64,000 nucleotides of DNA, taken from assembly GCF_017498085.1 (NCBI RefSeq), contig NZ_JAGBKM010000015.1, positions 1-64,000 of the forward strand. The letters run 5' to 3'. Shown here piece after piece: positions 1 to 64,000 of this stretch. This DNA is from Psychrobacter coccoides. Its GTDB lineage: Bacteria; Pseudomonadota; Gammaproteobacteria; Pseudomonadales; Moraxellaceae. The translations under genes and the position numbers were made by a program. Each line of letters starts with the position of its first letter. Positions within the stretch are counted from its first letter, which is position 1. A model generated the notes under the pieces. It searched no databases. It was given only the letters and a program-made list of their open reading frames with translations, and was not told where the DNA came from.

Positions 1-3
1 CCA

Positions 4-34
4 AAAAAAAGCCACCCTATAAAGGATGGCTTTT
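4..34 (-). terminator. Rho-independent terminator of the str operon, after tuf
   Basis: Read on the minus strand, a 7-bp GC-rich stem (GCCATCC with GGGTGGC, one G-U pair) is followed by a run of eight T. It lies about 40 bases past the tuf stop codon, so it closes the rpsL-rpsG-fusA-tuf transcript. Confidence 0.85.
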
Positions 35-73
35 CACTAATCAATACCTTCATCAGCTTACGCTGAGTATCAT

Positions 74-1264
74 TTAGTTTTTAACGTTAGCTACCACACC
101 AGCACCTACAGTACGGCCACCTTCACGGATAGCGAAACGTAGGCCTTTATCCATAGCGATTGGGTGGATAAGCTCTACGCTCATCTCAACGTTGTCGCCT
201 GGCATAACCATTTCAGTACCGTCTTGTAGCTGGATTGCGCCAGTCACGTCAGTGGTACGGAAGTAGAACTGTGGACGATAGCCGTTTAGGAATGGCGTGT
301 GACGACCACCTTCTTCTTTCGATAGTACGTATACTTCGGCGTCGAAGTTGGTGTGCGGGGTGATTGAACCTGGCTTCGCTAGTACTTGGCCACGTTGGAC
401 GTCTTCACGCTTGGTACCACGTAGTAGTACGCCACAGTTTTCACCAGCACGACCTTCGTCTAGAAGCTTACGGAACATCTCAACACCAGTACAGGTGGTT
501 TTTTGGGTGTCACGGATACCGACGATTTCGATTTCGTCGCCAACGCGTACGATACCTGATTCAACACGGCCGGTAACAACGGTACCACGACCTGAGATTG
601 AGAAGACGTCTTCGATTGGCATTAGGAATGCTTTGTCGACGTCACGCTCTGGCTCTGGGATGTAGGTGTCTAGGGTTTCTAGTAGTTCTAGAACTGCTGG
701 TTCGCCGTATTTGCCGTCGTCGCCTTTTAGGGCTTGGGTGGCACTACCTTTCATGATTGGGGTGTCGTCACCTGGGAAGTCGTAGTCGTTTAGAAGTTCA
801 CGTACTTCCATTTCTACGAGCTCTAGCAACTCTTCGTCGTCTACTAGGTCACATTTGTTCATGAAGACGATGATGTAGGGTACGCCAACCTGACGTGATA
901 GCAGGATGTGCTCACGGGTTTGTGGCATTGGGCCGTCAGTGGCTGATACGACTAAGATTGCGCCGTCCATCTGAGCGGCACCAGTGATCATGTTTTTGAC
1001 GTAGTCGGCGTGACCTGGGCAGTCAACGTGGGCGTAGTGACGGGTTTCGGTGTCATACTCTACGTGTGAGGTGTTGATGGTGATGCCACGTGCTTTTTCT
1101 TCAGGCGCTGAGTCAATGGCTGCGTAGTCTTTGGCTTCGCCGCCTGAGGCTTTGGCTGCTACGGTTGCGATAGCGGCTGTTAGGGTGGTTTTACCGTGGT
1201 CAACGTGTCCGATGGTGCCGACGTTGACGTGGGGCTTGTTGCGTTCAAACTTGGCCTTTGCCAT
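74..1264 (-). CDS. tuf: Elongation factor Tu (EF-Tu)
   Basis: GTPase that brings aminoacyl-tRNA to the ribosomal A site. The product is 396 aa, the normal length. The frame stays open upstream, but the start at 1264 ([10 protein letters not shown]) matches the family N-terminus and follows an AAAGAGGAAA ribosome binding site. The P-loop GHVDHGKT is at residues 19-26, followed by DCPGH and NKCD and then beta-barrel domains 2 and 3. It is the last gene of the str operon, 220 bases after fusA. A TATAAT box in that gap suggests it may also have its own promoter. Many proteobacteria carry a second tuf copy, which would lie outside this window. Confidence 0.98.
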
Positions 1265-1297
1265 GGGTATTTCCTCTTTATTTGGATCAGTGCTTGG

Positions 1298-1324
1298 ATT
1301 ATATAGTGACAACAACCAAGACAA
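1298..1324 (-). promoter_or_regulatory. Possible internal promoter for tuf
   Basis: On the minus strand there is a perfect TATAAT at 1298-1303 with TTGTCT at 1319-1324. The spacer is only 15 bases, shorter than the optimum. It sits about 35 bases upstream of the tuf start, which fits extra transcription of tuf beyond the operon promoter, but the spacing makes the call tentative. Confidence 0.35.
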
Positions 1325-1484
1325 CTCTGACCACTTTAAGATAATTGTTAAAAGGTTGCACATGCAGTGTGCAGATATTATAAGAAATTCATGACCAATA
1401 ACAAGTCTTTTAACACGTTATTGGCCATTCAGTGAAGGCAGTACAAGAATAACCCTTGCCTCGCCCTCACCGATCAACTTCTAT

Positions 1485-3611
1485 TTACTCTTCTTCATCT
1501 GTACCAGTGAATTTCTTCATGATTTCTTCAGCAACAGACTTAGGCGTTTCAGCATACTTTTGGAACTCCATTGAGTATGTCGCACGGCCTTGAGACTGTG
1601 AGCGAAGGTTGGTTGCATAACCAAACATTTCTGCTAAAGGTACTTCAGCACGAATCTGTTTCGTACCACCTGGTAGATCATCCATACCTTGAACCATACC
1701 ACGACGGCGGTTTAGATCGCCCATGATATCACCCATGTACTCTTCTGGCGTCTCTACTTCAACTTTCATGATAGGCTCAAGAAGCGCTGGGTTTGCATTC
1801 ATAAAGCCTTTCTTAAACGCAATTGAACCAGCCATCTTAAATGACAACTCATCCGAGTCAACGTCATGATATGAACCATCGTACAAGGTCGCTTTTACGC
1901 CAACAATTGGGTAGCCTGCTAGGATACCGTTTTGCATACGCTCTTGAATACCTTTGTCGACAGCGTTGTGATACTCTTTTGGTACCACACCACCAACAAT
2001 CTCTTCTTCGAACTCATACTCAACTTCGCCTGCTGGATCAAGTGGCTCAAGACGTAACCAAACGTGACCGAATTTACCACGACCACCTGTCTGGCGTACG
2101 AACTTACCTTCTTGCTCAACTGCGTTACGAATCGTTTCACGATAAGCAACTTGCGGTGCACCGATGTTTGCTTCCACTTTGAATTCACGCTTCATACGAT
2201 CCACGAGAATTTCTAAGTGCAGTTCACCCATACCACTGATGATAGTCTGACCAGACTCTTCGTCGGTATGGACACGGAACGACGGATCTTCTTTAGCAAG
2301 ACGACCCAATGCCATTGACATTTTTTCTTGGTCAGCTTTGGTTTTCGGCTCAACCGCTAGAGAGATAACTGGATCTGGGAATTCCATACGCTCAAGTGTA
2401 ATGACATCGTTTTCATCACATAGCGTATCACCAGTACCAACATCTTTCATACCGACTAGCGCAGCGATATCACCAGCACGAATTTCTTCAAGCGTTTCTT
2501 GACTCTCAGCATGCATCTCAACGATACGGCCGATACGCTCACGCTTCATTTTTACTGGGTTATAAACACTATCGCCCTGCTTGATCACACCTGAATAAAC
2601 ACGTACGAAAGTTAGGTTACCAACGAATTTATCGTTCATTACCTTAAACGCAAGTGCAGAAAACGGTGCATCGTCAGAAGCTGGACGAGTGGCCTCAGTT
2701 TCATCTTTATCATTTAAGATACCAGCGATTTCAGGTACATCCATTGGTGCAGGCATGTACTGAATGACTGAGTCCAACATCTTTTGTACACCTTTGTTTT
2801 TAAAGGCAGTACCACAAAGCATTGGAATGATTTCGTTAGCAATAGTACGCTCACGGATAGCAGCATGAATCTCTTCTGGAGACAGCTCTTCACCCTCAAG
2901 GTACTTGTCCATCAACTCTTCATTCACTTCAGCAGCGTTTTCAACCAAGTTGTTACGCCATTCTGTGGCTTTTTCTAAAAGCTCAGCTGGCACTTCACGC
3001 TCTTCGAACTTCATGCCTTGAGAGTCTGTATCCCAGTAAATGGCTTTCATAGTGACTAGGTCAACCACACCTTCGAAGTCATCTTCTTTACCGATTGGAA
3101 TAACAACAGGTACTGGGTTACCACCTAGACGGGTCTTCACTTGTTCTATCACACGATAGAAGTCTGCACCAACACGGTCCATTTTGTTTACAAAAGCCAA
3201 ACGTGGTACTTGGTACTTGTTTGCTTGACGCCATACGGTTTCAGACTGCGGCTGTACGCCACCAACTGCACAGTAAACCATGCATGCACCATCAAGAACA
3301 CGCATTGAACGCTCTACTTCAATAGTAAAGTCAACGTGGCCTGGGGTGTCGATGATATTAATACGGTGCTCTGGAAATTGTTGATCCATACCAGACCAGA
3401 AACAAGTTGTCGCAGCCGAAGTAATGGTAATACCACGCTCCTGCTCTTGCTCCATCCAGTCCATTGTTGCTCCACCGTCATGAGTTTCGCCAAGTTGGTG
3501 GTTTTTACCAGTATAAAACAAGATACGCTCTGTCGTCGTTGTTTTACCAGCATCAATGTGCGCTGAAATACCAATATTGCGATAGCGCTTTAGGGGAGTT
3601 TTACGAGCCAT
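1485..3611 (-). CDS. fusA: Elongation factor G (EF-G)
   Basis: Translocation GTPase of the ribosome, 708 aa, normal for the family. The P-loop AHIDAGKT is at residues 17-24, followed by DTPGH and NKMD, a domain II barrel and the C-terminal domains IV and V (MGELHLE region and a DDLPGGTKQ stretch). The start [14 protein letters not shown] is typical. It lies between rpsG and tuf. The unusually long 357-base gap to rpsG suggests that transcription or translation is adjusted between the ribosomal-protein genes and the factor genes. Confidence 0.98.
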
Positions 3612-3968
3612 AGTTTTTTCCTAGGGAAATTCGTGTGTTTATTAATGCCGTTAGCTTCTCAATCACATAGTCTTATGCAAAAGCAGTCAGCTTTATATAC
3701 TTGCTGATTGATGAACCTAATACGGCCAAAATAAAAGCAAGCAATAAGAATATAGTGGCATCTAGTTTGGGACACTTTCTTTTTAGAACAGCATCATAGT
3801 AGACGACCGCCATCTCAGTGTATTAATGGGCTAGACCATTTAAACGTGAGTATGTGATGACGGCAATCAATAAAGCATATAAAACAATAAAAGTCATTAC
3901 TTACTATATCTCAAAGCTTATCAGTTACTTCTTTATCACTGATAAGCTAGAGTTTTCAGCAACATACT
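3612..3968. other. Long rpsG-fusA intergenic region with an 11-bp inverted repeat
   Basis: These 357 bases hold no plausible gene. A perfect 11-bp inverted repeat (AGCTTATCAGT at 3915-3925 and ACTGATAAGCT at 3938-3948) lies just past the rpsG stop. It could be a weak terminator or attenuator, since no long T-run follows it, or an mRNA processing site. The rest is AT-rich with no strong promoter that I can defend. Confidence 0.5.
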
Positions 3969-4442
3969 TTAGAAGCGATAGTGTGAGAACGCTTTGTTGG
4001 CATCTGCCATACGGTGAACTTCGTCACGCTTTTTCACAGCATTACCTTTACCATCTGCTGCATCACTCAATTCGCCCGCAAGACGCAGCGCCATTGATTT
4101 TTCAGAACGCTTTGCAGCAGCGTCAGCTAACCAACGCATAGCCAAGGCAGTACGACGGGAGGGACGTACTTCCATTGGCACTTGATAGGTAGCACCACCA
4201 ACGCGGCGAGCTTTTACTTCGACCATTGGGCGTACGTTTTCTAAAAGGTCTTCAAAGAAAGATACTGGATCTTCGATGCTACGCTTTTGGCTAACGGCAT
4301 CTAATGCACCGTAAACGATACGTTCAGCAGTAGATTTTTTTCCATCTCTCATGACATGGTTAATGAACTTAGCGATGGTTTGGCTACCGAACTTAGGATC
4401 AGGTAGGATCTCACGGGTAGCTACGACGCGACGTCTTGGCAT
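3969..4442 (-). CDS. rpsG: 30S ribosomal protein S7
   Basis: Primary 16S rRNA-binding protein that nucleates assembly of the 30S head. At 157 aa it matches the usual length. The start [17 protein letters not shown] and the downstream [20 protein letters not shown] and RPSRR..LA segments are diagnostic of S7. It is the second gene of the str operon. In E. coli S7 represses this operon at the rpsL-rpsG junction. Here that junction is 171 bases long, so a similar control is possible but not shown. Confidence 0.98.
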
Positions 4443-4613
4443 AATAATTTTCCTTTTCTTCAGGAGTGTCTGACATTCACAATACGCTTTAGTGGCGATT
4501 TGTCAGTCAGCCTTACTGCATGGTGGTATATCAAGCGCCTATTTATTAGGTTTACAGGTCTCAACACCAATCCCATGCACAGTTAATGGGGTGTACTAAT
4601 CAGCTTTGCATTA

Positions 4614-4988
4614 TTACGCTTTAGGCTTCTTGGCACCATACTTAGAGCGACCTTGTTTACGGTCTTTTACGCCGGCACAGTCAAGTGCACCACGGACGGT
4701 GTGATAACGTACACCTGGTAGATCTTTTACACGACCACCACGAATAAGCACCACGCTGTGCTCTTGTAGGTTGTGACCTTCACCACCGATGTAGCTTGAT
4801 ACTTCATAGCCTGATGTCAAACGTACACGACACACTTTACGCATGGCTGAGTTTGGTTTTTTTGGCGTAGTAGTATATACACGAGTACATACACCACGGC
4901 GCTGTGGACACGCTTCCAACGCAGGAACTCTTGACTTTTCCTTGATGGTTTTGCGACCTTTACGAATCAATTGGTTAGTTGTTGCCAT
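4614..4988 (-). CDS. rpsL: 30S ribosomal protein S12
   Basis: Decoding-centre protein of the small subunit, 124 aa. The frame is open further upstream, but [13 protein letters not shown] at 4988 is the conserved start and has a GGGAGAAGG binding site just before it. The conserved TPKKPNSA loop is at about residues 41-48. Lysines sit at positions 43 and 88, equivalent to E. coli K42 and K87, so the sequence is of the streptomycin-sensitive type at both classic resistance sites. It is the first gene of the str operon. Confidence 0.98.
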
Positions 4989-5019
4989 AAGGCATCCTTC
5001 TCCCGTTTGGTATAAAACA

Positions 5020-5082
5020 AAAAAATGGGCCAATCCTCCAATTATCTCACGTCATACGTGGATTTTTGGGGAACCCATTTTT
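5020..5082 (-). promoter_or_regulatory. Leader hairpin of the str operon, attenuator-like
   Basis: In the transcript leading into rpsL, AAAAATGGG near the predicted 5' end (5074-5082) pairs with CCCATTTTT at 5020-5029, and the T-run continues. A smaller CACGT/ACGTG stem sits inside. This looks like an intrinsic terminator about 30 bases before the rpsL start codon, and therefore like an attenuator. The regulatory role is inferred. Confidence 0.5.
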
Positions 5083-5092
5083 AGGACAGTGT

Positions 5093-5121
5093 ATTATAAA
5101 GATATGTTGCTGCTATTTCAA
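5093..5121 (-). promoter_or_regulatory. Sigma70 promoter of the str operon
   Basis: On the minus strand, TTGAAA (5116-5121) and a perfect TATAAT (5093-5098) are separated by exactly 17 bases. The predicted transcript starts near 5086, giving a leader of about 98 bases to rpsL. Confidence 0.8.
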
Positions 5122-5342
5122 CTACTTATCAGCGATTTCACTTTACAACTATTCTTTAATGTGCAATAAGTCTTTAACCTGTAATAAGCTAAATCAACTT
5201 GTCCATACTAAATGGCGATACTGAACTATTTTTCAAGAGTGGTAGCGATATTGTCAACTATACCCTACCTTTATCCCTTCTATTTATCAGTGTTGCCTTT
5301 TAGTCTAGTACCTGTTTTAGCACTTATATCACGCAGCTAAAG

Positions 5343-6536
5343 CTACTTTTCAGCTTTAGCTTGTTGCTTATTTTGCTTGATGTTATCACTCTTGACACTA
5401 TTATCAGCATCGCTTTTATCATCAGTTTGTTTGTTATCATCAGTTTGTTTGTTATCATCAGTTTGTTTGTTATCATCAGTTTGTTTGTTATCATCTGACG
5501 TCTTAGCAGATTTTTTGCCGCTTTGCTTATCTTGCTCGGTCTTATCTTCTTTATCGCTATCAGAGGTTTCAACTTTTGCTTCGCTGCTACTATCATCAGT
5601 GATGGCTTTATTAGCAAGCTTAGGCTCAGGTGCAAAAGTCGCTTGTGCCACCCCAATCACTTCATCAATCAGATGACTATTATAGTGCATGCCGACACCG
5701 ACAGCCGTCATTGGCAGTAGCTTGCGAACCCAAGCCAGATTGATTTGGTCAAGATCGACACCGACCTGTCCTGCTACTTTATCTACTTGCTCAGCATAAA
5801 AGTTGACGTTTTGGTTTTTTAGGCCTAAGTTTTTCAGCTCACTGTGTAAGCCACGGTTCTGGGCATTATCAAGTAACCCCTTACCCACACCGATACCAGC
5901 CAGTAATGCTTGTTTTTCTTGCATCTTGCTAAGATCTGCACTACCGAGCAACTCATAAGCCATTTTTACGCCTTGCTTACCCGTTAGTGGACGATCATAT
6001 ACAGCAGCCAGTTGATAGACAGTGCGCAGCGATACTAGTAACAACCATAAGGTATCAGCCAATAGCCCTGGTAGACCTGCCAACCCAGTGATACCGCCTA
6101 AGGTGGCCAGTGCTCGGTTTTGATTGGCGATATCAGTCGCTAGGGCATAACGTTGTTCGTCATCTAAACTGCTAACATCAGCAAAACGATGTTCATTTGG
6201 AAGATCAAGCTGACTCCATCTGGCCGCTAACATCGCAATTTGGGCAAAAGCGCCATCAAGGGTGGTTTGGAAAATACTATTGGGAACGACTTTCTTGGCG
6301 TATTTGCCATAGGTCGCAAAGCGGTCTCCTAAGAGCTGCTGAGTCGCTTTTAAGGTTTGCTCACGAAACAAGTCTTGCTGATAGTCATTATCCCCTAAGT
6401 CAACTGCTTTATAGTGACGGGCTTTACCTGTCTTGGCATTGGCGCTATCAATAAACGAACCCATACGCTCGAGATTATTACGAGTAAAACGACCTACTGT
6501 ACTGAGACCTGCTGATAAAGTGCTGCGCTTTGCCAT
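5343..6536 (-). CDS. EcsC-family protein with a repetitive hydrophilic tail
   Basis: 397 aa. Residues of about 60-290 resemble the EcsC family (PF12787), including the hydrophobic GGITGLAGLPGLLADTLW segment followed by LRTVYQLAAVYDRPL. The biochemical role of the family is unclear. EcsC proteins in some bacteria have been linked to export and membrane functions. From about residue 300 the protein becomes a charged Lys/Asp/Gln/Ser-rich tail, probably disordered, with four tandem copies of the hexapeptide DDNKQT. The start at 6536 follows an AAGGAT binding site. No operon partner is evident, and the str promoter lies downstream. Confidence 0.75.
   Translation of the reverse strand: MAKRSTLSAGLSTVGRFTRNNLERMGSFIDSANAKTGKARHYKAVDLGDNDYQQDLFREQTLKATQQLLGDRFATYGKYAKKVVPNSIFQTTLDGAFAQIAMLAARWSQLDLPNEHRFADVSSLDDEQRYALATDIANQNRALATLGGITGLAGLPGLLADTLWLLLVSLRTVYQLAAVYDRPLTGKQGVKMAYELLGSADLSKMQEKQALLAGIGVGKGLLDNAQNRGLHSELKNLGLKNQNVNFYAEQVDKVAGQVGVDLDQINLAWVRKLLPMTAVGVGMHYNSHLIDEVIGVAQATFAPEPKLANKAITDDSSSEAKVETSDSDKEDKTEQDKQSGKKSAKTSDDNKQTDDNKQTDDNKQTDDNKQTDDKSDADNSVKSDNIKQNKQQAKAEK
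5418..5495 (-). repeat. 18-bp tandem repeat inside the EcsC gene
   Basis: Four near-perfect 18-bp units (starting at 5418, 5436, 5454 and 5472) plus a partial fifth. Each encodes DDNKQT on the minus strand. Because 18 is a multiple of three, changes in copy number would keep the reading frame. Confidence 0.95.
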
Positions 6537-7126
6537 TGTTATATCCTTAAAATGGTGACGTTTTTAGGTGATTATTGGTATTTGATATTTTCTATAAAAG
6601 CACTTGCAATAAAAGTGCAAAGTTTTGACGAAGTTATGCCTTCGAAGTGGGTATATAGAGGACTTTAATAAAACCACTATCAAGAAGCAGGCTTCATTTT
6701 TAGTGCTATCAAGTCTAGAATCCAAAGCTTGATAACATCACGCCTTTACATTATTAAATAAAGTATTATCATACCTAAAAAACACCTTTTATGTCAGTGC
6801 TAAGAATGTTATCAGAAACGCAAACTTTGTATCTAAAAAGTAGGACTTAAGAATAAGTATTTGTAGCCTTTATACATTATTAGCGACCGAACTCAACTGA
6901 ATTAAGGTATCATAAGCGCAATGGCTAGACAAATGCCAACAGAATTGATTATATATTCATAATCGGTATCAGCGATAATATGCGCTATAGCCCTAAGCTA
7001 TGTCGCACGTATTGGTAGACGATATCTCACGTTGGTATTGATATTTATGCCTCTCATGGTTGTATCACACTGATAGCTATAATCAAGTCCCCATCATCAC
7101 ATAGCACTTAAAAAAAGGAATAGAGT
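6537..7126. other. 590-bp intergenic region, divergent genes
   Basis: This AT-rich stretch separates the divergent EcsC gene and fabB, so it must hold both promoters. I found no convincing ORF, tRNA, repeat or strong hairpin. An AAAAAAAGGAA ribosome binding site precedes fabB. Confidence 0.5.
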
Positions 7127-8377
7127 ATGCGCCGAGTTGTCATTACTGGAGCAGGGATTGTCTCTTGTATCGGACATGATTTAGACACTGTCACCTCAGC
7201 TCTCAAACAAGGAAAGTCTGGCATTACCTTTAATGACAGTTATGCTGAGCATGGGTTTAAATCACAAATCAGCGGTAGTATCGATAAGTCTGAGCTTGAT
7301 ACCACTGCGATCGATCGTAAGTTAAAACGTTTTTTTAGTGATGCCAGCCTATATGCCTATGTAAGCGCTTTGAATGCCATCGAACATGCCGGCCTCTCGC
7401 TTGAATCTATCCACCATAACCCACGTGTGGCTTTAGTCGCAAGCTCGGGCGGTGCGTCCACCGAAAACATCGTGAATGCTGTAGAAGCTATGCAGGAAAA
7501 AGGTCTCCGCGGTGTCGGTGCGATGGCGGTGCCCAAGACCATGGGCAGCTCGGTCTCAGCAGCGTTGGCAACAGGGCTTAAGATCCAAGGGGTCTCTTAC
7601 TCTTTGACTTCGGCTTGTGCTACCTCAACCCATTGCATCGGTCATGCTGCTGAACTGATTCAATTAGGCAAAGCAGATGTCGTACTTGCAGGTGGTAGTG
7701 AAGCTGAGCACTGGACACAGTCTTGTATGTTTGACGCCATGGGCGCAGTGAGCACTCAATACAATGATACACCCAAACAAGCCTCAAGAGCGTATGATAA
7801 AGATCGTGATGGGTTTGTCATTGCTGCTGGTGGCGCTATGGTGGTGGTCGAAAGCTTAGAGCATGCCAAGGCGCGTGGTGCCAATATATTGGCTGAAATC
7901 GTCGGCTATGGTGCCAGCTCGGATGGTGCTCAGATGGTAGCACCAAGTGGGGAAGGTGCGGTGCGTTGTATGCAGCTGGCGTTGGCTGAGGCTGGACTAG
8001 ATACTGTAGATTATATCAATAGCCACGGCACCAGCACGCCACTGGGTGATATCACTGAATTAAAAGCCATCGCTCAAGTGTTTGCTGCTGACGATGAGAC
8101 TGATACTAAGCGTAGTGTACCGCCGATCAGCTCGACAAAGTCAATGACAGGTCATAGTCTCGGTGCTGTTGGCGCACAAGAGCTGATCTACTGCTTACTG
8201 ATGCTGCAAGAAGGCTTTATTGCCCCTAGTATCAATGTTGAGCAGCTTGATGCCGCCGCAGAGTCTTTTGACATCGTTACTGAACGACGTGATACTCAGC
8301 TTAATACGTTGATGAGCAATAGCTTCGGCTTCGGTGGTACTAATGCAACCTTAATCATAAAAAAGTTTGATGCCTAA
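7127..8377 (+). CDS. fabB: 3-oxoacyl-ACP synthase I (KAS I)
   Basis: Condensing enzyme of type II fatty acid synthesis, needed in gammaproteobacteria for elongating unsaturated intermediates. At 416 aa it is typical. The catalytic cysteine is C164 in TSACATS. The two catalytic histidines are in [11 protein letters not shown] (about 300) and SMTGHSLGA (about 337), and the C-terminal glycine loop NSFGFGGTN is intact. The FabB assignment over FabF rests on the [13 protein letters not shown] start and overall resemblance. The start has a good AAAGGAA site, and pabB begins three bases after the stop. Confidence 0.92.
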
Positions 8378-8380
8378 GCC

Positions 8381-9988
8381 ATGCTAACCGCTAGACCCTC
8401 TCTACATACAACTGAGCAAACCAACACCACACAAACGCCAGCTGAATCATACAGCTGGCGTTTTGGCGACTTGCTTGCAGCCGAGCTTTTACCGAAGCTT
8501 CAGCAACACCTAATCACCCAAGACCCCAAAGCAAATTGGCAAGTGATTTGGCTACAAAATGATGGCCGACCTGTGATTGGCTTGTTACCTAAAACAGCCT
8601 GGCGTGTCTATGTCCATGATACAAACGAGCAAGCGGTACGTTATCAGGTCATCAGAACCAATCGAGATGATCTCCATAAACGCCATCAACTGACTACAGA
8701 TATCATGAGCTATAGCAGCTGGCAAGAGGCGCTGATTGCCTATAGCCGATCTTACGACCAAGACGATAGCCGGCCCTCTGCTCTAAAAACAGAGGATAAC
8801 AACGACAGTCAGCCTAGCTATCATCATGGTCTTATGGGTTTTATTGGTTACGATATGGCAGCTCACGAGCTAAGCCCTGCTGCTAAAATTGAGTACGCCG
8901 CACAGCCATGTGCCGTACTGGGACACTACGATATATATCTCACTCCTTCGAATAAAACAATGGGATGGACACTAAACACGATTGATCCAAATCCTGATAG
9001 TGAGGCTTCACTTGCAGCGCTGGTATCGTATTTAGAAACCCTAGACAATGATTTATCCAACCCAAAAAACAAAGCTGACGCTCAACCCGCACCCTTATTG
9101 CTAAAAGCACGCTGGCATCAAAGTGATTATCAACAAGCCTTTGCACAAACTCAGCGTTATCTACAGCAAGGCGACTGCTATCAAATAAACCTGACCCAAG
9201 CGTGGCAAGGTCGACTGAACAATAAGAGCTCCTGCAATGATCACGCCCTTATTGATCACCTACCTGCTCTGCATCAAAGCACCCAAGCGCCATTTGCAGG
9301 CTATTTGGGCGTAAATCACGCTCAAGGCTCATCCTTGTCTTTTGAACTGTTAAGCTGCTCTCCTGAGCTGTTTTTTACTTTTCTTAAAAAAGGGTCAAAC
9401 GTCCATCATATTCGCACCAAACCCATTAAAGGAACGCGGCCAAGAGGCAGTGATCCTGAGCAAGACTTTGCCTTAAGACAGCAACTGATAGACAGCGATA
9501 AGGATCAGGCTGAAAACGTCATGATTGTCGACTTGCTGCGTAATGATTTGGGCAAATATGCCAAAACGGGGAGCGTAAAAGTACCGCAGCTGTTTGCCAT
9601 TGAGAGCTTTAGTAATGTCCATCATATGGTCAGTACGATTACTGCTGAGCTAAAGTCAGAGGCGCATCCGTTGACGGTATTGTTTGGTAGCTTGCCGGCA
9701 GGCTCTATCACTGGCACGCCCAAAAAACGTGCCGTCGAAATCATCTCTGAATTAGAGGCCGGCGCTCGGGGTGCTTATTGTGGCACTATGGGCTATATGA
9801 ACTTTGATGGTAGTGGACAATGGAATGTGCTGATTCGGTCGCTACAAGCAAACCACTCGGCAGATGACGATAATCAGGTCAGACTGTGGGCCGGTGGCGG
9901 TATCACGGTCGCTTCTGACTGTGAGGATGAGTATCAAGAATGTCTGGACAAAGTGGGCAATCTGCTAGCAGTACTGAAACAAGAATAG
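8381..9988 (+). CDS. pabB: Aminodeoxychorismate synthase component I
   Basis: Converts chorismate plus ammonia or glutamine to 4-amino-4-deoxychorismate in folate synthesis. At 535 aa it is somewhat longer than E. coli PabB because of N-terminal and linker sequence. It has the chorismate-binding domain in the C-terminal half: QCYQINLT-like segment (GDCYQINLT), the PIKGT motif with the lysine that distinguishes PabB from anthranilate synthase TrpE, ENVMIVDLLRND, PAGSITGTPK and GAYCGTMGY. It starts three bases after fabB, so the two are probably cotranscribed. Its last 55 bases overlap the convergent DUF523 gene. No glutaminase subunit gene is nearby. Confidence 0.9.
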   Translation: MLTARPSLHTTEQTNTTQTPAESYSWRFGDLLAAELLPKLQQHLITQDPKANWQVIWLQNDGRPVIGLLPKTAWRVYVHDTNEQAVRYQVIRTNRDDLHKRHQLTTDIMSYSSWQEALIAYSRSYDQDDSRPSALKTEDNNDSQPSYHHGLMGFIGYDMAAHELSPAAKIEYAAQPCAVLGHYDIYLTPSNKTMGWTLNTIDPNPDSEASLAALVSYLETLDNDLSNPKNKADAQPAPLLLKARWHQSDYQQAFAQTQRYLQQGDCYQINLTQAWQGRLNNKSSCNDHALIDHLPALHQSTQAPFAGYLGVNHAQGSSLSFELLSCSPELFFTFLKKGSNVHHIRTKPIKGTRPRGSDPEQDFALRQQLIDSDKDQAENVMIVDLLRNDLGKYAKTGSVKVPQLFAIESFSNVHHMVSTITAELKSEAHPLTVLFGSLPAGSITGTPKKRAVEIISELEAGARGAYCGTMGYMNFDGSGQWNVLIRSLQANHSADDDNQVRLWAGGGITVASDCEDEYQECLDKVGNLLAVLKQE

Positions 9989-10521
9989 CTGATTGGATAT
10001 TTGATAGCGCTACGTACTAGCCCCGTTAGCAATGCTTCAATCTCATGTTCATTAAACACTTGCACACCTAGGCCTTGAATATATTGGGCTGTGACACCAT
10101 CACCTGCACGCAATCGCCCAGTAAAACTGCCATCATAGACTGAGCCTCGCCCGCAAGAAGGACTTTTGGACTTTAGTAAAGCCCACTTGATGCCATGATG
10201 CAAGACTAAGTCCCCTGCTCGACGTGCACCTGTATCAAATGCTTTAGTTAGGTTTGTTCCTGTAATGCTAATCACTTCAATCTTATCTTTTTGCTGAGAG
10301 ATCTCAGCAGGTGGCCGCGGTGTGGACAAACCGCCTAGCAGCTCCGGGCAAATGGGTATTAATATAAAACTGGCTTGTAGCTGAGCCATTAAGTCTGTAT
10401 TTGCTAATTGTGCATGATTGCCATCGTAACGGACGCGCTGACCCAATAGACAAGCGCTGACTAAGAGCGCCTGTCTATCAGTTGTCTTGGAATCAGCCCT
10501 ATCTGCGGTATCGATAGACAT
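9934..10521 (-). CDS. DUF523 family protein, possibly a thiouracil desulfurase relative
   Basis: 195 aa. It carries the family hallmarks SACLLGQRVRYDG, CPELLGGLSTPRPP and LLKSKSPSCG. These hold conserved cysteines that in the characterised relative TudS (2-thiouracil desulfurase) bind a [4Fe-4S] cluster. The reaction here is unproven. It starts 8 bases after hisC on the same strand and may be the last gene of the murA-his run. The C-terminal end overlaps the 3' end of pabB on the opposite strand, and the last 20 or so residues look family-atypical, as if read into that overlap. Confidence 0.8.
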   Translation of the reverse strand: MSIDTADRADSKTTDRQALLVSACLLGQRVRYDGNHAQLANTDLMAQLQASFILIPICPELLGGLSTPRPPAEISQQKDKIEVISITGTNLTKAFDTGARRAGDLVLHHGIKWALLKSKSPSCGRGSVYDGSFTGRLRAGDGVTAQYIQGLGVQVFNEHEIEALLTGLVRSAIKYPISYSCFSTASRLPTLSRHS

Positions 10522-10529
10522 CAGCCCTA

Positions 10530-11642
10530 TTATGCCTGCATGGCCGTCAGCGCACTGATCAAGCGCTCATTCTGCTCGGCTGTACCCACCGTAATGCGTA
10601 AGTACTCATTGACACGTGGCTTGTCAAAATAACGCACAATGATGCCTTGCTCATGCAATGCCTCAGCCACGGCGCTGGCATTGCCATCGGCAGGACGTGC
10701 AAAAACAAAGTTGGCCTGTGACGGTAGTACTTGATAGTCCAAATCAGTCAGCTTGGCTATCAGAGATTGACGTAAATCAATGACCTGCTGACAAGTGGTT
10801 GTAAAATAATCGACGTCTAATACACTGGCGGTAGCACCTGCTTGCGCCAGCTTATCTAAAGGATAACTGTTGAAGCTGTTTTTCATACGAGTCAGCGCTT
10901 CAATTAAAGAAGCATTACCAAAGGCCATGCCGACACGCAGCCCTGCAAGGGAACGTGATTTAGAAAAGGTTTGTGTCACTAAGATGTTTTCAAACTCATT
11001 AATCAAACTCACGGCCGATACTGCGGACTCATCACTATCTGCATCTGCTTGCGCAAAATCAATATAGGCTTCATCGATGACAATCACTGAGTTTGAGTGT
11101 TCGCTGGCAAGCTTACGGATAGCAGATAGCGGCAGTAGCAAGCCTGTCGGTGCATTGGGGTTGGCAATGATGATACCACTGCAAGGCTGACGATACGTAT
11201 CAGGGTCGATACTAAAATCCTCGGTGAGCGCAATCTGTACCAGCTCTATACCAAAAGTCTGCGCATAAACCGGATAAAAGCTATAACCAATATCTGGTGT
11301 GAGTACTGGGCGCTCTTTGAGGAAAAAACTGGCAAACACTAATGCCAACACCTCATCTGAGCCATTGCCAACAAACACCTGATTGTTATCTAAATGGTAT
11401 AAATCAGCTAATGCCGTACGTAACTCATCTGACTCAGGGGCTGGGTATAAACGCAGAGCATCCGCTTGATCAGCCAAAGTATTTGATATCGCCTCTGCCA
11501 CCTTAGGAGACGGTGGAAATGGGTTTTCATTGGTGTTTAGTTTGCATAAATTGTCGTGCTGAGGCTGCTCACCAGGTACATATGGCGACAAGTTACGGGC
11601 GGTATTTGACCAAAGTCTGTTATCTATTTTTTGTTCACTCAT
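10530..11642 (-). CDS. hisC: Histidinol-phosphate aminotransferase
   Basis: PLP enzyme of histidine biosynthesis that converts imidazole acetol phosphate to histidinol phosphate. 370 aa, a class I/II aminotransferase. It has LNTNENPFPPSP near the N-terminus, FVGNGSDE, IIIANPNAPTG, VIDEAYIDF and the PLP lysine in TFSKSRSLAGLRVG. RITVGT near the C-terminus is typical of HisC. It follows hisD at 94 bases in the ibaG-murA-hisG-hisD-hisC order familiar from Moraxellaceae. Confidence 0.95.
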   Translation of the reverse strand: MSEQKIDNRLWSNTARNLSPYVPGEQPQHDNLCKLNTNENPFPPSPKVAEAISNTLADQADALRLYPAPESDELRTALADLYHLDNNQVFVGNGSDEVLALVFASFFLKERPVLTPDIGYSFYPVYAQTFGIELVQIALTEDFSIDPDTYRQPCSGIIIANPNAPTGLLLPLSAIRKLASEHSNSVIVIDEAYIDFAQADADSDESAVSAVSLINEFENILVTQTFSKSRSLAGLRVGMAFGNASLIEALTRMKNSFNSYPLDKLAQAGATASVLDVDYFTTTCQQVIDLRQSLIAKLTDLDYQVLPSQANFVFARPADGNASAVAEALHEQGIIVRYFDKPRVNEYLRITVGTAEQNERLISALTAMQA

Positions 11643-11736
11643 AAGTCATCCTAATGTTGGCCGCTTTAACCATTCTAAATATAGCTTATTCATTGATACT
11701 CAATAATGCCACATCACTTATTCATTCTATAGCATA

Positions 11737-13032
11737 TCACTGATAACGGTAGCGAGCTGAGCGGGCGTGTGCCTCTAAATCCTCATGCTGCGCTAATATA
11801 TCTGCTGTTTTTGCCAGTGGTTTACTGCCACTTTCACTACAATAAATGATTGATGATTTCTTTTGAAAGTCGTACACGCCTAGTGGCGATGAGAAGCGTG
11901 CTGTGCCTGAGGTAGGCAAGACATGGTTGGGCCCTGCACAGTAGTCTCCAATCGCCTCGGGCGTGTGACGTCCCATAAAGATGGCACCAGCATGTCGAAT
12001 ACCACTCAATAAATCATCAGGATCATCTACAGACAGCTCTAAATGCTCTGGTGCCACACGGTTAATAACCGCCATGCCTTCTGCTCTGTCCTTGACTAAA
12101 ATCAGTGCCCCACGGTTTTGCAGTGCATCACGGGCAATGTCAGCTTTTGGTAACGCTGCCAATGCTTTTTCGATCTCGAGGGCAACCGCATCCAGCTGCT
12201 CTCGACTGGTCGTGACAAAGATGGCCTGAGCAACACGGTCATGCTCTGCTTGTGATAATAAGTCCATCGCCAGCCAGTCGGCTCGATCGTTGTTGGACCC
12301 CTCAGCGTATACCAATACTTCTGAGGGCCCGGCAATCATATCGATACCGACTTGACCAAATACAGCACGCTTGGCGGCAGCGACATACTTATTACCAGGG
12401 CCTGTAATCTTATCAACCGCTGGAATACTCTGCGTCCCGTAAGCCAAGGCGGCTACCGCTTGAGCGCCACCGATGGTAAAGACACGATCAACCTTTGCTA
12501 AGTGCGCTGCTGCCAATACTAATGGGTTGAGCACACCTTTAGGCGCAGGTACTACCATAATGACCTCGCCTACCCCAGCAACCTTTGCTGGAATGGCGTT
12601 CATCAGCACAGATGAAGGGTAAGACGCCAGCCCACCTGGCACATAGATCCCCACTCGATCAAGGGGGGTCACTTTTTGACCTAAGCGATTACCCAACTCA
12701 TCCTCATACTGCCAGCTCTCTTGTGCCTGCCGCTCATGAAACCTCTGTACCCGTGTCGCCGCTGTCGTTAAGGCTGTTTTGACGTCGTCATCTAACGCCT
12801 CAAAAGCATCTACAAGCGACTCTTGCGACAGCTCTAGCTCTTGCATAGTAGTCGCTGGATGCTGATCAAACTTCTGAGTCAATCTCAGCACCACCTCATC
12901 ACCATCACGGCGTACTTGGGCAATGATATCATCAACCGTTTTTAATAAATCGATATCATTGACGGTTTCAAAGGCAAGTAACGATGTGAGTTGTTGTTCA
13001 AAGCTGGCATCTTGAGTACTTAACTGGCGCAT
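11737..13032 (-). CDS. hisD: Histidinol dehydrogenase
   Basis: Zinc-dependent, NAD-linked four-electron oxidation of histidinol to histidine, the last two steps of the pathway. 431 aa, standard length. It shows YVPGGLASYPSSVLMNAIPAKVAG, GPGNKYVAAAKR, GIDMIAGPSEVLV, LLSQAEHD and the C-terminal PNHVLPTSGTARFSSPLGV block that carries substrate and metal ligands. The start at 13032 has GGAT seven bases upstream. Same strand as hisG and hisC. Confidence 0.97.
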   Translation of the reverse strand: MRQLSTQDASFEQQLTSLLAFETVNDIDLLKTVDDIIAQVRRDGDEVVLRLTQKFDQHPATTMQELELSQESLVDAFEALDDDVKTALTTAATRVQRFHERQAQESWQYEDELGNRLGQKVTPLDRVGIYVPGGLASYPSSVLMNAIPAKVAGVGEVIMVVPAPKGVLNPLVLAAAHLAKVDRVFTIGGAQAVAALAYGTQSIPAVDKITGPGNKYVAAAKRAVFGQVGIDMIAGPSEVLVYAEGSNNDRADWLAMDLLSQAEHDRVAQAIFVTTSREQLDAVALEIEKALAALPKADIARDALQNRGALILVKDRAEGMAVINRVAPEHLELSVDDPDDLLSGIRHAGAIFMGRHTPEAIGDYCAGPNHVLPTSGTARFSSPLGVYDFQKKSSIIYCSESGSKPLAKTADILAQHEDLEAHARSARYRYQ

Positions 13033-13187
13033 GAGCTGATCCTATGTTTGAGCATAAAACACGATTATAAATATAAAACCAATTTAGCATACGAAACCCA
13101 TGTCGTAGCGCTACACTGGTTTAAAAATACAAATTACCATACTTGATATTATTAATAATGACAATATATGATCAATGACAAAACGAC

Positions 13188-13883
13188 TTAAGAAGCAGCG
13201 GCAATGCTAGCTTTGAAACTCTCAAGGATCGGCTCAAGCAACGCAAACTTACGCTTGTAGCTGACTTGATTGACGATCAGACGAGAGGAGACATCACAGA
13301 TATGTTCACGAGGCTCTAAACCATTTGCTCTTAAGGTGTTCCCTGTATCCACCACATCAACGATCAAGTCACCTAACCCCACTAGTGGCGCCAGCTCCAT
13401 CGATCCATAAAGCTTGATAACATCAACTTGCTGCCCCTGACTGGCAAAATAAGCCCGGGCCACATTAACGTATTTGGTAGCGATACGCAGACGGCGTTTG
13501 GGTAAAGGAGCATCCTTTACACCAGCAGTCATCAGCTTGCACTGAGCAATCTGTAAGTCCAATAGCTCATAAACGTGATTGGCACCATGCTCAAGTAATA
13601 CATCTTTGCCTGCGACACCAAAGTCAGCAGCGCCATGCTCTACATAAGTTGGCACGTCGCTTGCTCGTAAAATAAGCACACGTACGTCTGGGTGAGAAGT
13701 CGGGAAAATAAGCTTACGAGACGCTTCAGGATCTTCGAGCAAGTCAACACCTGCTGCCTGTAATAAGGGCATGGTCTCTTCTAAGATACGGCCTTTAGAT
13801 AACGCTAGGGTTAAGCCGTTAAATTCACTGTCTACTTCATTCAATAAGCTGCTGCTCTGTAAGTCTTCAGTTTGCTCAGTCAT
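13188..13883 (-). CDS. hisG: ATP phosphoribosyltransferase, short form catalytic subunit
   Basis: Catalyses the first committed step of histidine synthesis (ATP plus PRPP). At 231 aa it is the short HisG type that lacks the C-terminal regulatory domain, so it should work with the regulatory subunit HisZ, which is not encoded in this window. Motifs seen: [18 protein letters not shown] near residue 25, [19 protein letters not shown] and the PRPP loop [15 protein letters not shown]. The N-terminal 20 or so residues are an acidic extension; an internal start cannot be excluded. Confidence 0.95.
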
Positions 13884-14011
13884 GGTGCTTGGTGTCCGTA
13901 TACGATTGCTGTCCTAAATAGAGGACTTATTAAATTTAAAAACATGTTGGAATAGTGCAAGTGAACGCCAAAACAAGCTTCACATACTATCACTAAGCGT
14001 ATCTTTGGTGA

Positions 14012-15280
14012 TTAGTCTTTACTATTCACTCGCTCAATATTTACCCCTAAGGCCCGCAGTTTGTTTTCGACATCTTCATAACCACGGTCGATATGATAAA
14101 TACGGTCGATGAGACTCTCACCTTCAGCAGCGGCAGCCGCCATGACCAATGACATCGAAGCACGCAGATCCGTCGCCATGACAGGCGCAGCAGTAAAACG
14201 CTCTACGCCTTTGACGATAGCCATATGGCCATCCACTCTAATTGACGCCCCTAAACGCTTCAACTCAGGCACATGCATATAACGGTTTTCAAAGATATTT
14301 TCGATAATGGTGCTGGTGCCATCAGCCAGACAGCAGACAGCCATCAGCTGCGCTTGCATATCAGTGGGAAACCCTGGATGTGGCTGCGTACGAATATCAA
14401 CAGGTTTTGGCCGCCCTGTCATCTGTGCACGAATCCAGTCGTCACCCGTCGTGATCGTCGCTCCCATGGCTTCAAACTTTTCCAGTACTGGACTGAGTAA
14501 AGCAGCATTGGTTTTTTTGGTCAGCACATCGCCACGAGTCATGAGCGCACCAGCCAAGTAAGAACCCGTCTCGATACGGTCTGCGACCACTGAGTATTCA
14601 CAGCCTTGTAGACGCTCAACCCCCTCGATAGTCATGGTTGACGTACCGATACCGCTGATCTTTGCCCCCATTGCTACCAGCATGTTTGCCAAGTCAACGA
14701 CTTCCGGCTCAAGTGCACAGTTACCTAAGACGGTCGTGCCCTCTGCCAACGCTGCTGCCATAATGACGTTTTCAGTACCACCTACCGTCACCATATCAAA
14801 TGAGTAATGACAACCAAGCAAGCGCCCGCCTTTTGGGGCACGAGCTTTAACATAGCCGTTTTCGACACTGATCTCTGCGCCCATCGCTATAAAAGCTTTG
14901 AGGTGCTGATCTACAGGACGTGATCCAATGGCACACCCACCTGGCAAAGACACTTCAGCTTCGCCAAAGCGTGCTAATAGTGGGCCCAAAACTAAGATAG
15001 AAGCGCGCATGGTCTTGACCAAATCATACGGCGCATAATAGTTGTCGATATCTTTGGTATCACAAGTGACGGTGTCATCTTGTTTTTGAATATTGATACC
15101 CATACCCGAAATCAGCTCAACCAATGTGCGCACATCTTGTAGTGAAGGCACATTATGTAGTGTCGTTGGGGTTTCGGCCAATATCATCGCCGCAAGTAAG
15201 GGCAAGGCGGCGTTTTTTGCGCCAGAGATGGTAACTTCCCCTGCGATCCGACTGCTACCTGTGATTAAGAACTGATCCAT
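14012..15280 (-). CDS. murA: UDP-N-acetylglucosamine 1-carboxyvinyltransferase
   Basis: First committed enzyme of peptidoglycan precursor synthesis, transferring enolpyruvate from PEP. 422 aa. The fosfomycin-target cysteine is C116 in [13 protein letters not shown], so the protein is of the fosfomycin-sensitive type. Other signatures: [37 protein letters not shown] and [11 protein letters not shown]. It sits between ibaG and hisG on the same strand. The ibaG-murA pair is conserved in many gammaproteobacteria. Confidence 0.97.
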
Positions 15281-15373
15281 AAAGGTAATAACCTATCTGT
15301 AAGTGTGAAAATATAGATTGTAAGTAAGAGAATATAAGTAATTAAAGACGTCTAAAACCAATGCAAAGATGGT

Positions 15374-15625
15374 TTAGCCTTGTTGCTGAACTTCCCATTC
15401 GCTTGGCGTCAAAGCTTGAATATTAAGTGCATGGATATCACCACTAGCAATCTTGTCATTCACCAGTGCATAGACCGCTTGCTGACGCTGAACCGCACGC
15501 TTGCCTTCAAAGCTGGCATCGACCACGCGTACATCAAACTTATTGCCCTGGTTGGCCGCTTGGATAAAAGCATCCGGATAGTGCTGTTGTAAAAATGCAA
15601 TCAAATCATCAGCATTCATGCTCAT
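15374..15625 (-). CDS. ibaG: BolA family protein IbaG
   Basis: Small BolA-fold protein, 83 aa, that in other bacteria partners with monothiol glutaredoxin in Fe-S handling and acid stress. The frame extends 17 codons upstream, but MSMNADDLIAFLQQHYPDAF at 15625 has a GGA six bases ahead and is the family-like start. It has the BolA signature FDVRVVDASFEGKRAVQRQQAVYALV and ends near DIHALNIQALTPSEW. It lies directly upstream of murA, the position of E. coli ibaG (yrbA), which separates it from bolA proper. Confidence 0.9.
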   Translation of the reverse strand: MSMNADDLIAFLQQHYPDAFIQAANQGNKFDVRVVDASFEGKRAVQRQQAVYALVNDKIASGDIHALNIQALTPSEWEVQQQG

Positions 15626-15850
15626 AAAAAATCCTATTATTGTGTTAAAAGTAATGTCGATACAGCGGGTTGTCATAAATATCGCTATACCTTGTTAGGC
15701 GCTATTATAACAAGAGTTTGACTATCTTACAGTATTGTCTACAGATAAGCATTTGTAGCCCGCCTTAGGCCATCTATGTGACTCTACTGCACTTTTTGAG
15801 AAACGTATTAGCTTCGAGACCCGTATCAGCTTTGAGGCTCGCATCAGCAT

Positions 15851-16816
15851 TTAGTTTAGCGTTTTTTCTAAGTACGTTAAGACTTGTGCACGCACCTCAT
15901 TTACCCAACGCAGTGGCGGGGCCATAGCACCAATACTGGTCGCATGACTGGCACCCTTAATGACACCTGTTTCCACGGTTGCGCCATAGTTCTTTAAAGC
16001 TTGGGTCATTTTAATGGTGTTTGTATCATGCACGATCTGATCATTTTCGGCAGTCAACAACAGATATGACGGTTGTCGCCCTTTAAGCTGTCTATCTGGC
16101 ATCACCTCATCAGGAGTAGCATCAACGGGGAAGGCTCTGGCATTGCTAAACTGTCGAAAATCATAACTATAAGGCCCTGCGATGCCAACTACGGCCTTAA
16201 TATCGCTTGGCTTAATGCCATAAGGTGCTAAAAAATCTGCATTGGATACAGCAGCTACCGTGTTAAAAGCGCCTGAAGAATGGCCAATAACAGCGATACG
16301 CTGCGGGTCAGCATGCAGCATGGCGGCATTTTCATAACTCCAAGCGATCGCTTTTGCCGTATCTTCGACATATTTGGGGTATACGTATTTGGGCGCTTTA
16401 CGATGATTCATGACTACCGTAACATAACCTGCCTGTGCAAAGCTTTGACCAACAAAGGCATAGTCTTCTTTATTGCCGTTCTCCCATGAGCCACCGTGTG
16501 CAAACACAACCATAGGATAAGTGTCGTCAATACTACTCTGAGCCTGCATGGCGTGCGCTAAAGATTTTGGATAATACACATCCAAATCCTGCAGGGACTC
16601 ATCACCGTATAATATGTCTTTGCTTACCGCAACGCCGCCATTAGAAGTGATGCCATTAACGATATTAAGCGCTGATAGTGCTCGGGCCTGCTGCGCACCC
16701 AATGCGATGGCTGACAATATCATCACGCCCACACCTGCTCTCTTTAATGTCCGTGGTATCAGCAACTGTCCATTTGTAGGCTGCGGTCGCACACCGTACA
16801 AGTGTGAATCCTTCAT
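15851..16816 (-). CDS. Secreted alpha/beta hydrolase (carboxylesterase-like)
   Basis: 321 aa from the ATG at 16816. An ATG six bases upstream also exists, but the AAGGA site is eight bases before 16816 and only two before the other. A basic N-region followed by a hydrophobic stretch ending near AQQARALSA suggests a Sec signal peptide. The fold signatures are the oxyanion motif VFAHGGSWENG, the nucleophile GHSSGA, an acid in TAENDQIVHD and the histidine in KGASHATSIG. It resembles esterase/feruloyl-esterase-like BD-FAE proteins; the substrate is unknown. Downstream of the BON lipoprotein on the same strand. Confidence 0.78.
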   Translation of the reverse strand: MKDSHLYGVRPQPTNGQLLIPRTLKRAGVGVMILSAIALGAQQARALSALNIVNGITSNGGVAVSKDILYGDESLQDLDVYYPKSLAHAMQAQSSIDDTYPMVVFAHGGSWENGNKEDYAFVGQSFAQAGYVTVVMNHRKAPKYVYPKYVEDTAKAIAWSYENAAMLHADPQRIAVIGHSSGAFNTVAAVSNADFLAPYGIKPSDIKAVVGIAGPYSYDFRQFSNARAFPVDATPDEVMPDRQLKGRQPSYLLLTAENDQIVHDTNTIKMTQALKNYGATVETGVIKGASHATSIGAMAPPLRWVNEVRAQVLTYLEKTLN

Positions 16817-16869
16817 AGCCATTATCCTTATTTTTATTGCCGTGCTACATGTGCATGCTCAGACAATTT

Positions 16870-17712
16870 CTAGTCACTGTACAAGTCAACATAAGGACTC
16901 GGGTTGCTTTGGCTTGGACGCTCTTGCTCAGCGTCTAGGGTTTCTTCTTGGCTTGGCAGTGTCGCTACTTCTGGTGCTGCGGCAGAGGACAAGTCAGTTG
17001 GTGCTACATTTCTGACCACGGGTGCTGGCGTGGTCGCTGCTTCGGCAGCATTGTTCTCAAACATAATATCGTCATCACTGAGTGGCACACCCGCATCATT
17101 CACCAAGGTCGTCAGTAGTACCAACTCTGTCACCCCCGCCGTATTATTAGCGATGTCAATCAGATGGCTTTGCTGTGTCGGTGTCATCCGTCCCATAATG
17201 TAGACTACGCCATTGTCAGTGACTGTCTTTATCTGTGAGGTTTTTACACCACTATTTGCCAAAGACTTGGCCAGCAGCTTTGAGGTGATATACCCCTCCT
17301 GCACTGTCGAGCTATAGCCCTTCGCCACACCGACATTGAGCTCATTATAAACACGGCGCACATCTGGCATTGAGCTGACGACTTTTTCTGCTTGCTCTTT
17401 TAGGGCTTTGGTTGGAATCTCACCTGTGAGCAGTACCTCACTATAAAAGCTGTGCACCCCCATACGGCTGTTGGCCTGTAGGTTTTCTTGCAGACCATAG
17501 ATATTGATTTTGGCAGTATGCTCTATACTTCGATCCAACAAGCGCTGTGGAATCGTACGCTCCGTCACTGGCACACCATAGGTTCCTTGAGTACTGTTGG
17601 TTAGATAATTGGTGGTGCAACCTGTACTTACCAAACTCGCTATCACCATAGCGCCGACCGCAATAGAGCGTGGGGGTTTTAAAACTGTTGTAAGTGCATG
17701 CAACCTTGTCAT
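16870..17712 (-). CDS. Dual-BON domain lipoprotein, DolP/YraP-like
   Basis: 280 aa. An N-terminal signal ends in the lipobox LVSTGC (cysteine about 32), predicting an outer-membrane lipoprotein. Two BON domains follow at about residues 55-125 and 135-205 (ITSKLLAKSLANSGVKTSQIKTVTDNGVVYIMG is the second). A Pro/Ala/Glu-rich tail extends the protein well beyond E. coli DolP (about 190 aa). DolP supports outer-membrane integrity at division sites. The neighbouring yraN and the divergent rsmI match the E. coli rsmI / lpoA-yraN-diaA-dolP locus. A GAGG site lies 7 bases before the start. Confidence 0.82.
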   Translation of the reverse strand: MTRLHALTTVLKPPRSIAVGAMVIASLVSTGCTTNYLTNSTQGTYGVPVTERTIPQRLLDRSIEHTAKINIYGLQENLQANSRMGVHSFYSEVLLTGEIPTKALKEQAEKVVSSMPDVRRVYNELNVGVAKGYSSTVQEGYITSKLLAKSLANSGVKTSQIKTVTDNGVVYIMGRMTPTQQSHLIDIANNTAGVTELVLLTTLVNDAGVPLSDDDIMFENNAAEAATTPAPVVRNVAPTDLSSAAAPEVATLPSQEETLDAEQERPSQSNPSPYVDLYSD

Positions 17713-17742
17713 TGTTTACCTCATTGAGCACAGTCATTAATT

Positions 17743-17859
17743 AGGGCGTATTGAATATTATCTGTCAGTTAAGAACAGCAAACCTGATAACCAGCTACTT
17801 TACTGAATTTTTATCTTTAACGGTTAGGTTTTTGGTAACGATAACTTATTGAACGCCCT
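17743..17859. repeat. Possible 117-bp MITE-like element
   Basis: The ends are AGGGCGT at 17743 and its complement ACGCCCT at 17859, with weaker inverted similarity over about 20 bases (AATA and TTATC blocks). It fills the yraN-dolP gap and codes for nothing. The end motif resembles that of the element at 35860-36030. Confidence 0.45.
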
Positions 17860-17875
17860 CAATACCTTTACACTA

Positions 17876-18283
17876 CTACCACGCTGTGGCAATAAAAGCC
17901 GCTGGTAGCCATTCGGGTTGATACACTGTCTGTAAGTTAGGGCTTTTCTGACCATCATAAGCAACGACATCAAACCGACAGTCGTAATCCATATACTGTG
18001 TATGCTGCTGCAAAAAACATCTCGCTGTTTTGATAATTTTTCGCTGTTTGGCTGTCGTCACGCTCAGCGCAGCATCACCAAAGCTTGAGCGGCGGCGTTG
18101 ACGCACTTCGACAAACACTAGGGTTGACCATGTCTGGCCCGGCTCTAGCATGATCAAATCAATTTCACCTACTTTTGGTTGTTGCCAGTTTTTGGCAATC
18201 AGCACTAAGCCTTGCTGCTGTAAAAACTGACAGGCTTGCTGCTCAAAATGACTGCCTTGGCGCTGGGTCGGAGACGACATCAT
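17876..18283 (-). CDS. yraN: YraN family (UPF0102) nuclease-like protein
   Basis: About 135 aa. The pattern GSHFEQQACQFLQQQGL, then NWQQPKVGEIDLIM and LVFVEVRQRR, is the UPF0102 signature: a restriction-endonuclease-like core with E, D and ExK-like (EVR here) residues. The function is unproven. The start is an ATG at 18283, with another at 18280; no clear Shine-Dalgarno is seen. It is divergent from rsmI, as in E. coli, but the lpoA and diaA genes usually found here are absent. Confidence 0.88.
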   Translation of the reverse strand: MMSSPTQRQGSHFEQQACQFLQQQGLVLIAKNWQQPKVGEIDLIMLEPGQTWSTLVFVEVRQRRRSSFGDAALSVTTAKQRKIIKTARCFLQQHTQYMDYDCRFDVVAYDGQKSPNLQTVYQPEWLPAAFIATAW

Positions 18284-18428
18284 CAAAGAACGGTGTTTAG
18301 GCTTGTGATTGGCGATAGTAATGGCTTCCAGTTATCAACATTTCAAAATTATCATAGCACAACATGCTAAACTAGGGACGGTTTGATCCTTTATAATAAC
18401 GAACACTGGTAACGCCTAAGAGGTCTTC

Positions 18429-19340
18429 ATGCATACTCCCACCACGATGCCGGCTTGTCTATATATCGTTGCAACTCCGATTGGCAATCTAAATGACATG
18501 ACCCCACGTGCGCTTGACATCCTAAAGCAGGTTGACATCATTGCCTGTGAGGACACCCGCACCTCAGGTAAGCTGCTGGCACATTTTGGGATTGATACCA
18601 AAAGTAGGGCTGTCAGTAATGAGCCTATAGAGGGTATTGATAATAAGAAATCTCACAATAAACTATGGGCCTATCATGAGCACAACAGCGCCATTCAGAC
18701 CCCCAAAATCATTGAGATGATTCAGCAAGGACACTCAGTAGCGCTCATTAGTGATGCCGGTACGCCTTTGGTCAGTGACCCAGGTTATCAGCTGGTGCAA
18801 GCAGCGCACATGGCAGATGTTCGAGTGTCGCCTATCGTTGGCGCTTCTGCTGCTATTGCCGCTTTGTCAGTCGCAGGCTTGCCATCGGATCGTTTTAGCT
18901 TTATCGGGTTTTTACCTGCCAAATCTCATGGACGCCAAAAACAGTTGGCTGCTTTACAGTCGCGCACCGAGACCTTAATATTTTATGAAGCGCCGCATCG
19001 TATCGTCGCAAGCCTAGAGGATATGGCTGAAGTGTTTGGTGCTGATCGCAGTGTGGCCTATTGTCGTGAGTTGACGAAAACTTTTGAGACCGTACACCAG
19101 TCCACGCTCGGTGCTCTGGTGCAGTTTGTCAAAGCCGATGACAACCAGCAACGTGGCGAGATCGTAGTGGTCGTGGCAGGCAAAGATACCGTACAACATG
19201 AAGACATCAGTATTCACGATAAATTACTGCAGCGCTTATTAGAAGATTTGTCGGTTAAAAAATCAGCCGCTTTAGCAGCAGATATTACAGGTGTCAAAAA
19301 AAACGCACTATATCAACGCTTACTTGAGCTACAGGCCTAA
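18429..19340 (+). CDS. rsmI: 16S rRNA (cytidine1402-2'-O)-methyltransferase
   Basis: SAM-dependent enzyme that 2'-O-methylates C1402 in the ribosomal P site. 303 aa, a tetrapyrrole-methylase-fold protein. It shows LYIVATPIGNLNDMTPRAL, CEDTRTSGKLL, ALISDAGTPLVSDPG, VGASAAIAALSVAGLP, FIGFLPAKSHGR and the YEAPHRI block. The spacer region GIDNKKSHNK is a small insertion compared with shorter relatives. An AGAGGT site precedes the start. Divergent from yraN. Confidence 0.96.
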   Translation: MHTPTTMPACLYIVATPIGNLNDMTPRALDILKQVDIIACEDTRTSGKLLAHFGIDTKSRAVSNEPIEGIDNKKSHNKLWAYHEHNSAIQTPKIIEMIQQGHSVALISDAGTPLVSDPGYQLVQAAHMADVRVSPIVGASAAIAALSVAGLPSDRFSFIGFLPAKSHGRQKQLAALQSRTETLIFYEAPHRIVASLEDMAEVFGADRSVAYCRELTKTFETVHQSTLGALVQFVKADDNQQRGEIVVVVAGKDTVQHEDISIHDKLLQRLLEDLSVKKSAALAADITGVKKNALYQRLLELQA

Positions 19341-19411
19341 GCAATAAGTCTAAAGGACGACTAGAGTATACACACCATTTGGTTTTAAGATGCAAACAGG
19401 AGAAATAAATT

Positions 19412-20431
19412 ATGTACGATGTCATGGCAATAGGCAATGCGTTGGTTGATCACGAGTATGTGCTGAGTGATGCAGCGTTAGAAGAGACGGAGCTGACCAA
19501 GGGCAATATGACGCTAGCGGCCATTGAAGAGCAGCAGCAGTTACTTGCCTACTTTCAGCTGGCCAATATCGCACCATCAAAACAAGCCGGTGGTGGTTCT
19601 GCTGCTAATACCATGTATACCTTTGCCAGCTTAGGCGGCAAGCCGTTTTATGCCTGCCGTGTCGGCGATGATGAGCAAGGAAAGTTTTATCTAAAAGACC
19701 TCAATGCAGCAGGTGTCGCTACTTCCGAAAAATCAGTGCACAAGGGCGGGGTTACCGGCTCATGCGTGGTAGCGGTTACTGAAGATGGCGAGCGCACCAT
19801 GCAAACCTATCTGGGCACCTCAAGCGACATCACAGCCGACAATGTAGACTTCGATGCACTTATGCATGCAGACTGGCTCTACCTAGAAGGCTACTTGGCC
19901 ATGTCTGAGGGCATCCAGCCTGCCATGACGCAGTTGCGCCAACAAGCGGGTATTCATGGCGCCAAAATTGTGGTGGGTTTTGCCGATCCTGCAGTGGTGA
20001 AGTTTGCCAAAGACGGCCTGCTCAATATGTTGGGCAACAAGGTCGAAGTGATATTTTGTAATGTAGAAGAAGCGCGCCTATTTACCGATAAAAAACAAAT
20101 TAAAGCGGCCGCTCGTGCCTTGCTCGATTATTGCCGAATTGCGGTCGTGACCGATAGCGCCAATGATACAATTATCGCTCACAAGCCAGATGACAGCTCA
20201 GAGATTGATATCCATCAGGTATCGACACCTACCGTGGCAAACGTTATCGATACCAATGGTGCTGGCGACAACTATGCAGGCGCTTTCTTATATGCGCTCT
20301 CACAGCAGTATACTTTGCCAGAATGTGGTCGTCTTGCCAGTGAGGTCGCTTCACAAGTGGTGCAACAATTTGGCCCACGACTGGCATCCAAAGAATATCA
20401 AGACATTGCGCAACGGGTATTAATGACTTAA
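19412..20431 (+). CDS. PfkB-family kinase, probable adenosine kinase
   Basis: 339 aa ribokinase-fold enzyme. GGGSAANTMYTFASLGG near residue 60 is the first PfkB signature. DTNGAGDNYAGAFLYAL near 285 is the second, with the catalytic aspartate. Relatives are annotated as adenosine kinase (adenosine to AMP), but sequence alone cannot exclude another nucleoside or sugar. An AGGAGA site lies eight bases before the start. It follows rsmI by 71 bases, perhaps cotranscribed, and ends at a strong terminator. Confidence 0.82.
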   Translation: MYDVMAIGNALVDHEYVLSDAALEETELTKGNMTLAAIEEQQQLLAYFQLANIAPSKQAGGGSAANTMYTFASLGGKPFYACRVGDDEQGKFYLKDLNAAGVATSEKSVHKGGVTGSCVVAVTEDGERTMQTYLGTSSDITADNVDFDALMHADWLYLEGYLAMSEGIQPAMTQLRQQAGIHGAKIVVGFADPAVVKFAKDGLLNMLGNKVEVIFCNVEEARLFTDKKQIKAAARALLDYCRIAVVTDSANDTIIAHKPDDSSEIDIHQVSTPTVANVIDTNGAGDNYAGAFLYALSQQYTLPECGRLASEVASQVVQQFGPRLASKEYQDIAQRVLMT

Positions 20432-20472
20432 ATGCTTTGAACTAAGCTTGTTTATGAGCGAAAATGGTCACA

Positions 20473-20504
20473 AAAAAACCTGCATCAAATGATACAGGTT
20501 TTTT
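20473..20504. terminator. Bidirectional terminator between the adenosine kinase and metY
   Basis: A near-perfect hairpin (AAAAAACCTG with CAGGTTTTTT, inner ATCA/TGAT) sits between two convergent genes. Poly-A and poly-T arms let it work in both directions. Confidence 0.9.
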
Positions 20505-20532
20505 GTTTTGCGCTTACTTTATCTCATACACT

Positions 20533-21828
20533 CTAAGCAGCGGCCAAAGCTTGCTCCAAATCCGCCTTGATGTCGTCAATGTGCTCAATACCAATAGACA
20601 GGCGTACCATATCTTCACTAACCCCTGCATTCTCAAGCTCTTGCTCATTAAGCTGGCGGTGAGTCGTTGTTGCTGGATGACTGGCTAGTGATTTGGCATC
20701 ACCAATATTGACCAAGCGAGTGATGAGCTGTAGCGCATCGATAAAGCGGGCACCTGCCTCTCGTCCACCTTTGACGCCAAAAGTCAAAATCGCAGATGGT
20801 GTACCTTTCATGTATTTTTGTGCAAGATTGTGATCGGGATGATCGGCCAGACCGGCATATTTAATCCAAGCCACTTTATCATGACTCTTTAGATACTCAG
20901 CTACGGCTTGGGCGTTTTGTACATGACGCTCCATACGTAGGCTCAATGTCTCAATGCCTTGTAAAATCCCAAAAGCATTCAGTGGGCTGAGTGCAGCACC
21001 CATATTGCGTAATGGCGCAACACGAGCACGGGCAATAAAGGCTGCGGCGCCGACGTCTTTGACAAAGTTGACGCCGTGATAGCTGACATCTGGCTCATTT
21101 AACAGTGGGAAACGCTTAGGGTGCTCTCCCCAATTAAACTGCCCACTATCGACGATAGCACCACCAATTGACGTCCCTGTCCCACTCATATACTTGGTTA
21201 GTGAATGAACAACGATATCTGCACCAAACTCAAACGGACGACACAACGCTGGCGTGGCCACAGTGTTGTCGATAACGACCGGTACGCCATACTCATGTGC
21301 GATGTCGCTTAGCGCTTGAATATCTACGATATTGCCCAATGGGTTGCCGATGCTCTCCGCAAATACCATTTTGGTCTTATCATCGATTAAATCACGGATC
21401 GACTCAGGGTTATTATGATCAAAGAAGCGTACTTCGATACCTTGACGTGGCAGCGCATGGGCAAATAAGTTATACGTACCACCGTACAAGGTGGAGACTG
21501 CCACGATATTATCGCCCGCCTCACAGATGGTCTGCACCGTATAAGTGATCGCTGCCATGCCAGACGCTACGGCCAGCCCGCCAATACCACCTTCAAGCGC
21601 TGTTACCCGCTCTTCTAATACCGCATTGGTCGGGTTCATAATACGGGTATAAATATTACCTGCCACTTTTAGGTCGAACAAATCTGCACCGTGCTGAGTA
21701 TCATCAAACGCATAAGAGCTGGTGTGATAAATAGGTACAGCAACCGCTTTGGTGGTGGGCTCAACACTATATCCGGCGTGAATGGCTAGGGTTTCTAAGC
21801 GTTGATTATTTGCTTGGTCATCACTCAT
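20533..21828 (-). CDS. metY: O-acetylhomoserine sulfhydrylase (MetY type)
   Basis: PLP enzyme, 431 aa, that makes homocysteine from O-acetylhomoserine and sulfide. Motifs: TLAIHAGYSVEPTTKAVAVPIY, YTRIMNPTNAVLEERVTALEGG, ASGMAAITYT, and the PLP lysine in VVHSLTKYMSGTG. The length and the long central insertion distinguish MetY from the shorter MetB/MetC/MetZ. DYSHATTTH-like C-terminal HPATTTHRQL is also typical. No SAM riboswitch or MetJ-like box is visible in the 70 bases upstream. Confidence 0.92.
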   Translation of the reverse strand: MSDDQANNQRLETLAIHAGYSVEPTTKAVAVPIYHTSSYAFDDTQHGADLFDLKVAGNIYTRIMNPTNAVLEERVTALEGGIGGLAVASGMAAITYTVQTICEAGDNIVAVSTLYGGTYNLFAHALPRQGIEVRFFDHNNPESIRDLIDDKTKMVFAESIGNPLGNIVDIQALSDIAHEYGVPVVIDNTVATPALCRPFEFGADIVVHSLTKYMSGTGTSIGGAIVDSGQFNWGEHPKRFPLLNEPDVSYHGVNFVKDVGAAAFIARARVAPLRNMGAALSPLNAFGILQGIETLSLRMERHVQNAQAVAEYLKSHDKVAWIKYAGLADHPDHNLAQKYMKGTPSAILTFGVKGGREAGARFIDALQLITRLVNIGDAKSLASHPATTTHRQLNEQELENAGVSEDMVRLSIGIEHIDDIKADLEQALAAA

Positions 21829-21901
21829 TATACGTTCCTTATAAGCTAAAGAGATAAACTAAAAACACAGTTAAACTTGCTACTAACCACAAGTTAGCAA
21901 C

Positions 21902-21931
21902 AAAAAAGCTGGGTTAATCATAACCCAGCTT
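21902..21931 (-). terminator. Terminator downstream of nfuA
   Basis: On the minus strand a perfect 9-bp stem (GCTGGGTTA with TAACCCAGC) is followed by TTTTTTG. It lies about 90 bases past the nfuA stop and just before metY, isolating the two units. Confidence 0.85.
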
Positions 21932-22019
21932 CTATATGAATAAAACAGCAATTTTTTCATCAGCTCATGACGATTATTCATAAACAAGAAAAATCGTGCT
22001 GTCTGCTAGCCGTCACGCA

Positions 22020-22703
22020 TTATTTATAATAAGCGTTTTCAGCATAAGTATGATCCGTATCATCAATCACTTGCGTCAGCTCTGGGATCTGCTGCTTAAG
22101 CTGCACTTCGACACCTTGACGCAAAGTCATTTCTACCGCTGAGCAGCCTTGGCAACCACCACCAAATTTAAGTACTGCCGTCAGACCTACCCCATCCTCT
22201 TCGATAAGCTCAAGCAAGTCCACCATACCACCATGAGCGGCTAGACTTGGGTTGATCTCAGCTTGCAATACGTAGTTGATACGCTCTTCGACACTGGCAT
22301 CAGCGCCGACTTTAGGCACTTTAGAGTTGGGTGCACGGAAAGTAAGCTGACCACCAAAGCGATCTTTATTATAGTCAATGACAGCATCCTCTAGATACGG
22401 TACAGAAGCCGCATCAATAAAGGCATCAAAATCATCATAGCTAAACTTTACATCAGCGCTGTCTTCTTCGCCTGGCTGATTATACGCCATACAACACTCA
22501 GCACGTGGCGTACCTGGATGCTCAACGAAGATACGCACACCAATACCATCAGTATCTTGCTTAGACAGCAGCTCAGCCAAATACCCTTGGGCTGACTCGG
22601 TAATGGTTATATTGCTCTTTATCTCGGTTTGTTCAGTGTCTAATGCTGACTCATAGTCAGCAGACGGCTCTGATTGTCTGTCAGTTTGGTTCAATTCACT
22701 CAT
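22020..22703 (-). CDS. nfuA: Fe-S biogenesis protein NfuA
   Basis: Fe-S carrier that delivers [4Fe-4S] clusters to client enzymes. 227 aa: an N-terminal degenerate A-type carrier domain (residues about 30-120) and a C-terminal Nfu domain with the cluster-binding CxxC in [14 protein letters not shown]. The first 30 residues are an acidic extension not present in E. coli NfuA (191 aa). A single-gene unit by its terminator. Confidence 0.95.
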
Positions 22704-22951
22704 AATATTTCCTGTTTGTTATGACATGATACATGGGTTTGTCGGGGCTATCGTGTCGTCAATGTGAGGTGGTATGAAAACAATTATTCATCCAAGATTA
22801 TAATTATATTGGTCTGATGCTGCTGGCTATCAAGTGATGATACTTATTATAACGTAATTGTGCCGCAATTCCGACTGCGCCACTGTGATTTAACAGTGAT
22901 TAAAAAAGACCTGTAGTATAACTATTTGCCAGAATCCTTTTACTCTAACCC

Positions 22952-22980
22952 TTGACTTAATATGTATTTTTATATATTAT
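22952..22980 (+). promoter_or_regulatory. Sigma70 promoter for the AhpD-like gene
   Basis: TTGACT (22952-22957) and TATTAT (22975-22980) are spaced by 17 bases. The predicted start is near 22987, 26 bases before the ATG at 23013. Confidence 0.7.
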
Positions 22981-23012
22981 TTTTATAAATATTAACTATT
23001 GAGACAATTTTT

Positions 23013-23360
23013 ATGAGTAAGTCATTTAATGATATCACCAAGCATGTTTCAAGCAATATGATGAAACTACATAAGAACATACCTGAAACCACTAAAGCTT
23101 TTTCACAGCTTAGCCAAGTGGGTACAGCGGACGGGATACTAGACGCAAAGACCAAAGAGCTGATCGCACTGGCACTCGCTGTCGGCGCACGCTGCGATGC
23201 TTGTATTGGTTTTCATACTAAGGCATTGGTTAAGCTTGGTGCTACTGAGCAAGAAGTGGCCGAAACGCTAGGAGTCTGTGTGGTGATGGGTGGCGGACCT
23301 TCGATGATGTATGCTGCCGAAGCTGTGGCGTCGTTTAAAGAGTTTAGCAAAGAGAGTTAA
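23013..23360 (+). CDS. Carboxymuconolactone decarboxylase (AhpD-like) family protein
   Basis: 115 aa, a one-domain CMD fold protein. The redox motif CDACIGFH (CxxC followed by His) is the AhpD-type active site, suggesting peroxidase or disulfide reductase activity rather than lactone decarboxylation. The electron partner is unknown. It is a single-gene unit with its own promoter and a strong terminator, and its ATG is preceded by GAGACA. Confidence 0.88.
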   Translation: MSKSFNDITKHVSSNMMKLHKNIPETTKAFSQLSQVGTADGILDAKTKELIALALAVGARCDACIGFHTKALVKLGATEQEVAETLGVCVVMGGGPSMMYAAEAVASFKEFSKES

Positions 23361-23390
23361 GCCCTCGTTTAATAGCTATTAAAAAGCACA

Positions 23391-23430
23391 ATGACCAACA
23401 CTTGCCACTAGAGCATGTTGGTCATTTTTT
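23391..23430 (+). terminator. Terminator after the AhpD-like gene
   Basis: A 10-bp perfect stem (ATGACCAACA with TGTTGGTCAT) is followed by TTTTTT, 30 bases past the stop at 23360. Confidence 0.9.
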
Positions 23431-23458
23431 ATTGCGCTTATGCAGTAGCGCTCTCGCC

Positions 23459-23926
23459 TCACCCATCAATAACCTCGATAATACTGTTACAAATACGGCG
23501 ACTCAAGTCACGCATCTTTTCATGTGGAGGACCTGCACAAAAGCTATGAAAGTCGTAAATCTCACCTTGATAACCAATGCAATAAAAAAACGTACCAATG
23601 GGTTTTTGTTCAGTTTCAGACCCGCCTGCCTTTACAAGCCCAGTGCAAGCAACATAGACATCAGACTCAAAAATAGCTTTGGATTTCTTTACCAGCTCAC
23701 GGGTGACCTCTAGCGATTCGGAGGTATAGTCAGCCATTATTTGGCTAGAGACCTTTAATACATTCTTTTTGACCCAGTCATCATAACAGACCAGTCCACC
23801 TATCAAGATATCACCTGATTGTTCTGTAAGTGAGAATTGATGGGACAAGTACCCTGCCGTTGCACTCTCAATAAAGGTAATCGTCAATTGGTTATCTGCC
23901 AATAATTTGGCGCATTTATCAAACAT
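23459..23926 (-). CDS. CinA C-terminal domain amidase (PncC-like)
   Basis: 155 aa from the ATG at 23926, which has GGAG six bases upstream; the frame runs six codons further to a TTG without such a site. The ESATAGYLSHQFS motif near residue 20 and VACTGLVKAGGSE near 110 are hallmarks of the CinA-C family, several members of which deamidate nicotinamide mononucleotide to nicotinate mononucleotide. The sequence is fairly divergent (LIGGLVCYDDWVKKNVLKVS). Its closeness to the NadM/NadV genes 1.3 kb away fits a role in pyridine nucleotide salvage, but this is inferred. Confidence 0.8.
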   Translation of the reverse strand: MFDKCAKLLADNQLTITFIESATAGYLSHQFSLTEQSGDILIGGLVCYDDWVKKNVLKVSSQIMADYTSESLEVTRELVKKSKAIFESDVYVACTGLVKAGGSETEQKPIGTFFYCIGYQGEIYDFHSFCAGPPHEKMRDLSRRICNSIIEVIDG

Positions 23927-24099
23927 GATAGGCTCCGTAATCAATTAATGAATGTGGTTATAATATAAACACAGCCTTACTTACAGCTTAACTGAGGTGA
24001 ATGACTTGTTCTTAACCCTATTCTAACTGGTCAATCATTAAGCGTCTGTATAAGTGTTAATATCGTGCATGAACACCCTCACCCAAATAGGTCTATCTT

Positions 24100-25059
24100 A
24101 TGATCCAGAGCTTAAAGTTTGTGAGCACCAAAGATGGTGAGCAAGTTGCCATTTGGAAAGTTGAAAGTGCCACCAATGACAGCACTACAATGAAAAGGCA
24201 AAATATACTCCTAACCCATGGTACGTTTTCAGACAAAAAAGTATGTTTAGGTATTGCTAACTATCTCGCCAAGCTTGGCCATGTTTGCTATATCATGGAA
24301 TGGCGCGGTCATGGAGATAGTCCGAAACCAACAGCAAAGTTTAATTTTGAAACCATCGCTACTTATGATTTTGCTGCAACTTTTCAGTATCTATTTGATG
24401 ATTTAGAGCTAGACAACTTGCACTGTGTCACTCACAGCGGCGGCGGTATTTGCTTGACGATGTTTTTGATTCAAAACCCTTGCTATATCGATAAAATAAA
24501 TAGCATCATTTTGTTTGCCTGCCAAGCCTATGGTGCTGCCCTAGATCCAAGCAGCTATGCCAAAGTTTTTGCCATCAAGACCTTTAATCGCTTGCTTGGG
24601 TTTATCCCTGCCAAGCTGCTAAAGCTTGGGACAGTCAATGAAAGCTATGACACTATGGCGCAGTGGTTTGATTGGAACCTACATAAAAACTTTAATAGCA
24701 GCTTTGTTAAAGCAATTGATATTACTGATAGTGGCACCGGCGATATTGATAACATACATACGAATAAGACGCCTAAAGATACGAGTAATGATAAGTGTCT
24801 TGACTATCGACAGTATATGGCAATGATTACCACGCCCATCTATGCTATCAGCGGTAGTGGCGATCACCTTATCGCTCCATCTCACGGGTGTCAGCTGTTT
24901 TTCGATGAGTTTAATCATTCTGCCAACATATTTTATGAGTTTTCCAAAAGTAATGGCCACTTAGAGGATTACAATCATAGCCGTATTATGGCGAGTAGAA
25001 ACGCTGCCAAAGAAGTCTGGCCAACTGTAGCGACCTGGATTGACAAGCATACCATCTAG
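24100..25059 (+). CDS. Alpha/beta hydrolase
   Basis: 319 aa, no signal peptide. Signatures: LLTHGTFSDKK (oxyanion HG), the EWRGHGDSPKP strand, a nucleophile elbow THSGGG (serine about 118, with threonine in place of the first glycine), an acid in SGSGDHLIAP and a histidine in NGHLEDY. It may be an esterase or lipase-like enzyme of unknown substrate. An ATAGGT site lies 7 bases before the ATG. It is 124 bases ahead of the NadM gene on the same strand. Confidence 0.75.
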   Translation: MIQSLKFVSTKDGEQVAIWKVESATNDSTTMKRQNILLTHGTFSDKKVCLGIANYLAKLGHVCYIMEWRGHGDSPKPTAKFNFETIATYDFAATFQYLFDDLELDNLHCVTHSGGGICLTMFLIQNPCYIDKINSIILFACQAYGAALDPSSYAKVFAIKTFNRLLGFIPAKLLKLGTVNESYDTMAQWFDWNLHKNFNSSFVKAIDITDSGTGDIDNIHTNKTPKDTSNDKCLDYRQYMAMITTPIYAISGSGDHLIAPSHGCQLFFDEFNHSANIFYEFSKSNGHLEDYNHSRIMASRNAAKEVWPTVATWIDKHTI

Positions 25060-25183
25060 CGTCGGTAATCTTAGGGCAAAACATCTTTATACTTGTCAGT
25101 CGCTAAGTGCTTATGTCAGTATGAGCAACAATAAACGGTGATAGATGCACACACAATCAGCTTAAAGTAGGAACTTGACGCAT

Positions 25184-26221
25184 ATGAATGACGCAGCAAC
25201 AGATAATAAAAACAACCGGTTTAAATATTTAGTCTTTATCGGCCGCTTTCAACCCTTTCACTTCGGTCATAAGGCTGTGATCGACCAAGCGTTAGCATGT
25301 GCCGACGAGGTCATTATGCTCATCGGCTCTGCTAACTTACCACGCAGCTTGCGCAATCCTTTTTCGGTCACTGAACGTACGACAATGATCAAAGGTGCTT
25401 TTTCAGCTGATGAGGCCGCTCGTATTCATTGTGTCGGGTTAGATGATGCGCTATATAACGACACCCGCTGGCTACAATATGTACAAGCAGGGGTTAAGTC
25501 AGTCACCGGTGATCTAGATGCTGATATCGGTTTAATCGGACACTCTAAAGACAACTCCTCCTATTATTTATCCTTATTTCCAAACTGGAGGTCTCTGTCT
25601 GTACCCAACTATAAGAACCTCTCCTCTACGCCCATTCGTGACGGGTACCTGATGGGCGTATCCCCTTGGCTATATACCCCTGAGTCCACTCACCAAGTAT
25701 TAAGCGACTTTAAAAATACTGCCGAATATGAGCGTCTGCACGAAGAAGCCTGCTTTATTTATGACTACAAAAAACAATGGGAGTCGGCACCGTTTCCACC
25801 AGTGTTTATGACTACGGATGCAGTGGTCGTACAGTCAGGGCATATCCTACTTGTTGAGCGGCGCAATCTACCTGGGCATGGACTGTGGGCTCTGCCAGGC
25901 GGGTTTGTTGATCAAAAAGAAACCTTGTTTGATGCCTGTATTCGAGAGCTACGTGAAGAAACCAATCTACAGGTCTCTGACTTAGCATTACATCGCTCTC
26001 GCCACAGTCAACATACCTTTGATGACCCTTACCGATCTGCTCGTGGTCGTACCATTACCCAAACGTATTTTTTCCGTCTAGAAAATGACCCAAAAGGGCT
26101 GCCGAAGGTCGAAGGCGGTGATGACGCAGTGCGGGCATTTTGGTTGCCGCTGGCAGAGCTTGATGCCAAGATGATGTTTGAGGACCACTATGCCATCATC
26201 ATCAAAATGGTTGGGCTATAG
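25184..26221 (+). CDS. Bifunctional NMN adenylyltransferase / Nudix hydrolase (NadM-Nudix)
   Basis: 345 aa from ATG 25184. A TTG nine bases upstream is too close to the AGGA site. The N-terminal half is an archaeal-type NadM nucleotidyltransferase with GRFQPFHFGHKAVI (HxGH) and a SSTPIRDG signature. The C-terminal half is a Nudix domain with GGFVDQKETLF..CIRELREETN, matching GX5EX7REUXEE. Such fusions, first described in cyanobacteria, make NAD from NMN, and the Nudix half hydrolyses ADP-ribose or related nucleotides. It lies 34 bases before nadV. Confidence 0.92.
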   Translation: MNDAATDNKNNRFKYLVFIGRFQPFHFGHKAVIDQALACADEVIMLIGSANLPRSLRNPFSVTERTTMIKGAFSADEAARIHCVGLDDALYNDTRWLQYVQAGVKSVTGDLDADIGLIGHSKDNSSYYLSLFPNWRSLSVPNYKNLSSTPIRDGYLMGVSPWLYTPESTHQVLSDFKNTAEYERLHEEACFIYDYKKQWESAPFPPVFMTTDAVVVQSGHILLVERRNLPGHGLWALPGGFVDQKETLFDACIRELREETNLQVSDLALHRSRHSQHTFDDPYRSARGRTITQTYFFRLENDPKGLPKVEGGDDAVRAFWLPLAELDAKMMFEDHYAIIIKMVGL

Positions 26222-26255
26222 ACTTATTCCATTTAAAAAATAAAAGGCTGATGCA

Positions 26256-27653
26256 ATGTACACAGGTAACTTAAATAATCTGATTCTCAATTCAGACAGC
26301 TATAAGACCTCACACTGGCTACAGTACCCCCCGGGTAGCGAGTATATGTCAAGCTATGTCGAGGCTCGCAAAGGGAGTCACGATGTGCTGTTTTTTGGCT
26401 TGCAAGCCTTTATCAAAGAATACCTACAAGCGCCGATTACCATGGCACATATCGATGAGGCTGAAGCGGTCATAACCGCCCATGGCCTGCCATTTAATCG
26501 CACCGGTTGGCAGCGTTTGGTTGAGAAGCATGATGGGTTTTTACCTGTGCGTATCCAAGCAGTGCCCGAAGGCAGTATCGTGCCTGTGTCCAATGTCGTC
26601 TGCCAGATCGTCAATACTGACCCTGAGTTTTATTGGCTACCAAGCTATCTTGAGACGGCCTTATTACGTGCGATTTGGTATCCTTCTACCGTTGCCAGCT
26701 TGTCTTATTTTTGCAAAAACGTCATCAAAGCAGCGCTACAAAAGTCTGCTGATAGTGTTGATGCCCTACCCTTTAAGTTGCATGATTTTGGTGCCCGTGG
26801 TGGGTCAAGCATGGAGACCATTGCACTGGGTAGTCTTGCCAATTTGGTGAACTTTTCCGGCACAGACAGTATGACGGCTTTGGTTGCTGCCAGCCGCTGG
26901 TATGATATGGATAAAGACATGCCAGCATTCTCCATTCCGGCTGCTGAACACAGCACCATGACCGCTTGGGGGCGACAGCGTGAAACGCAGGCCTATGACA
27001 ATATGCTCGAACAATTTGGCGGTGCAGGCAATACTGTCGCTGTCGTATCAGACAGCTATGACTTGTGGAATGCCATTGACAATATCTGGGGTGATGCACT
27101 TAAGAATAAGGTCGAGACCATGGGCGGCACCTTGGTCATACGCCCTGACAGCGGCAACCCTGCCGAGGTTGTCTGTGAGGCCTTACAGCGATTGACAGCA
27201 AGGTTTGGTGCAACCACTAATAGTAAAGGCTATAAGATCCTACCTGACTATGTACGTCTCATTCAAGGCGATGGTATTAATCCGCAAAGCATCGGTAAAA
27301 TACTAGATACTGTCATGGCAGCTGGCTTTAGCGCTGACAACGTCACTTTTGGGATGGGCGGCGGTCTGCTACAACAAGTGAACCGAGACACCATGAGCTG
27401 GGCGATGAAGGCCAGTGCCATTTGTATCGATGGTGAATGGAGCGATATCTTTAAAGACCCTATTACCAGTCAAGCCAAACGCTCCAAAAAAGGACGGTTG
27501 GCATTGATTAAACGTGCAGACGACAGTCTAGAAACCATCAAAGAAGACGCCTTAAAAGACCCAGCAGAAAATCTACTACAGGACGTGTTTGTCGATGGTA
27601 AGTTGCTCGTTGATGAGAGTCTTACCACGATTCGGGAGCGTACAGGATGGTAG
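26256..27653 (+). CDS. nadV: Nicotinamide phosphoribosyltransferase (NAMPT)
   Basis: Makes NMN from nicotinamide and PRPP, feeding the adenylyltransferase encoded just upstream. 465 aa, as for bacterial NadV. Motifs: NSDSYKTSHWLQYPPGSEYMSSY at the start, HDFGARGGSSMETIALGSLANLVNFSGTDS in the middle, SDSYDLWNAI and RPDSGNP (phosphate binding), GMGGGLLQQVNRDT. The start has AAAGG nearby. Its last codons overlap the next gene by seven bases. Confidence 0.96.
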   Translation: MYTGNLNNLILNSDSYKTSHWLQYPPGSEYMSSYVEARKGSHDVLFFGLQAFIKEYLQAPITMAHIDEAEAVITAHGLPFNRTGWQRLVEKHDGFLPVRIQAVPEGSIVPVSNVVCQIVNTDPEFYWLPSYLETALLRAIWYPSTVASLSYFCKNVIKAALQKSADSVDALPFKLHDFGARGGSSMETIALGSLANLVNFSGTDSMTALVAASRWYDMDKDMPAFSIPAAEHSTMTAWGRQRETQAYDNMLEQFGGAGNTVAVVSDSYDLWNAIDNIWGDALKNKVETMGGTLVIRPDSGNPAEVVCEALQRLTARFGATTNSKGYKILPDYVRLIQGDGINPQSIGKILDTVMAAGFSADNVTFGMGGGLLQQVNRDTMSWAMKASAICIDGEWSDIFKDPITSQAKRSKKGRLALIKRADDSLETIKEDALKDPAENLLQDVFVDGKLLVDESLTTIRERTGW

Positions 27654-28477
27654 CTTCTACTAAGATAAGAGCCGTGCCAAAAGCCGTCATGATTGCCAAA
27701 GATGTGTTACTCGTGCCTATATACCTCTATCAAGGTCACAAGGTGAAGCGTGATACCGTGCGCTTGTCAGAACCAAAAGGCGAGCGCCACGGTAGCGTTG
27801 GGTTAAATACGACAAACGACTACTTGCCTATATTAAAAGTTATGATTGTTGGCGACTCTGCCGCTGCAGGTGTTGGTACTTTGACGCAGCAAGAGGCACT
27901 GGCGGGCAAGCTGATACCTGCGCTACAACAACACGCTATTATCACACAAAACTATTCAGCGCTTAACTGGTCACTGCAGGCCACCACTGGGCATACCAGT
28001 TTTGATATCTTGCGCCGATTATACGTCTTGCCAGTACCGAGCACACCCATTAACGTCATGGTTCTGAGTGTGGGTGTCAACGACGCTACGAGCAACGTCT
28101 CAACGACTACATGGCGACAACAGCTAAAAGACATTATTACTATTGCGAGGCGTAAATTTGGTGTACAACATTTAATATTTTCAAGTTTACCACCGATGGC
28201 AAAAATGCCGGCGCTACCCACGCCCTTAAATGACTTTATGGGGGCAAAATCTGACAAGCTTGATAAAGTATTGCAGCACGTTTGTCATGAACATACAGAC
28301 GTTCATTATATGGCAGCGGACTTTGCACATATGGCGCAGCAGCATGGTAATGGTGCATCTATAGACAGTCAGGTTATGTTTGCCAGCGATGGCTTTCATC
28401 CAAGCTCTATCACTTATGGCTATTGGGCGCAGCAACTTGCTGAGCTGATAAACGACATATTGAGCACAGAGTGTTAA
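27647..28477 (+). CDS. SGNH/GDSL hydrolase
   Basis: 276 aa. Block I has GDSAAAGVG (serine about 69), block III GVNDA and block V DGFHPS with the catalytic Asp-His. It is related to lipase/esterase and acyl-protein thioesterase-like SGNH enzymes; the substrate is unknown. A short hydrophobic N-terminal segment (VMIAKDVLLVPIYLY) may be a membrane anchor. Its ATG lies within the last codons of nadV (ATGGTAG), so translation is probably coupled, which places it in the NAD salvage operon. Ends near a strong terminator. Confidence 0.85.
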   Translation: MVASTKIRAVPKAVMIAKDVLLVPIYLYQGHKVKRDTVRLSEPKGERHGSVGLNTTNDYLPILKVMIVGDSAAAGVGTLTQQEALAGKLIPALQQHAIITQNYSALNWSLQATTGHTSFDILRRLYVLPVPSTPINVMVLSVGVNDATSNVSTTTWRQQLKDIITIARRKFGVQHLIFSSLPPMAKMPALPTPLNDFMGAKSDKLDKVLQHVCHEHTDVHYMAADFAHMAQQHGNGASIDSQVMFASDGFHPSSITYGYWAQQLAELINDILSTEC

Positions 28478-28502
28478 CTGTATTACCAAGTATATTAAAC
28501 CC

Positions 28503-28533
28503 AAAAAACCGCTGACTGATCAGCGGTTTTTTG
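28503..28533. terminator. Bidirectional terminator between the SGNH gene and rpmE2
   Basis: Perfect 13-bp stem (AAAAAACCGCTGA with TCAGCGGTTTTTT) and a CTGA loop between convergent genes. Confidence 0.92.
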
Positions 28534-28599
28534 GGTTTTCTGCTACTACTACAGTTATAGCAGCACTCAAGCAAAATAAGCTTAAGGGCTGGATATAAA

Positions 28600-28869
28600 T
28601 TATTCTGCAGATTTTTTCTTACGGCCACCAAAAGCACCAAAGCGCTTGTTAAAGCTAGCAACACGGCCTTCAGTAGACGTTTTACGCTGCTCGCCCGTGT
28701 AGAATGGATGTGACGCACTTGAGATATCAAGTGGATAGTATGGGTACTCAACGCCTTCATACTCACGAGTAGATTTGGTATTGACTGTTGAACGAGTTAG
28801 GAAGTACACGTCAGCATTCGTGTCATGAAACAGTACTTCTTTATAGTTAGGATGGATATCTTTACGCAT
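28600..28869 (-). CDS. rpmE2: 50S ribosomal protein L31 type B
   Basis: 89 aa. [29 protein letters not shown] and [12 protein letters not shown] are characteristic of L31. There is no cysteine, so this is the zinc-independent (type B, C-minus) form, which in many bacteria replaces zinc-binding L31 under zinc limitation through Zur. A TGTTATATCGTTAAC stretch at 28907-28921 is only vaguely Zur-box-like. If it is the only L31 gene in the genome, it would not be zinc-controlled. Confidence 0.95.
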
Positions 28870-29424
28870 AATATGCTCTCTATGTCCGATGTATGCATCT
28901 GTTATATCGTTAACTGCATACGTAACTGAGGCACTAAGGGCACCTACAAGTCTGGCAATTGCATCACTGGCTTATTCCAGCATCCAACACCACACTTTTA
29001 CTCTCTTAGCCTTCCCCAGCGGGAAAATTAAAGAGCGATTTTAACGGTTTTTAGGGATTGGTGCAAGTCAATATGCGTGAATAAAACACCGTTAATACCC
29101 CTGCCACATCGAAAATAAACGAACGCTAAAAGCAGGATTGCAGTCTTAGTGTTGAATACTCTAAAGCAACTTATATTACTTTTAAGGCCCATATTTTGTT
29201 CTATATTATCACGTCACATCCATATTGACACAACTGTAAATAAAAATTCAGTTACGATACAGGACTGCTTGATTATGTTAACTTTTGTTGATATCTTATA
29301 TATTCATTATAACAAATTATCCATAAAAACAAACATTTCCATAGTTGTTACGAAGCAATAATTTCAGTAAAGGCGATTCTAACAACAACACAACAACAAT
29401 CTAAATAGCGCAGAAGCTCTAAAA
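28870..29424. other. 555-bp AT-rich intergenic region
   Basis: It separates divergent rpmE2 and the FemAB-like gene and must carry both promoters. From about 29100 the DNA is strongly AT-rich. A 70-codon frame at 29149-29361 has no binding site and a composition typical of chance. No repeat or RNA gene is recognised. Confidence 0.5.
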
Positions 29425-30492
29425 ATGCATAGAACACATGTCGAGCTAATCGATATTGATGAGAACTGGGATAAACAAGCGCTGGATTATAAATGTGACA
29501 TATATCATTTATCTAAATGGCTTCATGCTTCCATCATTATAGATGGTGGAACTCCAAAAGGCATCATGGCGCAGTATAATAATAAGAAAATACTGATTCC
29601 AATCATCGTCAGAACCATCGATGATGAGTATTGGGATGCCACATCCACTTATGGCTACGGCGGCCCATTAATTGACAGTACTTTAACCAATCAAGACATA
29701 GACACCATATTAGAAGAGATACGCCACTTTCTTTATCATAAGGGCTGTGTTTCTTTGTTTATGAGGCTACATCCAATCATTAATAAAGACTGGTTACCCA
29801 CTGTCGGTACAGCTCTCACACATGGGCTAACCTTATATTCTGACTTAAGTAAATCTGAAGATGAGCACTGGAAGGAAACACAAAACCAACACCGCAGAGG
29901 AATCAAAAAAGCGCTGAAGACGGATGTGACGGTAGAAGCAGAAACGCTCACTGTAGAGCGTGCGATGATGTTTTCAAACATCTACAAAGAGACCATGCAA
30001 AACGTTAAAGCCGACCAGTACTACTTCTTCGACGACAGCTACTTCTGTGATCTGGCTAAAAACCTACAAGACAGAATCCTATTGCTCACAGCTTATAAAG
30101 ACGATATTGCGATTGCTTCTTCTATTTACACCCTATGTAAAGAATCAGGAATCATGCAGTTTCATCTGGGCGGTACACTTAGTGACTATAGAAAACTGCA
30201 AGCTTCTAAGCTGATTACTCATGTTGCTAGAGACTGGGGAAGACAAAACGCATATGACACCCTCCATCTAGGCGGCGGAGTTGGTGCCAAGTTAGATGCT
30301 CTATATGAGTATAAAAAAGGGTTTAGCTCTGGAGAGCTGGTGTTCAAAACCTACAGGCTGGTGGTTAATACAGCTAAATATGAGCAGCTGGTAGCAGATA
30401 TCGGGCTGCCTGAAGAAGACCTAACCTCAGAGTACTTTCCATTGTATAGAAAGAGAGTGACCGAAACACAGGATTTAGAGGAGGCTTTATAA
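29425..30492 (+). CDS. FemAB-like GNAT-fold acyl/aminoacyltransferase
   Basis: 355 aa. The layout resembles FemABX/lipid-II aminoacyltransferase-like GNAT proteins. An N-terminal lobe has W-rich segments (DENWDKQ, YWDATSTYGYGGPL). A central RGIKKALK stretch follows, and then a second lobe with the acceptor-site pattern GGTLSDYRKLQASKLITHVARDWGRQNAYDTLHLGGG, common in this group. The true substrate is unknown; related genes often act on peptidoglycan, exopolysaccharide or lipid precursors. No Shine-Dalgarno is obvious. The next gene follows in the same direction after 95 bases. Confidence 0.75.
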   Translation: MHRTHVELIDIDENWDKQALDYKCDIYHLSKWLHASIIIDGGTPKGIMAQYNNKKILIPIIVRTIDDEYWDATSTYGYGGPLIDSTLTNQDIDTILEEIRHFLYHKGCVSLFMRLHPIINKDWLPTVGTALTHGLTLYSDLSKSEDEHWKETQNQHRRGIKKALKTDVTVEAETLTVERAMMFSNIYKETMQNVKADQYYFFDDSYFCDLAKNLQDRILLLTAYKDDIAIASSIYTLCKESGIMQFHLGGTLSDYRKLQASKLITHVARDWGRQNAYDTLHLGGGVGAKLDALYEYKKGFSSGELVFKTYRLVVNTAKYEQLVADIGLPEEDLTSEYFPLYRKRVTETQDLEEAL

Positions 30493-30587
30493 CCAAACAG
30501 CCCTCTTGAACTCAAGCACAATCAGTCGCATATCAAGACCATAAGCACACACTCAAAAACAGTGACAAATGCACTTTTGGTAAGGAT

Positions 30588-32183
30588 ATGGCAAACACAA
30601 TGACTCAAACTTTCACAGCAAACGACACTGAGTTTGCTAAAAGCGACTCTGTGCCTGATAAAAAAACGAATAACCAATCAAAAAAACGGGTGGGTATTTT
30701 GGGCGGTGGAACAGCAGGCGCAACGATAGCCATTCGTCTTGCAGCATTGGGTCTCGATACTTATCTCTTTGAAAAAAAGCACTCACTAATCGATGGGCCG
30801 CCCATGTGTCATCTACATGCAGGCGGCAATCTTTATCGTGAAATTCCTGATGAGGACTGCGTGGCATTACTCGAGCAATGTATCGATATCTTGCGCCTAT
30901 ACCCTTATACCATAGACGTACGTCCTACCGTGTTTGCTGTGCCCACTCGCGATAAAGGGTCGCCAGAGGACCTGCTGCCTCGTCTTGATGTTTTGACAGA
31001 TGCCTATCGCAAACTGATCACCAAAGACCCCGACAATGAAGTCCTGGGTAAGCCTGAGCATTATTATCAGCTCTATAGTCATGAACAGTTGATTGCACTC
31101 TCTGAACGTGAGCAAGTCGCCACGCCGAGCAGTGTTGACGAGTGGATGATACCGGTTGCTAAATACTTAGACCTCAACAAAGTTAAATTTCCCCTGATTG
31201 TGGTACAAGAGTATGGTTGGAATATATTTCGTTTGGCCGCCTCCGCTCAGTTGGCGTTAGAAGAATATGACAATGCTCATGTTTTCACTGATACCAAAGT
31301 CCAGCAAGTGATGCCGGTGGACTGTGAGAACTGTACCAATGCCGACCACCATGTTACTAGGTGGCGTATTGATTATCAGCAAACACATCAGCCTGATGCT
31401 GAGTCTATAGAAGTTGACTATTTAATCAATGCTTGTGGTTTTCGTACCGGTGTCATAGATGATATGGTCGGTGTCGATGTCAAACGCATGGTAGAGTTTA
31501 AGTCTTCTTATATCACCCATTGGGATGATGCTGGCGGGCAGATACCAGAGATTATCGTGTATGGTGAGCGAGGCACGCCAGATGGTATGGCACAGCTGAC
31601 CCCTTATCCAGGGGGTTACTTTCAGATTCATGGTATGAGTAAAGCCATCACTTTGTTCGATGATGGTCTGGTAGCTTCTAACAAGTACAGCGCTCAACCT
31701 AAACTGCCCAATCAGTATGTGCACTACATTGAAGATGGCTGGGACAAAACCCCGCTACAAGCTCGTAGCCAAAAATCTATTGATTACATCGCTGAGTTTG
31801 TGCCCACCTTTAATAGTGCACGTAGCGTTGGCAATGCACTGTATGGCGGACAACAAATCCCGGGGACAGATGACACGCTGCGGGTAGCTGATGTCAGCTT
31901 ATACCCCAATATACGTTATGCACGTGCAGAAAACGTCAAAGCCTCATCGACCTTGATGGCCGCTGATGAGATCGTTGAGCAGCTTATGGAGGTTGATTTA
32001 ATAGACCACGACACGCCAGCCAATCGTCAGCGTTACGCCCATCAATGGCAATATCTTGCTCATAACAATAGCATGACTGTCGACAAGCTGGCACATACTT
32101 TGGCTGCAGCACGTGGATTTCCAGTGGCGATGGCCAAGGTCAATAACAGTATTGACCAAACCACAATCAAGCGCTCCGCATAA
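30588..32183 (+). CDS. FAD-dependent oxidoreductase of unknown substrate
   Basis: 531 aa. After a hydrophilic N-terminus of about 35 residues comes the dinucleotide-binding motif GILGGGTAGATIAIRLAALGLDTYLFEKK. A later YLINACGFRTG and a GTDDTLRVADVSLYPNIRYA block look like the second FAD contacts. No family with a known reaction could be recognised. Start choice: the ATG at 30588 overlaps the end of the AAGGA site (one-base spacing), while the ATG at 30600 is 13 bases away, so neither is ideal. It may be cotranscribed with the FemAB-like gene. Confidence 0.72.
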   Translation: MANTMTQTFTANDTEFAKSDSVPDKKTNNQSKKRVGILGGGTAGATIAIRLAALGLDTYLFEKKHSLIDGPPMCHLHAGGNLYREIPDEDCVALLEQCIDILRLYPYTIDVRPTVFAVPTRDKGSPEDLLPRLDVLTDAYRKLITKDPDNEVLGKPEHYYQLYSHEQLIALSEREQVATPSSVDEWMIPVAKYLDLNKVKFPLIVVQEYGWNIFRLAASAQLALEEYDNAHVFTDTKVQQVMPVDCENCTNADHHVTRWRIDYQQTHQPDAESIEVDYLINACGFRTGVIDDMVGVDVKRMVEFKSSYITHWDDAGGQIPEIIVYGERGTPDGMAQLTPYPGGYFQIHGMSKAITLFDDGLVASNKYSAQPKLPNQYVHYIEDGWDKTPLQARSQKSIDYIAEFVPTFNSARSVGNALYGGQQIPGTDDTLRVADVSLYPNIRYARAENVKASSTLMAADEIVEQLMEVDLIDHDTPANRQRYAHQWQYLAHNNSMTVDKLAHTLAAARGFPVAMAKVNNSIDQTTIKRSA

Positions 32184-32232
32184 CTTGGGCGCTTAATAGT
32201 CGTCTTTACTATGGGTTGATTGCAGAGTTTTG

Positions 32233-32262
32233 GGTAGGGTCTTATTTCCCTACCATTTTTTC
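32233..32262 (+). terminator. Terminator of the FAD oxidoreductase gene
   Basis: GGTAGGG (32233-32239) pairs with CCCTACC (32248-32254), followed by ATTTTTT, 50 bases past the stop. The hairpin overlaps the last codons of the convergent LOG gene. Confidence 0.8.
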
Positions 32263-32919
32263 TGTATCGACCTCATCGTCAATCTTGACCACCACATGTA
32301 ACAAGTCGATGGCTTCATCAATGCTGTTACAGACTACCAAACGATCAAGATCCTGCTGCTTCATAAAGCCTTGCTCAGTGGTATATTTTAGATGCTCGAT
32401 CAGCGTGTCGTAAAAGCCATTGATATTAAGAATGATCATGGGTTTTTCGTGTTGGTATAGCTGACGCCAAGTTGCAATTTCCATGATTTCTTCTAGGGTA
32501 CCAAGCCCACCTGGCAAGGTAATAAAGGCGTCCGCATATTCTGCCATGACGGTCTTGCGTGTGTGCATGGTGTCTGTCAGATGCAAACGTGTCAGCTTTT
32601 GATGAGCAATCTCATGTTTGAGCATAAAGGTTGGAATCACCCCTACTGCCTGTGCCCCTGAGTTAATGACCTCGTCAGCCACCGCACCCATAAGCCCAAT
32701 GCTTGCACCACCGTATACCAAACCCAAACCATTTTTTGCCAAAGCCTGACCCAACTCACGGGCAGCTTTTTCATAGACTTCATCATTGCCCGAGCGTGAA
32801 CCACAATAGACAGCGACCAATGGCATGGCTAGCGTGGACTTGTCTACCGCTTTTTCGATATGGGTAATATCTTGACTGGTTAATACTTCATAATTGGTAT
32901 TGTTGATGTTCATTTGCAT
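32242..32919 (-). CDS. LOG family protein (nucleoside-5'-monophosphate phosphoribohydrolase)
   Basis: 225 aa, Rossmann-like LOG/TIGR00730 fold. The family motifs are present: VAVYCGSRSGND, VYGGASIGLMGAVADEV and PGGLGTLEEIMEIATWRQL. LOG enzymes cleave the base from AMP-type nucleotides, including cytokinin nucleotides, so a housekeeping nucleotide role is likely. The start at 32919 has AAGGAA five bases upstream. About 35 extra N-terminal residues precede the core compared with short family members. It is convergent with the FAD oxidoreductase gene. Confidence 0.9.
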   Translation of the reverse strand: MQMNINNTNYEVLTSQDITHIEKAVDKSTLAMPLVAVYCGSRSGNDEVYEKAARELGQALAKNGLGLVYGGASIGLMGAVADEVINSGAQAVGVIPTFMLKHEIAHQKLTRLHLTDTMHTRKTVMAEYADAFITLPGGLGTLEEIMEIATWRQLYQHEKPMIILNINGFYDTLIEHLKYTTEQGFMKQQDLDRLVVCNSIDEAIDLLHVVVKIDDEVDTEKMVGK

Positions 32920-33216
32920 AGGGTTTCCTTAAGTTTTTATGTCGATTGTTATTTTTTAGAGTGTCTTATTATTTATTGTTGATAAATATCTATATTAGAG
33001 TTGACCCACTTGAAAGCCAATACCGTACTCCTAGGAAAATGAGTGTTGCGCAGTATCAACAAAATACAGCACGTAAATAAAACCTCTACCAGTCGTACGG
33101 TGACATTAGCGTATCCGTTTATTGCAAACTCACTATAACACACGTCATCTGATCTCACGGCAATAAAGACGCTTTGACATGGTTTCAATGATGGCCAGTT
33201 ATCAAGGATGATAAGC

Positions 33217-33893
33217 TCAGTCCTTAATTTTATTAGACGCCTCTGCTTCGACACATTTAGTCAAAGCCGAATACAATGACGGCTGCAGGTTATGGATACT
33301 AGCCAGCATCCATTTTGCATAGCTGATGGGCACGTCTTTAATGAGCTTGCCCTTATGCTTACCGAAAGGCATCTTGCGCATAGGCTGAGCGGTATTGGAA
33401 ATCTTATGCGCCTCAGCAAAATCAGTCGGTGCAATATCAAGGCGCTCGCAGCAAGCTTGATAGAGCAGATAGCACATGCGTGCGCATCATGGGCGGCTGC
33501 CGTCATCTGACGGGCTGCAGACTGGCCGATTAACTGCTCAATACACTTTGACTGACCGTAATAACGCCATTCTGGAAAAGCCTCTCGTGCTAGACGTACC
33601 GTACATATCAGCTTGGTAGAAGGACGGCCAATGACTCGCCAATCAAAGCGTACATTATGACCAATCAAATACTCTGATAATTCAAATTTCTCTAGCTTAA
33701 AACACTCCAGACCAGCCACATCCTCATCGGTAATACCATGTACTTTGATGACCACTGGTGAGATGGATCTGCCACTATTAAAATACTTCATCCACTCAAA
33801 ACCCGTCGCTACATTAATAGTTGCCACCTGAATCGGCCTTGGATCACTGCCTTGGTCTGTTTCCGTATCGATAATCAGTGCGGTATGAGTCAT
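33217..33893 (-). pseudogene. Frameshifted exodeoxyribonuclease X-like 3'-5' exonuclease
   Basis: Two frames together make one protein. The first (from 33893) has the DnaQ-like exonuclease start LIIDTETDQGSDPRPIQVA and IGHNVRFDWRVI, ending at AAAHDAHA. The second (down to 33217) continues MCYLLYQACCERLDI and ends with the C-terminal domain typical of ExoX-type proteins, MPFGKHKGKLIKDVPISYAKWML. The break is at about 33477-33487. Near it, the DEDDh HxxxxD motif loses its final Asp (HDAHA then Cys in the first frame). A single-base fix does not restore that Asp; a 4-base loss would explain both faults. Confidence 0.78.
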
Positions 33894-34145
33894 AGCAGTT
33901 TAACCATATGTAGCAGCATTTATTTTGGCATAATATTTTATCTAGGTGAGGTTTTGTGTAAAGTGTGACAAGAAACGTTATATTTATGGGGATAAAAGCT
34001 CGATAAAACAATACCATACCAGTGCTACAAAATAAGGCCCTTAGACTGTCATTAGGGCGTACCCTTGAGTCAATCGATAAACATTTAGATGAGGATATGT
34101 TCTAATAACTCTATAATAAACCATCAAACCGATAAAGAGAGCTCA

Positions 34146-34736
34146 ATGATAGCTGATGACGATAAGCACCCACCAAAACCCACCCTGTTTAGCCGTCTGC
34201 TCCGCTTACTGATCAGAGCGGCGATGCTGCTTGTATTGCTGTTTGTATTGGACAAACTCCTTCCAAGCATCAGCCAACAAACCCAGTCTTTTGTCGTCGC
34301 TAAGTGGCAACAGCTCAGCCTACTACAGCAAGAGTTGCCAACAGAAAACAGCCTGCCCAGCCCATTACCAGGACAGCATCTAACTGATACTTGGGGCGCA
34401 GCACGTAGCCAAGGACGCTCTCACGAAGGCATCGATATCTTTGCCCCTAGAGGTACACCAATACAGTCAACAACGCAAGGCATCGTCAGCAAGGTTGGAG
34501 AGAATACTTTAGGCGGGCGTGTGGTGGTCGTCGTTGGGCCTGGCGGTGCAGGACATTATTATGCGCATTTAGAAGACTATGCGGATATCAGTCCAAACGA
34601 TTGGGTAAATGCCGGCGATATCATCGGTTATGTCGGCGACAGTGGCAACGCTAAAGGCACACCGCCACATGTACATTACGGCGTATATATCAATGGTAGT
34701 GCTGTCAATCCTTATCCACTTTTGCAAAAAGACTAA
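34146..34736 (+). CDS. M23 family metallopeptidase (LytM-like)
   Basis: 196 aa from the ATG at 34146, which is preceded by AGAGAG; the frame is open 19 codons further upstream. A single transmembrane segment at about residues 20-40 ([16 protein letters not shown]) anchors it. The C-terminal peptidase domain has the zinc site motifs [20 protein letters not shown] and the HVHYG ligand pair, so it is predicted active. M23 peptidases cut peptidoglycan peptides or bind division proteins. A monocistronic gene, convergent with phoR, whose stop is three bases away. Confidence 0.88.
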
Positions 34737-34739
34737 ATA

Positions 34740-35822
34740 TCAGAGCGGAGCAGCTGTGCGCACATGACTGATTGGAAACACGGCGCTAAAAGTCGAGCCC
34801 TTGCCTTCTGTAGATTCAATTTGTAAGTTTGCGTCATATTGATACAAGACGTGCTTTACAATCGCCAGCCCTAGTCCTGTACCACCTGTGGCACGGCTGC
34901 GACCTTTATCGATACGATAAAAGCGCTCGGTCAAACGGGCGATATGTTGCGGCTCAATACCGATACCGTCATCCTCAACAGAAAACTGGCAGCCATCAGA
35001 GGTTCTTGCCCAGCTGATCGTTATGTTGCCGCCTTTTGGCGTGTATTTAATCGCATTGATGACCAAGTTCGACAAGGCGCTATTTAAGTACATCTCTGAG
35101 CCATATAAGCCGTCGTAGGTATCTATTTGCAAATGAATACTATGATTGTATTCCGTGTTGTAGGCTTGCGCATCATCGTAAATATGCGTAAGCAGTTTGG
35201 TCATATCTATATAGTGTAGCTCATGCGTCTCTTCTATCTCAATTCGAGACAGCAGCAATAAGTCGTTGACAATCCTATTCATACGCGCTGTCTGCTGGGT
35301 CATCAGCTCAAACCCACGTTGCCAGTGCGGCGGCATATCGGGTTGACCTGAGAAGTTCTCAAGGTAGCCCATCATGACTGTCAATGGGGTGCGCAGCTCA
35401 TGCGAGACATTTGCTACAAAGTCACGGCGCATTTGCTCTAAATGATGCAGGCGCGTCACATCATAGATAATCAATAGCTTTTCGTCACCAAACGGGGTGA
35501 GCTCGCATTTAAGATAACGCTTAGGATCTCGCCAAGATGCCATGTGGACACCATCGTTGGGTTTCGTCATGCTCTGATAGTACTGACGAAATTCAGGCAC
35601 AGTAATAAAATCAAAAATGCACTTGCCTTTATCGTTTGATTGTAACAACAATAAGTCTTCAGCCGCCTGATTCCACCACTCCAAGCTATCATCGTCATTT
35701 AGCAATATCACCGCATCTTGCAGTGCCCGTAATGAGCTTCTGATCTTTTTAAGCTGACCCATTACGTCTTGCTGAGCGACTTGATCTTGCTGCATACCCT
35801 GCTGTTCATTTTCCATAGTCAT
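34740..35822 (-). CDS. phoR: PhoR-type sensor histidine kinase without N-terminal membrane segments
   Basis: 360 aa, partner of PhoB in phosphate-starvation signalling. The match begins at LKKIRSSLRALQDAVIL (the PAS region of E. coli PhoR, about residue 85). It is followed by the phosphoacceptor H141 in NVSHELRTPLT, NLVINAIKYTP (N-box), DDGIGI and GTGLGLAIVKH. The two transmembrane helices normally before the PAS domain are missing and replaced by about 20 Gln-rich residues (MTMENEQQGMQQDQVAQQDV). The start has AAGGATG six bases upstream, so this is a real start, not a truncation artefact. It is separated from phoB by 377 bases of repeats. Confidence 0.88.
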   Translation of the reverse strand: MTMENEQQGMQQDQVAQQDVMGQLKKIRSSLRALQDAVILLNDDDSLEWWNQAAEDLLLLQSNDKGKCIFDFITVPEFRQYYQSMTKPNDGVHMASWRDPKRYLKCELTPFGDEKLLIIYDVTRLHHLEQMRRDFVANVSHELRTPLTVMMGYLENFSGQPDMPPHWQRGFELMTQQTARMNRIVNDLLLLSRIEIEETHELHYIDMTKLLTHIYDDAQAYNTEYNHSIHLQIDTYDGLYGSEMYLNSALSNLVINAIKYTPKGGNITISWARTSDGCQFSVEDDGIGIEPQHIARLTERFYRIDKGRSRATGGTGLGLAIVKHVLYQYDANLQIESTEGKGSTFSAVFPISHVRTAAPL

Positions 35823-35859
35823 CTATCATCCTTACCATTAGTCGCTATAGTCAGTACTG

Positions 35860-36030
35860 GGGCGTGTCCTCAATTCAATCAATCGTCATTTAAATGGGCT
35901 AAAAATGGTTAAATGTTGCCAAACAGCGGCAAATAGCGAGTTAATATCTCGATATTATCAGCGCTATTTTTCTTGTTTGTCTGCCATTTATCTCATTTTT
36001 ATCACCATTTTTAAAATGAGGACACGCCCT
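35860..36030. repeat. 170-bp MITE-like element between phoB and phoR
   Basis: Perfect 13-bp terminal inverted repeats, GGGCGTGTCCTCA at 35860-35872 and its complement at 36017-36029, with inverted similarity running further inward (CATTTAAAT/AAAAATGG blocks). No coding capacity. A clear target-site duplication is not visible. Confidence 0.75.
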
Positions 36031-36150
36031 AAATAAAATCGATACATTATTAATAGTCACGTGCTCCTGGTATAAATTTTACTTGCTTGCTGTGCCTACG
36101 CCGACAGAGGCTGCGCAAAATTTATCTCAGGAGCACTGTATCGTTTTTAT
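36030..36150. repeat. Dispersed Psychrobacter-type repeat, copy 1
   Basis: A sequence matching 59518-59600 over about 83 bases, with 26 identical bases at 36089-36114. This copy folds: GTGCTCCTG (36061) pairs with CAGGAGCAC (36136), and CGATAC (36040) with GTATCG (36143). It abuts the MITE-like element and lies just before the phoR start region. Function unknown; perhaps another small mobile element. Confidence 0.7.
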
Positions 36151-36199
36151 AATGAATCAACTATACGCTGCAAGCCATATACCATTCTGCCAAGCTGCT

Positions 36200-36904
36200 T
36201 TATACGTTTTCAACCAGACTAGAGAAACGATAGCCGGTACCACGCACGGTTTGAATTAAAGTATCGCAGCCATGAGGCTTTAAAAGCTTACGTAAGCGTC
36301 TGATATGGACATCTATGGTCCGATCTTCGATGTAGACATTGCCACCCCATACCTGATCAAGCAGCTGTGTGCGGGTATAAGCACGCTCCGGATGACTCAT
36401 AAAAAACGCCAAGAGACGATATTCTGTTGGGCCAACTTCAATGCTTTTGCCACTTACAGTGACCCGCTGGCTTTTGGGATCGAGGCTCAACTTCCCCACG
36501 TCGATGGACTTATCAGCACTCAGTGCACTACTGCGACGCAAGACGGCTTTGATTCTCGAAATCAGCTCACGTGTTGAAAAAGGCTTGGTCATATAGTCAT
36601 CAGCGCCAGCATCAAGGCCATGAACCTTGCTGTCCTCTTCACTTTTGGCCGTCAGCATGATGACAGGTATCTCAGCGAGCAACTCATCGTTTTTGAGCAT
36701 GCGACAAAAATCAATGCCGCTTTTGTCTCCAGGGAGCATCCAGTCTAGTAAGATAAGCGCAGGACGGTGATCAACCACTTGCTGATGCGCTTCTGAGACA
36801 TCAGTCGCCTGCAAGCTATCAAACCCCGCCATCTCTAAGGTCATGACCACCATCTCACGAATCGCAGGCTCATCTTCAACGATTAAAATCTGCTCATTAT
36901 ACAT
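36200..36904 (-). CDS. phoB: Phosphate regulon response regulator PhoB
   Basis: 234 aa. The receiver domain has the acidic pocket VEDEP and the phosphoacceptor D54 in LLDWMLPG, with the KPFSTREL lysine. The C-terminal winged-helix DNA-binding domain carries IEVGPTEYRLLAFFMSHPERAYTRTQLLDQVWG and RTIDVHIRRLRKLL, close to classical PhoB. Two Pho boxes lie upstream, so it probably activates itself. phoR follows after 377 bases. Cognate pst genes are not in the window. Confidence 0.95.
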   Translation of the reverse strand: MYNEQILIVEDEPAIREMVVMTLEMAGFDSLQATDVSEAHQQVVDHRPALILLDWMLPGDKSGIDFCRMLKNDELLAEIPVIMLTAKSEEDSKVHGLDAGADDYMTKPFSTRELISRIKAVLRRSSALSADKSIDVGKLSLDPKSQRVTVSGKSIEVGPTEYRLLAFFMSHPERAYTRTQLLDQVWGGNVYIEDRTIDVHIRRLRKLLKPHGCDTLIQTVRGTGYRFSSLVENV

Positions 36905-36965
36905 ACAACAACCTTGTTATTACGCACTCTTAAAAGGGTTAAAGGCAAAAAACACCACAGCAATT

Positions 36966-37121
36966 GCCAATCTGAGTCTATTAAACGTCTTAATTATGAC
37001 AGTTTGATGACAATTAGAATCTAATCCATTTTTAGTGATTTATGCCAATCTGAGTCTATTAAACGTCTTAATTATGACAGTTTGATGACAATTAGAATCT
37101 AAACCATTTTTAGTGATTTAA
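36966..37121 (-). promoter_or_regulatory. Tandemly duplicated phoB promoter with two Pho boxes
   Basis: A 78-bp unit (36966-37043) is repeated at 37044-37121 with one mismatch and a few divergent end bases. Read on the minus strand, each copy contains a Pho box, TTGTCAT-CAAA-CTGTCAT (36996-37013 and 37074-37091), and 11 bases later TTAATA as the -10. That is the arrangement of PhoB-activated promoters. phoB starts at 36904. Confidence 0.85.
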
Positions 37122-37132
37122 GTCCTAACGAT

Positions 37133-37588
37133 TCACGACACCTCTAGTAAGAAGTTTAGCGGTCCATCATTGACACTCTCAACTTGCATATTGGCACCGA
37201 ATTGACCGTTAGCAACTTTGGCATACTGTGTGTCGGCATAAGCGACCAGCTGCTCAAACAGCACTTGTGCCGCATCAGGTGTCATTGCTGGACCAAAGTC
37301 AGGGCGACGGCCTTTGTCTGTCTTTGCCATCAAGGTAAACTGCGGCACCAGCAATAACCCGCCAGCAACTTGCTGCACATTTAAATCCAGCTTGCCATAC
37401 TTCGCTGGGTCGCTCTCATTCTCAAAAATACGATAAGTCAGAATTTTATCGATCATCCGCTGTGCATTCTCTAAGCTATCGTCATGCCCCAAACCAATAT
37501 ATGCCAATATACCCTGATCAATTGAGCCGACACAGCTTTCATCAACGGTGACGCTGGCACGATTGACCCGCTGGATAAGTGCTCTCAT
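37133..37588 (-). CDS. dtd: D-aminoacyl-tRNA deacylase
   Basis: 151 aa proofreading enzyme that removes D-amino acids mischarged on tRNA. Shows MRALIQRVNRASVTVDESCVGSIDQGILAYIGLGHDD, LLVPQFTLMAKTDKGRRPDFGPAM and the NDGP motif (SVNDGPLNFLLEV), which carries the cross-subunit Gly-Pro activity element. Divergent from psd; the last codon falls near the phoB promoter repeats. Confidence 0.96.
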   Translation of the reverse strand: MRALIQRVNRASVTVDESCVGSIDQGILAYIGLGHDDSLENAQRMIDKILTYRIFENESDPAKYGKLDLNVQQVAGGLLLVPQFTLMAKTDKGRRPDFGPAMTPDAAQVLFEQLVAYADTQYAKVANGQFGANMQVESVNDGPLNFLLEVS

Positions 37589-37706
37589 TGATTACCTCCT
37601 TTAACGATTATGGTCATACCCTCAGATGCTGACCATGATAAAATATAAAGATGAATGATTCCCTGATGCTACTTTCTAATTTTAATAACGATATTGGTCA
37701 CCTATC

Positions 37707-38546
37707 ATGAATTTATTTACCACCATTCAACAGTTTGTGCCACAACAAAAAATCAGCAAAGCTGCTGGCCGTTTGGCCGCCAGTCGTCACCCTATGGTGA
37801 AACGTGCTTTTATCCGTAGCTTTGCCAAGGCCTATGATATCAGCTTAGATGATTATGAGCGTCAAAGCCTGAATGCTTATGAGAGCTTTAATGACTTTTT
37901 TACTCGTGAGCTCAAAGATGACGCCCGTACTATCGATACCCGCACAGATGGCATCGTCAGCCCTGCTGATGGAATGATCTCTCAGTTGGGACAAATAAAA
38001 AAGCATAAGCTACTTCAAGCCAAAGGCAAGCATTACGATATCGGTCAGCTGCTTGCTGATAATAAAGATGGCGACTACTTCGCTGATGGCAGCTTTGCTA
38101 CAGTCTATCTCGCCCCTAGCAACTATCACCGTGTACACATGCCATTTGCAGGCACTTTGACTACCACCCGTTATGTACCTGGCACTCTGTTTTCGGTGAA
38201 TAATACTACGGCGGCTAATGTGCCTGATTTGTTTGCCCGCAACGAGCGTTTGGTTTGTCTGTTTGATACCGAGTATGGCAAAGCTGCTGTTGTCTTGGTT
38301 GGGGCGATGATTGTCGCTGGTATCGAAACCGTAGCCACAGGCAAGATCACCCGTACTGATGATATTCAAGAAGCGAATCACAACATGAAGCTTGAAAAAG
38401 GCGATGAGCTTGGTCGCTTTTATCTCGGCTCCACGGCGATTGTGGTATTGCCAAAAGATGCAGGTATGGCTTGGCAAGATACGATGGCACATGGCACTAC
38501 TGTACAAATGGGACAACTGCTGGGTATGGTAAACCGCACCAAATAA
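37707..38546 (+). CDS. psd: Phosphatidylserine decarboxylase proenzyme
   Basis: Membrane-bound pyruvoyl enzyme that makes phosphatidylethanolamine. 279 aa. The self-cleavage site LGST is at residues 240-243, so the beta and alpha chains are cut between G241 and S242 and the pyruvoyl group forms on S242. VSPADG (D88) and YHRVHMPFAG (H141, H144) supply the remaining catalytic residues. It has no neighbouring operon partner and ends before a strong terminator. Confidence 0.96.
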   Translation: MNLFTTIQQFVPQQKISKAAGRLAASRHPMVKRAFIRSFAKAYDISLDDYERQSLNAYESFNDFFTRELKDDARTIDTRTDGIVSPADGMISQLGQIKKHKLLQAKGKHYDIGQLLADNKDGDYFADGSFATVYLAPSNYHRVHMPFAGTLTTTRYVPGTLFSVNNTTAANVPDLFARNERLVCLFDTEYGKAAVVLVGAMIVAGIETVATGKITRTDDIQEANHNMKLEKGDELGRFYLGSTAIVVLPKDAGMAWQDTMAHGTTVQMGQLLGMVNRTK

Positions 38547-38627
38547 ACCCTAAATGTCAATAAAGGCCAGTGCTGTGCTGCATATTACACTGACCTCCTA
38601 CCCTTAAACTGCTCCAATCAATCAAGA

Positions 38628-38662
38628 ACTGAGCGCTGTATGGTACAGAGCTCAGTCTTTTT
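38628..38662 (+). terminator. Terminator after psd
   Basis: ACTGAGC pairs with GCTCAGT with an inner CTGTA/TACAG stem, followed by TCTTTTTT, about 80 bases past the stop. Confidence 0.8.
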
Positions 38663-38690
38663 TATGACCAGACCATGACAACTGATGTGA

Positions 38691-39269
38691 CTATTTTATC
38701 AGGTTGCTAATGGTTTTAAATGCAGGGTCTTTACTGCTACGACACAGCTCAAACAAGATGGATTCAACCGTCGTTATGACCGCGCCGGCACGGCGGATAC
38801 GGCGAATGGCTTGCTTTTTATCATAAGGGAACCTTGAGCCCACCGCATCAGCCACAATCACAGGCTGCATACCATTATCGAGCAAGTCCAACGCTGTTTG
38901 CATGACACAGACATGCGCCTCTACGCCAAACAGTAATATGGTGCTGCGGTTTTGTTGCGCCAGATAATTCCATGAATCATCATTATCACAGGCACTAAAC
39001 GTGACTTTTTCAAAGCTTTTGGCATTATCGCCTTCTAAGACTTCAAGAATCTCGGGCAAAGTATCGCCTAGACCTTTTTTATATTGCTCATTGAGCATGA
39101 CAGGAATATCGAGCGCTTGCAGCCCTTTAATCAAAGTAATGATCTTTTTGACGATGTTTTCATTGTCAAAGATATGCGGCGCCAAACGCTCTTGCACGTC
39201 TATCAGCATGGCTTGTGTGTTTTCACGGGCGATACGATAGGTGCGGTCGGTAATTATAGTAGATGACAT
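38691..39269 (-). CDS. Isochorismatase-family hydrolase, YcaC-like
   Basis: 192 aa cysteine hydrolase. The triad region shows AMLIDVQERLAPHI (Asp), a lysine region near KVTFSACDNDD, and the nucleophile in LLFGVEAHVCVMQTALDLL. It resembles YcaC and nicotinamidase/isochorismatase relatives; the substrate is unknown, and the C-terminal region (ICRSSKDPAFKTISNLI) is conserved in YcaC-like members. GGAG lies ten bases before the start. A single gene between convergent terminator regions. Confidence 0.85.
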   Translation of the reverse strand: MSSTIITDRTYRIARENTQAMLIDVQERLAPHIFDNENIVKKIITLIKGLQALDIPVMLNEQYKKGLGDTLPEILEVLEGDNAKSFEKVTFSACDNDDSWNYLAQQNRSTILLFGVEAHVCVMQTALDLLDNGMQPVIVADAVGSRFPYDKKQAIRRIRRAGAVITTVESILFELCRSSKDPAFKTISNLIK

Positions 39270-39446
39270 AGTACATACACTCCTTGTACGCTTGCAGCAA
39301 CTGGCTGCAGACCAAATAACAGGGTTATTTATAGTTATAAGATACGCTCTTATTTAGTCATATTTTGTTCAGTCCGTCAATGAACATCCTCTGCAGTAAC
39401 AACTTATGCACACTGTGCCATCAATAACACACTGGGCTGTGGCCAA

Positions 39447-39482
39447 TAAAAAAGCTCTCAGCCAATAACTGAGAGCTTTTAC
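39447..39482 (-). terminator. Terminator after fadA
   Basis: Perfect 11-bp stem (AAAGCTCTCAG with CTGAGAGCTTT) with a T-run on the minus strand, about 60 bases past the fadA stop. Confidence 0.85.
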
Positions 39483-39540
39483 TAATACAACTATCTATCT
39501 TTTATTAAATCACTGTAAATTGCGTTGTGACCCTAAAAGC

Positions 39541-40779
<1,239 letters not shown>

Positions 40780-40829
40780 TCATCTAAAACGCCTACGGAT
40801 ACGGCACTTATCCTATTTTGGTATATTCA

Positions 40830-42989
40830 TTAAGCGGTTGGGTAAAACGTCTCGCCTGCTGCTGCCATGTCACGAATCTTTTGCGGGGCTTCATAAGCTT
40901 TACCAAGGTGCGCATATTTCTCGCACAGTGCTAGATAATTATCTAGACCCATCTGGTCGATATAGCGGCAAGGACCACCACGGAATGGTGGGAAGCCAAC
41001 GCCCATAATCATCGCCATATCTGCCTCGCTTGGCGTGTCAACGATGTTGTCTTCTAGGCAGCGTACCGTTTCGTTACAAAACGCCAGCATGGTGCGATCG
41101 ATAATGGTCTGATCATCAAACGCTTGCTTGTCGCTATCAGTGGTTTCTTGTAGCAAGGCATAAGTGGCATCATCAGCGACTTTCTTTGGCTTACCACGCT
41201 TATCCGTTTCGTACTTATAGAAACCAACGCCGTTTTTCTGACCCAAACGCTCGTTCTCGTATAGATGTTTGATAGCACCTTTGTAGTCAGGCTTCATGCG
41301 ATCTGGGAAGCCTTCGGCCATGACTTCTGCGCCATGTACACCTGTATCTAGACCGACAACGTCGATGAGATACGCAGGGCCCATTGGCCAGCCAAATTTT
41401 TCCATGACTTTATCGACATGGACGAAGTCAGCGCCTTCTTTAAGCAGCAAATCAAAGGCACCAAAGTACGGGAACAGCACACGGTTGACTAAGAAGCCTG
41501 GGCAGTCATTGACGACGACAGGGACTTTGCCCATTTTCGAGGCCAGCGCCACGGTCGTCGCAATGGCTTCTTCAGAAGACTTCTCGCCACGGATAACCTC
41601 TACCAGTGGCATACGGTGAACTGGGTTAAAGAAGTGCATACCGACGAAGTTTTCTGGACGCTCAAGTACTGTCGCCAGATGGGTGATAGAAATCGTTGAC
41701 GTGTTCGAAGCCAAAATCGCATCTTCTTTTACCAAGCCTTCGACTTCTTTGAGTACGGCATGCTTCACTTTGGGGTTCTCTACCACCGCTTCGATGACGA
41801 TGTCAGTCTCCGCAAAGTCGCCATAATTCAGCGTTGGACGAATACGGCTTAGAGTTTCACCCATTTTCGCTGGCGTCATCTTTTTGCGATCGACCATTTT
41901 GCTTAGTATCTTACTGGCCTCACCCATACCCAAATCTAATTGCTCAGACTTGATGTCCTTCATGATGATTGGCAAGCCTTTGCTTGCAGCCTGATACGCA
42001 ATACCGCCGCCCATGATACCTGCACCCAGTACGGCAGCTTCATTGATATCGTGTGCTTGCTTGCTGTGTTTTTTCGCTAGTTTTTTGACCAGCTGATCGT
42101 TTAAGAATAGGCCAACCAAGCTCTCGGCTTGTGGCGTTTTCGCCGCTTTGGCAAAGTAAGTCGCTTCCACTTCAATCGCTTTGTCACGTGGCAGATTGAC
42201 ATGCTTTTCGATCGCTTCGATAGCGAGTGCTGGCGCAGGGTACTGTTTTGGATTGGCTTTAGAGAAAATCATGCCTTTGGCGCTATTAAACGCCATCGCT
42301 TGCTCAAGCTGATTGAGTTTAACAGGATTGAGCTTTTCTTCACGCTTGGCCTGCCAATCAATCTCACCTGAGATGCATTTTTTGACCAAGTCTACTGCCG
42401 CATCTTGCAAATCATCAGCAGCGACAGAGGCGTCGACCAGGCCTAACTCTAGCGCTTCTAATGCTTTTTTGGGCTTGCCAGTAGCGATAAGCTCAAGCGC
42501 ATTGTCGATGCCGATTACACGGGTACTACGCACCGTACCACCAAAGCCTGGGAAAATACCCAATTGCGTCTCTGGTAAGCCGATAATGGCTTTGTCACTC
42601 ATAACACGGTATTCACATACTAATGCCATTTCACAACCGCCGCCAAGCGCTGCACCATTGATAGCCGCTACTTTCGGGAATGGCAAGTCTTCGAAGCGAT
42701 TAAAGGTATCATTAATACCGACCACCCAGTCTTTAATCTCGCTTTCTGGGTTTTTAAACGAGCCGACAAACTCAGTAATATCAGCACCAGCGATAAACAC
42801 GCCTTTACTTGAGGTCACGATCAGACCTTTTACCTCATCAGACTGCTCCAGTGCATTGACTGCCTCGGTAAACTGCTTATTGGTCTCAGCATCGAACTTG
42901 TTGACGCTCTCGTTTTCGGCGTTGTACTGCATGTTGGCGATGCCATCTTCTAGCATTGTCACCGTGATGCGATTTCCTTGATATACCAT
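40830..42989 (-). CDS. fadB: Fatty acid oxidation complex subunit alpha
   Basis: 719 aa multienzyme. The N-terminal crotonase-like half (residues about 1-190) gives enoyl-CoA hydratase/isomerase activity, with [14 protein letters not shown] and [13 protein letters not shown]. The C-terminal half is 3-hydroxyacyl-CoA dehydrogenase, with the NAD motif [15 protein letters not shown] near 320 and the [11 protein letters not shown] and [16 protein letters not shown] blocks. Upstream partner of fadA; the pair is divergent from ispA. No FadR-type operator was recognised. Confidence 0.96.
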
Positions 42990-43437
42990 TTGAAACTCCT
43001 TGCTATGTTATAAAAGCGATGTGTTAATTATGATGACAGCCAGCTTTAACATGAAAAAATAGCTGACTGTTAGTATGTGTTGTTATTATCCTGATGGCTT
43101 TTAATCAGATTCAAACTTAACGGCCCAAACAAACTTGCACATCATTAGACCGTTTTTGACGTCAATTAGTGTAGGGGATTATGCCCCTGACTGTCACAGT
43201 ATAATGCCAGACTCATAAGTCACTATAAATCATTGGCAAATACATCTGAGGCAGACTGTGGTTTTTATTAGCCAGACTCATAACCTACTCCCTCATCAAA
43301 CCATATGCAACCGACAAGTTAAATCATTAATACGTAACTGATATCGGCTATCAGTCAAGTAGTCATGTCAGCGCTATCAGCTATCGTGATACACTAGCAC
43401 CATTTCTACCTTTATTCATCTTGTGGTTGGTTGAGTT
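42990..43437. other. 448-bp divergent intergenic region fadB / ispA
   Basis: No gene or RNA recognised. It must carry the fadB and ispA promoters. A small GGGG-ATTATG-CCCC hairpin is at about 43174-43187. No strong promoter stands out. Confidence 0.5.
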
Positions 43438-44484
43438 ATGTCCGTTTCTTCTGTCCCTCGCTTTGTCCCTTTCACTGACTTCAAGTCGTTTCATAGTGCT
43501 CTACGTGTGCAGTTGGCACAAGATATCGAGCTGTTGTTTGACTATGCCAAACTACCCAGCCCATTAGCAGATGCCTGCCGTTATGTCATGACAGGTCAGG
43601 GCAAGTTGGTACGTCCATTATTGGTCGCCAGTAGCTTTGCGACGGTCGATACCAGCATCTGTACTTCTCACTATAGCAGTGTCCTAGCCGACGATAGAAG
43701 CAGCGATCATACAGCAGCACCGCCTAACCTAGAGACGCAACTAGAGAGTGACTCACGCTATGATATGTGCCGCCGTGCAGCGCTAGCGGTGGAGTTACTA
43801 CATACCTACTCTCTGGTACATGATGACTTGCCCTGTATGGACGATGACGACCTACGCCGTGGTCAACCCACCGCTCATATCGTTTTTGAGGAGTCAACGG
43901 CCATGCTGGCAGGTGATGTGCTGCAGACACTGGCCTTTGAAGTCCTGACAGCGGAGCTGCCAAGCTTTGCGCCTTTTGATAGCCATATCGCCAGTCAGCT
44001 GTTGGCGATATTTGCCCCTCGTGCTCGGCGGATGGTGTCAGGTCAGATGCTTGATCTCAATGCTGAGGCCACTGCAGATATTACCCAAGCAGACCTAGAG
44101 GCCATTCACCGTGACAAAACAGGGGCACTCATCGAGGCGGCGATGCTCATGGGCGGGGTGTGTGCTGGCGCCACTGCCCAAGAGCGTATAGCGCTACAAG
44201 ACTGTGCGCAGCACATTGGTCTCGCCTTTCAAGTGCAAGATGACATCTTGGATGTCACTACCACGACTGATGATTTGGGCAAACCTGCCGGCAGCGATGA
44301 AAAGCTAGACAAGTCTACTTATGCCAAGCTCATGGGCGTCGAGGCGGCGAAAGACTACGCCCAATCACTATTTGATGACGGCCGCACGGCCATCAACCGT
44401 GAGCTTGGTAGCCATGAAGTTGCCCGTAATAATGACTTGGCACTATTGGCGGTCATTGAATGGCTATGGAACAGAAAAAAATAA
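43438..44484 (+). CDS. ispA: Polyprenyl (farnesyl) diphosphate synthase
   Basis: 348 aa class I prenyltransferase that condenses IPP with DMAPP/GPP. GKLVRPLLV, the first aspartate-rich motif DDLPCMDDDDLRRG and the second DDILDV are all present, as is the KTGALIEAAM helix. A roughly 40-residue low-conservation insert precedes the first motif (about residues 70-105), which lengthens it beyond E. coli IspA (299 aa). IspA-type product length (C15) is inferred from family size; the DUF72 gene starts 31 bases after its stop. Confidence 0.9.
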   Translation: MSVSSVPRFVPFTDFKSFHSALRVQLAQDIELLFDYAKLPSPLADACRYVMTGQGKLVRPLLVASSFATVDTSICTSHYSSVLADDRSSDHTAAPPNLETQLESDSRYDMCRRAALAVELLHTYSLVHDDLPCMDDDDLRRGQPTAHIVFEESTAMLAGDVLQTLAFEVLTAELPSFAPFDSHIASQLLAIFAPRARRMVSGQMLDLNAEATADITQADLEAIHRDKTGALIEAAMLMGGVCAGATAQERIALQDCAQHIGLAFQVQDDILDVTTTTDDLGKPAGSDEKLDKSTYAKLMGVEAAKDYAQSLFDDGRTAINRELGSHEVARNNDLALLAVIEWLWNRKK

Positions 44485-44514
44485 TCACGCTCACATCTTC
44501 AGCAGTTTCTAATC

Positions 44515-45333
44515 ATGAATAACTCTCCTACCCCGCGTATCTACCTTGGCACAGGCGGCTATAGCGATACCGACCTACTCGGTACGCTGTATCCAACTGG
44601 CACTAAGAAGACAGACTTTTTGCGTGAATATGCTCGTCAATACGGTGCCGTAGAGATCAACAGCACCTTTTATGCCCCAATCGGGCAAAAAGCCTTTGCT
44701 GGTATGATCAATAAGGCCTATGTGCAAGCAGACAGTCAGCTGAAGTTTGCCGTCAAGCTGCATCAAGACTTTACTCATGCACGTAAAGGCACAAGTGAGC
44801 ATGCGCAAGCGTTTCTAAATGCCCTCACGCCACTTATCGAAGCGGATGCGCTAGCGCCATTACTGCTGCAATTCCCGCACGGCTTTGATCGTACCCGTGA
44901 GCATCGGCTGTATCTGGCAAGTCTCGTCAGTTGGTTTAAGGACTACCCGTTAGCCGTTGAGTTTCGTCATAATGGCTGGCATACCCCGCAGGTGGTCGAT
45001 AGCTTTATCGAGCAAGGTCTGATTTGGTGTAGCGTGGATTATCCCAAAGTCAGCGGCCTACCACCGTCACGGTTGATATTTACCGAGCGTACTGGTTACC
45101 TGCGTATGCATGGTAATAATCTAAACTGGTGGGATGCGATGAGCGCAGCCGACCGTCATGATTATCGCTATAGCGAGGCGGAAATGCAGGACTGGGCACA
45201 AGCGATTGCCAATCAACGTCAGCACTTTGATACGCTGTATATCTTTTTTCAAAATACCACCAAGGCGCATGCTTATTATAATATTGCCATGCTGAGGGAA
45301 GCGTTAGCGGCGCATAACTTTGAGGTGCTTTGA
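44515..45333 (+). CDS. DUF72 family protein
   Basis: 272 aa TIM-barrel-like protein of the YecE/DUF72 family, function unknown. Typical features: LGTGGYSDTDLLGTLYPTGTKKTDFLREYARQYGAVEINSTFY near the N-terminus, KLHQDFTH, PLAVEFRHNGWH and RMHGNN; the C-terminal FFQNTTKAHAYYNIAML block is also conserved. Starts 31 bases after ispA, so cotranscription is likely. Confidence 0.88.
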   Translation: MNNSPTPRIYLGTGGYSDTDLLGTLYPTGTKKTDFLREYARQYGAVEINSTFYAPIGQKAFAGMINKAYVQADSQLKFAVKLHQDFTHARKGTSEHAQAFLNALTPLIEADALAPLLLQFPHGFDRTREHRLYLASLVSWFKDYPLAVEFRHNGWHTPQVVDSFIEQGLIWCSVDYPKVSGLPPSRLIFTERTGYLRMHGNNLNWWDAMSAADRHDYRYSEAEMQDWAQAIANQRQHFDTLYIFFQNTTKAHAYYNIAMLREALAAHNFEVL

Positions 45334-45356
45334 GTTTGATAAAACTGTTAAGCAAT

Positions 45357-45418
45357 AGGGGGCGTCCAGTACCCCAAAAAAATTTATTCAAAAAAAATTG
45401 ATGTGTAGAACGCGCCCT
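45357..45418. repeat. Possible 62-bp palindromic element
   Basis: The ends AGGGGGCGT and ACGCGCCCT are imperfect inverted repeats that enclose A-rich and T-rich runs. It resembles the other AGGGCGT-ended repeats of the window but is shorter and less perfect. It marks the left edge of an AT-rich accessory patch. Confidence 0.35.
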
Positions 45419-45498
45419 GATTTTCAATTTATTGCAATCATGACTTTTTGTTTTATTTATTTTTTTAAAATATAGCTGTTCTATTTAGGAGTATATAC

Positions 45499-46287
45499 AT
45501 GCTTATCTGGTTTATAGTCGGAGCGATAGTCTTATCTATAATAGTATTTAACTATTATGGGAGCAGTAGAGAATCTGATTTTTTTAAGCTAATTAAAAAC
45601 TTAGCCTATCAAGGTAACCCGCGCGATCAAGTAAATCTTGCAATGATGTATTATCAAGGTAACGGTGTGCGTAAAGACTTTACTAAAGCGATTGAGTGGG
45701 CAGAAAAAGCTGCTATGCAAGGTAGTTCTGATGCGTTATTTGCTATTGGTATAATGTATACCAATAAGAATGACCTCAAGGCGTTTGAATCGTACTTACA
45801 ATCAGCTATACAGGGTAATATAAACGCTAAAGAGATGACAGGTCTCATGTATAAGGAAGGCAGAGGCGTAAAGCAAGATCACACTAAGGCGTTTGAATGG
45901 ATGCAAAAAGCTGCTATGCAAGATCACATTAATGCTCAGAATGAGCTTGGTCTCATGTATAAGGAAGGCAGAGGCGTAAAACAAGATCACACCAAGGCAT
46001 TTGAATGGATACAAAAAGCTGCTATGCAAGATCACGCTAATGCTCAGAATCAGCTTGGTGCGATATATGATGAAGGAAGAATTGTACAACAAGACTATAC
46101 CAAGGCATTTACTTGGTATTTAAAAGCGGCAATGCAAGGTAATGTACAAGCTCAATTTAATCTTAGTGGAATGTACTATCAAGGCAAAGGCATACAGCAA
46201 AATAAGGCTGAAGCACTTCGTTGGTTAGATAAATCTTGTCAGAATGGATACAAGGATGCCTGTAGAGCTTATCGAGCCTTGAACTAA
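45499..46287 (+). CDS. Sel1-repeat (SLR) protein with N-terminal anchor
   Basis: 262 aa. The first 20 residues (LIWFIVGAIVLSIIVFNYYG) form a membrane anchor or signal; the rest is about six to seven Sel1-type alpha-helical repeats (patterns such as AQNELGLMYKEGRGVKQDHTKAFEWIQKAAMQ). Such repeats usually mediate protein-protein contacts. Two neighbouring repeats are almost identical at DNA level. The gene is AT-rich with an AGGAG binding site. The function is unknown; in other bacteria such proteins act in cell-envelope signalling, host contact or regulation. Confidence 0.82.
   Translation: MLIWFIVGAIVLSIIVFNYYGSSRESDFFKLIKNLAYQGNPRDQVNLAMMYYQGNGVRKDFTKAIEWAEKAAMQGSSDALFAIGIMYTNKNDLKAFESYLQSAIQGNINAKEMTGLMYKEGRGVKQDHTKAFEWMQKAAMQDHINAQNELGLMYKEGRGVKQDHTKAFEWIQKAAMQDHANAQNQLGAIYDEGRIVQQDYTKAFTWYLKAAMQGNVQAQFNLSGMYYQGKGIQQNKAEALRWLDKSCQNGYKDACRAYRALN
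45841..46056 (+). repeat. Recent 108-bp tandem duplication in the Sel1 gene
   Basis: Units 45841-45948 and 45949-46056 (36 codons each) differ at only a handful of positions, mostly silent or conservative. The next repeat (from 46057) is clearly more diverged. This is a young in-frame duplication. Confidence 0.9.
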
Positions 46288-46324
46288 GAATAGGTCACTA
46301 CATGCAAAACCAAACTATATGAAC

Positions 46325-46816
46325 TCAATCCCATGGCTGTTGTTCTTTGTCAGTAGCATACCTAGCCATAGCCATTAAAGCATTTTTACCCTTATAAAGA
46401 TTGCCTTCGGAATAAAAACCCTCGAAATACAATCTAGAAAAACAGTTATAAAAGTAAATTCTAACCTGATGAGATTCGTTCAAGGGAAATTCGCTAGAGT
46501 CTGAAAAGCGATCCTGAATATGAGTTGTTATCAAGGTTAAGATTATAACGTCTGAAGCATAAATTCTAGAGCCTGAGAATATTTTTTTGAACTCACTCTG
46601 TGAAATTATATTTGCTCTCTCTAACAAACTTCCAGTTTCAAGTAAGATGGTATGACTCATTACTTCTCGTTCTTTTTTACTTCCTCCTTTAGCTAGTACT
46701 ATCCATTCATTAAAGGGTCTAAGCGTTAACTGGGTAGCATTTTTAAAAGAAAAAAGCCCTCTCATAAAAAGAAATAAAACTATTGTTATCACAGCAATTA
46801 TTAAAAAAGTTTCCAC
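46325..46816 (-). CDS. Orphan membrane-anchored protein, function unknown
   Basis: 163 aa from a GTG at 46816 that follows AGAGGT; the frame is open to an ATG at 46879, which would add a second hydrophobic stretch but has no clear binding site. One transmembrane helix (FLIIAVITIVLFLFMRGLF) lies at the N-terminus, then a soluble domain of about 135 residues (ERANIISQSEFKKIFS, HQVRIYFYNCFSRLYFEG). I recognise no family. AT-rich. It is convergent with the Sel1 gene. Confidence 0.6.
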   Translation of the reverse strand: METFLIIAVITIVLFLFMRGLFSFKNATQLTLRPFNEWIVLAKGGSKKEREVMSHTILLETGSLLERANIISQSEFKKIFSGSRIYASDVIILTLITTHIQDRFSDSSEFPLNESHQVRIYFYNCFSRLYFEGFYSEGNLYKGKNALMAMARYATDKEQQPWD

Positions 46817-46903
46817 TATTACCTCTAAAAAGTATATTAGAAAACTTAAATACAGCAAGTGTCGTTCCAACATTAGCACAAACTAGCTATAGTTCATTAA
46901 ACC

Positions 46904-46933
46904 AAAAAAGGACGCCTCGCAGCGTCCTTTTTT
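46904..46933 (-). terminator. Terminator after sodB
   Basis: GGACGC pairs with GCGTCC, with matching A and T runs on both sides, about 25 bases past the sodB stop. Confidence 0.85.
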
Positions 46934-46959
46934 CAAATCAAATACTTAGTGTTTAATAC

Positions 46960-47589
46960 TTACTCTTCAACACCAGCATCTTGACCTTTATATTTTGCGT
47001 TGGCGTAGTCCCAGTTCACTAGCTTGTCTAGGAACGTATCAACATAGTCAGGACGACGGTTACGATAGTCGACATAGTACGCATGTTCCCATACGTCACA
47101 CGTCAATACCGCTACTTGACCGTCAGCCAATGGTGTACCAGCATTGCCTGTCTTAGTGATAGACAGCTTGCCACCTACCTTGTCAGCGACCAACCATGCC
47201 CAACCTGAACCAAACTGTGAGGTTGCAGCATTTTTGAACTCTTCACGGAACTTATCATAGCTACCGAAATCTTCTTCGATTTTGGCTTTTAGATCACCCG
47301 TTGGCTCACCGCCACCATTGTCTGGCGTCATGCAGTTCCAGTAGAAAGTGTGGTTCCACACTTGTGCTGCTTGGTTAAACATGCCTTGCTTGCTGTCATC
47401 TTTTGCTGTGGCTTCGATGATCTCTGGCAATGTTTTGTCTTCTAGACCAGAACCAGGTAGCAACTCATTTAATTTATTCACATAAGCGGCGTGGTGCTTA
47501 TCATGATGGTATTCTAGAGTTTCGGCACTGATATGTGGCTCAAGCGCATCTTTTGCATACGGTAGATCTGGTAGAGTAATCTTTGACAT
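46960..47589 (-). CDS. sodB: Superoxide dismutase [Fe]
   Basis: 209 aa. The ATG at 47589 (MSKITLPDLPYAKDALEPHIS) is chosen because it matches the family start and has AAGGAT about nine bases upstream; the frame extends 11 codons further. Metal ligands are in EYHHDKHHAAYV (His), VWNHTFYW (His) and DVWEHAYYVDY (Asp, His). The AAQVWNHTFYW context with glutamine is of the iron type. Detoxifies superoxide in the cytosol; a strong terminator follows. Confidence 0.95.
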   Translation of the reverse strand: MSKITLPDLPYAKDALEPHISAETLEYHHDKHHAAYVNKLNELLPGSGLEDKTLPEIIEATAKDDSKQGMFNQAAQVWNHTFYWNCMTPDNGGGEPTGDLKAKIEEDFGSYDKFREEFKNAATSQFGSGWAWLVADKVGGKLSITKTGNAGTPLADGQVAVLTCDVWEHAYYVDYRNRRPDYVDTFLDKLVNWDYANAKYKGQDAGVEE

Positions 47590-48126
47590 AATTATTTTAT
47601 CCTTGCTTATTAAGCCACTCATATTTTGCTGAAGTCAGCATCTGAGCGCTGATATACAAAATATCGAGCTAAATTGGCTGAGTTTATTGTTAAGGTATGA
47701 ATATATTGCTTGATGCGCAATGACGCATCACAATGAATTTAACCAACACTATATCGCCAGTCACTTACTGCCAAATATACTGTTAACTTTAAATTCACAA
47801 GCGATAAGCTATAATTCACTGTAGCTTGATAACCATTATAGCAAGAGTAACTGACAATATCAGTTACCGAATGTTATAGACAGCGGTTACTGGTGCTCAC
47901 CTGTCAAAATCTGGCGAAAACTTGCAAAAATCAAGTTTTTTTGACCAAAATTGACCATAATGGCGCTAAAGCACAAGCTGCTTTAGAAAGTGCTATTCTA
48001 ACCAGTCGCCTGCTGACTATGAGCAGTGACAATCCTATACTAGGTATTGGGTAAAATACAACCTCTGTACCCGGCTATCTATAGTCGTTTTAATTATATT
48101 CATCTATATATTTACGGACATATCCT
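47590..48126. other. 537-bp divergent intergenic region sodB / rdgB with a palindrome
   Basis: No gene seen. A perfect inverted repeat GTAACTGA-CAATA-TCAGTTAC (47847-47867) looks operator-like, about 260 bases from both genes. TTGACCA occurs twice at 47941-47960. No known regulator motif can be assigned. Confidence 0.5.
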
Positions 48127-48768
48127 ATGAGCACTGCTGTATCGTCTTCCACCTCTAGTCACAACCAATGGGTACTCGCCAGTAACAACAAAGGCAAACT
48201 TGCAGAGCTGCAAAGGCTGTTCGCTGAAGCGAATCTTGGTGTTAGCATCGTACCCCAAGGACAGCTGGATATCGAAGATGCGGTAGAAGACGGGCTTAGC
48301 TTTGTCGAAAACGCCATTATAAAGGCACGTCATGCCAGTCGTATCAGCGGTCTACCTGCCATCGCCGATGATTCAGGTCTGTGCGTGCCTGTACTCGGTA
48401 ACGCACCTGGCATCTACTCAGCTCGCTATGCAGGCGTGCATGGCAACGATGCAATGAACAATGCCAAACTCATCGAAGATTTACAGCCTATTCGTGACGC
48501 ACGGCCAGATATGCCCATCGAAGGGATATTTGTATGTGTCTTAGCACTGGTGCGTCATGCCGAAGATCCATTACCGATTATTGCACAAGGTTTATGGCAA
48601 GGTGAAATCTTAGAGGCACCACAAGGCGATGGTGGCTTTGGTTATGACCCACTGTTTTGGTTGCCAGATCGGCAAGCGACGGCAGCAAGCTTAAATGCTG
48701 CAGACAAAAACAGCATCAGTCATCGGGGGCAAGCGATCAGTAAACTACTGACGCAGCTGTCGATATAA
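48127..48768 (+). CDS. rdgB: Non-canonical purine NTP pyrophosphatase
   Basis: 213 aa. Hydrolyses dITP, XTP and similar, keeping them out of DNA. HAM1/RdgB motifs: WVLASNNKGKLAELQRLF, SFVENAIIKARHAS, ADDSGLCVPVLGNAPGIYSARYAG, GDGGFGYDPLFW and the C-terminal SHRGQA. No close operon partner; tig begins about 300 bases later. Confidence 0.96.
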   Translation: MSTAVSSSTSSHNQWVLASNNKGKLAELQRLFAEANLGVSIVPQGQLDIEDAVEDGLSFVENAIIKARHASRISGLPAIADDSGLCVPVLGNAPGIYSARYAGVHGNDAMNNAKLIEDLQPIRDARPDMPIEGIFVCVLALVRHAEDPLPIIAQGLWQGEILEAPQGDGGFGYDPLFWLPDRQATAASLNAADKNSISHRGQAISKLLTQLSI

Positions 48769-48794
48769 AGCAAACCGACCGTAAACAGATATTT

Positions 48795-48823
48795 TTTACT
48801 TTAATTAACAGATAGATTATACT
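48795..48823 (+). promoter_or_regulatory. Candidate promoter for tig
   Basis: TTTACT (48795-48800) and TATACT (48818-48823) are spaced by 17 bases, about 245 bases upstream of the tig start. A closer promoter cannot be excluded. Confidence 0.5.
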
Positions 48824-49065
48824 GTTCTACTTTTAAAATTTTATTGTAAGAAGTCGATTGTATTAACCGCCTAAGATAGCGCATGATTATTGAGATGCAT
48901 TAGGTGTCATAGCTGACGACTTATTATTGATATTCGATGCCAGATAGTGCCATTTGCATTATCTGGTTATTAATCTCCCCTATTCAATCCAATGGCAATC
49001 AGCCTAACCTGCATGTCTTTGAGGACTGATTGTTTGTTATTCTAACCATTAAAGGTGTAATCAAC

Positions 49066-50409
49066 ATGGCTACAGATTTACAGATCACAACCAACAAGTT
49101 GTCTGAAAAAGAAACTCAGCTGACTGTTAAAGTTCCCGTTGAAAAAATCCAAAACAAAGTTGAAGGACGTATTCGCCAAGTGGCCAAAACTGCCAAAATT
49201 GACGGTTTCCGTAAAGGCAAAGTACCTATGTCACATATCCGCTCACAGTACGGCGCTGGTATTCAGCAAGAAGTCATCAACGATGTGATCCGTGACACAG
49301 TGTTTGAAGCGATTAAAGCTGAAGATGTGCGCGCTGTTGGTATGCCAAATATTGATGACGTCAAACTAGAAGACGACTTCTTGGTCTACCAAGCGACCGT
49401 TGAAATCTTCCCTGAAATCGACGTACAGGGTATTGATGAGATCGAAGTTGAGCGTCATACTGCCACTGTGAGCGACGAAGACGTTGACACCATGATCGAA
49501 AACTTGCAAAAACAGCGTGCCGAATTTGTTGAGAAAAAAGGCATGGCCGCTAAGGACAATCAGGTCACTTTCGACTTTGAAGGCTCTATCGATGGCGAAA
49601 AATTCGAAGGTGGGTCTGCTGAGGACTTTAAACTCACTATCGGTAGTGGCCAGATGATTCCAGGCTTTGAAGCAGGTATCAAAGGCATGAAAGCCGGCGA
49701 AGAAAAAGTCATCGATGTGACTTTCCCAGAAGACTATCAAGCTGAAGACCTAGCAGGTAAAGAAGCACAGTTCAAAATCAATGTAAAATTGGTTGAAAGA
49801 TCAAAACTGCCAGAGATTGATGATGAGTTTCTTGAGCTGTTTGGTGTGACTGAAGGCGGCGTTGAAAAATTAAAAGAAGACGTGCGCAAAAACATGGAGC
49901 GTGAAATCAAAAACGCTGCACGTAGCCAAGTTAAGCAAGCGACTTTTGATGCATTATTAGAAAAGAACGAATTTGATGTACCAAACGCCATGCTCGAGCA
50001 AGAAATTGATCGTCAGCGCAATATGATGATGCAGCGCTTCTCACAGCAGTTTGGTGCCAGTGCAGACAGCTTTGACAAAGACATGCTGCCTAATGAGCTG
50101 TTTGAAGAGCAAGCATTACGTGCGGCCCGTCTTGGTATCATCGTCGCCCGTGTGATCGACACCCAAAAGCTAGAAGTAGACCAAGATCGTGTCGAAGCCT
50201 TCATCAAAGAAGCGGCTGAAAACTACGAAGATCCAGCAGAGGTCATCGAGTACTACACCAATGACAAGCAGCAACGTGCCAACATTGAGTCTGTCGTGCT
50301 AGAAGACCAAGTCGTCGACTATCTGATTGATCAAGGCAAGGTAACGGATAAAGAAGTCAGCTATCAAGACCTACTGGCCACTCAACAACAGCAGCAGCAA
50401 GGCATGTAA
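49066..50409 (+). CDS. tig: Trigger factor
   Basis: Ribosome-associated chaperone and peptidyl-prolyl isomerase, 447 aa. The ATG at 49066 ([19 protein letters not shown]) is preceded by AAAGGTG; the frame extends 12 codons upstream. The ribosome-binding signature [17 protein letters not shown] is near residue 45, the FKBP-like PPIase domain follows at about 150-245 ([23 protein letters not shown]), and the C-terminal substrate-binding arms end in a Gln-rich QQQQQGM. First gene of a tig-clpP-clpX group. Confidence 0.97.
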
Positions 50410-50445
50410 TCTAGCGTCATTGCACCACTGACTGCCTATTTATGA

Positions 50446-50478
50446 TAAATGCCCTGACAATTCGTTGGGGCATTTTTA
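50446..50478 (+). terminator. Terminator after tig
   Basis: AAATGCCC pairs with GGGCATTT followed by TTAT, 38 bases past the tig stop. It separates tig from clpP, though read-through is common at such sites. Confidence 0.75.
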
Positions 50479-50696
50479 TTGGTAGATTATGGATTAACCC
50501 CTTGATAAAGGTGTACAGACCCCTTATTAATAAGGGATAATTATCTACATGGCCCTGCTGCTTACGGTAATACTGACTATTATAATCATGACCGTTTCAG
50601 CTAGATACTCGGGCTTTATGTCATCAGTATGTTCAATACTTTGCGTATTATTCATTCAAAACACCGCAATACACTGCCTCATTTATAGGATATTTT

Positions 50697-51368
50697 ATGA
50701 CAGATTATGATCGCATTATCTCTAACCCTCACTTTGATACGCTCATGAGCGCACACCAAGCTCAAGACGCACAGAATGCATTAGTGCCAATGGTCGTTGA
50801 GCAGTCATCACGTGGTGAGCGCTCTTTTGATATTTTCTCACGCCTACTGCGTGAGCGGGTTATCTTTTTGACAGGTCAGGTCGAAGACAATATGGCCAAC
50901 CTTATCGTCGCCCAACTACTGTTTTTGGAAGCGGAAAACCCTGACAAAGACATTCACTTGTATATCAACTCACCAGGTGGCGTCGTCACAGCAGGTATGG
51001 CTATTTATGACACCATGAATTTCATCAAGCCTGACGTGTCGACCATTTGTCTAGGTCAAGCTGCATCCATGGGTTCATTCCTATTATCTGCTGGTGCAAA
51101 GGGCAAACGCTATGCGCTCGCCAACTCACGTGTCATGATTCACCAGCCATTGGGCGGTTTCCGTGGTCAAGCGTCAGATATCGAGATTCATGCCCGTGAA
51201 ATTATTGAGCTAAAAGCCAAGCTTAACCGCTTGCTTGCAGAGCATACCGGGCAGCCCGTTGAGCGCTTGGACAAAGATACTGACCGTGATAACTTTATGA
51301 GTGCTGAAGCGGCCAAAGAATACGGCTTGGTAGATGAAGTATTGGAGCGCCGCCCTGCTGCTTTATAA
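50697..51368 (+). CDS. clpP: ATP-dependent Clp protease proteolytic subunit
   Basis: 223 aa serine protease. The triad by alignment is S124 (GQAASMGSF), H149 (MIHQPLGG) and D198. IYINSPGG-like [10 protein letters not shown] and FLTGQVED are typical. The first 30 residues are a propeptide-like region expected to be removed. clpX follows 137 bases downstream. Confidence 0.97.
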
Positions 51369-51505
51369 TGCTGACCGGCTGAACTTTTGCCGTTAGCAGA
51401 TACTTATCGTCTACTTATCGCCAGTGCATTCACAGCGAGACTGACCAAAGCGTCGTCTCGTGGTGAGCAGATAACAAAAGATTCAAACTTTAGGAGTGCC
51501 TTTAT

Positions 51506-52780
51506 ATGGCAGAAGATAATAACCCGCAGTGCTCGTTTTGCGGTAAAGCCAAAAGCGAAGTCAAACAACTGATCGCTGCTGACGATGCCAATATTTGTAA
51601 TGAGTGTATTGAGCTATGTACTGACTTGATCGCTGATAGCGACGAAGACAGTAGTGATGATAGCGAAATCGATACCTCTTGGGTCAACAAAAAACTGCCA
51701 ACCCCAAAGGAGCTGCGTGCCAAACTTGATGAGTACGTCATCGGGCAAGACGCTGCCAAAAAAGCCCTGGCGGTGGCGGTCTACAACCACTATAAACGCT
51801 TAAAAGTTAGCCAAACATTGGCAAAAGACAGTAAAAAAGCCAAGATTGGTGCCGATGATGCCATGGTTGAGCTGGCAAAAAGCAATATTTTGCTCATCGG
51901 TCCGACAGGATCTGGTAAAACCTTACTGGCACAAACTTTAGCACGTCTGCTTGATGTGCCGTTTGCAATGGCTGATGCCACCACCTTGACCGAAGCGGGT
52001 TATGTCGGTGAAGATGTCGAAAACATCGTCCAAAAACTATTGCAAGCTTCTGACTATGATGTAGAAAAAGCGGAACAAGGCATCATTTACATCGATGAGA
52101 TTGACAAAATCAGCAAAAAAGGTGACAACCCTTCTATCACCCGTGATGTATCAGGTGAAGGGGTGCAACAAGCCTTGCTCAAGCTCATTGAAGGGACAGT
52201 GGCAGCTATTCCGCCACATGGTGGCCGTAAGCATCCGCAGCAAGAGCTGATCCAAGTCGATACCAGCAATATCTTAATTATCGTTGGTGGTGCATTTGCC
52301 GGTCTTGATAAAGTCATTCAGCAACGTACTGAAAAAACCGGTATTGGCTTCAATGCCGATGTCAGCTCAAAAGATGACAGCCGCCGTAGTTCAGACTTGT
52401 TACAACAAGTAGAGCCTGAGGACTTGATTAAGTTTGGTCTGATTCCTGAGCTTATCGGCCGTCTGCCTGTACTGTCTGCCCTCGAAGAGCTTGATGAAGC
52501 GGCCTTGGTACAGATTCTCACAGAGCCCAAGAACGCATTGGTCAAACAGTACAAATATCTGTTTGATATGGAAGGCGCTGAAATCGAGTTTACCGATGAC
52601 GCCTTAGATGCTATCGCTAAAAAAGCGATGGAGCGCAAAACAGGGGCTCGTGGACTGCGCTCTATCTTAGAAAACGCACTGCTTGAGACCATGTACGAAC
52701 TGCCCTCGATGGAAAACGCAAAGCTGGTAACTGTCGATGAAGCGGTGATTAACGACGGTAAAACGCCTAAAGTGGCCTAA
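51506..52780 (+). CDS. clpX: ATP-dependent protease ATP-binding subunit ClpX
   Basis: 424 aa AAA+ unfoldase. The N-terminal zinc finger has cysteines at 9, 12, 31 and 34. Walker A GPTGSGKT lies near 132; Walker B and the sensor follow in [25 protein letters not shown] contains the IGF loop that docks onto ClpP. No lon gene follows, unlike in E. coli. Confidence 0.97.
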
Positions 52781-52846
52781 TCTAAAAGCCTTTTTGAGAT
52801 TGGTCTAAGATTTGGCGCTTATTGCGCAGTGAGTGTCTTTTATAAC

Positions 52847-52880
52847 AAAAGCGTTTGGCATCAGCCAAGCGCTTTTTTTG
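52847..52880 (+). terminator. Terminator after clpX
   Basis: AAAAGCGTTTGGC pairs with GCCAAGCGCTTTT (one wobble), ending in TTTTTTT, about 70 bases past the stop. Confidence 0.85.
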
Positions 52881-53020
52881 TGCTAAAAAGTGACAGTAGC
52901 GTTTATTAAACCCTATCAGGCGCTGTGACAAAGTGTGCTAAGGTAACTCATTATTTTTTTATTCTGTCATTCATTGGATGTTTGAATAACGACCATCAAC
53001 CAAACAAAGGACTGTTTGTT

Positions 53021-54052
53021 ATGCTTAATAACCTCACCACTGTAGCGACCTCATTGCGTCAGCACCTTCCTTTCTCATCACCTGAAGACCAAGATATCGC
53101 TCCTTATTATCGCAATCATGTCGCTGCGATTACGGGTGCAGGCTCTGGTATAGGGCGGGCGTTGGCCATACATTTGGCTAAAATGGGCTGTCATCTGGCG
53201 TTATCAGATATCCATGCCGAACCGCTTGCAGAAACCCAAGCGCTGCTCGTTGGTTATGATATTAAGAGCACCACTACCACCTTAGATGTTTCAGATCACA
53301 AGGCAGTAGAAGCTTGGGCCGACAGTGTCATGAACGAGCATGGTAAAGTGAACTTTATCTTTAATAATGCAGGTGTAGCGCTATACTCTACTGTCGAAGG
53401 CAGTAGCATTAGTGAGCTTGAGTGGGTGATGGACATTAACTTTTGGGGTGTGGTCTATGGCACCAAAGCGTTTTTGCCATTGATTAAAAACAGCGTCAAA
53501 CAAAGTGCCATTGATAGCAGTGGTCATGATGCTGATACTGATGATGAAAACGAGACATCCCGTCAGTTCACTGAGCATGGTCACATTGTCAATATTTCCA
53601 GTCTGTTTGGTTTGACTGCGCAGCCTTCACAGTCTGCCTATAATGCCAGCAAATTTGCTGTACGCGGCTTTACTGAAAGCCTGCGTCAAGAGTTAGACAT
53701 TCAGTGCAGCGGGGTGTCAGCGACCTGTATCCATCCTGGTGGCATCAAAACCAATATTGCCAATAGCGCCCGTGGCAACAGTAGTATCAATGATATCGGT
53801 ATGCGTGCCGGTCCCAAAGCCATTAAAAGCTTTAACAAACTGCTCAAATTTGATGCCAATCAGGCGGCTTGGATTATCTTACAAGCCGCAGCGAATAATC
53901 GGCCACGCTGCTTAATTGGCAACGATGCCAAAATGATAGATGCTGTACAACGCCTATTTCCATCACGTTATAGCAAAGTGCTCAATGATATCAACAAACT
54001 GTCTCGTAAGTTAAAACCACGCCACCATAAAAAAGCCAACGTCATGACATAG
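53021..54052 (+). CDS. Short-chain dehydrogenase/reductase
   Basis: 343 aa from the ATG at 53021, where AAAGGA lies ten bases upstream; an upstream in-frame ATG at 52925 has no matching domain sequence. The classical SDR cofactor motif TGAGSGIG is near residue 40 and the catalytic YNASK near 207, with the serine in NISSLFG. The C-terminus is a basic tail (KLSRKLKPRHHKK). The substrate is unknown. A strong terminator follows. Confidence 0.85.
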   Translation: MLNNLTTVATSLRQHLPFSSPEDQDIAPYYRNHVAAITGAGSGIGRALAIHLAKMGCHLALSDIHAEPLAETQALLVGYDIKSTTTTLDVSDHKAVEAWADSVMNEHGKVNFIFNNAGVALYSTVEGSSISELEWVMDINFWGVVYGTKAFLPLIKNSVKQSAIDSSGHDADTDDENETSRQFTEHGHIVNISSLFGLTAQPSQSAYNASKFAVRGFTESLRQELDIQCSGVSATCIHPGGIKTNIANSARGNSSINDIGMRAGPKAIKSFNKLLKFDANQAAWIILQAAANNRPRCLIGNDAKMIDAVQRLFPSRYSKVLNDINKLSRKLKPRHHKKANVMT

Positions 54053-54076
54053 CCTGTATCAATAGTAATAAGCAGT

Positions 54077-54118
54077 AAAAAAAGCGCTCAATCACAGATG
54101 GTGGTTGAGCGCTTTTTT
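54077..54118 (+). terminator. Terminator after the SDR gene
   Basis: AAAAAAGCGCTCAA pairs with TTGAGCGCTTTTTT around a loop that contains CAGATGGTG. Confidence 0.88.
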
Positions 54119-54351
54119 ATGAATAAGATATGAGCGTCTGCCTTGTATTTAATAACGAAAATCCGTAGTCGGCTCAAAGTTAAAAACACTTTACGTATTT
54201 GTATTTGGTACAATAGCGGCGCTAACCATTTGCAGATTGATTACCCAGTTAATTCAACTCATAAAATACAGGCTTAGTAATACAACTATGACTAGTAATT
54301 TAGCACAAAACGATATATTTACATATTATTTTTTATTATAAGGTTATTCCA

Positions 54352-55302
54352 ATGAAGATTTTTTTACGGGCTAAGCCTTCTTACTCTATAGTTATGACTG
54401 CCATACTCACTATGGGTGCAGTCAGCTTGAGCGCTTGTAGCGAATCAAACACCAAGGCTGTGGACCGTGTCGAAGAAGCGGAGGCACTAGCACGAGTAAA
54501 GTCACTCGAAGCACGTGCCACAGCGATTAAAGAAGAAATGGCAGCAAACCCAGGTGCTAAGCTAAACATTAGCATGCCAGATGAGTCTACCATTCCAGAT
54601 GACGAATATGGCGCAGCGGTACGCCGAGGTTTGGAGCTTGCCAACCATACTTATCGGGAGCTGCCTAATAATGTTGGTAATCAGCTCAACTGCACCAGCT
54701 GTCACTTAAATAATGGCTCAGAAGCTTATGCTGCCCCTTGGAACGGCCTACCCGGTATCTTTCCCATCTATCGTGGACGAGACGCACGGGTTAACTCATT
54801 ACAAGAGCGCATTAATGGCTGTTTTCAGCGCTCGATGAATGGCACACCACTAGATATGAATTCAGACGAGATGAACGCCTTTATGTCATACATGACATGG
54901 CTGTCACAAGATATGCCGATTGGTATCTCTCCAGAAGGTCGTGGTTTTGTAGCCATTGACAACACGCTAACACCAGATCCTGAAAATGGTAAAAAGCTAT
55001 TTGTCGAAACTTGTGTTTCTTGTCATGGTGATGATGGTGAAGGCCAATATAACGACGATGGCACTTATATATATCCAGCAATTGCAGGAAGCAACTCATT
55101 TAACGATGGCGCTGGTATGGCACGCACCTACAAGGCCGCTGCCTTTGTAAAAGGTAAAATGCCATTTGGTCAAGGCAATACCTTAACGGATCAAGAAGCG
55201 ATTGACATCTCTAGCTACTTCACTCAATTGCCACGCCCTGTCAAAGCCAATAAAGATAAGGATTGGCCAAAAGGCGGCGCCCCAGTAGACGTACGTCGTT
55301 AA
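54352..55302 (+). CDS. Diheme c-type cytochrome lipoprotein, TsdA-like
   Basis: 316 aa. The N-terminus has a signal with a lipobox ending LSAC (cysteine about 29). Two heme sites: CTSCH at 114-118 and CVSCH near 221-225. C157 in the INGCFQRSMNG motif resembles the cysteine heme ligand of thiosulfate dehydrogenase TsdA, which lies about 40 residues after the first heme in known enzymes. KMPFGQG near 273 offers a methionine ligand for the second heme. The thiosulfate-tetrathionate role is inferred. No sox genes and no dedicated oxidase are nearby. Confidence 0.78.
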   Translation: MKIFLRAKPSYSIVMTAILTMGAVSLSACSESNTKAVDRVEEAEALARVKSLEARATAIKEEMAANPGAKLNISMPDESTIPDDEYGAAVRRGLELANHTYRELPNNVGNQLNCTSCHLNNGSEAYAAPWNGLPGIFPIYRGRDARVNSLQERINGCFQRSMNGTPLDMNSDEMNAFMSYMTWLSQDMPIGISPEGRGFVAIDNTLTPDPENGKKLFVETCVSCHGDDGEGQYNDDGTYIYPAIAGSNSFNDGAGMARTYKAAAFVKGKMPFGQGNTLTDQEAIDISSYFTQLPRPVKANKDKDWPKGGAPVDVRR

Positions 55303-55349
55303 TAGCATATACATATAATAAGCTATTTGTAAGTAGCAAAAACACCAAT

Positions 55350-55384
55350 AAAAAAAGCCCAGCTCAAGTTTGAACTGGGCTTTT
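55350..55384 (-). terminator. Terminator between the cytochrome and PTS permease genes
   Basis: AAAAAAGCCCAG pairs with CTGGGCTTTT around a loop with CAA/TTG pairing. The longer T-run lies on the minus-strand side, so it primarily ends the PTS permease transcript. Confidence 0.85.
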
Positions 55385-55444
55385 CGTACTAAGGACCAGA
55401 CTCTGATCTCATCGAAAAACATTATAATCCATAAAAAACGTACC

Positions 55445-56539
55445 TTAAGGCAGCTTCATATCGCCAGCCACAAGCCAGCCCATACGCCGCATCACATACG
55501 CAACACCCCAAGCGATTATCGCCGGTAATACAAACATTAAGAGAATGATTGCCGTCCACATCTGAGTACTGCTCATTAGTCCCTGCGATGCCTCAAGTAC
55601 GCCAAACACCCCGACCAATCCAGCCGTCCCCATACCGGCTCCTGTCGCCGTACAGGCCAGCCCAAAGCCGACCGTCGCAATAGGACCGACGATAGCACTA
55701 GCAATCACTGCTGGTAATAAAATCAATGGCTTTTTGAGTACGTTAGGTATTTGTAGCATACTGGTGCCGAGACCTTGCGAGACCACCCCGCTCATGCCAT
55801 TGTCTTTAAAGCTGGCTACTGCAAAACCAATCATATGCGCCGCACAGCCTACCACTGCCGCACCGCCTGCCAACCCGCCAAGGCCAATAGCGATACAAAT
55901 AGCAGCGCTGGAGGTGGGTAGTGTCAGCAAAACACCCACGACTACAGCGATGACTATACCCATCAATAACGGCTGTAGCTCTGTGGCCGCTTGAATACCT
56001 TGACCGATCGCATCAACAGCTGCCACAACAGGAGGGTTGAGCACAGCACAAACGATTAATGCCACCGTGCATACCAATAGTGGCACCAATAAAATATCCA
56101 GTTTGGTCTTTCCTGCAACCCAAGTACCTGCACGATAGGCAAATACAGAAGCCAAGTAAGCACCAATAGGATTACCAGGTATCGCCAAAAATGTAGCAGG
56201 TCCTGCCTCCTGCGGTATAAATAACGTCCCCGCCATCAACGCTTCAGAGTGTGCCCCTAGCATACCAGCGACCAAACAACTGAGCATCACCAGTGTTGGC
56301 GCTTTAAGATAATAAGCGATGCCAACCCCGATTCCTGCCCCCATCAGTATGGATGCCAGTTTACCAACAGCTACCAATGCGGGTATATTTATCCAACCAC
56401 CAATTTGCGAGATGATAAGTCCTGCAATAAGGGTAACAAACAACCCCAATGCCATACCTGTAAAAGCATCGATAAAATATTTTTGAAAAAACGCCTTTAC
56501 TCTACTCACAGAAGGCTTTACTGAGTCTGTTTGAGTCAT
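55445..56539 (-). CDS. PTS IIC-like permease (PTS_EIIC_2 family)
   Basis: 364 aa from the ATG at 56539, which has AAAGAG eight bases upstream. The frame continues to 56602, but that part overlaps the terminator hairpin at 56589-56616, so it is not coding. About nine to ten hydrophobic segments and glycine-rich loops (GNPIGAYLAS, GPIATVGFGLACTATGAGMG) match stand-alone EIIC_2 proteins (PF13303). No EIIA or EIIB domain and no neighbouring PTS gene is present, so the substrate and energy coupling are unknown. Confidence 0.8.
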   Translation of the reverse strand: MTQTDSVKPSVSRVKAFFQKYFIDAFTGMALGLFVTLIAGLIISQIGGWINIPALVAVGKLASILMGAGIGVGIAYYLKAPTLVMLSCLVAGMLGAHSEALMAGTLFIPQEAGPATFLAIPGNPIGAYLASVFAYRAGTWVAGKTKLDILLVPLLVCTVALIVCAVLNPPVVAAVDAIGQGIQAATELQPLLMGIVIAVVVGVLLTLPTSSAAICIAIGLGGLAGGAAVVGCAAHMIGFAVASFKDNGMSGVVSQGLGTSMLQIPNVLKKPLILLPAVIASAIVGPIATVGFGLACTATGAGMGTAGLVGVFGVLEASQGLMSSTQMWTAIILLMFVLPAIIAWGVAYVMRRMGWLVAGDMKLP

Positions 56540-56588
56540 AGGTTTGCTCTTTGTATAGATGATAAGAAACGTAGCAAAAAAAGCACCT

Positions 56589-56616
56589 AAAAAAAGCGCC
56601 AAAATGACGCTTTTTA
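56589..56616 (-). terminator. Terminator after the SPOR gene
   Basis: On the minus strand AAAAAGCGTC pairs with GGCGCTTTTT (one wobble) with a T-run, starting 11 bases past the SPOR stop and ahead of the PTS permease gene. Confidence 0.85.
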
Positions 56617-56626
56617 TTTATTGAGA

Positions 56627-57430
56627 TTAACGACGTTGTTCCACGATAATAGAGTCGATACCGTTATTTTGTAGACGCTGCTGAGCACTGGTCACTGCTT
56701 GGCGATTGTCCATGGGTCTTGAGATGACCTGATAAATAGGTAAGCCATTAGCTGTGGTGTTTTTGACGACCTTGGCATCGACACCCGCCATCAGTACTTG
56801 TGCCCGGCGACGATCCGCTTCATCAGCGTTACCAAAGCTATTGATTTGCAAGATATAAGTCGTCGCAGGAGCGGCTGGCTGGGCTGTTGCTGCTCCAGCA
56901 CCTGCATTGTTTGGCGTGTTGCTGCTCGGCGGCGTACCATCATAAGTGGCGTTTTCTTCAACAACCACAATCTCATCGTCAGCTGCCTCATTAACATTGT
57001 TACCACTACTCGGCTCAATGACCGTGTTTTCAGATATACCTAGATTCTCTGTACTCTCGTCACGAGTGCGTGAAGCGTCTTCAGGCTGCGTCACCACAAC
57101 ATCTGGCTCAAAAGCACTGATACTTCCTCCACGATCATTACTCATGTCACCGATATCCTCATCAGGAATCGTGGCCATTTCTTGATTGGGTAAAATCTCA
57201 TAAAACTCATAATCACTGTTGTCAGTATCGGTATCGACACGAGGCTGCACTTGCCGATCCGCATCCGTGCCAGCGTCACTCCCTGTAGGACTAAAGTCAA
57301 AAAGCGGTGATAAGTATAAAAACACACCTATCATCAGCGTCAATATCGACCCGACAAACATCCAAAGTAAGCCTGAGACACTACTTGACTTACGCTTTTG
57401 GGTGGCTCCTTTGGGTTTTTTGGCTAGCAT
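56627..57430 (-). CDS. SPOR-domain membrane protein
   Basis: 267 aa. One transmembrane segment (LLWMFVGSILTLMIGVFLYLSPLF, about 20-45) is followed by a long acidic, Asn/Ser/Glu-rich linker of about 150 residues, then a C-terminal SPOR domain (TYILQINSFGNADEADRRRAQVL to VEQRR). SPOR domains bind denuded glycan strands at the division septum, so a FtsN-like or DedD-like role is likely but not proven. An AGGAG site precedes the start. It follows argS on the same strand by 39 bases. Confidence 0.85.
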   Translation of the reverse strand: MLAKKPKGATQKRKSSSVSGLLWMFVGSILTLMIGVFLYLSPLFDFSPTGSDAGTDADRQVQPRVDTDTDNSDYEFYEILPNQEMATIPDEDIGDMSNDRGGSISAFEPDVVVTQPEDASRTRDESTENLGISENTVIEPSSGNNVNEAADDEIVVVEENATYDGTPPSSNTPNNAGAGAATAQPAAPATTYILQINSFGNADEADRRRAQVLMAGVDAKVVKNTTANGLPIYQVISRPMDNRQAVTSAQQRLQNNGIDSIIVEQRR

Positions 57431-57469
57431 GGCCTACTTTCTCCTAACAAAATTATGAATACGCCCGTA

Positions 57470-59299
57470 CTACATACTAGACGGTGCTGATAAACCTAAT
57501 AAACCAAGCCCATTAGCCAATACTTGTCGTACTGCTTTGGACAACCGCAGACGAGCTTGCATCAGATCCATCTCCTCTGTGCTTGGCGTCTCGCCCGACG
57601 TTAAGCTCACCGGCAAGATACGATTACTGTCATACCAGCCGTGAAACAGGGCTGCTAACTCTTTTAGATAGTTGGTCAACACATGCGGTTCGTAGCCTGT
57701 CGCTGCACGCAACAACGTCGCTGGGTAACCTGCCAATAGCTTAATCAGCTCGTCTTCATTGGGGGCGTTCAATAGCGTCTGCTGTGCAAGACCAATCGTG
57801 TCATCCACTACGAAACCGCTATTTTGTAGCTTTTCTAATACTCGGCACACACGAGCATGCGCATACTGAATATAATAGACTTGGTTGTCTTTGCTTTGCG
57901 ACTTAGCCAGCTCAAGATCGAAGTCTACATGCACTTCAGGCTTACGGGCCACATAATAAAAACGCGCAGCATCGTTGCCCACTTCATGACGTAAGTCACG
58001 CAAGGTCACAAACTGCCCCGAACGAGAAGACATGGGTACTTTTTCGTCCCCACGCCAGAGGGCCACAAACTGCACCAGTACCACATCAAGACGCTCAGCG
58101 TCGATACCGAGCGCCAAGAGTGCCGCTTTGACCCGTGGTACATATCCATGATGATCAGCACCCCAAACGTTGATGACTTTATCAAACCCGCGATCAAATT
58201 TGTTTTTATGATAAGCAATGTCTGAGGCAAAATACGTCGTTTGTCCATTGGCACGGCGTACCACACGATCTTTCTCATCGCCAAACTCAGTCGACTTAAA
58301 CCAGATATTACCGTCTTTTTCGTACAGATAGCCTTTTTCATCTAAAATTTGTAGTACTGGCTCAATCTCGTTATCAATGGATCGTTCACTAAACCAGCAT
58401 TGATAGTGCACGCCAAAGTCATTTAAGTCATCTTTGATATCAGCTAAAATACTGCTGAGCGCTGCATTCAAAAACACCCCATAACCGTCGCCTAACAAAG
58501 CCTTACTGTTGGCAGTCAGCCCATCAATATGGGCTTCTTTGTCACCAGATACCAAAACCTTCTCGCCATTTGCATTTGTCTCATATATGGCATCTGCTGG
58601 TACCCCTTTGACGACCTGCTCAAAGCTATGCACGTAGCTGGCGCCATGCTGCGTCTTAAGTGTCTCTGCGATATCGCGGACATAATCGCCCTTATAAGCA
58701 TTAGAAGGAAAAACAACCTGCTCATCATTGGCTTGTAGATAGCGCAAATATGTACTGGTCGCCAGAATATCCATTTGACGACCGGCATCATTGACATAAT
58801 ACTCACGACTCACTTCAAAGCCCACAGCCTCGAGTAAGTTTGACAAACTCATACCAAAAGCAGCCCCTCGGCCATGACCGACATGCAAGCTTGATGTTGG
58901 ATTGGCTGAGACAAATTCGACTTGAATTTTTTGCCCATCAAACTGATCGCTTAAACCAAAGCGCTCTTGCTGAGTAAAGATATCATTTAAGACCGCAAAC
59001 TTCGCATCGCTATTTAGAAACACATTAATAAAACCAGGGCCTGCAATCTCTATTTGGCGGATGTCTTGATTTTCAGGCAGCGCATTGACGATCTTTTCGG
59101 CCAGCATACGTGGGTTGCTTTTAGCAGCTTTAGCAGCGGTAAGCGCAATATTGCTAGCGAAATCACCGTGACTTAAGTCTTTGGTACGCGTAATTTGGCT
59201 GTTGTTTTGCCAATCAGCAGGCAATACATCTTCGGCTTTTAAGGTTTGGATAGCGTGCTCAAATAGCGTCGCTAAGGTATCGATTTGGGCTTGTGACAT
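57470..59299 (-). CDS. argS: Arginyl-tRNA synthetase
   Basis: 609 aa class I synthetase. The HIGH-type motif HVGHGRG is near residue 139. The KMSKS position reads PMSSRSGQF, the lysine-less form usual for ArgRS. The N-terminal Add-1 tRNA-binding domain and the C-terminal DALR anticodon domain (about 480-609) are both present. The SPOR gene starts 39 bases downstream, as in the argS-SPOR order seen in other gammaproteobacteria. Confidence 0.97.
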   Translation of the reverse strand: MSQAQIDTLATLFEHAIQTLKAEDVLPADWQNNSQITRTKDLSHGDFASNIALTAAKAAKSNPRMLAEKIVNALPENQDIRQIEIAGPGFINVFLNSDAKFAVLNDIFTQQERFGLSDQFDGQKIQVEFVSANPTSSLHVGHGRGAAFGMSLSNLLEAVGFEVSREYYVNDAGRQMDILATSTYLRYLQANDEQVVFPSNAYKGDYVRDIAETLKTQHGASYVHSFEQVVKGVPADAIYETNANGEKVLVSGDKEAHIDGLTANSKALLGDGYGVFLNAALSSILADIKDDLNDFGVHYQCWFSERSIDNEIEPVLQILDEKGYLYEKDGNIWFKSTEFGDEKDRVVRRANGQTTYFASDIAYHKNKFDRGFDKVINVWGADHHGYVPRVKAALLALGIDAERLDVVLVQFVALWRGDEKVPMSSRSGQFVTLRDLRHEVGNDAARFYYVARKPEVHVDFDLELAKSQSKDNQVYYIQYAHARVCRVLEKLQNSGFVVDDTIGLAQQTLLNAPNEDELIKLLAGYPATLLRAATGYEPHVLTNYLKELAALFHGWYDSNRILPVSLTSGETPSTEEMDLMQARLRLSKAVRQVLANGLGLLGLSAPSSM

Positions 59300-59895
59300 A
59301 AGGATATAAACTCAGTTAAATAACAAAAACGGTATAAATTATGGCAAATATGGGCAATCAATGACTGCGTATTATAATGGAGACTGGCGTTGCAGAAGAG
59401 AAAAAATGTAAAAAAGATAAGTAATCTATAAATATAACAATCTTTATACTTTATTGCACTCATTACGCTAAAAATAGCGTCAAAATACAACCTCTTAAAA
59501 CCGGATATAGTCGATACTAAATAAAATGGATACGTTATTTAATAATGCGAAACGGGTATAAATTTTTCTAGCGTGCTGTGCCTACGCCGACAGAGGCTGC
59601 AAAACCAACATTAAAAAACTAAGCATCCCAGTTCCGCTTTATCTTTTTCATATTGGACTGACTATACAGTCGGGCCCCCAACAAAACACAGCATACTGTG
59701 ATTCACTTTGTAGCCGTTGTTTATACCCAACCCATTCCACGTTATAATGGTGATTGGTATTGCTCACATACATTGTCGACTGGCTGTCACATCAGGCAAG
59801 CGGCAAGGCAACAGACCATCGTCGCTTACCATCATAAACATGGTAAAATAATAAAAACAAATAGACGACCCATGACCACTTTATAGGATTACATT
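59300..59895. other. 596-bp intergenic region containing a dispersed repeat
   Basis: Between argS and the DUF2788 gene. About 59518-59600 matches the repeat at 36030-36114. The remainder, including a 62-codon frame at 59698-59886, has no recognisable coding or RNA feature. Confidence 0.5.
59518..59600. repeat. Dispersed repeat, copy 2
   Basis: It shares 26 identical bases (59575-59600) and the AT-rich left part with 36030-36114. The right arm that folds in copy 1 is missing here, so this may be a truncated copy. Confidence 0.75.
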
Positions 59896-60114
59896 ATGTT
59901 TGCTATCGCTGCCAGCACCATCACCAGTTGGGGTTTATACGTCTTACTACCAATATTTATCGCTTTCTTGTTTTTTATTATGTGGGACATATCCAAAGAG
60001 TCTGATGCTGGACGTGCAGGTACCTTTTGGATTTTCTTGGCTCTTGGTGCAGGTTTTGTGGGCTTTTTGCTCAAGCTCCTCTTAGAAGTCGCCTTTAAAA
60101 AATGGCTCATCTAA
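59896..60114 (+). CDS. DUF2788 family small membrane protein
   Basis: 72 aa with two transmembrane helices (WGLYVLLPIFIAFLFFIMW and FWIFLALGAGFVGFLLKLLLEV) joined by a hydrophilic loop DISKESDAGRAGT. It fits the DUF2788 family of small gammaproteobacterial inner-membrane proteins, unknown function. A weak GGATTAC precedes the start. Confidence 0.8.
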   Translation: MFAIAASTITSWGLYVLLPIFIAFLFFIMWDISKESDAGRAGTFWIFLALGAGFVGFLLKLLLEVAFKKWLI

Positions 60115-60197
60115 TTTTTCTTTAGCACAGTGACCTTGTTTGATCGAATGACCTTTTTTGATGCCTAGATATATGACTAACTAGATATATGTCTCTG

Positions 60198-61244
60198 TTA
60201 TTTCTTGGCAATTAAAGTTGCACGCATCGGTGCAGGATAACCCTCCACAGTCTTTGTGTGATCATTCGGGTCTAAGAAATCTACTAACGAATGATACGTC
60301 ATCCACTCAGTTTTGCGCTGTTCCTCTATGGTTGTCACATCGACATCGACGCAGCGCACGTCATGAAATCCAGCTTTTTTTAGCCAACCGATTAGAGCCG
60401 CTACTGACGGTAAAAAATACACATTATTCATCTGTGCATAACGGTCATGGGGCACCAGTACGGTGTTGGCATCGCCCTCAATAACCAAGGTCTCTAGCAC
60501 CAGCTCACCGCCTTTTATCAGCTGTCCTTTGAGCTGTTGCAGATGCTCAAAAGGGGATTGACGATGGTATAGCACACCCATGCTAAATACGGTATCGAAC
60601 AGCTGGCTGTGCGCCGGCAGAGCCTCAAGTGGTACGGGAATATAATGGGTGCGGTAGCGGCCTGTCTCATGAGCGTCAGCGCTACCGACAAAATGCCGTA
60701 TAGCCATAAACTGATGATAAAACAAACAAGACGGATCAACGATAATGACCGTATCTGCGCCCGCTCCTGCCATGCGCCAACCATGATAGCCTGAGCCGCC
60801 GCCGACATCTAACACACGTCTATTTTTTAGTGTACTCAAATACGGCGCTACCCGCTGCCATTTCCAATCACTGTGCCACTCGGTATCTATTTTGATACCT
60901 GACTCATCATCGCCAATCTGACCACCAATTTTAAACGGCCCTTTGCGCCACGGCATTAGCTGCTTTAATAACGCTGTTGTTTGTTTGCGCTGAGACTTAC
61001 TAAGGCTTGCCTCAATCGTCAACACATCACTGTTCAAATCGACAGTATTGACGATTAGTTCTGGTAAACGCGCTACCGATGCTTGATAAGCAGGTGCGTG
61101 TGCATAGTTGGCTTTGTCTTTTATATCACCTAGCCACGTTGGTAGTTGTTTTAGCCATTCATAAGCGCTCGGCTGCTGCTGCGCTAGTGCTAGCAAGGTT
61201 AAATACAGTTCACGTTCGGCATTAGCAATAGTTTGGTTGGTCAT
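60198..61244 (-). CDS. cmoB: tRNA U34 carboxymethyltransferase CmoB
   Basis: 348 aa. Transfers the carboxymethyl group of carboxy-SAM to 5-hydroxyuridine at tRNA position 34. Signature regions: LMPWRKGPFKIGG, HIDTEWRSDWKW-like IDTEWHSDWKWQRV, and the Rossmann motif VLDVGGGSGYHGWRMAG with VDPS; MGVLYHRQSPFEHLQQLKGQLI follows. In many gammaproteobacteria cmoA lies directly upstream. Here 2 kb of accessory DNA separates them. Confidence 0.95.
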   Translation of the reverse strand: MTNQTIANAERELYLTLLALAQQQPSAYEWLKQLPTWLGDIKDKANYAHAPAYQASVARLPELIVNTVDLNSDVLTIEASLSKSQRKQTTALLKQLMPWRKGPFKIGGQIGDDESGIKIDTEWHSDWKWQRVAPYLSTLKNRRVLDVGGGSGYHGWRMAGAGADTVIIVDPSCLFYHQFMAIRHFVGSADAHETGRYRTHYIPVPLEALPAHSQLFDTVFSMGVLYHRQSPFEHLQQLKGQLIKGGELVLETLVIEGDANTVLVPHDRYAQMNNVYFLPSVAALIGWLKKAGFHDVRCVDVDVTTIEEQRKTEWMTYHSLVDFLDPNDHTKTVEGYPAPMRATLIAKK

Positions 61245-61574
61245 AAAAGTTCAGTTCGGGTTGATTAATGATAACGTTGGTAGAGAGTCTAAAGATTTTA
61301 AATACAAAAGCAAAAAAGATGAGCCTTAAGATTGGAGTGCTTTAAAAGTTGGCAAATATGCAGGACATAGCTCGGTATTCTTTAAGAGGTTATGCGCGCC
61401 TCGTCCCTCGGCAAGAGCTGATTTCATGTAGTTTTCGTAGGGTGCGCCCAGCGCACCAGAAAGTCATTAAAACAAAGCATTGCTTTATTCTGCTTGCAAG
61501 GAAAATCCTTTAAATAGGATTTTCTAACAGCTTATAACGTGAGTGTTTACTTATGCCATTAACTTGAATGCGTC
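61245..61574. other. 330-bp region upstream of cmoB with palindromes
   Basis: Contains the first REP-like palindrome (61436-61459) and a perfect GAAAATCCT-TTAAAT-AGGATTTTC stem-loop (about 61500-61525) that may terminate the orphan gene at 61575 on the minus strand. No gene seen. Confidence 0.5.
61436..61459 (+). repeat. REP-like palindrome, copy 1
   Basis: GGTGCGC-CCA-GCGCACC, a perfect 7-bp stem with a 3-base loop, preceded by CGTAG. Similar copies are at 62161 (inverted) and 62939 (degenerate). Confidence 0.7.
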
Positions 61575-62141
61575 TTATGCCTGTCCTTGCAAAACTTCCG
61601 CTTCACTACGAAAGTCCTCATATTCAAAAACACCATAACCATTATCCTGCCTTATAAAAACAATTTTGCCTTCTGCTAACCAACTTAATGCATTTTTAGC
61701 ATCCTCAATAATCTCGGGATATAACTTATCTAAGATATTCTCTATATTATGGTTTGATTCAGAGGTTTCGTAGTCTACTAGGTAGAGCCCATATATAATT
61801 CCTAACCTTCCTAGAAACCCATAACCGTCACAGTATAACTCGTACATTGCACAAATCGCATTACCACAGTTTTCATCTTTATTAATAATTGAGTATAGAT
61901 ATTCTTTTATTCGGTCGGCCTCAAACTTATGAAAATGGACGTGTCTTGCAAAACTATCATAGTAATCCTTAAAAATATCTTCAGAACTATAATCAAAGGA
62001 AATTAGTTCAAGATACAAGTCGGGGTTGCTAGACTCTAATACATTATCTTCATACAACCATTGTTCAAATGATTGGAAGCTTATTTTTCTTGTTAATACT
62101 TGATGAATCTTTCTCTCGGCTATAGATGGAATCATATTCAT
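61575..62141 (-). CDS. Acidic orphan protein, function unknown
   Basis: 188 aa (186 if the ATG at 62135 is used; AAGG is seven bases before that one and two before 62141). Rich in acidic and aromatic residues (SFEQWLYEDNVLE, LELISFDYSSED, YLYSIINKDENCGNAICAMYELYCDGYGFLG). Fully cytoplasmic by composition. I know no named family with confidence. Small acidic proteins of this look, next to accessory genes, are often immunity proteins, but that is only an association. AT-rich, between two palindromes. Confidence 0.55.
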   Translation of the reverse strand: MNMIPSIAERKIHQVLTRKISFQSFEQWLYEDNVLESSNPDLYLELISFDYSSEDIFKDYYDSFARHVHFHKFEADRIKEYLYSIINKDENCGNAICAMYELYCDGYGFLGRLGIIYGLYLVDYETSESNHNIENILDKLYPEIIEDAKNALSWLAEGKIVFIRQDNGYGVFEYEDFRSEAEVLQGQA

Positions 62142-62160
62142 GCCTTACGTTCAATGAGTT

Positions 62161-62182
62161 GGTGCGCTGGGCGTACCTTACA
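62161..62182 (-). repeat. REP-like palindrome, copy 2 (inverted)
   Basis: Minus-strand reading gives GTACGC-CCA-GCGCACC with GTAAG before it, one mismatch from copy 1 in the stem. It lies just upstream of the orphan gene's start. Confidence 0.65.
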
Positions 62183-62269
62183 AAATAAGTTAGACTTGTC
62201 AAATTCTCGTAGAGAATGAAGACAGAGCATAACCCACCTGCGTTAATATTGTTATCATTCGGTAGGCTA

Positions 62270-62866
62270 CTATGAAGACAAATTAAAAAGTATAGGTGCT
62301 AAATATTTAAGCTTCTCAAAATACTCTACTGCCTCTTGCATTGAAGAAAGTTCATATATTGAATCGTGAGTTAGAGCATTCCTTCTATCTGTTATCTTCG
62401 TGATGTCTTTAATTACTTCTTCATCTAATATGCTTTCCCATTCTGTCCTTCTTTTTTTATTAGTTGGCCCTTCGAATGTCTCTAAAAACTCTTTAAATAG
62501 TTCGAATTGTTCAATTATTATTAGCTTTGATATTACAGGCTCTACTTTCGATCTCTGCTCACTTAAAGGAGGTAGGGGTATTTGTATTTTACCAACGCCA
62601 TTCTGAGGTGGGCCTACTACCATACTAGCAACAGTAGAAAAGTGCTCACTCATTCTAAAACAGTAGGGTCTTGTTCTATCAATTTCCTTTTGACCGCTGC
62701 CTGCTGACAAAAAAGGGCCTTCCTTCCATGCTTCATTATTTTTCCCAATGTTATCCCAATCTAACATTTTTTCTGCTGCTCTAGCATTATCATAAGTCCA
62801 ACAACCCGCTAACATAGCCTTTCCCGACCTGTCTATATATGCATCTAAACTATTAATCTTATTCAT
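62270..62866 (-). CDS. HEPN-motif protein, possible RNase
   Basis: 198 aa from the ATG at 62866, which follows AAGGGA at nine bases; the frame is open 17 codons upstream. Near residue 170 the sequence DRRNALTHD fits the HEPN signature R-x4-H (RNALTH), the active site of many RNase toxins and defence nucleases. The N-terminal half (YIDRSGKAMLAGCWTYDNARAAEKML) is not recognised. A QIPLPPLSEQR stretch resembles the tail motif of type I restriction HsdS, probably by chance. AT-rich and flanked by palindromes. The function is inferred from one motif. Confidence 0.6.
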   Translation of the reverse strand: MNKINSLDAYIDRSGKAMLAGCWTYDNARAAEKMLDWDNIGKNNEAWKEGPFLSAGSGQKEIDRTRPYCFRMSEHFSTVASMVVGPPQNGVGKIQIPLPPLSEQRSKVEPVISKLIIIEQFELFKEFLETFEGPTNKKRRTEWESILDEEVIKDITKITDRRNALTHDSIYELSSMQEAVEYFEKLKYLAPILFNLSS

Positions 62867-62938
62867 TACAAATGATCCCTTCAACGCTAATATTTTAAAT
62901 GACCCACCCTTGAACACCTCTTAAACTGGGAAGTCAGC

Positions 62939-62960
62939 GTAGAATATACCCAGCGCACAT
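62939..62960 (+). repeat. REP-like palindrome, degenerate copy 3
   Basis: GTAG..CCCAGCGCAC keeps the right half of copy 1 but the left stem is decayed. It lies upstream of the HEPN gene, with another GGTGCGC fragment at about 62993. Confidence 0.5.
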
Positions 62961-63123
62961 CTAAATTAAGCAAACATATACTACAAAATGGTGCGCAAGG
63001 CGGCATCCTACAAGACTTCAGTTTTTTAGTGAGATAAAACTTTAACTACGGTGAATATAAGCACGAGAGCGGTGTCACCGCTAGCCTCGATTGTAGCGGT
63101 TATCCTGCTGGGTTGAATGAGTT

Positions 63124-63185
63124 GCGAGGGCTTGGTTTTGGCGTGGCTCGCGTAGCAGGAGACGCGCCAAACCTTAGCCTCTCGC
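63124..63185. repeat. Large imperfect palindrome downstream of cmoA
   Basis: GCGAGGGCTTGGTTTTGGCG pairs (three or so mismatches/bulges) with CGCCAAACCTTAGCCTCTCGC about 30 bases on. It could be a terminator for cmoA or a palindromic mobile element. No T-run follows. Confidence 0.6.
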
Positions 63186-63249
63186 CTCATACAAACTAGC
63201 AGATAATAGCGAAAAGCGAGATCAGCTCCCACAAATTAATCAAACCCCA

Positions 63250-64000
63250 CTATTTAAACGCCACAATAGAAACAAAGTTTAAAAACTGAAACCATGTCAG
63301 ATGCCGCTGAAAACCAACTTGTGCCAGACGCGCATGATGCTCATCTAAGGTATCGGTAATGAGGACATTTTCTAGCGCATTGCGTTTGCCACTGATCTCC
63401 ATCTCGGTATAACCGTTGGCACGTTTAAAATCATAATAACGCTCAACCAACCATGCATCGTACTGCTCATCAAAAGCATGAGTCTTTTCGGTCAGTACCA
63501 GTATACCGCCCTCGCTTAAGGCATTATAAATATTGTCTAATACCGCTACCCTATCGGCTGCGGGTAAAAACTGTAGGGTTAAGTTTAAGATGACCATGTC
63601 ACATGGCTCAAGCTTGACGTCGCGGATATCAGCAGTGATGACTTCAATATCGTGCTCAGGATAATTATCACTCAGTAATGTGGTCGCTTCAGTCGTCATC
63701 GCTGGTGAGATATCTATCGCTTTGATCTGCAAGTCTTGCGGCGCAAACTCGCCTGCCAGCGTCATGCTTGCTGCGCCAAGTGAGCAGCCCAAATCATAAA
63801 TTCGGCTGACACGCTGACCACTATCGCTCTGCTGACGATACTTACAATGACGACGGGCAAATATGGGCAGCATCGCCAGCACTTGACCATAACCAGGGAC
63901 ACTGCGACGAATCATATCAGGGAAACAAGCCACCACTTGCTCATCAAAAGAAAAGCGCGCCGCTTTATCAAGTGGCGTGGTGAATAGGGTGTCGTGTTTG
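63250..64000 (-). CDS. cmoA: Carboxy-SAM synthase CmoA (5' end outside the window)
   Basis: Makes carboxy-SAM from SAM and prephenate for CmoB. At least 250 aa. A GTG at 63936 looks like a start, but the frame continues open to the window edge with family-like sequence ([37 protein letters not shown]), so the true start lies beyond 64000. SAM motif [21 protein letters not shown] and LNLTLQFLP follow; the C-terminal [32 protein letters not shown] block is typical. Its partner cmoB is 2 kb downstream. Confidence 0.93.

Follow-up and report, generated by a model that had tools for sequence, protein, structure and literature searches.

A PhoR without predicted membrane helices in most sampled Psychrobacter, and its possible control by PhoU

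The phoB-phoR locus of Psychrobacter coccoides

The stretch analysed here comprises 64,000 nucleotides of contig NZ_JAGBKM010000015.1 of Psychrobacter coccoides (hereafter the window) and carries a phoB-phoR pair on its minus strand. phoR lies directly after phoB, as expected of a PhoR orthologue. The features are as follows:

34740..35822, minus strand: phoR, 360 amino acids, no membrane helices; a linker remnant and PAS region at residues ~1-121, a DHp domain with H141 and a CA domain.
35751..35822, minus strand: codons 1-24 of phoR, a Gln-rich start that is mostly homologous to the linker end in full-length PhoR.
35823..36199, minus strand: phoB-phoR gap of 377 bp, enlarged by two repeats.
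35860..36029, strand not set: MITE-like element of 170 bp with 19-bp terminal inverted repeats, from a dispersed family.
36040..36166, strand not set: second repeat, likewise from a dispersed family, with an inverted repeat inside it (36061-36080 / 36117-36136).
36200..36904, minus strand: phoB, response regulator, 234 amino acids.
36996..37013, minus strand: Pho box, one mismatch against the consensus.
37074..37091, minus strand: second Pho box, identical to the first and the product of a 78-bp tandem duplication.

An open reading frame of 215 residues on the plus strand (34089-34736) converges with phoR and ends 3 bp from it; it is presumably M23 peptidase-like, judging by a motif.

The kinase scores 398.9 bits against TIGR02966 (phoR_proteo, NCBIfam; cut-off 334.2), which identifies it as a PhoR orthologue. 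Against the E. coli-type model NF008235, it reaches 325.1 bits, under that model's cut-off of 390, with residues 10-352 matching model positions 82-424 of 431. Because the match begins at position 82, the front of the model is missing from this PhoR. Positions 1-81 hold two membrane helices (PMC9239213); neither of these two N-terminal helices, typical of the E. coli-type protein, is present here. At E 0.001, Pfam reports HisKA (131-195) and HATPase_c (243-351) and no PAS domain. The PAS region is defined by the PhoR models, by alignment with relatives and by the predicted fold (residues 37-121); both the models and the fold place it before the DHp domain. In the AlphaFold2 model (50 sequences; mean pLDDT 69.9, pTM 0.48), the PAS-like core at 37-121 and the ATPase domain are mostly confident. 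The pLDDT drops under 50 for residues 1-34 and in places within the DHp region, so that the model tells little about the start of the protein. The top fold matches are WalK/VicK-type histidine kinases.

A sequence-only reading of this DNA had predicted that PhoR lacks its membrane segments, and hydropathy bears this out. With Kyte-Doolittle windows of 19 residues, no value above 1.14 occurs anywhere in the 74 short PhoRs of the genus. Their first 80 residues reach at most 1.05 (median 0.66), while the maxima of the 23 long PhoRs, taken over their first 170 residues, are never below 1.51 (median 1.84). A stricter cut of 1.6 finds no segment in three long proteins (L088, L094 and L096), though these have the same N-terminal motif. 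The good ribosome binding site that had been noted at the phoR start is indeed there (AAGGA, 6 nt 5' of the ATG). Immediately 5' of that ATG stands a TAG in the same frame, and helices therefore cannot be gained by starting further upstream; the transmembrane region that such a start might have restored, a possibility raised in the same reading, is thereby ruled out.

Distribution and origin of the short form

Of 105 Psychrobacter genomes searched at E 1e-60, 100 contain a PhoR: 74 are short (356-376 amino acids), 23 are long and carry helices (444-564 amino acids) and three are broken. The latter (G048, G050 and G075, all drafts of 84-86% completeness) were excluded from the trees and the short/long counts, and the short form makes up 74 of the 97 unbroken PhoRs. 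The remaining five genomes yield no PhoR at E 1e-60 and only distant kinases at E 1e-5. One genome (G096) has PstC and PhoU and neither PhoB nor PhoR at the cut-offs used, and in two others (G029, G103) none of PhoB, PhoR, PhoU and PstC exceeds its cut-off. A scan of the contigs assigned all 54 named loci to Psychrobacter. The PhoR of the nearest relative (G016, 96% identical) is equally short. In the family sample, genus included, 177 of 199 genomes have a PhoR at E 1e-60; outside the genus, each of the matches listed has an open frame of at least 430.

A tree of the PhoR core plus PhoB was built from 86 distinct rows (96 before 10 identical rows were merged), with the columns of the lost segment omitted; L090 was excluded, as its stretch contains no phoB. 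The short PhoRs occupy one side of a single branch (bootstrap 100, SH-aLRT 96). A second tree, built from 33 PhoR rows with six PhoRs from other genera as the root, places the short form as derived (100/99), with the helix-bearing PhoRs of G015 and G102 as its sister group. On these gene trees, the helices are shown to have been lost once, in one ancestor of most sampled Psychrobacter.

The length of the missing part can be read from a linker motif, KKIRSS, which is preceded by 108 and 110 residues in the two sister proteins and by 14-36 residues in the short ones (24 here; 73 of 74 scored, the motif being missed in one of 74 short and one of 23 long proteins). The roughly 20 Gln-rich residues that had been taken as a replacement for the helices align with the linker end of full-length relatives (QQDQVAQQDVMGQLKKIRSS here, QQDQLTQQKVMGLVKKIRSS in L068); they are the retained end of the ancestral linker instead. 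The starts of some short PhoRs resemble those of the sister proteins (MITPxEN versus MMTPESN), with 11 of 12 bases alike in five, which suggests an internal in-frame deletion that retained the old start. When the N-terminal tips were compared in a second register, one Met earlier, eight of 51 distinct short N-termini scored at p < 0.05, and the pattern count was 12 of 51 (shuffled mean 1.2, maximum 5); in the first register, which was out of register, three of 51 scored at p < 0.05, with a mean z of -0.16. Since the choice of the second register followed the failure of the first, some rows are related and hence not independent, and the majority have no match, an internal in-frame deletion of ~75-85 codons is a best inference only, as the event that fits the loss best. 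We also searched for the lost segment itself (residues 1-110 of the sister PhoR L072 against the 105 genomes, E 0.01). All 23 long genomes matched within phoR, and a long one (G001) gave an additional weak match. Among the short genomes, the only match is a weak one in P. coccoides (E 0.006, 48 residues, contig C21), and we rejected the idea that the segment is encoded elsewhere.

The gap between phoB and phoR does hold a MITE-like element and a second repeat, as had been described, and these were suggested to be the scar of the event that removed the N-terminus. The comparison of gaps speaks against such an origin of the short PhoR. Both families are dispersed, with at least ~40 matches each in the P. 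coccoides genome. Among 99 phoB-phoR gaps (74 short, 22 long and three broken), the MITE-like element occurs in this genome alone, and the second repeat in three, namely here and, as relatives of the repeat, in two others. Gaps next to a short PhoR have a median of 74 bp and are at most 125 bp long in 61 of 74 cases; that of G016 measures 160 bp and carries neither repeat. As the repeats are this rare and the short form is a single clade, we rejected the scar. By this survey of sequences, the repeats were inserted after the helix loss and are unrelated to it. The refuting condition given along with the scar, that all Psychrobacter PhoRs be this short without repeats, holds in part: short PhoRs without repeats do exist, again contrary to a scar, but 23 PhoRs are full-length.

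Selection on PhoR and its signalling partners

The phospho-acceptor histidine and the ATP-binding residues are kept, with H141, N256 and G314 invariant in all 97 PhoRs, as are 14 positions of the PAS region. We calculated dN/dS for 10 hand-picked pairs, seven short and three long, the PAS value being missing for one short pair. For the PAS region, it ranges from 0.006 to 0.131 in the other six short pairs, compared to 0.013-0.034 in the three long ones. By these ratios, the short PhoR is under purifying selection. The PAS region is on average 0.757 identical within a set of 34 short representatives and 0.708 within the 23 long proteins; linker identity is 0.403 versus 0.585, and the PAS-to-kinase divergence 1.82 versus 1.59. 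Given the higher PAS dN/dS, the higher PAS-to-kinase divergence and the less conserved linker of the short form, some relaxation is possible.

PhoU is present in 100 of the 105 genomes, including 73 of the 74 with a short PhoR (all but G082) and all 23 with a long one; PstC exceeds its cut-off in 102 of 105. P. coccoides itself has one PhoU match (contig C56, 32224-32856) and PstC on the same contig (29026-29898), so that PhoU and Pst genes share a genome with the short PhoR. In G082 (locus L253), a short PhoR and a PstSCAB-like gene set adjoining phoB occur and PhoU was not found; by eye, the gene past the last pst gene resembles a member of an aromatic-degradation cluster. A PhoU tree of 35 of the 100 PhoU genomes (the 30 best matches plus five hand-chosen) distributes the short-PhoR genomes over three deep branches, each of which also contains long-PhoR species, and cuts across the PhoR tree. 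From these mixed branches, it appears that pst-phoU was exchanged, or that older copies were lost in parallel, while the short PhoR stayed. The sharing of PhoU branches by both forms fits a PhoU interface that is independent of the helices. The position of pst-phoU also varies within the genus, near phoB-phoR in some genomes and distant in others (L163-L192, L254, L255 and L257-L259).

Pho boxes were scored against the Pho box consensus. Within 300 bp of phoB, 71 of the 74 short loci and 18 of the 22 long ones have a box with no more than two mismatches, against a background in the window of two in 213 bins of 300 bp. Bare counts are not above chance, neither in the window at two mismatches (3 versus 2.3 expected) nor in the pst region at three mismatches (3 versus 5.6 expected); the weight of the boxes lies in their position and their recurrence across loci. 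In the pst region, a box with one mismatch stands before the gene preceding pstC, which is probably pstS, judging by its place. The 78-bp tandem duplication 5' of phoB (36965-37120, 98% match) doubles the Pho box, and this is the only locus among the 99 with two boxes of at most one mismatch.

Short PhoRs also occur elsewhere in the Gammaproteobacteria. In a sample of the class, 93 of 143 genomes, P. coccoides included, have a PhoR at the cut-off; besides P. coccoides, nine have one with an open frame below 400. One of these (L269) runs up to the edge of its contig and was left out; PhoU is present in its genome. The remaining eight (L263-L268, L270 and L271) adjoin phoB and have retained the PAS region in five cases and lack it in three; the highest hydropathy in their first 130 residues is 0.36-1.38. 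PhoU (TIGR02135) was detected in none of these eight genomes, seven of which are at least 90% complete. This PhoU search covered only the nine short-frame genomes of the class sample and thus sets up no formal association between anchor and PhoU. Judged against these eight, the loss of the anchor with retention of PhoU in Psychrobacter is unusual. Three of the eight (L267, L268 and L271) are kinases of ~250 residues with neither helices nor a PAS domain, in genomes in which PhoU was not detected.

How a soluble PhoR may be controlled

As the sequence-only reading expected, a PhoR without membrane segments would have to receive the Pst/PhoU signal in a way independent of the helices. We consider control of a soluble PhoR by PhoU through the PAS domain the most likely reading, and on balance a probable one, from the comparisons above and by analogy with studied systems. 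After an in-frame deletion of both helices together with the first part of the linker, the PAS, DHp and CA domains would remain, and PhoR would be a working cytosolic kinase/phosphatase. PhoU would still switch it via the PAS domain, towards phosphatase activity under plentiful phosphate, and phosphorylated PhoB would act at the Pho boxes that precede phoB and the pst genes. To carry the signal, PhoU may itself sense phosphate in the cytosol or may tether PhoR to PstB. We propose that the anchor is dispensable because PhoU, and not the helices, carries the signal.

Published work offers several parallels. In E. coli, PhoU acts on the PAS domain of PhoR (PMC4423584), and in Salmonella, a PhoU residue implicated in the PAS contact is needed for repression (PMC9239213). 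SenX3 of M. smegmatis is found in the soluble and not the membrane fraction when its TM domain is removed; this form still controls phoA and pstS by phosphate, while forms without PAS fail (PMC12301784). Nonetheless, the PAS domain alone was insufficient for PhoU interaction in Salmonella (PMC9239213), which counts against PhoU-PAS control. Some weight on the same side comes from G082 and the eight anchor-less PhoRs elsewhere without detected PhoU, and from the possible relaxation of the PAS region.

Where the signal originates is debated: PMC5775613 argues that PhoR and PhoU read the conformational state of the Pst transporter, and PMC11389368 and PMC12301784 argue for a cytosolic phosphate signal. 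A narrower version, in which PhoU senses cytosolic phosphate and switches a free soluble PhoR across the whole clade with no complex at the Pst transporter, is held only tentatively and seems rather doubtful; against cytosolic sensing stands NMR work, cited in PMC5775613, according to which intracellular phosphate in E. coli is constant whatever the state of the regulon. If true, a freely soluble PhoR throughout the clade would be a natural case of a mechanism known to date from an engineered SenX3.

The main rival to PhoU-PAS control, which we judge unlikely, is a deregulated kinase: blind to the Pst/PhoU signal, the short PhoR would act as a near-constant kinase or phosphatase and hold the Pho regulon at a fixed level. 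Reportedly, an N-terminally truncated E. coli PhoR (described by Yamada in 1990) is constitutive, which agrees with deregulation and counts against control by PhoU. Loss of pst or phoU in E. coli likewise leaves PhoR in its kinase-on state (PMC5775613), and the eight anchor-less PhoRs of other lineages without detected PhoU and the slight signs of PAS relaxation point the same way. Yet a deregulated PhoR sits poorly with PhoU in 73 of 74 short-PhoR genomes, with the retained Pho boxes and with a PAS region that is under purifying selection and keeps its 14 positions in 97 of 97 proteins, and the anchor-less SenX3 stays phosphate-regulated (PMC12301784).

A still less probable alternative is that PhoR remains membrane-associated, by an amphipathic stretch near its start or by binding to PhoU-PstB, so that a membrane signalling complex persists without helices. 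The helical hydrophobic moment reaches 0.52 over residues 24-41 (mean hydrophobicity 0.01), and for the 74 short proteins the maximum moment close to the start has a median of 0.48, compared to 0.345 in an inner control stretch. However, a moment of 0.4 together with a positive mean hydrophobicity is reached in just five of the 74, this PhoR among them, and the stretch lies where the PAS region begins, in a conserved part that long relatives possess too, and is thus no new anchor; an amphipathic anchor arising in the short form is not favoured. For the tether, PhoU connects PhoR with PstB in E. coli (PMC4423584), and such a possible tether overlaps with PhoU-PAS control. Finally, that the phoR gene is simply broken or its start miscalled is scarcely conceivable. 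Broken PhoRs do occur in the genus (three of 100, in genomes of 84-86% completeness), but 74 genomes agree on the short form, an in-frame stop lies directly upstream, the catalytic residues are retained, dN/dS is low and, apart from the one weak match in P. coccoides, the search turned up no copy of the lost segment in any short genome.

In a literature search of mostly freely accessible papers, consulted as excerpts and with E. coli deletion studies outside its scope, no natural PhoR without membrane segments was described. Psychrobacter includes close relatives with and without the anchor, with PhoU and Pst in both and PhoU branches common to both forms. Anchor-bearing and anchor-less Psychrobacter hence provide a natural test of membrane versus intracellular phosphate sensing.

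Compared to the E. coli-type membrane PhoR, the Psychrobacter protein is an orthologue by family score with the same place after phoB, the same PAS, DHp and CA domains and a genome with PhoU and Pst genes, but model positions 1-81 have no counterpart in it. The full-length PhoRs of the sister species G015 and G102 (L068 and L072) are 79-81% identical over the shared part and keep the order phoB-phoR; they differ in being ~80 residues longer in front, where their helices lie. The eight anchor-less PhoRs of other lineages also adjoin phoB and lack membrane helices, whereas they come without detected PhoU, three of them without PAS, and Psychrobacter keeps PhoU. The closest parallel in design is SenX3-SD1 of Mycobacterium smegmatis (PMC12301784), likewise a PhoR orthologue with PAS and kinase domains and no TM domain. 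SenX3-SD1 is man-made, its regulation has been measured and two PhoU paralogues accompany it, whereas the Psychrobacter form is natural, known from sequence and accompanied in P. coccoides by one PhoU match.
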